Shown piece by piece: positions 1 through 35,580 of a stretch of 35,580 nucleotides of DNA (within the stretch, counting starts at the first letter, position 1; the number at the start of each line of letters is the position of its first letter). The DNA is from Gammaproteobacteria bacterium (lineage in GTDB: Bacteria; Pseudomonadota; Gammaproteobacteria; JAUZRS01), in the NCBI GenBank assembly GCA_030950195.1, contig JAUZRS010000280.1, forward strand, positions 1 through 35,580, in the 5' to 3' direction. The notes beneath the pieces were generated by a model that did no database searches, was not told the DNA's origin, and saw only the letters and a list, made by a program, of their open reading frames with translations. The position numbers were made by a program, and so were the translations under genes.

Positions 1-411
1 TTTGGAAAATCGAGTCGAGACAAATTCACTCAATACGATGGAAAACAGCGCCATAAAGGCCACGGTCATGGGCAGTCGATCCCACAACAAGGTGCTGTTG
101 TCCGGCCAAAGGTGATAATAACCCGAACCGATAGCAACCCATGCCACTGCGAAGAAAAACAGCACACTGGCTGTTTTCTGTTCATCCATCAGTTGGATTT
201 TTTTGGAGCGCAGCAGACCATAAAGTCCAGCAAGACCCACAAACAGAAAGGGGAGGTTTGATAAGACATTCCAGAAATTTGGAATGTCGAGGATGGTTCG
301 TTTGTCAGCAAACAGGTGGTAATGGGTGTCTTGGGCTATTGGCGGCAAATTCCAGACGAAGATGATAGAAATGATTAAAACAAGTGTGATTGTTGATTTT
401 ATTTTAAACAT
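1..411 (-). CDS. Multi-pass membrane protein, alkaline phytoceramidase-like (partial, runs off window start)
   Basis: Reverse-strand reading from ATG at 411: MFKIKSTITLVLIISIIFVWNLPPIAQDTHYHLFADKRTILDIPNFWNVLSNLPFLFVGLAGLYGLL...GSGYYHLWPDNSTLLWDRLPMTVAFMALF; the 'D.R.....NFWNV.SNLPF' and 'GSGYYHL.PDN..LLWDRLPMT' pattern is typical of ceramidase-like membrane proteins. Absent from the ORF track because it is open at the edge. Confidence 0.7.
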   Translation of the reverse strand, partial: MFKIKSTITLVLIISIIFVWNLPPIAQDTHYHLFADKRTILDIPNFWNVLSNLPFLFVGLAGLYGLLRSKKIQLMDEQKTASVLFFFAVAWVAIGSGYYHLWPDNSTLLWDRLPMTVAFMALFSIVLSEFVSTRFSK

Positions 412-456
412 AAATACCTTTGAGTGGAAAATATTCCACCCCTACTAAAAACACTC

Positions 457-1116
457 TTATCCTATAAAATTCTGTTGAATAAAGACATGCAGAAAATCCG
501 CACCTTCGGGGGTAAACAACCAGACCAATGCCGAAATATTTATGAGTACCATAAACCAAAAAACACCGAGAAAAGATTGTTTTTTAGACTTATGTCGCAG
601 TGTGTATTGCGCCATCAATGCCCCCGGCCAGCCTCCTACCAGTTCTACTGCATGCAAAGTGCTTTCTGCTGTTCTCCATGCACCTCGTTTCGCTGCCGAT
701 TTGTCTTTCGCATACAGGGCAAACGCCAACAGACTCATCAATACGTAGATACCAAAGAGCAACAGCGGGATTTTTTCAAGGAAAACAGAAACTCCAATAG
801 TCATAAAAAACAGGTAAAAAACCATAATAGGCCACCTACCCCTCTGTGTTCGACTGTTTGTATTTAACACTCGATCAGCAAAAAATTGAGCCTGAATGGC
901 GCGTGGACGACCGGTTTTATCGGAAGATAAAGCATAGGTGATTAACGTGTTTACTTCTGGACGACGATTTCGATTTTTGAATGCCTTAATATGGATAAAA
1001 ATTTTCTCCCCACCCAAGCTAGGATCAATAAAACCAAATCCTTTATCCTCATTCCAAGAAATTATTTTACCTTTTTGACGCACGCCACTTCTCCATTTAT
1101 CTACTTTTAATGTCAA
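457..1116 (-). CDS. Cold-shock-domain + DUF1294 membrane protein
   Basis: N-terminus GKIISWNEDKGFGFIDPSLGGEKIFIHIKAF (CSD RNP-like); C-terminus with TM segments and KRGAWRTAESTLHAVELVGGWPGALMAQYTLRHKSKKQSF (DUF1294 signature). Confidence 0.85.
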   Translation of the reverse strand: MTLKVDKWRSGVRQKGKIISWNEDKGFGFIDPSLGGEKIFIHIKAFKNRNRRPEVNTLITYALSSDKTGRPRAIQAQFFADRVLNTNSRTQRGRWPIMVFYLFFMTIGVSVFLEKIPLLLFGIYVLMSLLAFALYAKDKSAAKRGAWRTAESTLHAVELVGGWPGALMAQYTLRHKSKKQSFLGVFWFMVLINISALVWLFTPEGADFLHVFIQQNFIG

Positions 1117-1226
1117 TTTTTATGAGCGAAAAGTCTTCCATTTCGTTCCTATTTCACACTCCTACTATCTAGACCAATGCCATTGATAGTTGAATCAAAC
1201 ACCCAATTTACGCTAATGTCTACCCC

Positions 1227-2366
1227 ATGAACATCATAGCCGACGAAAACATCCCCTTTGCTCAACAAGCCTTCTCCACCTTAGGCGAAGTCACCCTGCT
1301 GCCTGGACGCAATCTGAGCGCCGCCGACGTGGCCGATGCCGAGCTGCTGCTGGTGCGCTCCGTTAGCCGCGTCACCCCCAGCCTGCTTCGCGGCTCCAAA
1401 ATCCGTTTTGTCGCCACCGCCACCATCGGCTTTGACCACATTGATCTCGACTACCTCCAGCAACACAACATCGGCTTCGCCCGTGCGCCAGGCAGCAACG
1501 CCATCTCCGCCGCCGAATACATCCTCAGCAGCCTGCTGGTTTTAGCCGAGCGCCAACGCTTCCAACTGCGCGACAAAACCGTCGCCATCATCGGCTGTGG
1601 CAACGTCGGTTCACGGGTACTGAAACGGCTGCAAGCCTTGGGTGTCACCTGTCTGGTCAACGACCCACCGCGTCAACAACAAGAGCCAAACGGCGATTTT
1701 GTCAGCTTAAAGGACGCCCTCACCGCCGACATTATTACTCTACACACCCCCTTGAGCAAAGAGGGCGATTTCCCCACCCACCACCTGCTCAACGCCGAAC
1801 GTTTAGCACACATTCCCTCAGGAACGATCCTCATCAACGCCGCCCGTGGGGCAGTGGTGGACAACAACGCCCTCTTAAAACGAATGCAACAGCAGAACGA
1901 CTTGCATCTGATCTGGGACTGCTGGGAAGGCGAACCACAAATCAACACCGAACTGCTCGACTACGTACAGATCGGCACCCCCCACATCGCCGGTTACAGC
2001 CTTGATGGCAAAGTGCGTGGTACCGAGATGATCTATCAAGCCGCCTGCCAGTTTTTGGGTGTAGCTCCCAGCTGGAGCGCCGAAGATGCCTTGCCCGCGC
2101 CCATTGTGAATGGATTTACTCTAACCCCCAGCGGCGATTGGCAAGCGGATCTGAGCGCAACGGTTCTCAGCGCCTACGATGTGCGCCGTGACGACGCCAA
2201 TATGCGTCTGATCAAAGCCCAGAGCCACGACCAACAGCGACTCTTTTTTGACCAACTGCGCAAACAGTACCCCGAGCGGCGCGAATTTGCTCAATATCAA
2301 TTGCAACTGCCTGAGGCTCAAGGAGAATTGGCTGATTTATTAAAGGCATTGGATTTTCGGGTTTAA
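1227..2366 (+). CDS. pdxB: Erythronate-4-phosphate dehydrogenase
   Basis: MNIIADENIPFAQQAFSTLGEVTLLPGR..., GCGNVGSRV nucleotide-binding motif, INAARGAVVDNNAL, DUF3410-like C-terminus. Confidence 0.93.
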   Translation: MNIIADENIPFAQQAFSTLGEVTLLPGRNLSAADVADAELLLVRSVSRVTPSLLRGSKIRFVATATIGFDHIDLDYLQQHNIGFARAPGSNAISAAEYILSSLLVLAERQRFQLRDKTVAIIGCGNVGSRVLKRLQALGVTCLVNDPPRQQQEPNGDFVSLKDALTADIITLHTPLSKEGDFPTHHLLNAERLAHIPSGTILINAARGAVVDNNALLKRMQQQNDLHLIWDCWEGEPQINTELLDYVQIGTPHIAGYSLDGKVRGTEMIYQAACQFLGVAPSWSAEDALPAPIVNGFTLTPSGDWQADLSATVLSAYDVRRDDANMRLIKAQSHDQQRLFFDQLRKQYPERREFAQYQLQLPEAQGELADLLKALDFRV

Positions 2367-2399
2367 TACCACCTAAATCCTATTTCCCCGCGCAATTCT

Positions 2400-2475
2400 G
2401 TAGGGCGTAATAACCGCAGGGCATTACGCCATTATGAAAAAACAGGTGCAATGCCCGTTGATTATTACACCCTGC
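2400..2475. repeat. Paired-palindrome (REP/BIME-like) intergenic element
   Basis: 2400-2430 GTAGGGCGTAATAACCGCAGGGCATTACGCC and the reverse complement of 2445-2475 (GCAGGGTGTAATAATCAACGGGCATTGCACC) are two diverged inverted copies; each copy is itself an imperfect palindrome (GGCGTAAT...ATTACGCC). Confidence 0.75.
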
Positions 2476-2571
2476 TTTCAAACAGTTAAAGCCGCTCATT
2501 ATTGAATCGTACCGATCTAACAGAAAGCAGGTATAATCCGCCCCTTTTTGTGATTCTGTTGGAGTGTTGTT

Positions 2572-4389
2572 GTGATTGAGAAGCTGCGAAATATCGCCAT
2601 TATTGCCCATGTTGACCATGGAAAAACCACCTTGGTTGATAAACTACTGGAGCAATCCGGTATCTTGGGAGAACGCGCAGCGCCCGCTGAACGAGTGATG
2701 GACTCCAACGATCTGGAAAAAGAGCGTGGCATCACCATTCTCTCCAAAAACACCGCTATCCGCTGGAACGAATACCACATCAACATCGTCGATACCCCTG
2801 GACACGCCGACTTTGGTGGTGAAGTGGAGCGCGTGCTCTCAATGGTCGATTCGGTTTTATTGTTGGTGGATGCCGTTGACGGCCCCATGCCTCAAACCCG
2901 CTTTGTAACCCAAAAAGCCTTCGCAATGGGTTTCAAACCGATTGTGGTAATCAACAAAATTGACCGCGATGGCGCGCGTCCTGATTGGGTTCTCGATCAA
3001 ACCTTTGATCTGTTTGACAACCTTGGTGCCACCGACGAACAGCTCGACTTCCCCGTCGTCTACGCCTCAGCTCTCAACGGCTACGCCAGCTTAGAAAACG
3101 ACGTACGCGAAGGCGATATGACCCCGCTCTACGAAGCGATTGTAGAGCATGTGCAGGCTCCTGACGTGGATCGTGACGGCACCTTCCAAATGCAAGTCTC
3201 CTCACTGGATTACGACAGTTACGTGGGTCTGATCGGCATCGGTCGCATCAATCGCGGCAGCGTCAAAACCAACACCCCACTGAAAGTGGTCAACGACAAA
3301 GGCGAGGTGCGCAACGGTCGTATCTTGCAAATTCTCGGTTTTGAAGGGCTAGAACGGGTCGAAGTGACCGAAGCTTATGCCGGCGACATCATCTGCTTCA
3401 CCGGTATGGATGAACTCTACATCTCCGACACCCTCTGTGACCCACTGGCCATCGAAGGAATGCCACCGCTGAGCGTGGATGAACCCACCATCAGCATGAA
3501 CTTCCAAGCCAATACCTCACCGTTTGCAGGCCAAGACGGTAAATACGTCACCAGCCGCAACATCTGGGATCGTCTGCAACAAGAGCTGAAATACAACGTT
3601 GCCCTGCGTGTTGAGTCGATTCCCAACGTTGAAAGCTATCGCGTCTCCGGTCGCGGTGAGCTGCACCTCAGCATCTTGATCGAAACCATGCGCCGCGAAG
3701 GTTACGAGCTGGCGGTGGGTCGCCCTGAGGTGATTCTGAAAGAGGTTGATGGCCAAACCCAAGAACCCTATGAGCAGCTCACCGTAGACATCGAAGAGCA
3801 ACATCAAGGCTCCGTCATCGAACAGCTTGGCATTCGTCGTGGCGATCTGAAAAACATGCAGCCTGATGGCAAAGGTCGGATGCGTCTGGATTACATCATC
3901 CCTGCACGCGGCCTGATCGGCTTCCGTACCGACTTCCTCACCATGACCTCCGGTACCGGTCTGCTCTACAGCGTCTTCGATCACTACGGCCCTTATCAGA
4001 AAACCAACGTCGGTCAACGCAGCAACGGCGTGTTGATCTCCAACGGTCAAGGCAAAGCAGCGGGTTATGCCATCTTCAATCTGCAAGGCCGTGGCAGCAT
4101 GTTCATCGGTCACGGTGAAGAGGTTTACGAAGGCATGTTGGTCGGCGTTCACCCTCGCACCAACGATCTGATCATCAACGTACTGAAAGGCAAGCAGCTC
4201 ACCAACGTGCGCGCCTCCGGTACCGATGAAAACATCGTCTTAACACCGCCCATCGTCTACACCTTGGAACAAGCCTTGGAATTCATCAACGACGACGAGC
4301 TGGTGGAAGTAACCCCCAACTTTATCCGCATTCGTAAAAAATTGCTGTTGGAAAACGACCGCAAACGCGCCGGTCGTGCTAAGAAGTAG
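2572..4389 (+). CDS. typA: Ribosome-associated translational GTPase TypA/BipA
   Basis: [57 protein letters not shown]; full-length 605 aa with typical C-terminus. Start GTG at 2572. Confidence 0.97.
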
Positions 4390-4395
4390 GTTTTT

Positions 4396-4473
4396 GTAGG
4401 GGTGGATTCCATATCCACCCTATTAAAGTCTAATCACTCTTTCAACAAGGGCAGATATTGAATCTGCCCCTAC
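4396..4473. repeat. Compound inverted-repeat (REP/BIME-like) intergenic element
   Basis: GTAGGGGTGGATTCCATATCCACCCTA hairpin, then AAGGGCAGATATTGAATCTGCCCCTAC hairpin; outer termini GTAGGGG (4396-4402) and CCCCTAC (4467-4473) are inverted repeats. Confidence 0.7.
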
Positions 4474-4529
4474 GCCCCCACATTTTTGAGCCGATAACAG
4501 AGACCCATTACTCTGTCAGGCTCATTTCT

Positions 4530-5705
4530 ATGCCCCACTTCGCAACACCTCAAAACAAACCACAACTGTTGATTGCCGACGACTCCGCCATCATGCGTTC
4601 TGCCCTATGCAAAATGTTGACGAACGACTACGATCTACTCCAAGCAGAAGACGGCCTTGAGGCATGGCAGATGCTGCACGACAACCCCATTCAACTGCTG
4701 ATCACCGATCTGGAGATGCCCAATCTCAACGGTTACGGCTTGCTGGAGCGGCTGCGCGCATCGCAAGATACTCAACTGCGCCAACTGCCTGCGTTGGTGG
4801 TTAGCGCCCACATCGACAGCGAAACCGTTCGCCAAGATCTGCTGCAAAGCGGAGCAACGGAAGTCATCAGCAAGCCGTTTAACTCCACTCTGCTGCGTCA
4901 ATCGGTACAAAAGAGCCTCGAACAAGGCCATCCCGACAGCAACACCGACACAACCTTAGCCGAAGAGAGCGCGGTACTTGATCCCTTAACGGGTCTGGCC
5001 AACAGCCACTATTTCTCTCTGCGTGGCGAAAAAGATCTGGCTTTTTCCCAGCGCCACAATAAAGACCTGAGCCTGATTTTAGTCCACATGGATCACTACA
5101 AAAGCCTCGAAGAGCAGTACGGCAAAGCAGTTGGTGGTCAGCTGATCAAAAAACTCGGCCATTTTTTAGTCAATGAACTTCGCAAAGAGGACACCGTGGC
5201 GCGTCTGAGCCACCATGACTTTGGCCTAATCGCCACCATGAGCGATGAATTTGGCGGTAAAGAGCTGGCCACACGGATTTTAAACAAAGTCCGCAACGCA
5301 CAATTTCGCCATCAGCAAAAAGAAGTGCGTTTTAGCATTTCCATCAGCTTAGCTGCTCCTCATATTCACTCCGTAGAACGCTTTTCAGAGATTTTAGAAC
5401 TGGCCAAAGATCGCCTTTCGATTGCGATTAAAAACGACGGCAATCAATTGGAACTGGGTGAGCAGCAGATCAAAGATATCAAAATAGAACCGGAAAAAAT
5501 AAAAACAGCGTCGTTCATCAACACGGAAACAATGCCCCTTGAAGCGGCGTTTTGGCTGTTAAAACAGGGGCAACAAGAAATAATTCAACCGCACATAAAA
5601 ACCTTAACGCAGCAGATATTACCGCTGTTAACTTATATGGATCAGGTAGAAAAATGGGGCATGGAGAATCAATTGGCGCTGTTGCAGAAAAAATTAGGGC
5701 AATAA
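4530..5705 (+). CDS. Response regulator receiver + degenerate GGDEF-domain protein
   Basis: REC domain: LLIADDSAIMRSALCKML...LLITDLEMPNLNGYGLLERLR...VISKPF; downstream GGDEF-like fold (DPLTGLANSHYFSLRGEKDL...HMDHYKSLEEQYGKAVGGQLIKKLG) but the catalytic motif reads LSHHDF. The ATG at 4530 is preferred because the upstream TTG at 4458 lies inside the repeat. Confidence 0.85.
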   Translation: MPHFATPQNKPQLLIADDSAIMRSALCKMLTNDYDLLQAEDGLEAWQMLHDNPIQLLITDLEMPNLNGYGLLERLRASQDTQLRQLPALVVSAHIDSETVRQDLLQSGATEVISKPFNSTLLRQSVQKSLEQGHPDSNTDTTLAEESAVLDPLTGLANSHYFSLRGEKDLAFSQRHNKDLSLILVHMDHYKSLEEQYGKAVGGQLIKKLGHFLVNELRKEDTVARLSHHDFGLIATMSDEFGGKELATRILNKVRNAQFRHQQKEVRFSISISLAAPHIHSVERFSEILELAKDRLSIAIKNDGNQLELGEQQIKDIKIEPEKIKTASFINTETMPLEAAFWLLKQGQQEIIQPHIKTLTQQILPLLTYMDQVEKWGMENQLALLQKKLGQ

Positions 5706-5747
5706 ATATCCTGTATAGTAGCCCCACGCCCAAGCCAAGGATCTCTC

Positions 5748-6758
5748 ATGCTCACCCTGAAAAAAATACTCCACCTCTGTAACACTACCCTACTGTTGGC
5801 CGCCAGCCTTTGCCTCTCAACCACCGCTGCCGCTGAAACTTTGACCGTCGGCTATTTCCTCGAATGGCCGACCCCAAGCCAATACGCCCAAGCAAAAAAG
5901 ATTTACGACCAAGAGCTGGGCATGGAGCTGAAATGGGTCGCCTTTGATGCCGGTACCGCAATGTCAGCAGCGATGGCTTCCGGTGATGTGCAGATCGCTT
6001 TCTCGCAAGGCATTCCACCTTTTGTGGTCGCCACCTCTGCCGGACAAGATCTACACATCGTGGACATTGCCGTCTCCTATTCCGACAACGAAAACTGCGT
6101 GGTGCGTGACACACTGGAGATCGACCAAGAAAACGCCAAAGAGCTGGAAGGAAAACAGGTCGGGGTGCCCTTCGGTACCGCCGCCCATTACGGTTTCCTC
6201 AAACAAATGCAGCATTTTGGCGTTGATACTCGTACGCTGAACATCGTCGATATGTCACCCGCCGACGGAGCCGCCGCCTTTGCCAACGGCAACCTCGATA
6301 TGGTCTGCGGTTGGGGTGGCGCGCTGCAACGAATGAAAGAGCACGGCAACGTGCTGTTAACAGGCGCAGAAAAAGAGCAACTGGGTATTCAGGTCTTTGA
6401 TGCCACCACGGTCTCTGCCGAATGGGCGCAAGAGAACTCCGAATTGCTGGCGCGTTTTCTAAAGGTCAGCGCCGACATGAACGCCCGCTACGCCACCCCA
6501 GAAGGGAAAAAAGAGATGTTGCCGGTCATCGCCACAGCCGCAGGCATGGATGAAAAAACCAGCCAACAGACCCTCAGCACCTTTGTTTTTCCCAGCATCA
6601 AAGAACAGCTGAGCGACAAATGGCTTGGCGGCGGCACACAAACCTTCCTCAAAGCCGTCGGCGATTTTTTTGTCGAACAAAAAACCATCCCCAAGGCACT
6701 CGACAGTTACAAACGTGCCGTTGATTCCAGCTACCTAGAAGCGGCTGCCAAGCTGTAA
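5748..6758 (+). CDS. tauA: Taurine/sulfonate-type ABC transporter substrate-binding protein (TauA-like)
   Basis: Signal peptide then TLTVGYFLEWPTPSQYAQAKKIYDQELGMELKWVAFDAGTAMSAAMASGDVQIAFSQGIPPFVVATSAGQDL; directly upstream of the ATPase and permease genes. Confidence 0.8.
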   Translation: MLTLKKILHLCNTTLLLAASLCLSTTAAAETLTVGYFLEWPTPSQYAQAKKIYDQELGMELKWVAFDAGTAMSAAMASGDVQIAFSQGIPPFVVATSAGQDLHIVDIAVSYSDNENCVVRDTLEIDQENAKELEGKQVGVPFGTAAHYGFLKQMQHFGVDTRTLNIVDMSPADGAAAFANGNLDMVCGWGGALQRMKEHGNVLLTGAEKEQLGIQVFDATTVSAEWAQENSELLARFLKVSADMNARYATPEGKKEMLPVIATAAGMDEKTSQQTLSTFVFPSIKEQLSDKWLGGGTQTFLKAVGDFFVEQKTIPKALDSYKRAVDSSYLEAAAKL

Positions 6759-6769
6759 AGGAGCCCATT

Positions 6770-7582
6770 TTGACCACCTCCAAACAAACCGGCCTCCAGC
6801 TCAGCAACGTTGCCATGAGCTTTGATCTGCCCAACGGTCAGAGCGTGGCTGCGCTGAAGAACATCAATCTACAACTGCAAGCGGGCGAGCTGCTCTCCAT
6901 CCTCGGCCCCTCCGGCTGCGGTAAAACCACTCTGCTCAACATCATCGCCGGTTTTCTGCGCCAAAGTTCAGGGGAAGTGAGCCTAAATGGCCACGCCGTT
7001 ACCGGCCCGCACGCAGAACGTGGCATGGTATTCCAACAAGGTGCGCTGTTTGAGTGGATGAACGTGCGCCAAAACATCGGTTTTGGGCCACGTATGGCAG
7101 GCAAAGATGGAAAACAGACACAACAGCGCGTTGATGAGCTGCTGGAAACCGTCGGCCTACATGGTTTTGGAGACAAGGCGGTCTACGAACTCTCCGGCGG
7201 GATGCAGCAACGGGTGGCGTTGGCGCGCTGCCTCGCCAATGACCCTGACGTGATTCTAATGGATGAGCCGTTGGGGGCGCTGGATGCCCTAACCCGTGAG
7301 AAGATGCAAGAATTGGTACTCAAGCTCTGGCGCGAGACCGGCAAAACCATCCTCCTAATCACCCACTCGGTGGAAGAGGCGCTGCTGCTCGGTGAGCGAC
7401 TGCTGGTGATGGCACCGCGCCCTGGGCGTATTCATAAACAGTATCAACTGCCCTTTGCCAAAATGGCCACGGAAAAAAGCCTACGCGAAGTTAAAAAAGA
7501 GCCGGACTATCTCGACAAACACGACGAAATCCTCAGTATGATCTGGCAGATGGAAGAAGAGATTATGGCCGGAGGCGCTTAA
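6770..7582 (+). CDS. tauB: Taurine/sulfonate-type ABC transporter ATP-binding protein (TauB-like)
   Basis: Walker A GPSGCGKTTLL, signature LSGGMQQRVALARCLA, Walker B VILMDEPLGALD, H-loop ITHSVEEA; TTG start at 6770 preceded by AAAGGAG. Confidence 0.88.
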   Translation: MTTSKQTGLQLSNVAMSFDLPNGQSVAALKNINLQLQAGELLSILGPSGCGKTTLLNIIAGFLRQSSGEVSLNGHAVTGPHAERGMVFQQGALFEWMNVRQNIGFGPRMAGKDGKQTQQRVDELLETVGLHGFGDKAVYELSGGMQQRVALARCLANDPDVILMDEPLGALDALTREKMQELVLKLWRETGKTILLITHSVEEALLLGERLLVMAPRPGRIHKQYQLPFAKMATEKSLREVKKEPDYLDKHDEILSMIWQMEEEIMAGGA

Positions 7583-7585
7583 AAC

Positions 7586-8851
7586 ATGACCCTGTTACTG
7601 ATCTACATCAGCTTGTTTCTACTGGCCTATTTTGGCCATCAGCTCATTAGCAACGTGCTCACTCACCCCGCTCAGCGCAATAACAAAACCGTCACCTTTG
7701 GCGATGAGAGCGCAGTCACACCCAACCGAGCGGCCTCGCTACTTTCCGTTGGCAGTTTGTTTCTGATCTGGGCTGCCTTTACCGGCTCCAGCCTCTCCCC
7801 CTTTCACGTTCCTGCCCCTTTTGTTGGCGAGACCAGTTTTCGCTACAGCGCCATCAATGCACAACAACAGATGGCCACAGCAACGGTCACTGTTCGAGTC
7901 GCCCCCTTTGCTCAGCGAGCAGAAAAACCAAACGTCAGCAACACCGCCAGCGGCTTTGCAAAAGACGACAGCGCCACCAGTAGCGCATGGCGTAATACAC
8001 TGATCCGCGCTCATCGCAACGATCACGGCGGCAAAGAAAAGGGCTATCGGATCACTCACATTGATGGCCAGAAAATTCAACCCGGCAAGGTCGTCAACGT
8101 AACCGATGGCACGGTCAGCATGACCCGCAAAGGCAGCCTAAATTTCACCCCCGACAAAGGCTGGCAGATGGAACCGATCTGGCTCCCAGCACCAGAAGCA
8201 GTTTTTAAACGCTTTATTGAAATCGCCAGTGAGGGTTATCAAAACATCAGCCTGTTTGAACACCTTGGCTGGTCGCTGCTGCGGGTTTTAGCCGGTTTTC
8301 TGCTCGGCTGTCTGGTGGGCATTCCACTCGGTTACGCCATGGGGTTGAACAGTTGGTTTCGCGGTTGGTTTGATCCCATTGTGGAGTTCATGCGTCCCGT
8401 GCCGCCTCTGGCGTTAATCCCGTTGATCATTATCTGGTTTGGCATTTGGGAGAGCGGCAAAATCAGTCTGCTCTTTTTGGCCGCGCTCTGGATCATGACC
8501 CTTGCGGCACGCTCGGGAGTCTCCAGTGTGAACATCGTCAAAATCCACGCCGCCTACTCACTCGGGGCTTCAAAGATACAAATTCTGCGGCATGTGATCA
8601 TCCCCAACTCCCTGCCTGAAATTTTTACCGGTGCTCGGGTGGCAATGGGAATCTGCTGGGGAACGGTGGTGGCCGCCGAGCTGGTGGCCGCCGAAAAAGG
8701 CGCGGGCAAAATGATCATTGCCGCCTCTAAATTTCAGCAGACCGACGTGGTCATGATGGGGATTATTTTAATCGGCATCATCGGTTACAGCATTGACCTA
8801 TTAATGCGCAAAGCAGAGAAAATTCTGGTGCCGTGGCGAGGCAAAGGTTAG
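7586..8851 (+). CDS. tauC: Taurine/sulfonate-type ABC transporter permease (TauC-like) with large extracytoplasmic insertion
   Basis: C-terminal permease core LPAPEAVFKRFIEIASEGYQNISLFEHLGWSLLRVLAGFLLGCLVGIPLGYAMGL...EFMRPVPPLALIPLIIIWFGIWESGKI...; 421 aa, with an extra segment of about 120 aa after TM 'SLLSVGSLFLIWAAF'. Confidence 0.87.
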   Translation: MTLLLIYISLFLLAYFGHQLISNVLTHPAQRNNKTVTFGDESAVTPNRAASLLSVGSLFLIWAAFTGSSLSPFHVPAPFVGETSFRYSAINAQQQMATATVTVRVAPFAQRAEKPNVSNTASGFAKDDSATSSAWRNTLIRAHRNDHGGKEKGYRITHIDGQKIQPGKVVNVTDGTVSMTRKGSLNFTPDKGWQMEPIWLPAPEAVFKRFIEIASEGYQNISLFEHLGWSLLRVLAGFLLGCLVGIPLGYAMGLNSWFRGWFDPIVEFMRPVPPLALIPLIIIWFGIWESGKISLLFLAALWIMTLAARSGVSSVNIVKIHAAYSLGASKIQILRHVIIPNSLPEIFTGARVAMGICWGTVVAAELVAAEKGAGKMIIAASKFQQTDVVMMGIILIGIIGYSIDLLMRKAEKILVPWRGKG

Positions 8852-8875
8852 ACCGGCCTATACAATCCATCAGCG

Positions 8876-9841
8876 TCAATGACGCTGAAAAAACCGCCAA
8901 GCTTCAGCGGCTCCTTCCATGTCCTTATTCTGTTTTCCCAACAGTGCTCTCTGTATCCATTTAGGGACTTCATGCTTTATAGAAGGGCTCACATGACCTG
9001 CCCCTTTCAGCGCATAAAACCAGACCTCCTCACCCGCTTTGCTCGCTGGATAAAGACGTTTAACCACTCGACTGTCATCGTTCTTATTGAGATCCGGCAG
9101 TGATACTCTCTCACCTAAATCACGCTTAACTTTGTTCACCTTTAACCAATACTCAAGCGTGGCCTCGGCAGAGAGCACACGTCCACCACCGCCTTTTACC
9201 TCACCCCCCGCCCAAGGCATCAAAGGGTCTTGAGTGGCGTTAACTATCATGATTGGCACCGCTTGCGTCGCCTGCAGGCACTCTCCTTTCGCTGCCCCGT
9301 TGGCAATAAACACCGCCACGGCGGCAAACGCATCAGGCAGCTCTGTGGCCAAACGATAACTCATCAAACCGCCATTGGAAGCACCGCTGAGGTAAATTCG
9401 CTGAACGTTGATGGACAGGTGATTTTGACTCCAAATCAACAATTTTTTGATAAAACCGACATCATCCGCATCTGAAGCCATGCCTTTTTTAAGCGCAATG
9501 CGACAATCATTCCAGTTGCGTGAACCTCCCCGTGCTTTTTGCGTACGCGCATTAACACCGTTGGGTACCATCAAGATGAATTTTTCATCTTCCGCCAACA
9601 GCGGCCACTCTTTGCTGCCACCAGAAAAACGCCGGAACAGCTTATCCATGTTTCTTTTGCCGCCGTGCAGCAAAATCACCAGAGGCGCAGAGTCAGGTAG
9701 GTCTTTAGGCAAATAGTATCGAAACTGGCGCTGCAAGCCGTCGTGTTGCACTACGCCGTTAAACCAGCCATGCGTTTCACTGGCAAAGGAAAAAGACACC
9801 AAAGAGAGGTATAAAAAAACCAATAAAAAAATGCGAAACAT
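8876..9841 (-). CDS. Secreted PHB-depolymerase/feruloyl-esterase family alpha/beta hydrolase
   Basis: Signal peptide MFRIFLLVFLYLSLVSFSFA; PLVILLHGGKRNMDKLF; nucleophile elbow LSGASNGGLMSYRLA; late His in GAGHVSPS. Confidence 0.8.
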   Translation of the reverse strand: MFRIFLLVFLYLSLVSFSFASETHGWFNGVVQHDGLQRQFRYYLPKDLPDSAPLVILLHGGKRNMDKLFRRFSGGSKEWPLLAEDEKFILMVPNGVNARTQKARGGSRNWNDCRIALKKGMASDADDVGFIKKLLIWSQNHLSINVQRIYLSGASNGGLMSYRLATELPDAFAAVAVFIANGAAKGECLQATQAVPIMIVNATQDPLMPWAGGEVKGGGGRVLSAEATLEYWLKVNKVKRDLGERVSLPDLNKNDDSRVVKRLYPASKAGEEVWFYALKGAGHVSPSIKHEVPKWIQRALLGKQNKDMEGAAEAWRFFQRH

Positions 9842-9843
9842 AC

Positions 9844-11106
9844 CTAAAAAAGCGCCATCTGGGCATTCAAATTAGCCATCCGCTTTGTTGCAGAAAGCGC
9901 CCTGTTATCTTCAATGCTGTTCAACAGAGCAATCATGCGTCTGCCCATCGCATGAGCTAAATTAACCGGCACCGCATTGCCAATCTGTTTGTATTGGCTG
10001 CTCACCGACCCCACAAATTGCCAATCATCTGAAAAGGTTTGAATCCGCGCATACTCTCTCACAGTCAAGGGTCGGGTCTCTTCGGGGTGACAACGCTCGG
10101 TCTGTTTTTGCGCGGGTGCGCAGGTCAGGGTCAAACTGGGGCTGTCATAGGAGAGTCGTCGAGCCATGCCTGTTTTGCCGCCACCTAAAAAATAGCTCTT
10201 TTGCATGTACTCTCTCTGCACCTCATCAGGAAGATCAACCCAGCAGCCTCCTGGCGGAACCATATCCAATATCTCTTTTTTTCTTTTAGGGTAAACCTGC
10301 CCCTGAGAATCGGGACAATCGGAATCGTACAGAGCGCCTTTTTTCAACGCATCTCTGAGCGTTAACACCTTAGAATAAGGCTCAGGCCAACTGAATTCAG
10401 CGTGTTCAAACAGATCATTGCGAATACAGACTAAAAACAACCGCTCTCTTTTTTGCGGCACTTGATAAAAAATAGCCTTCAAGACCTTTGGCTCAATCAA
10501 GGTGTAACCAATATCTTCAATCACCGCTTTAATCGCTGCCAGAGTTTTACCGCCATCATGGTTTAATAAACCACGAACATTTTCACCCAGAAAAACCTTC
10601 GGCCTGACCTCTTTGATTGCTCTGGCAAACTCAAAAAACAGCGTCCCCCGCGCATCTTCAAACCCCATCTTATTGCCTGCGTAAGAAAAAGCTTGGCAAG
10701 GAAAACCACCGGATAAAAAATCCACATCTTTGTAGGTGCTAAAATCAATACGGCTAATATCAGCCTCAATTACGTTCCAATCAGGACGATTTTCTCGCAA
10801 TGTTTTACACGCATCCTTATCAATCTCATTCAGCGCCACTGCATCAAATCCCGCACGCTCTAAACCGATGGCCAAGCCACCCGCTCCGGCAAACAACTCA
10901 ATCGAACGATACGCTCTGATCGGCTTAACCTTTATTTCTTCACTCCATTTTGATTGAAGAAGAGCTTGAATTTGCGGAAACTCGGACAAACTTTTTAAAG
11001 CGTACTTGCCATTTTTTAGCGGCTTAATCTTGCCCTTTTTTTTCCAGCTCTCGACGGTACGCTTAGAGACAGACATGATATCTGCCAATACTTCTTCTGA
11101 AATCAT
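9844..11106 (-). CDS. C5-cytosine DNA methyltransferase with N-terminal HTH-like segment (solitary)
   Basis: Motif I SIELFAGAGGLAIGLERAGFDAVALNEID, motif IV GGFPCQAFSYAGNKMGFEDARGTLFFEF, motif VI ENVRGL, motif VIII QKRERLF, motif X QIGNAVPVNLA. N-terminus SEEVLADIMSVSKRTVESWKKKGKIKPLKNGKYAL looks HTH-like. Start at 11106 (MISEE) or 11130 (overlapping the polA end). Confidence 0.93.
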   Translation of the reverse strand: MISEEVLADIMSVSKRTVESWKKKGKIKPLKNGKYALKSLSEFPQIQALLQSKWSEEIKVKPIRAYRSIELFAGAGGLAIGLERAGFDAVALNEIDKDACKTLRENRPDWNVIEADISRIDFSTYKDVDFLSGGFPCQAFSYAGNKMGFEDARGTLFFEFARAIKEVRPKVFLGENVRGLLNHDGGKTLAAIKAVIEDIGYTLIEPKVLKAIFYQVPQKRERLFLVCIRNDLFEHAEFSWPEPYSKVLTLRDALKKGALYDSDCPDSQGQVYPKRKKEILDMVPPGGCWVDLPDEVQREYMQKSYFLGGGKTGMARRLSYDSPSLTLTCAPAQKQTERCHPEETRPLTVREYARIQTFSDDWQFVGSVSSQYKQIGNAVPVNLAHAMGRRMIALLNSIEDNRALSATKRMANLNAQMALF

Positions 11107-11111
11107 CGCCA

Positions 11112-13811
11112 CTAATGCGCCTCTTCCCAATTCGCCCCCACACCCAGATCCACCACCAACGGCACCGCCAGTTGCGCTGCTGATTCCATCAGCTTCGTGA
11201 CCTTCTTCTGCACCGTGATCAGCTCCTCCTGAGGCACTTCAAACACCAGTTCATCGTGTACCTGCATGATGATCCGGCTCTGTAGATCAGAGCCTTGCAA
11301 CCACGAATCCACCGCAATCATGGCCCGCTTGATGATGTCCGCTGCCGTGCCTTGCATCGGCGCGTTGATCGCCGTGCGTTCGGCGTATTGGCGACGCTGA
11401 GCGTTGCGGGCGTTGATCTCCGGCAGATAGAGACGACGACCAAAGACCGTCTCCACATAACCGTTCGCGCGCGCAAATTCGCGGGTCTGCTCCATATACG
11501 CTTTCACTCCAGGATAACGTTCAAAATAGAGATCCACATACTCCTGCGCCTGCCTGCGAGGAACACTCAACTGCTTGGCCAAACCAAAAGCCGACATGCC
11601 GTAAATCAGACCAAAATTGATCGCCTTGGCAGCACGGCGCTGATCGTTGCTAACAGACTCCCGCGCCACAGCAAACACCTCGGCAGCAGTGGCTTTATGC
11701 ACATCTTCACCGTTAGCAAAGGCGCTCAGCAGCCCTTCATCAGCGGAGAGGTGCGCCATAATCCGCAGTTCTACCTGCGAATAATCGGCAGCTAAAATCA
11801 CCCCACCCTCCGCAGCCACAAAAGCCTGCCGAATGCGCCGCCCTTCCTGCGTCCGCACAGGAATGTTCTGTAAATTTGGATCAGAGGAAGAGAGCCTGCC
11901 GGTGGCAGTAACCGCTTGATGATAAGAGGTGTGGATGCGCCCATCCACATCGCTCACCTGCTCAGGCAGCCGATCCAAATAGGTGTTTTTTAATTTACTC
12001 AGCGAACGATGTTCTAAAATCAATTTGGGCAGCGGGTAGTCCAGCGCCAACTGCTCCAATACATCCTCAGCAGTGGAGGGCTGACCTTTAGGAGTTTTGC
12101 GAATCACCGGCAGTTTTAACTGCTCAAAAAAAATCGCTTGAATCTGCTTCGGTGAGTTGAGATTAAATTCCTGATCCGCCTCTTGATAAGCCGCCTCTTG
12201 CAAACTCTGTAAGCGCGCCTCCAACTCGCGGCTCTGTTCGTGAAGCAGTTCACAATCCACCTTTACCCCTGTGCGTTCGATGCGCGACAGCACCGTTAAT
12301 AAGGGCAATTCCGTCTGTTGGTAGAGTCTTTTTTGCGCGGGCAACTCGTCCAGTTGTGGCCAAAAAATCTGATGCAGAGCCAGCGTGACATCTGCATCTT
12401 CAGCGGCATAAGGAGCGGCCACCTCTATCTCAATCTGATCAAAGGTGAGCTGCTTTTTGCCTTTGCCTGCGACATCCTCAAAAGAGGTGGTGCTGACCTT
12501 GAGGTATTTTTTCGCCAAGCTGTCCATATCGTGCCGCCCAACGGAATCGAGCAGATAGGATTGCAACATGGTGTCGTGTTCGATGCCCCGCAATTCGATG
12601 CCGTGATTTAACAGCACACTGCGGTCGTATTTGAGGTTCTGACCGACCTTTTTCAGCTCTGGATTCTCCAGCAGTGGCTTGAGCTGCGCCAACACCGCCT
12701 CTCGATCCAACTGCTCTGGCGCACCCAGATAACGATGTGCCAAAGGCAGATAGGCCGCTTCGTCCCTTTTCAGCGCAAAGGAGACCCCCACCACCTCGGC
12801 CTGCATAATATCGAGACTGGTGGTTTCGCTGTCAAAGGCAAACAGTTCGGCGTGTTGAAGACGGTGCAGCCACTGATCCAACTCAGCTTGGGTCAAAATA
12901 AGCTGATAATTTTTTTCCACCACAGGCTCAGAAACACTCTCCTCTGCCCCTCCTTCTTGCAACTGTGCCAACCAGGTTTTGAATTGCAAACGCTCATAGA
13001 GCGCCATCAAAGCCTCATGATCCGGCTCACGCACCTGTAGATCTTGCGGTCCTTCGGGCAGCTGCAGATCCAATTTAATCGTCGTCAGGGTGTGAGAGAG
13101 TTGCAACTGTTCGAGGTTGTCACGCAGCCGTTCGCCGATTTTGCCCTTAATTTTATCGGCGTTGGCAATGAGGTTGGTCACGCTGTCGTAGGCAGCCAAC
13201 CATTTTTGCGCGGTCTTTGCTCCACAACCCGGCACTCCGGGAATGTTGTCGGCGCTGTCGCCCATCAGTGCCAAGTAGTCAATGATCTGATCGGGACGCA
13301 CGCCGAACTTTTCCACCACCCCCGCCGGATCTAAAACCGTATCGGTCATGGTGTTGATCAAGGTGATGTTGTCGTCCACCAACTGCGCCATGTCTTTGTC
13401 GCCAGTGGAGATCAAGACCGCCATCCCCTCTTTGGCGGCCTGTTTGGCCAACGTGCCGATCACATCGTCTGCTTCCACGCCTGACTCCATCAGCAGTGGC
13501 AGCCCCAGCGCCCGCACCGCTTGGTGCAGCGGTTCGATCTGCATCTGCAATTCGTCGGGCATCGGGGGGCGATGGGATTTGTACTCGGCATAAAGATCAT
13601 CGCGAAAAGTTTTGCCTTTGGCATCAAACACCACCGCCAAATGCGTCGGTTGGTGTTCTTCCAGCAGTTTTTTCAGCATGTTTAGCACACCGTAAACCGC
13701 GCCGGTGGGTTCGCCCAGTTCGTTACGCAAGTCAGCACGCGACATGGCAAAAAAAGCACGGTAAAGATAGGACGAACCGTCCACCAAAATGAGGGGGCTG
13801 TTTTGCGCCAT
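11112..13811 (-). CDS. polA: DNA polymerase I
   Basis: [23 protein letters not shown]...; 5'-3' exonuclease, 3'-5' exonuclease ([24 protein letters not shown]) and polymerase motifs ([41 protein letters not shown]). Start chosen at 13811. Confidence 0.97.
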
Positions 13812-13876
13812 GATCTGGCTCCAAGGGTCAAGAAAGAGGGGCGGAGAGTGTAACAAAAACGTCCTGTGTTAGAGGA

Positions 13877-14263
13877 TCATTCACTGGCCACGTTTGCCAA
13901 ATCGTAGACCACAATTTTGCGAATCAAGGGCCGAATCACATCGTGTACCGTCGAGGTATGCAGAGGGTGTTTTAAATAGCCATCCAGCGCCGCCCGATGT
14001 TGAAACGTCAAAGAGATGGCCAGATCAAAAGAGTCATCCACAATGGCGCGTTCACTCGGCTCAGCACGGCTGATGCTCACTTTCTGCACACTGGGAATAC
14101 GAGCAAAGGAGCGCGATGCGGTACTGATCGCCGTGATCGCTTCGGCATCATTCGGTTTTTTTAACCAGAGAAAGACCAGATGGGTCAGCTCTGAGGCCAT
14201 GCTATTAAACGGTAAGATGAGAAGAGAGCACAACAGAACTCTGATTATTTGCTTCATATTCAA
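13877..14263 (-). CDS. Secreted Dabb-family (stress-responsive alpha/beta barrel) protein
   Basis: Signal peptide then ELTHLVFLWLKKPNDAEAITAISTASRSFARIPSVQKVSISRAEPSERAIVDDSFDLAISLTFQHRAALDGYLKHPLHTSTVHDVIRPLI, the Dabb pattern. Confidence 0.8.
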   Translation of the reverse strand: MNMKQIIRVLLCSLLILPFNSMASELTHLVFLWLKKPNDAEAITAISTASRSFARIPSVQKVSISRAEPSERAIVDDSFDLAISLTFQHRAALDGYLKHPLHTSTVHDVIRPLIRKIVVYDLANVASE

Positions 14264-14348
14264 TCGGCCTCATAAACATTGACTTGATAACGGGACAATT
14301 AGACCATAAAACAGAGAGTAGATCTTTTATTAAAAAGGAATTAAAACC

Positions 14349-14840
14349 ATGTCAAAACTGACTCATTTTAACAACGACGGCCAAGCTCACATGGTCAATG
14401 TCGGTGAAAAAAGCATCACCCATCGCATCGCCGTTGCCGGTGGCGAGATTCAGATGCAAGCAGAAACCCTAAATCTGATCCTTTCCGGCAGCCATAAAAA
14501 AGGCGACGTACTGGGCATCGCGCGCATCGCAGGCATTATGGCCTCGAAAAAAACCTCCGAGCTGATCCCCCTCTGCCATCCCATCAGCCTGACCCGCGTT
14601 GAGGTGGATTTTCTGCCCGACACCGAACGCAACACCATATCCTGTGCGGCACGCACTGAGGTTTTAGAGCGCACTGGGGTGGAGATGGAGGCCTTGATCG
14701 CAGTGCAGGTCGCCTTGGCCACCATCTACGATATGTGCAAAGCGGTGGATCGTGGCATGGTGATCGGTCAAGTGCGTCTGTTGGAGAAACGCGGCGGGAA
14801 GTCGGGGGATTATTTGGCCGATCAGAGTGACAAAAACTAA
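14349..14840 (+). CDS. moaC: Cyclic pyranopterin monophosphate synthase
   Basis: [27 protein letters not shown]...[32 protein letters not shown]...[28 protein letters not shown]. Confidence 0.96.
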
Positions 14841-14866
14841 ACCACAACATACCGACCATCAAATGA

Positions 14867-14881
14867 GGTTATGCTATAACC
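14867..14881. promoter_or_regulatory. Inverted repeat GGTTATgctATAACC upstream of the RHH antitoxin (possible autoregulatory operator)
   Basis: 6-bp perfect arms around a 3-bp spacer, 26 bp upstream of the antitoxin ATG (14908). Function inferred only. Confidence 0.35.
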
Positions 14882-14907
14882 CTATAAACAGCCTCTGGAG
14901 CGACATT

Positions 14908-15120
14908 ATGTTAGCCCTTCATCTACCTGCTGACATTGAACAACGGTTAAACACGCTGGCAGAAAAAACCGGACGCAGCACAACATCATATGCCCAAGAA
15001 GCCATTGAACTGCATCTCACCGATTTAGAAGATGCTTCTATGGCAACGGATCGCCTCGCTACAACAAGCAAACGCTGGACTCAAGCAGAACTGGAAGCCG
15101 GTGTTGATCTGGAAAGTTGA
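14908..15120 (+). CDS. Ribbon-helix-helix (RelB/CopG-type) antitoxin
   Basis: MLALHLPADIEQRLNTLAEKTGRSTTSYAQEAIELHLTDLEDASMATDRLATTSKRWTQAELEAGVDLES; internal ATG preferred over the upstream in-frame start at 14827, which overlaps moaC. Confidence 0.8.
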   Translation: MLALHLPADIEQRLNTLAEKTGRSTTSYAQEAIELHLTDLEDASMATDRLATTSKRWTQAELEAGVDLES

Positions 15121-15373
15121 ATGAGATGAACGTGCTCGACGTGAACTGCGTCGTCTGGACAAATCAACCCAACGCCATATTCTGAATTATTTTTCTAAGC
15201 GTATCTGCACAGCCGAAGACCCCAAACGTTTTGGCCGTGCGCTGCGTTATGAACGACAAGGTTTATGGCGTTATCGCATTGGTGATTATCGCGCCATTTG
15301 CCATATTGAAAACAACCGCCTTGTCGTACTTGTTTTGGGTGTCGGGCATCGACGCCAAGTTTATCAAAATATA
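15101..15373 (+). pseudogene. RelE/ParE-superfamily toxin, disrupted by an in-frame TGA
   Basis: Frame from GTG 15101: VLIWKVE-*-DERARRELRRLDKSTQRHILNYFSKRICTAEDPKRFGRALRYERQGLWRYRIGDYRAICHIENNRLVVLVLGVGHRRQV, with TGA at 15122-15124 where KVEFDERA is expected. No ATG/GTG/TTG in that frame soon after the stop. The C-terminus runs on without the usual short end, suggesting a second lesion in the T run near 15360. Confidence 0.8.
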
Positions 15374-15384
15374 GGCTGGTTGCC

Positions 15385-16224
15385 TCACCGTACAATCTCT
15401 TCAACTGCATAATAACAGTAAATATCCTCAACACTGTTGCCCAATAAATCCAACACCTCCGATCTATTTGAAATTAAGCGACCGATGATTTTCTTTACCT
15501 TCGGTTTTTCTGCATGATGAATCGCACGATGACAGTGAGGACATAAACAATAAATATTGCTCAAGGTATCCAAAGAAGTACTCACCTTTTTTTGCATCGA
15601 CATCGGTATCAAGTGATGCGCTTCCAAATATGGCTTTTTAGTAGAGTGTGAAACAAATAGCCTGTGGCTGGTATCGTACTCACATTGATAATTTGACTGT
15701 TCCATTCGTCTTAATGCCTTGCGACGATCTCTAGTAAACTGGTCACGTGCTTTTAATTTGGTAATCTTAACCTCATCCAAGGCTTGCAATCCATCCTGAT
15801 ACTCAGCTTCACTCTGATCGTAAATCAAGATTTGGTTTTCACTACGCCAAATCGCTTCACTCATTGAGCCTATCCACATCACACCCTGTTTTTCAAACAG
15901 AAACCAAACATCTCCCGCTTCAGGTTTAAACCCTGCGCGTGCTGAAATATACAATCTTAACTCCGCTTTTTCTGGTTTAGGGTAAACCAAATTAAGGTCT
16001 ATATTTTTTCCATCAGGATAGTGTTTAAAGCGCTTTTTTGCCTTAGCTGGATTTGATTTAACATTCCCTATCTGAATATTTGTTTGGCCAAAAAACACAA
16101 GCAAAAGATCTGATTCCGCATCTGTAATGGTGATTTGTGAATCATAATTTTCTCTCTGCGTAACAATAGAGTACGCTCCACTTTCAGAATCAAATTTTAC
16201 CTTCTGACTCTCACCAAACTTCAT
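15385..16224 (-). CDS. HNH endonuclease (candidate type II restriction endonuclease)
   Basis: C-terminal HNH: CEYDTSHRLFVSHSTKKPYLEAHHLIPMSMQ...LDTLSNIYCLCPHCHRAIHHAEKPKVKKII; starts 3 bp after the adjacent C5 methyltransferase stop. Confidence 0.82.
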   Translation of the reverse strand: MKFGESQKVKFDSESGAYSIVTQRENYDSQITITDAESDLLLVFFGQTNIQIGNVKSNPAKAKKRFKHYPDGKNIDLNLVYPKPEKAELRLYISARAGFKPEAGDVWFLFEKQGVMWIGSMSEAIWRSENQILIYDQSEAEYQDGLQALDEVKITKLKARDQFTRDRRKALRRMEQSNYQCEYDTSHRLFVSHSTKKPYLEAHHLIPMSMQKKVSTSLDTLSNIYCLCPHCHRAIHHAEKPKVKKIIGRLISNRSEVLDLLGNSVEDIYCYYAVEEIVR

Positions 16225-16227
16225 CAG

Positions 16228-17241
16228 CTATTCTCGATCCAAATAGTGCTTAATGCTTTTTGTAATATCAACAATCACGGGCAAAGCAACAGAATTACCA
16301 AACTGTCGATAAGCCGCTGTTTTTGAAACAACAATTTTGTATTCTTCTGGAAAACCCTGAAGCCGAGCGCACTCCCTCGGAGTCAACATGCGCGGGTTTT
16401 TACCTGCTTGTGGAATCAGGCACTCTTTGCCGTCTTTGCCATAACGAGCCACAATCGTATTTGCGGGTTTATTCACATCCGCACAAAAGGCCGTAAATCC
16501 TGTACCTCTGGCTAAATTATTCGCTGTACGCCTTTGATGCCCCGCCCATAACTTATCTGAAATGGTAAATTTCTCATCTACGTGTGAGTCAAGAATGGAT
16601 TTCAGTGGCAATGGCTCAGCCTCATTCTCTGAGAAAACAAAAGCCTCGCTACTGTCACGCAAACAGACCATATAACACCGCACCCTTTTTTGCGGTACAT
16701 ACGACGCTGCATTGATAATTTTATATGAAAATGAATACCCCAACGCCTCAATATTTTTTTTAATCACCTTAAAAGTATTACCCTTATCGTGATTAATAAT
16801 ATTTTTCACATTCTCTAAAAATACTACTTTGGGACGTTTTTCTGCAATAATTCGAGCAACATCAAAAAACAGTGTCCCCTGAGTTTCACAGGCAAAACCA
16901 TGAGCCGTATTCCGTGAATTTCTCGCTGACACCCCCGCCAGACTGAAGGGCTGACAAGGAAAACCCGCACACAAAACATCATGATCAGGAATGTCCTCAG
17001 CGGCTATGTTGGTAATATCACCCTCCGGCAGATCCCCAAAATTAGCCAAATAGGTCTTCCGAGCGTCTTTGTCCCACTCACTAGAAAAAACACAGCGCCC
17101 ACCGGCTTTTTGCATCGCCAAACGAAAACCGCCGATACCGGCAAACAGATCAATGAAATCAAAAGAAGTCTCTTTCTGTTTGATAAAAGGCGGCTCTGAC
17201 CACAAATCAGAAAAATTCAACTGCTCAGCAACGGAACTCAT
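16228..17241 (-). CDS. C5-cytosine DNA methyltransferase (candidate R-M modification subunit)
   Basis: FDFIDLFAGIGGFRLAMQKAGGRCVFSSEWD (I), CAGFPCQPFSLAG (IV), FLENVKNI (VI), QKRVRCYMV (VIII), RQFGNSVALPVI (X). Confidence 0.94.
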   Translation of the reverse strand: MSSVAEQLNFSDLWSEPPFIKQKETSFDFIDLFAGIGGFRLAMQKAGGRCVFSSEWDKDARKTYLANFGDLPEGDITNIAAEDIPDHDVLCAGFPCQPFSLAGVSARNSRNTAHGFACETQGTLFFDVARIIAEKRPKVVFLENVKNIINHDKGNTFKVIKKNIEALGYSFSYKIINAASYVPQKRVRCYMVCLRDSSEAFVFSENEAEPLPLKSILDSHVDEKFTISDKLWAGHQRRTANNLARGTGFTAFCADVNKPANTIVARYGKDGKECLIPQAGKNPRMLTPRECARLQGFPEEYKIVVSKTAAYRQFGNSVALPVIVDITKSIKHYLDRE

Positions 17242-17253
17242 CACAGAAAAACC

Positions 17254-17460
17254 TTATCGCTCATAAAGATCATCTCTGCTAATAAGCTCAAAATGTTCTA
17301 CTTTTAACGATTCTAATCGTTTTGTATGCCGTACTTCTTCAGTTACAAGTGAAGATGAGTGACCATAACGCTGTTTTAAAAACAGATAAAAATCATGCAA
17401 CTCAGTACGCGCCTCTTCAGGCAACATCGACAGATCAAACTGCTGAATCAATTGAGCCAT
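17254..17460 (-). CDS. Small acidic protein, DUF2281/VapB-like in appearance, first gene of the R-M operon
   Basis: MAQLIQQFDLSMLPEEARTELHDFYLFLKQRYGHSSSLVTEEVRHTKRLESLKVEHFELISRDDLYER; ATG at 17460 preceded by AATGAGGAGAAAAAT (strong SD). Ends about 12 bp before the methyltransferase start. Confidence 0.65.
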   Translation of the reverse strand: MAQLIQQFDLSMLPEEARTELHDFYLFLKQRYGHSSSLVTEEVRHTKRLESLKVEHFELISRDDLYER

Positions 17461-17499
17461 ATTTTTCTCCTCATTAAACCACTCATCATACACCTCGCT

Positions 17500-18606
17500 C
17501 TAACTCTCAGAGCGAGCATTCAAATACGCCCGCTCCGACAAATCACTCCACGCCACCGCCTGCGTCCGAAAATTTTGATACGCCTCATAAACCTTTTTCG
17601 ACAGCGGATCTTTATCCGCAATCTCCGCCACCACCTGCTCCGAAAGCTGACGCAATTGGCTCAACACCTCTTTCGGAAAGCGACGCAATTGCACATTATG
17701 CTCCTTCAATAAGGTCTGCAAAGCGGCGTTGTTGCGCGCACTGTATTCCGCCAACATATCCTGATTGGCCACTCGGGCGGCGTTTTTGACGATCTGTTGC
17801 AGATCATCTGGCAAAGCCTCAAGCGCCTTTTGATTCACAAAACACTCCAGCGTGGTACCCGGCTCATGCCAACCAGGTGAATAATAATATTTGGCCGCCT
17901 TATAAAACCCAAAGGCCAGATCGTTGTACGGCCCGACCCACTCCGTTGCGTCGATGGTGCCGCGCTCCAAAGAGGTAAACAGCTCACCGCCTGGCAGACC
18001 CACGGGCGTGCCACCGGCACGACGCAACACCTCTCCACCCAAACCGGGGATGCGCATCTTCAAGCCCTTCAGATCCGCCAGACTGTTGATCTCTTTATTA
18101 AACCAACCGCCCATCTGCACCCCCGTATTGCCCGCCGCCATCGGCACCAGACCAAAGGGTTTATAGACCTCCTGCCACAGCGCCATGCCCCCACCGTGAT
18201 AGAGCCATGCATTCATCTCTTGCGCCGTCAGACCAAACGGCACAGCGGAGAAAAACTGCGCCGCCTCCGATTTACCCTTCCAATAATAAGACGCACCGTG
18301 ACCCAACTGCGCCCCGCCGTTGCTGACAAAATCAAAGATCTCAAAGGGCGGCACCAGCTCCTTGGCACCGTACACCTTGACCTTGATCCGACCACCGGAC
18401 ATATCGGTGATCAGCTTGGCGAGAAAATTAGCTCCTGTACCCAGACCCGGAAAGTTCTTTGGCCACGTGGTGACCATCTTCCAGTGAATCGTCTCAGCGG
18501 GTTTCATAACCGCCGCCGTACCGCTCTGAGGCGATTCACCACAGGCACTCAAAGCCGTAGCCGCCAAAGCACCGGCACCGACTCCGATAAAATCACGTCG
18601 TTTCAT
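17500..18606 (-). CDS. TRAP transporter solute-binding protein (DctP family), TAT/lipoprotein-like signal
   Basis: MKRRDFIGVGAGALAATALSACGE; WKMVTTWPKNFPGLGTGANFLAKLITDMSGGRIKVKVYGAKELVPPFEIFDFVSNGGAQLGHGASYYWKGKSEAAQFFSAVPFGLTAQEMNAWLYHGGG; SD GAGGAG upstream. Confidence 0.9.
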   Translation of the reverse strand: MKRRDFIGVGAGALAATALSACGESPQSGTAAVMKPAETIHWKMVTTWPKNFPGLGTGANFLAKLITDMSGGRIKVKVYGAKELVPPFEIFDFVSNGGAQLGHGASYYWKGKSEAAQFFSAVPFGLTAQEMNAWLYHGGGMALWQEVYKPFGLVPMAAGNTGVQMGGWFNKEINSLADLKGLKMRIPGLGGEVLRRAGGTPVGLPGGELFTSLERGTIDATEWVGPYNDLAFGFYKAAKYYYSPGWHEPGTTLECFVNQKALEALPDDLQQIVKNAARVANQDMLAEYSARNNAALQTLLKEHNVQLRRFPKEVLSQLRQLSEQVVAEIADKDPLSKKVYEAYQNFRTQAVAWSDLSERAYLNARSES

Positions 18607-18633
18607 TACTCACTCCTCAACAGCAAAATCGTC

Positions 18634-18653
18634 ATTCCCGTGCAAACGAGAAT
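18634..18653. repeat. dRS3-like 20-bp repeat ATTCCC-N8-GAGAAT
   Basis: ATTCCCGTGCAAACGAGAAT within CGTCATTCCCGTGCAAACGAGAATCCAT; matches the widespread ATTCCCN8GGGAAT pattern with one mismatch. Confidence 0.6.
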
Positions 18654-18722
18654 CCATACTCAAAAGACAAACACCCTACGAATCTTTATCTACACAACAC
18701 ATTTTTAGCAATAACAGTTGAT

Positions 18723-20894
18723 CTACAAATACTCCAGCTTGGCGTAAGACAACACCAACCACTTGCTGCCCGCTGTGGCAAAGTTAACCTGCACTCGCGC
18801 ATGATCGCCCTGTCCTTCAGTGTCGGTGACAACCCCCTCACCAAATTTACTGTGCCGTACACGTTTACCCACCCCCTGACCTCGACCCCGAGGCGTAGGC
18901 GCTGCGGCTTGATTTGAAGCCGCGCTCCGATAAACCGGACGACGCACATTCAAGCGCGGTCGCAGCTCTTGCAGACATTCGGCAGGCAGCTCCTCTAAAA
19001 AGCGCGATGGCTGCGGATACAACTCACGACCATAAAGACGGCGATTTTCAGCGTGGCAAAGATAGAGCTGCTGTCGTGCGCGGGTGATGCCCACATAACA
19101 GAGGCGGCGCTCCTCCTCCAACTGTTTTGGCTCTTCCAAGGTGCGCTGATGGGGAAACAGACCCTCCTCAATGCCCACCATAAAGACCACCGGAAACTCC
19201 AAACCCTTGGCCGAATGCAAAGTCATCAATTGCAGACAATCTTCCCACTCACCGCCTTGAGTCTCACCGGCCTCCAAAGCGGCGTGTGCCAAAAAAGCAT
19301 CCAGAGGCGACATCTCTGCATGAGCATCGCCCTGAAAAGAGCCTGCCGCTCCGACTAATTCTTGTAAATTCTCCACTCTTGCTCGGCCTTTATCGCTGCG
19401 ATCTTTTTCGAAGTGGATTTTCAGGCCGCTGCCTTCCACCACCTGCTCCACCTGCGCGCCCAAATCCAAGCCGTTGCAGTGCGTATTGATCTGCTCCATC
19501 AGCGTTAGAAAACCGGCCAAGGCACTGGCGGCTCGACCTTTTAACGTCTTGGCAGCCAACAACTGCTCCGTGGCTTCCCACAAGGAAACCTGCCCCTGCT
19601 GCGCTTGCAAACGAATCTGTTCCACAGTGCGCACGCCGATGCCACGAGGCGGATGATTCACTGCCCGTTCGAAAGAGATGTCATCGTGCGGATTATTCAA
19701 TAGACGCAAATAGGCCAAGCTGTCTTTGATCTCAGCGCGTTCAAAAAAGCGCAGGCCGCCGTAAACCCGATAAGGAATGACCGCCGAAATCAACGCCTCC
19801 TCAAAGATCCTTGACTGCGCATTGGAGCGGTACAAGACCGCCATCTCATCGCGCCGTCCACCATTATCAACCCAATTTTGCACCTGCTGACAAACAAAAC
19901 GCGCTTCGTCCCGTTCATCGTAAGCGGTGTAGAGGGTCAGTGGTTCGCCCTCCTCACCCGCCGTCCAGAGCTCTTTGCCGAGCCGGTTATCGTTGTTGCT
20001 GATCAAGGCGTTGGCCGCTTTCAGAATCAGCGCCGTGGAGCGGTAGTTCTGCTCCAATCGGATCACCTCTGAGCCTTTAAGATCTTGCTCAAAATTGAGC
20101 AGATTGGCGACTTTAGCGCCACGCCAGCCGTAGATGGATTGATCGTCATCGCCGACGGCAAACAGCGTACCGTGCTCCCCAGTTAGCAGACGCAACCAAG
20201 CGTATTGCAGCTCGTTGCTGTCTTGAAACTCATCCACCAACAGATGTGAAAAACGGTTTTGATAATGTTCACGCAGGCTGTCGTTGTCACGCAGCAGCTC
20301 CACCACCCGCAGCAGCAGTTCGGCAAAATCCACCTGCCCACCACGCTGGCAAGCGGCTTCGTAAGCCAGATAAATACGAATCCAACCCTGCTCGATGGGG
20401 TTGCCGTGCGCTTCCAGATGCGCCGCTCGCCGCCCCTCTTCTTTGCGCGCGTTGATAAACCAGACCGCCTGTTTCGGTGGCCAACGTTTGTCATCCAGAC
20501 CCAGCTCTTTAACGATGCGTTTTGCCAAGCGCAGTTGATCGTCGCTGTCGATGATCTGAAAGTTCTGCGGCAGCCCCGCCTCTTGCCAATGCAGGCGCAA
20601 CAGGCGATGCGCCAAACCGTGAAACGTTCCCACCCAGAGGCCACTGACGGGCATCTGCAACAGCTCGCCGAGACGCGAGCGCATCTCGGCTGCGGCTTTG
20701 TTGGTAAAGGTCACGGCCAATAAACTGTAAGGCGAAAGGTGATGTTGTTGACACAACCATGCCATGCGATGAGTCAAAACGCGGGTTTTACCGCTGCCCG
20801 CTCCGGCCAACACCAGCAAATGCTGATCGGCAGCGGCACTCACCGCACGCCGTTGCGCGTCGTTTAAACGCTCTAATAAAGTTGAGGTTTCCAT
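18723..20894 (-). CDS. uvrD: DNA helicase II, UvrD/Rep family
   Basis: METSTLLERLNDAQRRAVSAAADQHLLVLAGAGSGKTRVLTHRMAWL; DEFQDSN; GDDDQSIYGWRGA; TLHSAKGLEFPVVF; YVGITRARQQLYL; start at 20894. Confidence 0.95.
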   Translation of the reverse strand: METSTLLERLNDAQRRAVSAAADQHLLVLAGAGSGKTRVLTHRMAWLCQQHHLSPYSLLAVTFTNKAAAEMRSRLGELLQMPVSGLWVGTFHGLAHRLLRLHWQEAGLPQNFQIIDSDDQLRLAKRIVKELGLDDKRWPPKQAVWFINARKEEGRRAAHLEAHGNPIEQGWIRIYLAYEAACQRGGQVDFAELLLRVVELLRDNDSLREHYQNRFSHLLVDEFQDSNELQYAWLRLLTGEHGTLFAVGDDDQSIYGWRGAKVANLLNFEQDLKGSEVIRLEQNYRSTALILKAANALISNNDNRLGKELWTAGEEGEPLTLYTAYDERDEARFVCQQVQNWVDNGGRRDEMAVLYRSNAQSRIFEEALISAVIPYRVYGGLRFFERAEIKDSLAYLRLLNNPHDDISFERAVNHPPRGIGVRTVEQIRLQAQQGQVSLWEATEQLLAAKTLKGRAASALAGFLTLMEQINTHCNGLDLGAQVEQVVEGSGLKIHFEKDRSDKGRARVENLQELVGAAGSFQGDAHAEMSPLDAFLAHAALEAGETQGGEWEDCLQLMTLHSAKGLEFPVVFMVGIEEGLFPHQRTLEEPKQLEEERRLCYVGITRARQQLYLCHAENRRLYGRELYPQPSRFLEELPAECLQELRPRLNVRRPVYRSAASNQAAAPTPRGRGQGVGKRVRHSKFGEGVVTDTEGQGDHARVQVNFATAGSKWLVLSYAKLEYL

Positions 20895-21022
20895 GACGAA
20901 GCAGTGTAACAAAAGCGGCTGCCAAGAGCCTGTTCGGCAACAAAACTGTGACCCAACGGCACAGCTTTCCGTGCAAAAAAGGCATACACTCACCTTCTCA
21001 CTGCAACCTTATGTTGGCAATC

Positions 21023-21535
21023 ATGGCAACAGAACAGAGCAACACCATAAATAAAACTCAACAACACTCTTTACAGCTCTGCCAACAAGGACAACGTGCT
21101 GCCCAGCACAATCGCCCAAAAGAGGCACACACCCATTACCAAAATGCCCTAGAACTGGAACAAGAACGACATCTTAGAGACGGTGATAGAGCTGAAATAT
21201 TGCTGAATTTAGGCCGAATTTTAGAAAAAATCTCCACCCTCTATCGCCAGCAGAAACAGTCCAGCCGTGCTCTACATTACTGCAAAATTGCTCTGCAAAT
21301 CCGTCGCCGTCTACATCAGAAACAGGATAACGATAAAAACAAACATCGACTGGCACTGAATTTAATTACATTTGCCAATCTACAGCTCACCCAAAAACGC
21401 GATAAAACCGCTGTCATTGCCTATCAAGAGGCTCTCAGCTTGTTGGATTATCTTGAAAAAAGAATGAATAATAGAAAAAAAATAAAACAACTTCAACAAC
21501 TTACCTTAAAAAAGGTACATCAATTGACATCCTAA
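21023..21535 (+). CDS. TPR-like helical protein of unknown function
   Basis: QGQRAAQHNRPKEAHTHYQNALELEQE...AEILLNLGRILEKISTLYRQQKQSSRALHYCKIALQIRRRLHQKQDNDKNKHRLALNLITFANLQLTQKRDKTAVIAYQEALSLLDYLEK, with TPR-type spacing. ATG at 21011 is an alternative start. Confidence 0.6.
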   Translation: MATEQSNTINKTQQHSLQLCQQGQRAAQHNRPKEAHTHYQNALELEQERHLRDGDRAEILLNLGRILEKISTLYRQQKQSSRALHYCKIALQIRRRLHQKQDNDKNKHRLALNLITFANLQLTQKRDKTAVIAYQEALSLLDYLEKRMNNRKKIKQLQQLTLKKVHQLTS

Positions 21536-21637
21536 CAAAAGCCTACTTTAGCCTTGCGGCAAAGACTTTGTTGGTTTTAACCTATTTGCTGTGCAAGAAT
21601 AAATTCTCTACTATCAAACCCTCGTTAGTCTTGCTCT

Positions 21638-23578
21638 ATGAACGTACTGTCCATCATGAAAATACCAAGAATTTTATTTTTACTGCTGTTACTCGTCAAT
21701 ATCAGTGTCGTTGCATCTCCTAGCCCCAAAGCACAGCGACTGCTACAGATGATCGATTACGTTGCTATCGACTATCCAGAAGCGATTCATAATGGAACGA
21801 TTGTAAATCGCAGCGAATACAAGGAGATGTTGGAATTTTCGGATACCGTTGTTGTTTTGGCAGAGCTACTCCCTGTTGGTCTCCGTCAAAGTGAAATCGT
21901 TTCTCTCGCCTTAAACCTGCGTCAACGTATCAAAGAGAAACAAAACAGCAAAATCATAAGTAATTTAATCGGTAAGCTGCGCTTTGAATTGATCAACCAG
22001 TTTAATGTAATCGTCGTACCCAACTCACAGTTGGATATGGAACAAGCTGAGCAAATTTTCACTCAAGAATGTGCCCAATGTCATGGTAAACAAGGAGACG
22101 GTAACGGCCCCCTAGCGAAGAACCTCTCACCTCCGCCAATCAACTTCCTTGATCGAAACCGCTACCTGAAACGTACTCTGTACGGTCTTTACAGCACCAT
22201 CACCATGGGCGTCGATAACAGCTCTATGCGAGCCTATTCACAGCTCAACTCGCTTGAACGCTGGAGCCTGGCCTTTTATGTCGGCCAGCTAGGAACCAGC
22301 GAAACAGAATATCAACAGGGACAGAAGCTGTGGCAAGCCGTCGGCACAAAACATCCACTTTCAAACCCTCAAACTCTGGCCACCATCACCCCGAATCAAG
22401 CAATAGAAAAATACGGCGACGAAAGCCTCTCACTACTGGCTTTCCTGCGATCTAGTCCACGCGTGCTGTTTTTTAGCGATTCCGATTCACCGCTAAACAA
22501 AGCGCGCCACACACTGCAAAAAAGCCTGCACGCCTATCAGCTCGGCGACAAACAAGAAGCCTATCAACTGGCAGTAGATGCTTATCTGCAAGGTTTTGAA
22601 GCGGTAGAAGACAACTTAAGAGCCATCGACCCACGCCTGTTACGCGATATTGAGGTCAATATGATCTATTATCGTAAATCAATTCGTGGTGCTAAAAAGC
22701 TATCAGAGTTAAAAAAACAGCTTGAAATACTCGACGATCAACTACAAAAAACCGAACAGAGACTCTCAACGACTCTAATCAATGCCACAACAGCCTATAA
22801 AAATGCCTTGTTTCTACTACTAAACAAGGCCTTTGAGGCACTGTTAATCATTCTAATTGTCACCATGCTTCTGTTAAAAACCAGCACCTCTGGTGTTTAT
22901 CACTTGCTGTACCTCAGCTTGGTCAGTGCTTTGCTACTCAGCCTTGTTACTTGGTTTTTTGCTAAGGAGTTAAACCTTTCCTTCGGCTCTGGTAATGAGA
23001 CCAAAGAGTTCTTAACCGCCCTACTTGCCACTGCCCTACTGATTTATAACGCCTTACGTCTCAATAACGAAGCTCATCAGCAACACCCAAAAGATAAAAG
23101 TGGTGATAAGGCACTCAGTGATAAACTCTTATCCGGCATGTTTATCTTAGTCTTTGTGGTTGCTTACCGAGACATTTTTGAACTGCTGTTGGCCTATCCC
23201 AGCCTCTGGAACCAAACCAACCTTGAAGGCCAAAGTCTGATCTTATTAGGTTTTATCAGCGCTTTAATTCTCTTCACCATCATACTCTGGCTGCTACAGC
23301 GACTCTGTTACAACATTACATCCCTCTCCGCCCTGCGAGCAGGTACACTCTGCATGTTGATGGTCAGTACAATTTTTATCGGCAAGGGCATCTCTGCTCT
23401 GCAAAAAAGTGGCAATTTACCACTCACTCCTATTGACCTACCTACTGTTGAACTGCTCGGGATCTACCCCAATATACAAGGTCTATTACTGCAAGGAGGG
23501 GTATTGCTGTTCACTCTTCTGTTGCTGTTGAAAAATCGAGACAAGATGAAACAGACGCCGCAGCCGACATCAAAGTAA
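21638..23578 (+). CDS. Cytochrome c / FTR1-family permease fusion (start may be 21656)
   Basis: Signal peptide; heme motif CAQCHGKQGDGNGPLAKNLSPPPINFLD; 7 or so TM segments in the C-terminal half with FTR1-like placement of NKAFEALLIILIVTMLL and YRDIFELLLAYPSLWNQ. Confidence 0.8.
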   Translation: MNVLSIMKIPRILFLLLLLVNISVVASPSPKAQRLLQMIDYVAIDYPEAIHNGTIVNRSEYKEMLEFSDTVVVLAELLPVGLRQSEIVSLALNLRQRIKEKQNSKIISNLIGKLRFELINQFNVIVVPNSQLDMEQAEQIFTQECAQCHGKQGDGNGPLAKNLSPPPINFLDRNRYLKRTLYGLYSTITMGVDNSSMRAYSQLNSLERWSLAFYVGQLGTSETEYQQGQKLWQAVGTKHPLSNPQTLATITPNQAIEKYGDESLSLLAFLRSSPRVLFFSDSDSPLNKARHTLQKSLHAYQLGDKQEAYQLAVDAYLQGFEAVEDNLRAIDPRLLRDIEVNMIYYRKSIRGAKKLSELKKQLEILDDQLQKTEQRLSTTLINATTAYKNALFLLLNKAFEALLIILIVTMLLLKTSTSGVYHLLYLSLVSALLLSLVTWFFAKELNLSFGSGNETKEFLTALLATALLIYNALRLNNEAHQQHPKDKSGDKALSDKLLSGMFILVFVVAYRDIFELLLAYPSLWNQTNLEGQSLILLGFISALILFTIILWLLQRLCYNITSLSALRAGTLCMLMVSTIFIGKGISALQKSGNLPLTPIDLPTVELLGIYPNIQGLLLQGGVLLFTLLLLLKNRDKMKQTPQPTSK

Positions 23579-23842
23579 ACAGTCAATATTTAGACCTAAC
23601 AAAGAGTGGGGGTTGATCTCAAGCATTTGATGTTGCTGATAAAAATCCAGTTGTTTTGCAGTAGCCATCAGCCGCTTATTCACAGATCTAACAGCATCAA
23701 TCCTCGTCTCTGCCGCAATGTATTCACCAGCAGAAGCTTGCTTTTCTGTGGCCGAGGCAGCTCTGCTCAAAGCTTGAACTTTAACAACTTTGCAAGCTGA
23801 GATAGGCAGAGTCAACGAACGAGAAAATGAAACACTGGACAT
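23570..23842 (-). CDS. Hypothetical small protein (90 aa)
   Basis: ORF fills the gap between convergent neighbours, with a weak SD (AAGG) upstream of the ATG; no recognised family. Confidence 0.35.
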   Translation of the reverse strand: MSSVSFSRSLTLPISACKVVKVQALSRAASATEKQASAGEYIAAETRIDAVRSVNKRLMATAKQLDFYQQHQMLEINPHSLLGLNIDCLL

Positions 23843-23894
23843 GGCATGTGACCTTACATGGCTGCTAAACAGACGTTATAACAGGCCAATATAA

Positions 23895-25571
23895 CTAATC
23901 TCTCACCTCAGACAAAGCCAAGACCAACAACACACCACCTGCCAAACCCAATGCCCAGCTCACCAAGGGCGCACCCGCCAACATCAGCGGCTGATACCCA
24001 TCCAGACCAAAAATAACCGCCGCACTCACAAGCAAACCCACCCCCACAATCGCCAATACGCTGCGCCGATTGGCTTGTCGCATCTCTTTTCTCAGCCGCG
24101 CCAATTCATCCACTTGCGAACTGGCTTTAAGGCGATCTTCGTGCGCGTGTTGCAGCAACTCATAGAGCAAACCAGGCAGTTTTGGCAGCGCCTCGCCCCA
24201 AGTAGGCAACTCCTGCTTAATCGAGTTCAACACCGCTCTCGGCCCCACTTGCTCGCTCATCCAGCGTTCCAAAAAGGGTTTGGCAGTCTGCCACAAATCC
24301 AGATCAGGGTAGAGCTGGCGACCCAACCCCTCGATGTTCAGCAAGGTCTTTTCCAGCAGCACCAATTGCGGCTGCACGGTCATATCAAAGCGGCGTGCGG
24401 TCTGGAACAGACGCACCAACAACTGACCAAAAGAGATCTCTTTCAGGGGGCGTTCAAAAATCGGCTCACAAACGGTGCGAATCGCCGCTTCAAATTCATC
24501 CACCCGAGTCCCCACCGGCACCCAACCAGAATCCACATGCAGCTGTGCCACCCGTTTGTAATCACGATGAAAAAAGGCCAATAAATTCTCAGCCAAATAA
24601 CGCTGATCGTCCGGCGAAAGACTACCGACAATGCCAAAATCCACTGCGATGTATTTCGGATCTTGAGGATCATCACAATTAACAAATACATTACCTGGAT
24701 GCATGTCCGCATGAAAAAAATTATCCCGAAACACCTGTGTGAAAAAGGTCTCTACCCCCCGTTCAGCCAAGATTTTAAAATCAATCTGACGCGCCTGCAG
24801 AGTTTTGAGGTCACTCACCGGCACCCCGTAGATCCGCTCCATCACCATGACCTTCTTGTGCGTCATCGGCCAGATGATTTCAGGAACATAGAGAATATCC
24901 GAGTCGATAAAATTTTGCCGCAACTGGTTGGCGTTACCCGCTTCGCGCACCAAATCCAGCTCATCCAAAATGGTTTTTTCGTACTCTGCCACAATTTCAC
25001 GAGGGCGCAAACGCGGCCCTTCTGACCAAAAACGCTCCGCCAAACCGGCCACAATGTAGAGCAACGCCACATCCCGTTTGATCACGTGTAAAATATCGGG
25101 GCGCAACACTTTAACCACCACCTGCCGCCCATTTTTTAGAGTCGCCGCATGCACCTGTGCGATAGAAGCCGAGGCCAGCGGAATTTTTTCAAACTCCGCA
25201 AAAGCCTCTTCAACCGACTCACCCAATGCCGCCTCAATCAGCTCTTGCGCTTGCTGGGCATCAAACGGTGGCACCCGATCCTGTAATTTTTCCAACTCAT
25301 CAGCAATGTCATCGACCAACACGTCGCGACGGGTGGAGAGCAATTGACCAAATTTAATAAAAATCGGCCCCAGCTCTTCTAACGCTTTTCGAATCCGAAC
25401 CCCACGCGGAGCAGAACGCTGTTCTGTTTTAAACCAGTGCCAAGGCGAGAACAACAACAGAAAACGAATCGGGCGAAACAGGTGAGTGGCAAACACAATC
25501 TCATCCAAGCCGTGGCGTAACAAAACTCGATTGATATGAAACAGACGTAAAATGTGTGTCGGACCGATCAC
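23895..25571 (-). CDS. ubiB: Ubiquinone biosynthesis regulatory protein kinase UbiB
   Basis: [22 protein letters not shown] (KxGQ-type), [50 protein letters not shown]; two C-terminal TMs. Confidence 0.95.
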
Positions 25572-26188
25572 TCGACAGACTCCTTAACAGACAAACTCAG
25601 CAGACGTTCGACCCGCGCCTGCAGACGATCCGTATCACTGCGCAACGCTTCGATGTGCGCTAAAAAATCTTCAACGCAATAGGAAGTAGGCAGCGCCTCA
25701 GCCTCCTCTTGCAAGTAATCTGAAATGTCTTGCTGCACAGAACGACCACTGCGCACGCCCCAGTTTTTCAGCTGTTTGACACCGCGCTCCAGTTGATAGG
25801 TAAAAAAATCACCGAACAAAAACGAGACGTGCTCAGGCCAATCAATGTCCAATTGCTGAAACAGACGGTTGAATTTTTTCCCCAACACCACATCGCCCTG
25901 CATAGAAACCTCACCACGAAACAGAGCGCGGCCCGGCTGGCTTTTTAACGACAACAAAGAGAAAGGCGTACCTGAAATCAAGGTGTCAGACGACCCTTGA
26001 AAAGATTTCAACAACTGCATACCCGAAGCCTGAGGGGCAAAATGCAGGAGCAAATCAAAACCGTCGATCTGCACCGTAATCACTTTGCCTTGCATCGCCC
26101 TCAGACGAGGAGCCACCCCCTCATCCAACTCCAACAAGGCATTAAACGCAGTCTCAATTAGATCAATCAAGGGATCCGGCAGGATCAA
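25568..26188 (-). CDS. ubiJ: Ubiquinone biosynthesis accessory factor UbiJ (SCP2 domain)
   Basis: SCP2-like region followed by an N-Q/E-rich coiled C-terminus; lies between ubiE and ubiB with 4-bp overlaps, as in the classic ubiEJB operon. Confidence 0.88.
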
Positions 26189-26928
26189 AATTTATAACCT
26201 CGATGCAGCGCCACAATGCCACCGCTGAGGTTAAAGTATTCACAGCGTTCAAAACCAGCACCGGCCATCATGCCTTTTAATGTGTCTTGATCAGGGTGCA
26301 TACGAATGGATTCAGCCAAATAACGGTAACTTTCCGCGTCATTGGCCACCACTTTACCCATCAACGGCAGCAGTTTAAAAGAGTAAAAATCATAGATAGG
26401 CGCAAGAGCCGGAGCCGTCGGTTTAGAAAATTCCAGCACCAGCAGACGACCACCAGGTTTCAAGACCCGCAACATGGAACGCAACGCTTTGTCTTTGTCC
26501 GTGACGTTACGCAGACCAAAGGCGATGGTGATGCAGTTGAAATAGTTGTCTGGAAAAGGCAAACATTCGGCGTTGGCTTGCACCACCCGCGTATTGTTGA
26601 TCTTGCCCGCCTCAATCAGACGATCTCGCCCCTCCAGCAACATGGAGGCGTTGATGTCTGACAAAATCACCTCGCCACTGGGGCCGACTCGATCCGCCAA
26701 CTTAGCCGCCAAATCACCGGTTCCACCGGCCAAATCCAACACCCGATGCCCCGCTCTGACCCCCGATTGACCGATGGCAAAACGTTTCCAGACCCGATGC
26801 ACACCCATCGACATCAGATCGTTCATGACATCGTATTTACTCGCCACCGAGTGAAATACTTCCGCCACTTTGCCCGCTTTCTCCTCGGCGGCCACCTTCT
26901 GGTAACCAAAATGCGTCTGCTTTTTCAT
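26185..26928 (-). CDS. ubiE: Ubiquinone/menaquinone biosynthesis C-methyltransferase UbiE
   Basis: [73 protein letters not shown]. Confidence 0.97.
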
Positions 26929-26961
26929 AATCTACTCGGCTTACACAGTAACACTCGACCC

Positions 26962-27330
26962 TTAAACAGAGCCTTCATTCATATCGCGTTTTTTGCCATC
27001 GGCAGCTAAACGTTGCAGGTAATCTTCCCAGTTAGTGTCGGCATTTTCCCCCAAACGATACAAATATTCCCAGGAGAAAATACCCGTCTCGTGGTTGTCA
27101 TCAAAGCGGAACAACAGCGCGTAATTACCCACCGGCTCAATGCCTTTGATCATCACATCTTGTTTGCCGTATTGCAGCACCCCTTGACCAGGACCGTGCC
27201 CCTGCACTTCAGCTGAAGGGGAAAACACACGCAAATACTCTGCACTCAAACTGCATGAATAACCGTCATCAAAGATTAAATCCAACATGCGAGAGGTACT
27301 GTGGTAGGTAATATCAGTAGGTTTAGGCAT
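26962..27330 (-). CDS. DUF971 (gamma-butyrobetaine hydroxylase-like N-terminal domain) protein
   Basis: ITYHSTSRMLDLIFDDGYSCSLSAEYLRVFSPSAEVQGHGPGQGVLQYGKQDVMIKGIEPVGNYALLFRFDDNHETGIFSWEYLYRLG. Confidence 0.92.
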   Translation of the reverse strand: MPKPTDITYHSTSRMLDLIFDDGYSCSLSAEYLRVFSPSAEVQGHGPGQGVLQYGKQDVMIKGIEPVGNYALLFRFDDNHETGIFSWEYLYRLGENADTNWEDYLQRLAADGKKRDMNEGSV

Positions 27331-27358
27331 AAAAGTAACTCCAAAAAAATAAAATTCG

Positions 27359-28690
27359 TTATAGGATGTAACGGCTCAAATCTTCGTCCAGCACTAAGTT
27401 ACCCAAGTGCTGATCAACGTAGGCCACATCCACCGTAATTGATTCTCCTGAGGGCAAGTCTGCCGCTGCAAAGGAGGCTTCTTCCAGCAGTCGCTCCATC
27501 ACCGTATGCAGGCGACGGGCACCGATGTTTTCTGTGCGCTCGTTTACTTGCCATGCCGCTTCAGCAATGCGCTGGATGCCTTCCGTGGTAAAACTCAACG
27601 GCACGCCTTCGGTCTCCAGCAGCGCGCTGTACTGTTCGGTCAAGGAGGCATCGGGTTCAGTCAAAATACGCACAAAGTCGTCGCTGTTGAGCGCCTGCAA
27701 TTCCACTCGAATCGGCAGACGACCCTGCAATTCAGGAATCAGATCCGAAGGCTTGGCCAGATGAAACGCGCCCGAAGCGATAAACAAGATGTGGTCGGTT
27801 TTCACCATGCCAAACTTAGTCGAGACCGTACAGCCCTCCACTAACGGCAACAGATCCCGCTGCACTCCTTCACGAGAAACATCGCCGCCACTCTGCTCGC
27901 CACGACGAGTGACTTTATCAATCTCATCCAGAAAAACGATGCCGTTCTGCTCCACGTTATCCAACGCCTTGAGCTTGATCTCCTCTTCATTGACCAATTT
28001 GCCCGCTTCCTCATCGGTGAGCAGCTTGAACGCTTCGGCCACGTTTAATTTGCGGCTTTTGCTCTGCTGATTCCCCATGTTCTGGAACATACCCTGCAAC
28101 TGCTGGGTCATCTCTTCCATGCCAGGAGGAGCCATAATCTCCACCCCCATACTGGGTGCGAGCAGATCAATCTCAATCTCACGCTCATCTAATTTATGTT
28201 CACGCAACATCTTGCGAAATTTCTGCCGTGTGCCGTTTTCGCTGGAACGCTCTTTATTACCAAACTCATCGTGTGAAGGCGGCAACAGAGCATCAAGAAT
28301 ACGCGCTTCCGCTGCCTCTTCGGCGCGAAACTGAACCTTTTCCATCTCCTGCTCGCGGGTCACTTTAATCGCCACGTCCATCAGATCGCGCACAATCGAC
28401 TCAACATCGCGTCCTACATAGCCCACTTCGGTGAACTTGGTCGCTTCCACTTTAATAAACGGTGCATTGGCCAGTTTTGCCAGCCGCCGGGCGATTTCTG
28501 TCTTACCCACCCCCGTCGGACCGATCATCAAAATATTTTTCGGAGTAATTTCATTGCGCAGGCTGATGTCCACCTGCTGACGACGCCAGCGATTACGCAG
28601 GGCAATAGCCACCGCGCGTTTGGCGGAATTTTGGCCAATGATGTGTTTGTCCAACTCTTGAACAATCTCTCTCGGAGTCATCTGTGACAT
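27359..28690 (-). CDS. hslU: ATP-dependent protease ATPase subunit HslU
   Basis: [84 protein letters not shown]; start at 28690. Confidence 0.97.
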
Positions 28691-28760
28691 AGCTTTAACA
28701 CACTTCCTAGGGGGTAAAATGCAATTCAAACAAACTGAATTTCTAAAAGGTAAAGAGACC

Positions 28761-29303
28761 TTACTCGGTCTCCAGCACCTCAATGGTCAAGTTGTGATTA
28801 GTGTAAATGCAGATATCCGCCGCAATATTGAGGCTCTTTTCAACAATCTGGCGCGCACTCAATTCGCTGTTTTCCAACAACGCCTGCGCTGCCGCTTGGG
28901 CAAATGGGCCACCAGAACCGATCGCAATCAAACCCTGTTCTGGATCAATCACATCACCGTTACCCGAAATCACCAACGAACTCTCCGCATCCGCCACCGC
29001 CAACAAAGCTTCCAAACGGCGCAACATGCGGTCGGTACGCCAATCTTTGGCCATCTCCACCGCAGCGCGGGTCAAGTTACCGGAGTACATCTCCAACTTG
29101 GCTTCAAAACGCTCAAACAAAGTAAACGCATCGGCGGTGCCGCCAGCAAAACCGGCAATCACGCGATCATTATAGAGACGGCGCACTTTACGCGCGTTGC
29201 CCTTCATAACCGTATTACCCAAGGTCACTTGACCATCACCGCCAATAACGACTTGATTTCCCCGTCGAACGGAGATAATCGTGGTTCCACGATACTGCTG
29301 CAA
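28761..29303 (-). CDS. hslV: ATP-dependent protease peptidase subunit HslV
   Basis: [71 protein letters not shown]; catalytic Thr after a short propeptide. Confidence 0.96.
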
Positions 29304-29581
29304 GATGACTCTCCCGTTAATCGAATGGCAGCAATTCTACACCAAAGAGACTCGAAACAACCTCCCCCTTTTTTGCTTTCCCTAATCAATCCTCCACAGC
29401 ACAAGCCAAAATTTAACAAGAACAGCAAATCTGACAAATTACCCATAAGAAACCGATAAAAAACTCTCCGCATTCCTTGGGTTAAAAACAGATTATGTTG
29501 TGCCATTCAGGAAACTGGTACAATTCATCGAACTTAAGTAAGTTATGTTTTTACGCTAAGCCCAAGGCATTCCAATCGATC

Positions 29582-31423
29582 ATGAAGCTCTGTATTCCAA
29601 GCCAAGAAAAAACCAAATTTTCTGCATTCTGCGGCTCGTCGCGTCTGGTGAAACGGTGGTTAATGGAACAACAAGAGAACACGGTGCAAAAATCGATACG
29701 TGAATTTTTTACCACCCTGAAACAGATGAACCGAGAGATCATTGCCCCTCGCCAACGCCTGGAGTACCTCGAATCCTTTCGCCCCATGGCCCGCGCCATC
29801 AACAATCACTTACAGAAACGTTACCTCTCTTTGAGTCTGCCACTACCTGAACGATCCCGCAAAATTTTTGATCTCAACTTGGCGCTGCTACAAGAGATGG
29901 CTTACGGCTATAAAATCGTAGTTAATGACGGCATCCAAGAGCGCTCACAGCTGAACAATCGCTACATCACTCTCAGTCTGCAACGCGCCATGAACTACCT
30001 CTCCAGCCTCATGTTGCGTTGCGCTCAGGTCTACACCCTGATCCCCGAAAGCCTTTGGTACGACCTGCATCAGCTCTACCATTATGCCGAAGAGAAACAA
30101 CTGCACGAGTTGCCCATCAAAGACAACGAGCTGCAACGACGTGACAAACTCAGCATCAGCCAGGTCTACAAACGCGCTTTGATGCTCGCCTTAGCACACC
30201 CTGAAACCCTGCATCGGGGTGAAGCTGAACGCATTTACACCGACCTAGAAGAGTGGACTGAACTCTGTAATTTGCAACTCAGCCAAAATACAGCGCCTCT
30301 GGGACGGCTATTTGGAGTCAATCTGGACAGCGACAAACCGCCTGTCAGCCTCGATTATTTACGCCCCACCTTTGGAGCAAAAATTCGCTGGTTAGATGTG
30401 CGCAAACTGCTGGCCAAACTCAGCACCCACATGAACGAAGATGAAGACGTCAACGCCCCTTTGATGGAAGGTGATGGCCTCTCTCCCAACGCTCAAAAAC
30501 GCCTGTGGGTTAATTGGGGCATGAGCATCGAACGCGCTCATAGTCGTATTCCGAAAAAAACCTCAGCCATCGTCGAGATCGGCCTGAAAGCAATTCACGA
30601 CAGCATACTGGCTGAGGTTGCTGCCACCAGCACACCTGCGGCAAACAAACCAAAAGTAGCCCGTGATGCCTTCAATCCTGACATGATGCACCTGCAAATT
30701 ATTTCCATCGAAGAGCGGCGCAACTCCGGTACCAATGGTTTTGTCAATCATCCTGGTTCTCGAGGCGGCCAGGTCGCCACTGACCCTTGGGAGAGCATTG
30801 CCAATGGTAATGTTTTTAACAACCTCTACGGTCAAGAAGTAGAAGACAAAACGCAGACCGACAAAAAACAGATCAACAAACCACAAGCAAAAAAAGACGA
30901 CCAACAGTGGAGTCTGCTCAATACCAGCCCAGGTGGTTTTGGCCTACTTCGACGGGGTTCCAGCCAATCCAAAGCTCACGTTGGTGAAATTCTCGGCCTA
31001 AGAGAAAATGATCGCAATGGCAACGCCTCTTGGAGAATTGGCGTCATTCGCTGGATGCGTTTTCTAGAAAAACAGACCTTTGAAATCGGCGTACAAGCGC
31101 TTTCATCCCGTGCTTTTGCGGTCAATGTAGAAACTAAAAACCCAACCTTCGCCAGCGAACAACAGCAGGAGTGTCTCTTTTTTCCTGAAGATATGTCTCT
31201 GGATCAGCCCACCTCTCTGCTGACGCCATCACACATGTATAAAGTTGGAAGTCGTGCCAATATCAAAATCATGAACAAAGACATGCACGTTCAATTCAAA
31301 GATATTTTGCGCCATACGGGATTTTTTACTCAGTTCCACATCAATACCAGCGACGATGAACATGTAGAGAAAAAAGAGAAAAAACAGGACGGTTATTTCG
31401 ATTCGGTTTGGGATAACATCTAA
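29582..31423 (+). CDS. Large cytoplasmic protein with a possible PilZ-like C-terminal domain
   Basis: Helical N-terminal two-thirds; C-terminus GEILGLRENDRNGNASWRIGVIRWMRFLEKQTFEIGVQALSSRAFAV resembles PilZ-like barrels seen in Pseudomonas-type homologues. Start uncertain (29495-29665). Confidence 0.55.
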   Translation: MKLCIPSQEKTKFSAFCGSSRLVKRWLMEQQENTVQKSIREFFTTLKQMNREIIAPRQRLEYLESFRPMARAINNHLQKRYLSLSLPLPERSRKIFDLNLALLQEMAYGYKIVVNDGIQERSQLNNRYITLSLQRAMNYLSSLMLRCAQVYTLIPESLWYDLHQLYHYAEEKQLHELPIKDNELQRRDKLSISQVYKRALMLALAHPETLHRGEAERIYTDLEEWTELCNLQLSQNTAPLGRLFGVNLDSDKPPVSLDYLRPTFGAKIRWLDVRKLLAKLSTHMNEDEDVNAPLMEGDGLSPNAQKRLWVNWGMSIERAHSRIPKKTSAIVEIGLKAIHDSILAEVAATSTPAANKPKVARDAFNPDMMHLQIISIEERRNSGTNGFVNHPGSRGGQVATDPWESIANGNVFNNLYGQEVEDKTQTDKKQINKPQAKKDDQQWSLLNTSPGGFGLLRRGSSQSKAHVGEILGLRENDRNGNASWRIGVIRWMRFLEKQTFEIGVQALSSRAFAVNVETKNPTFASEQQQECLFFPEDMSLDQPTSLLTPSHMYKVGSRANIKIMNKDMHVQFKDILRHTGFFTQFHINTSDDEHVEKKEKKQDGYFDSVWDNI

Positions 31424-31436
31424 CCCTACGTCTCAA

Positions 31437-32348
31437 TCAAGACTCTGAGTCTTTTTTCCGTGCCCGAGGGTGCGCCCGCTGATACACCTCATTCAAATGC
31501 TGAAACTCAAGATGAGTATAAATCTGCGTGGTTGCAATGTCCGCATGACCTAACAACTCCTGCACCCCACGCAGATCACCACTGGATTGCAAAATATGAC
31601 TGGCAAACGCATGGCGCAACATGTGCGGATGCAATGCGTGTTGCCATTGCAATTGCTCTGACCAATAACGTAACCGCGACTGAATCGCCCTCACAGAAAT
31701 ACGCGTTCCTCGTTGCGAAACAAACAGCGCCGTCTCATCGGCATTGGCCATACTGGCTCGCGCCACAAACCAAGCACGAATCGCTGACCAGGCTTTTTCA
31801 CCCACCGGCACAATGCGATCCTTACTGCCTTTACCCCGCACTCGTACCGAGCCATCAGGCTGATCCAAATCGGTGATATTCAATGAGGTCAATTCCATCA
31901 AACGCAGACCCGAAGAGTAAAACAGCTCCATCATGGCTCGATCACGACTGCCTAAACGTCCTGTCAACATTGTCTCTAATAACGCCTGCACTTGCACCAC
32001 ATCCGGAATCACCGGCAAGGTATATTCACCTCTGGGGGCGTGCACCATCACTGCCGGATTGTGTACCACCCGTTTTTCACGCAATAAAAATTTAAACAGC
32101 GAACGTAACGCCGACAAGCGACGCTCCAGAGAACGACCACTCAAACCTCGTTGATGACTGATACTGATATAACGCTGCACTTCGACCTGCCCCACGCTTT
32201 TCCAACTGGACAAGGAAACACGCTGACAAAAACGTAAAAAATCACTGATATCATGCTGATAAGCATTAATGGTGTAGGAAGAATAACGCCGCTCCACAGA
32301 AAGCACCTGCAAAAACTGCTGCATATCCTGTTGTAAATCAGAGGACAT
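31437..32348 (-). CDS. xerC: Tyrosine recombinase XerC
   Basis: Tyr-recombinase catalytic residues: LFYSSGLRLMELTSL (R), LHPHMLRHAFASHIL (HxxR), LLGHADIATTQIYTHL (Y); lies downstream of DUF484. Confidence 0.94.
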   Translation of the reverse strand: MSSDLQQDMQQFLQVLSVERRYSSYTINAYQHDISDFLRFCQRVSLSSWKSVGQVEVQRYISISHQRGLSGRSLERRLSALRSLFKFLLREKRVVHNPAVMVHAPRGEYTLPVIPDVVQVQALLETMLTGRLGSRDRAMMELFYSSGLRLMELTSLNITDLDQPDGSVRVRGKGSKDRIVPVGEKAWSAIRAWFVARASMANADETALFVSQRGTRISVRAIQSRLRYWSEQLQWQHALHPHMLRHAFASHILQSSGDLRGVQELLGHADIATTQIYTHLEFQHLNEVYQRAHPRARKKDSES

Positions 32349-32367
32349 CTTTATAAAAAACCAGCAA

Positions 32368-33072
32368 CTATTTAAAAAACTGCGCCAAACGACCGGCAAG
32401 CAATTGGGAGAAGTGATTTAAAAAATCAACCCCCATAGTTGGACTAAAACGATCGGGATCATGACTGCCGATCATCATCACTCCTAAAATTCGCTCCCCA
32501 CTGAGCAGAGGCATCAACGCATAAGACCCCCTTTGTGGCACGCCGTGTAGGGAGAAAAAACGCAACTGATCACGTAACAACTGCCCACAAACAATGCGAC
32601 CGCTCAACAACAGATCCTCAAACACAATCCAGTTCTCAGCCTCAGCGACAAAATAGTGTTGGATTTTTTTTGCCGTGCGTTTGGGCATTTCAACCTGCAG
32701 ACGAACCACAACCTGATCTGCCAAAAATTGCTGTTTTAACAAATCTTCGGTTAAAGAGAGCGCCGCCGCGACACTTTTGGCCTTAAACAGCCCCAAAGCC
32801 AACTGTTGCAGCGCCTCAGCCAGACGATCATTATTGCCCGCCGCCCGCAGCAGCTCTTGCAACTTCAACTCCAACTGCTGTGAACGACTTCGCAACTGTT
32901 GCACCTGTCGTTCAATCAATGAAGCTGCTGGGACGCAAGCGTGTTTCAATTCCAACGTCTCTAACGACACCGCATTACGCTCAAAAAAATCAGGATTCTG
33001 AGCAAGATAACGCCTCACTTCCGCCTCACTGGGCAGTTCTGTGGACTGTGCTGGGTTCAACTGGTTTTTCAT
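32368..33072 (-). CDS. DUF484 family protein (GAF-like)
   Basis: LPSEAEVRRYLAQNPDFFERNAVSLETLELKHACVPAASLIERQVQQLRSRSQQLELKLQELLRAAGNNDRL; dapF-DUF484-xerC order. Confidence 0.92.
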   Translation of the reverse strand: MKNQLNPAQSTELPSEAEVRRYLAQNPDFFERNAVSLETLELKHACVPAASLIERQVQQLRSRSQQLELKLQELLRAAGNNDRLAEALQQLALGLFKAKSVAAALSLTEDLLKQQFLADQVVVRLQVEMPKRTAKKIQHYFVAEAENWIVFEDLLLSGRIVCGQLLRDQLRFFSLHGVPQRGSYALMPLLSGERILGVMMIGSHDPDRFSPTMGVDFLNHFSQLLAGRLAQFFK

Positions 33073-33899
33073 AACTCAATCTCTCCTTGGTAAACTCGCT
33101 CTGCTGGCCCAGTCATATAGAGATCATGACCTTCTCCCTGCCACTCAACGGACAAAGAACCTCCTATTAATGTGACTTGCACCTTATCCGCCAATAAACC
33201 TTGCCGTTGCCCTATCGCAACCGCCGCGCACGCACCGGTGCCACAGGCCAAGGTCTCTGCCGCACCACGCTCAAAAACCCGCAGCCGAATCGAATCACTA
33301 TCCACAATTTGCATAAAACCGACATTCACCCGCTCAGGAAAACGTTCATGGACTTCAATCAACGCCCCCAAACGGGTGACTTCAGCCTGCTCAAGATCTG
33401 CGACCGACAACACCACATGAGGGTTACCCATCGAGACCGCCCCTATTTGATAAGAGACACCCTCGACCTCCAAAGCATAAGAGGGCGCTGTTTCGGCGGC
33501 CAAAAAAGGCAGTACCGATGGCTCAAAACAAGGTCGTCCCATATTGACTCGCACCTGGCCATCCTCCTGCAGGTGCAAAACAATTGTCCCACCCGCCGTC
33601 TCCACCGGAATTATATCTTTACTGCTTAAACCTTCATCAACCACAAAACGGGCAAAACAGCGCGCACCGTTGCCACACTGCTGCACTTCGCTGCCATCGG
33701 CATTGAAGATGCGATAACGAAAATCCACCTGTTCACTCTGCGCCCGCTCCACCAGCAAAATCTGATCACAGCCCACACCAAAATGACGATCCGCTAAAAA
33801 CCTCAACTGCTCAACACCTAAATTCACGGGGGTTTCAAAGGCATTAATCACCACAAAATCATTACCTAAACCGTGCATTTTAGTAAAATTAAGCAACAT
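33069..33899 (-). CDS. dapF: Diaminopimelate epimerase
   Basis: FTKMHGLGNDFVVINAF; FNADGSEVQQCGNGARCFARF; ETLACGTGACAAVAIG. Confidence 0.97.
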   Translation of the reverse strand: MLLNFTKMHGLGNDFVVINAFETPVNLGVEQLRFLADRHFGVGCDQILLVERAQSEQVDFRYRIFNADGSEVQQCGNGARCFARFVVDEGLSSKDIIPVETAGGTIVLHLQEDGQVRVNMGRPCFEPSVLPFLAAETAPSYALEVEGVSYQIGAVSMGNPHVVLSVADLEQAEVTRLGALIEVHERFPERVNVGFMQIVDSDSIRLRVFERGAAETLACGTGACAAVAIGQRQGLLADKVQVTLIGGSLSVEWQGEGHDLYMTGPAERVYQGEIEL

Positions 33900-33908
33900 G
33901 ATCTTTTC

Positions 33909-35156
33909 TCACTCCGGCAACAGGCTTTCGCCCACCATCAACTGTTGCATATTTTCACGAGTGCGCACCAAATGCGCTTGCTCACCGTCCACCATCACCT
34001 CAGCGGCACGCGGACGACTGTTGTAATTGGAACTCATGGTAAAACCGTACGCACCTGATGAACGGATCGCCAACAGATCCCCTTCTTGCAAACAGAGCTC
34101 ACGCCCTTTACCCAAAAAGTCACCCGTTTCACAAATCGGTCCAACCACATCGTACAGCTCTGTTTTACCTTCACGAGACAGAACCGGCACAATCTTCTGC
34201 CACGCTTGATAGAGTGCCGGACGCAACAAATCGTTCATCGCTGCATCCACAATGGCAAAATTATGGCTATCGGTGGGTTTCAAAAACTCCACCTCGGTCA
34301 ATAAAATCCCCGCGTTACCGGCAATGGCTCTCCCAGGTTCGATGATGATCTCTTTATCCAGATCCCCCAGCACCGCATTTAAGGCCTCAGCCCACTGCCG
34401 TGGTTCTGGTGGCGTTTCATCGTCGTAACAGATTCCCAAACCGCCGCCCAGATCCAGATGCTGAAGCTCAATGCCCGCCGCTTCGATTTTTTTCACCAGC
34501 GCCAAAACACGCTGCAACGCAGCCACAAAAGGAGCGATCTCCGTCAATTGAGAGCCGATGTGGCAATCAATGCCCAGCACCTGTAAATTCGACAACGAAG
34601 CCGCATATTGATAGGCCTGCAACGCCTGATCTACCGCGATACCAAACTTGTTCTCTTTCAAACCCGTAGAGATATAGGGGTGTGTTTTAGCATCCACGTC
34701 GGGATTGACCCGCAGCGACACCGCAGCCACTTTCCCCTCAGTCAGCGCCACTCGATTAATCCGCTCCAATTCCGGCAAGGACTCGACATTAAAGCAACGA
34801 ATCCCCACCTGCAGCGCACGTCGAATTTCCAGCGAACGTTTGCCCACCCCGGAAAAGACCACCTTTTTGGGATCACCGCCCGCCGCCAAGACTCGTTCCA
34901 GCTCACCCACGGAGACGATATCAAAGCCCGAACCCAGACGCGCCAGTACATTCAACACCGCCACATTGGAGTTGGCTTTAACCGCGTAACAGACCAAATG
35001 ACGACGTTCAGCCAGCGCATCATCAAAAGCACGCCAATGACGCTCCAAGGTCGCCCGAGAATAGACGTACAACGGTGTACCGTACTCCGCTACCAACTCT
35101 TTTAGATCAACGCTTTCTGCACACAACCGCTTGTTTTTATAATCAAAAAAATCCAT
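33909..35156 (-). CDS. lysA: Diaminopimelate decarboxylase
   Basis: MDFFDYKNKRLCAESVDLKELVAEYGTPLYVYSRATLERHWRAFDDAL; CYAVKANSN; GGGLGICY; EPGRAIAGNAG; GPICETGDFLG. Start at 35156. Confidence 0.96.
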   Translation of the reverse strand: MDFFDYKNKRLCAESVDLKELVAEYGTPLYVYSRATLERHWRAFDDALAERRHLVCYAVKANSNVAVLNVLARLGSGFDIVSVGELERVLAAGGDPKKVVFSGVGKRSLEIRRALQVGIRCFNVESLPELERINRVALTEGKVAAVSLRVNPDVDAKTHPYISTGLKENKFGIAVDQALQAYQYAASLSNLQVLGIDCHIGSQLTEIAPFVAALQRVLALVKKIEAAGIELQHLDLGGGLGICYDDETPPEPRQWAEALNAVLGDLDKEIIIEPGRAIAGNAGILLTEVEFLKPTDSHNFAIVDAAMNDLLRPALYQAWQKIVPVLSREGKTELYDVVGPICETGDFLGKGRELCLQEGDLLAIRSSGAYGFTMSSNYNSRPRAAEVMVDGEQAHLVRTRENMQQLMVGESLLPE

Positions 35157-35157
35157 C

Positions 35158-35328
35158 CTACTTCCTATTATTATCTTGAGCCACAGATTCCTGCGCCTGC
35201 ACAGGCTCAGCAACGGGTTCCGTCGGCAAGTAAAGTGGTCCTTTCAAACCACAGCCGCTCAACATACTCAACAGCGCCAAACCAGCCACTACCGCAAAAA
35301 AGAGCCACCGAGACCAACAAAAATACAT
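35158..35328 (-). CDS. lptM: Small lipoprotein, LptM/YifL family
   Basis: Reverse strand: MYFCWSRWLFFAVVAGLALLSMLSGCGLKGPLYLPTEPVAEPVQAQESVAQDNNRK; lipobox LSGC followed by GLKGPLYLP, immediately upstream of lysA. Missing from the ORF track (below length cutoff). Confidence 0.88.
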   Translation of the reverse strand: MYFCWSRWLFFAVVAGLALLSMLSGCGLKGPLYLPTEPVAEPVQAQESVAQDNNRK

Positions 35329-35442
35329 GCCATTCACTCACTTGATTCAATTTTTTACAGTATAACGGTTGACTATCTTCGTGAAAATCAAAGCGTTAAA
35401 ATAATCAGTCTCAAGATATAAATTCACAGGTAGAAAATCTCA

Positions 35443-35580
35443 ATGCAGCAAACAAGCAATATCCTAGAGTGCGTCGAATTACAGACTGCCAAACAGGTCA
35501 GAAACAGCGTTATTTGGTTGCACGGCTTGGGAGCCGATGGCCATGACTTTGAAGCCATCGTGCCAGAACTGCACCTGCCC
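35443..35580 (+). CDS. Carboxylesterase/phospholipase family hydrolase (partial, runs off window end)
   Basis: MQQTSNILECVELQTAKQVRNSVIWLHGLGADGHDFEAIVPELHLP; the WLHGLGADGHDFEPIVPEL-type N-terminus is characteristic. Confidence 0.88.
   Translation, partial: MQQTSNILECVELQTAKQVRNSVIWLHGLGADGHDFEAIVPELHLP

Follow-up and report, generated by a model that had tools for sequence, protein, structure and literature searches.

A TauC-like permease with a periplasmic insert resembling a circularly permuted Big_9-type repeat

Introduction

The TauC-like permease encoded in a 35,580-nucleotide stretch of gammaproteobacterial DNA (the window) carries about 130 additional residues which almost certainly represent a circularly permuted Big_9-type domain, a conclusion about as firm as sequence permits. 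As a whole, the best explanation, which we consider rather likely, is that a permuted Big_9 repeat would have been captured from a tandem array and would contact the substrate-binding protein (SBP) of the transporter in a mode like that of the P2 domain of MalF. That domain is the precedent for an Ig-like domain in an importer permease; a limited open-access literature search found no earlier description of the present insert. The insert would be a clean natural case of circular permutation, in which the tandem intermediate already exists in the array and the permutant results from cutting out of phase, and termini on one side of a permutant are what insertion into a membrane-protein loop needs. 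Here we present the features of the operon and of the permease, together with the relationship, predicted structure, distribution and possible function of the insert.

Organization of the operon and the permease

The list of open reading frames and profile searches delivered a three-gene operon in the order SBP, ATPase, permease:

5748..6758, + strand: TauA-like periplasmic substrate-binding protein (SBP), 336 aa (TIGR01729, 189 bits, cut-off 304)
6770..7582, + strand: TauB-like ATPase, 270 aa, TTG start as listed (PRK11248, 290 bits, cut-off 357)
7586..8851, + strand: TauC-like permease with insert, 421 aa (BPD_transp_1, 97.7 bits; PRK10160 TauC, 233 bits)

Among solved structures, the taurine-binding protein 6ssy comes closest to the SBP (E 2.9e-27). 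The core of the permease matches the type I ABC importer permease profile BPD_transp_1 (PF00528) above the gathering score, and Foldseek matches of the permease model include NrtB/CmpB (E<=1e-7). Because the 233 bits against the TauC equivalog NF007545/PRK10160 stay under the curated cut-off of 342, the protein is designated TauC-like and not a certified TauC. With TauC and the TauABC system of E. coli it shares core homology (233 bits), the gene order SBP-ATPase-permease and an SBP whose nearest solved relative is TauA; it differs from E. coli TauC by the insert of about 130 aa and by an additional N-terminal transmembrane (TM) helix. Elsewhere in the window, a gene for a probable C5 cytosine DNA methyltransferase with a helix-turn-helix-like N-terminal part (9844-11130, - strand) is located directly downstream of polA (11112-13856, - strand), with a small overlap.

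The permease is laid out as follows:

7589..7660, + strand: extra N-terminal TM helix, aa 2-25 (AF2 helix H2-25; hydropathy scan)
7685..7711, + strand: near-invariant KTVTFGDES segment, aa 34-42, predicted cytoplasmic (invariant K34, T37, F38, G39, D40, E41)
7727..7783, + strand: TM helix running outward to the insert, aa 48-66 (AF2 H48-66)
7784..8173, + strand: whole insert, aa ~67-196 (alignment; AF2 of aa 70-203)
7820..7903, + strand: first half of the insert, aa 79-106, corresponding to repeat strands F-G, the C-terminal part (Big_9 profile 61-88; hhalign; AF2 strands E81-90, E96-106)
7904..7966, + strand: G-to-A linker, aa 107-127, roughly double the length found in arrays
7955..8164, + strand: second half of the insert, aa 124-193, corresponding to repeat strands A-E, the N-terminal part (Big_9 profile 29-64; hhalign; AF2 strands E128-133 to E185-189)
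8183..8194, + strand: host LPxP motif (LPAP), aa 200-203, where the TauC sequence resumes (aligned with LPPP of E. coli TauC)
8318..8809, + strand: BPD_transp_1 core, aa 245-408 (Pfam)

When the permease is aligned with TauC of E. coli and with the nearest relatives that lack the insert, L121 and L122 (62-63% identical to the window permease in the core), the insert falls between TM helix 48-66 and the LPxP motif, in whose region P201, P203 and E204 are invariant. As the preceding TM helix leads outward and the host LPxP helix comes after, the insert is assigned to the periplasm. The initial annotation had described about 120 extra residues before LPxP in this permease of 421 aa, and the alignment agrees, with about 130 residues at aa ~67-196; the interval noted at the time, 7817-8182, equals aa 78-199 and contains the peptides quoted. 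From the proline motifs that had been described at both ends, the second (IWLPAP) stands as a flank, since it is the host LPxP motif, and the first (SPFHVPAP) is instead readable as the E-F loop of the repeat, because arrays hold YVPAPNFNG.

Of the 65 insert-bearing permeases, 62 possess the additional N-terminal TM helix, which is absent in E. coli TauC, L121 and L122, so that helix and insert appear as markers of one clade. The KTVTFGDES segment, a stretch before the TM helix with low model confidence, also occurs in the insert-free L121 and L122 and is for that reason probably older than the insert. The joint occurrence of insert and N-terminal helix in the same clade, with TauC, L121 and L122 lacking both, would fit a stability or assembly element, in which the two together aid membrane insertion or folding and take no part in the transport cycle. 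We regard this as improbable, as it has no specific support and the pattern of conservation within the insert (see below) suggests an interface.

Relationship of the insert to Big_9 repeats

Pfam Big_9 (PF17963) matches the whole permease with 24.7 bits (gathering score 23.6) in two stretches, and the insert region alone with 28.7 bits; matches at E<=0.01 were obtained in 53 of 65 homologues. The first stretch, aa 76-103, corresponds to profile positions 61-88, which is the end of the domain, and the second to positions 29-64. The strand order of the insert departs from the canonical A-to-G order of Big_9: the halves are swapped, and a single continuous match arises only after rejoining, for which the insert was cut where the halves meet and the pieces were reassembled in canonical order. 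Rejoining raised the Big_9 scores of four homologues from 25.1 to 36.9, from 20.8 to 32.0, from 33.3 to 44.5 and from 25.5 to 37.0 bits, with one stretch each across the new joint and with coverage of profile 6-88 of 89 in two of the four.

A repeat profile was built from tandem repeats of giant proteins in other genomes, with the insert sequences left out. Against this profile the mean score of 65 inserts is 18.6 bits in native order and 41.9 bits after rejoining; all 65 gain, by 23.3 bits on average and by 5.1 bits at least. A rotation scan of the window insert puts the native ends near the worst cut (19.0 bits), with a broad plateau of internal cuts at about 43 bits, and 200 residue shuffles of the same insert reach a maximum of 5.1 bits. 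By hhalign, the native insert covers one repeat in two swapped, complementary tiles (insert 1-32 on repeat 64-95, insert 46-113 on repeat 6-63), and the rotated insert aligns with it in one piece, 6-95, with an E value of 1.6e-16. The native insert aligns in one piece only with two tandem repeats (64-154, E 7.4e-15).

The initial annotation had recognized the C-terminal half of a repeat in the first part of the insert and the N-terminal half in the last part. Both assignments are borne out, as aa 79-106 match strands F-G and aa 124-193 match strands A-E, and the circularly permuted cadherin/Ig-like repeat postulated from them is supported by the Pfam stretches with their rejoining, by the profile-profile tiling and by the rotation scan. 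The profile comparison proposed at the same time gave similarity in both halves (Big_9 above the gathering score; hhalign tiles).

That the insert is no permutant, being a coincidental beta domain or the product of a misphased Pfam boundary, is very hard to believe. Pfam boundaries are partly conventional, and the native Pfam score of 24.7 bits is low; against this stand the two complementary tiles with a rejoined E of 1.6e-16, the improvement of 65/65 inserts on rejoining and the shuffles that stay under the native score. The phase itself is set by the ends of arrays, from strand A to strand G: a short array in a secreted-metalloprotease-like protein (L105) opens with strand A, and the chain stops shortly past strand G, which makes the canonical phase more than a Pfam convention. 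A search of PDB with the insert profile gave weak hits only (E 0.11-0.41); among them, the hits of the F-G half to KIAA0319, a cadherin-domain protein and an RTX protein likewise lie near the C-terminal chain ends, as expected for this half.

The insert is thus regarded as homologous to the Big_9/Cadherin_5/tandem-95 repeats of giant bacterial surface proteins and comprises one whole repeat period. Unlike in those arrays, it is single-copy and circularly permuted, and its linker is doubled. Where the arrays have NED(T) ahead of strand B, the insert has a conserved AWR(S); a loss of calcium binding at this position is only a guess.

Predicted structure

The AF2 model of the whole permease shows pLDDT values of about 81-95 across aa 70-200, and the insert alone (aa 70-203) was modelled with a mean pLDDT of 90.3 and a pTM of 0.81. 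Eight strands occur in the insert model where F, G, A, B, C, C', D and E are expected, and the model predicts a single compact beta domain. A disordered linker, which had been considered beforehand as the outcome contrary to a beta-sandwich, was not returned by AlphaFold (insert pLDDT 90, pTM 0.81). Foldseek, an aligner that works in sequence order, found no match of the insert model at E<=1e-3 in PDB and BFVD and returned permease cores only for the full permease model in PDB. As a sequential aligner would miss a permutant, the negative result for the insert is no proof of a new fold; nor does it provide direct confirmation of the predicted one.

Ig sandwiches have the E-F loop and the terminus of strand G at one pole and the start of strand A at the other. 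From this geometry, a cut in the E-F loop would bring the two new termini close to each other and call for a longer G-to-A connection. The G-to-A linker has a median length of 21 residues (20-33, n=65) in the inserts versus 11 (8-20, n=22) in the arrays, and such a doubled linker is what a closed permutant needs. Insert termini that meet at the membrane are consistent with the doubled linker, given this pole geometry. The E-F cut would put both ends of the domain at one pole, which would enable it to stand on the membrane, with the sandwich closed by the longer G-to-A linker.

TauC-type permeases are taken as homodimers, and a domain swap between the protomers is conceivable in which each permease supplies the F-G that its partner's A-E lacks, stapling the homodimer. 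The insert does combine half-domains from two adjacent repeats, and swapping between homologous domains in tandem is on record (PMC6863430). Still, the monomeric insert is modelled as one compact unit (pLDDT 90, pTM 0.81), and the linker of 21 residues, twice the array length, suits closure in one chain; a swap therefore appears quite improbable, and a sandwich closed within one chain is preferred.

Probable origin from a tandem array

Capture of the insert as one out-of-phase repeat period from a tandem array is the probable route of origin, because the insert, in its native order, corresponds to two tandem repeats in an out-of-phase reading. In native order the insert resembles out-of-phase array segments in open reading frames of ~7.7 kaa, with 36% identity over insert residues 7-129. 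A segment one repeat long would have left the array out of phase and entered the permease after the TM helix that leads outward and before the LPxP helix, giving the proposed strand order F-G-linker-A-B-C-C'-D-E in place of A-to-G. Duplication and trimming is an admissible alternative route and would need a tandem intermediate as well.

The C-terminal part of one repeat and the N-terminal part of the next have been described to form a central domain that equals a circular permutant (PMC6863430). The same combination of parts is found in the insert; the tandem domain swap, however, is a misfolded state of an intact array, whereas the insert is a conserved single domain in another protein.

Distribution and gain of the insert

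All 80 best relatives fetched, which belong to alpha- and gammaproteobacteria and one Nitrospirota MAG, carry the insert, as does a genome of the same genus with 96% identity. In an even phylum sample of 399 genomes, a TauC-like permease was detected in 64 at the threshold E<=1e-45, and the insert is present in 13, the window's own included; the other TauC-like permeases of the sample align only from the end of the insert onward. Its presence in the best 80 loci, the same-genus genome and 12 further sampled genomes excludes chance and assembly artefact, and the survey of TauC homologues recommended in the initial annotation has thereby shown the same insertion in the best 80 relatives and in 13/64 sampled permeases.

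In a tree based on the core only, the 65 insert-bearing sequences fall on one side of a branch with support 91/96, and the state of the insert changes once, versus a mean of 31 changes after shuffling. As the insert-bearing cores fall on one side of a single branch, one gain is enough; the tree fits such a single gain, to be read with care owing to long branches elsewhere in the core tree.

An interpretation of the insert as a general ABC-permease module was rejected, since within the 399 genomes it is confined to the TauC-like clade and to repeat-array proteins. A match on a Caballeronia plasmid (H7) was discarded as an insert variant: the permease has about 300 aa and the match extends into the adjacent ATPase gene. 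The insert-bearing permease of the Nitrospirota MAG (L008, Candidatus Magnetocorallium) branches among gammaproteobacterial ones, by horizontal transfer or by a binning error. Another TauC-like permease (L124:283-1254, - strand) contains a different, charged insertion of about 45-50 aa, DPGAVSYFKEGMLVDRELFDKESAKLEETGEV, in the same loop before LPxP, from which it follows that this loop tolerates insertions more than once. The insert-bearing permease at L096:1288-2616 (+ strand) possesses a further cysteine-bounded stretch of about 22 aa, CINQLWARGTSWSERWDSFTNC, right after the LPxP helix.

Possible function

Docking, substrate delivery and envelope anchoring are the functions to be considered for an extracytoplasmic domain in this position. 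Docking of the SBP leads among them and is favoured over delivery and anchoring, with about an even chance of being correct, and its best analogue is the MalF system. The P2 domain of MalF is described as Ig-like. In E. coli MalF, the MalF_P2 profile, used as a control, covers residues 100-260 (206 bits) and BPD_transp_1 covers 298-501. P2 (PF14785) and the window insert are both folded periplasmic domains, the latter by prediction, and are placed in the same loop before the BPD_transp_1 core (insert ~67-196, core 245-408 in the window permease); residues of MalF P2 contact the maltose-binding protein MalE (PMC3150292). MalF differs in being half of a heterodimer, the window permease presumably forming a homodimer, and the insert differs in being a permuted Big_9 repeat. 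The MalF_P2 profile matches neither the permease nor the insert at E<=1, and the analogy is one of position and fold class. It suggests that a periplasmic folded domain evolved in the same importer loop at least twice. Two domains per presumed homodimer would flank the periplasmic mouth and touch the SBP as MalF P2 does MalE. Insert-free TauC works without such a domain, and docking can therefore not strictly need it.

Further hints come from the comparison of operons. After removal of core and ATPase effects, the divergence of the insert follows that of the SBP in 48 operons with a partial r of 0.206 (Mantel p 0.0005), a weak correlation among related and hence non-independent sequences; for insert and ATPase the value is r 0.035 (p 0.31, 48 operons). 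This set replaced a first attempt with 28 operons based on automatic ORF clusters and unreliable ATPase picks. The co-divergence may be taken as a modest independent hint of docking. The polar residues H74, R136, K182, Q194 and E196 of the insert are conserved specifically in the clade and suggest an interface.

An envelope anchor or spacer, with adhesin-type binding to peptidoglycan, another membrane protein or a neighbouring transporter retained and with no dock for the SBP, is the next reading to be weighed. The insert has its relatives among the repeats of giant proteins of surface or adhesin-like type, and its rate of evolution exceeds that of the core (corrected distance 0.79 vs 0.19). 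A passive spacer, however, would hardly keep the five clade-specific polar residues named above, and the co-divergence with the SBP also speaks against it, so that we consider an anchor unlikely, if less so than the stability element or the domain swap.

The preferred reading, docking, can be extended to a fuller account: an array-derived permutant would have been fixed once and kept across alpha- and gammaproteobacteria for standing on the membrane and clamping the SBP, as an independent counterpart of MalF P2 present twice per homodimer. Put in this complete form it is offered tentatively, its chances being somewhat below even.

Substrate context

Among the best 80 loci, a class III aminotransferase is encoded near the insert-type operon in 26 and a MocR-type regulator in 16. 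The neighbourhood differs from locus to locus, with genes of aminotransferase, sarcosine/dimethylglycine-dehydrogenase-like or HisD-like type. The best Xsc-type match in the genome of the window is well under the family cut-off. Transporters of this clade are common among Rhodobacterales of marine origin and are also present in Thioglobus-like bacteria, and the domain may for this reason matter for the uptake of taurine-type compounds in seawater. In the marine Ruegeria pomeroyi DSS-3, mutants in tauABC no longer use taurine (PMC10130141). Substrates may differ within the insert-bearing clade: on a Ruegeria plasmid (L148:1629-9164), an insert-type transporter is located beside genes annotated as hisD, amino acid racemase and D-cysteine desulfhydrase, surroundings which could be a sulfonate (cysteate/dihydroxypropanesulfonate) cluster.
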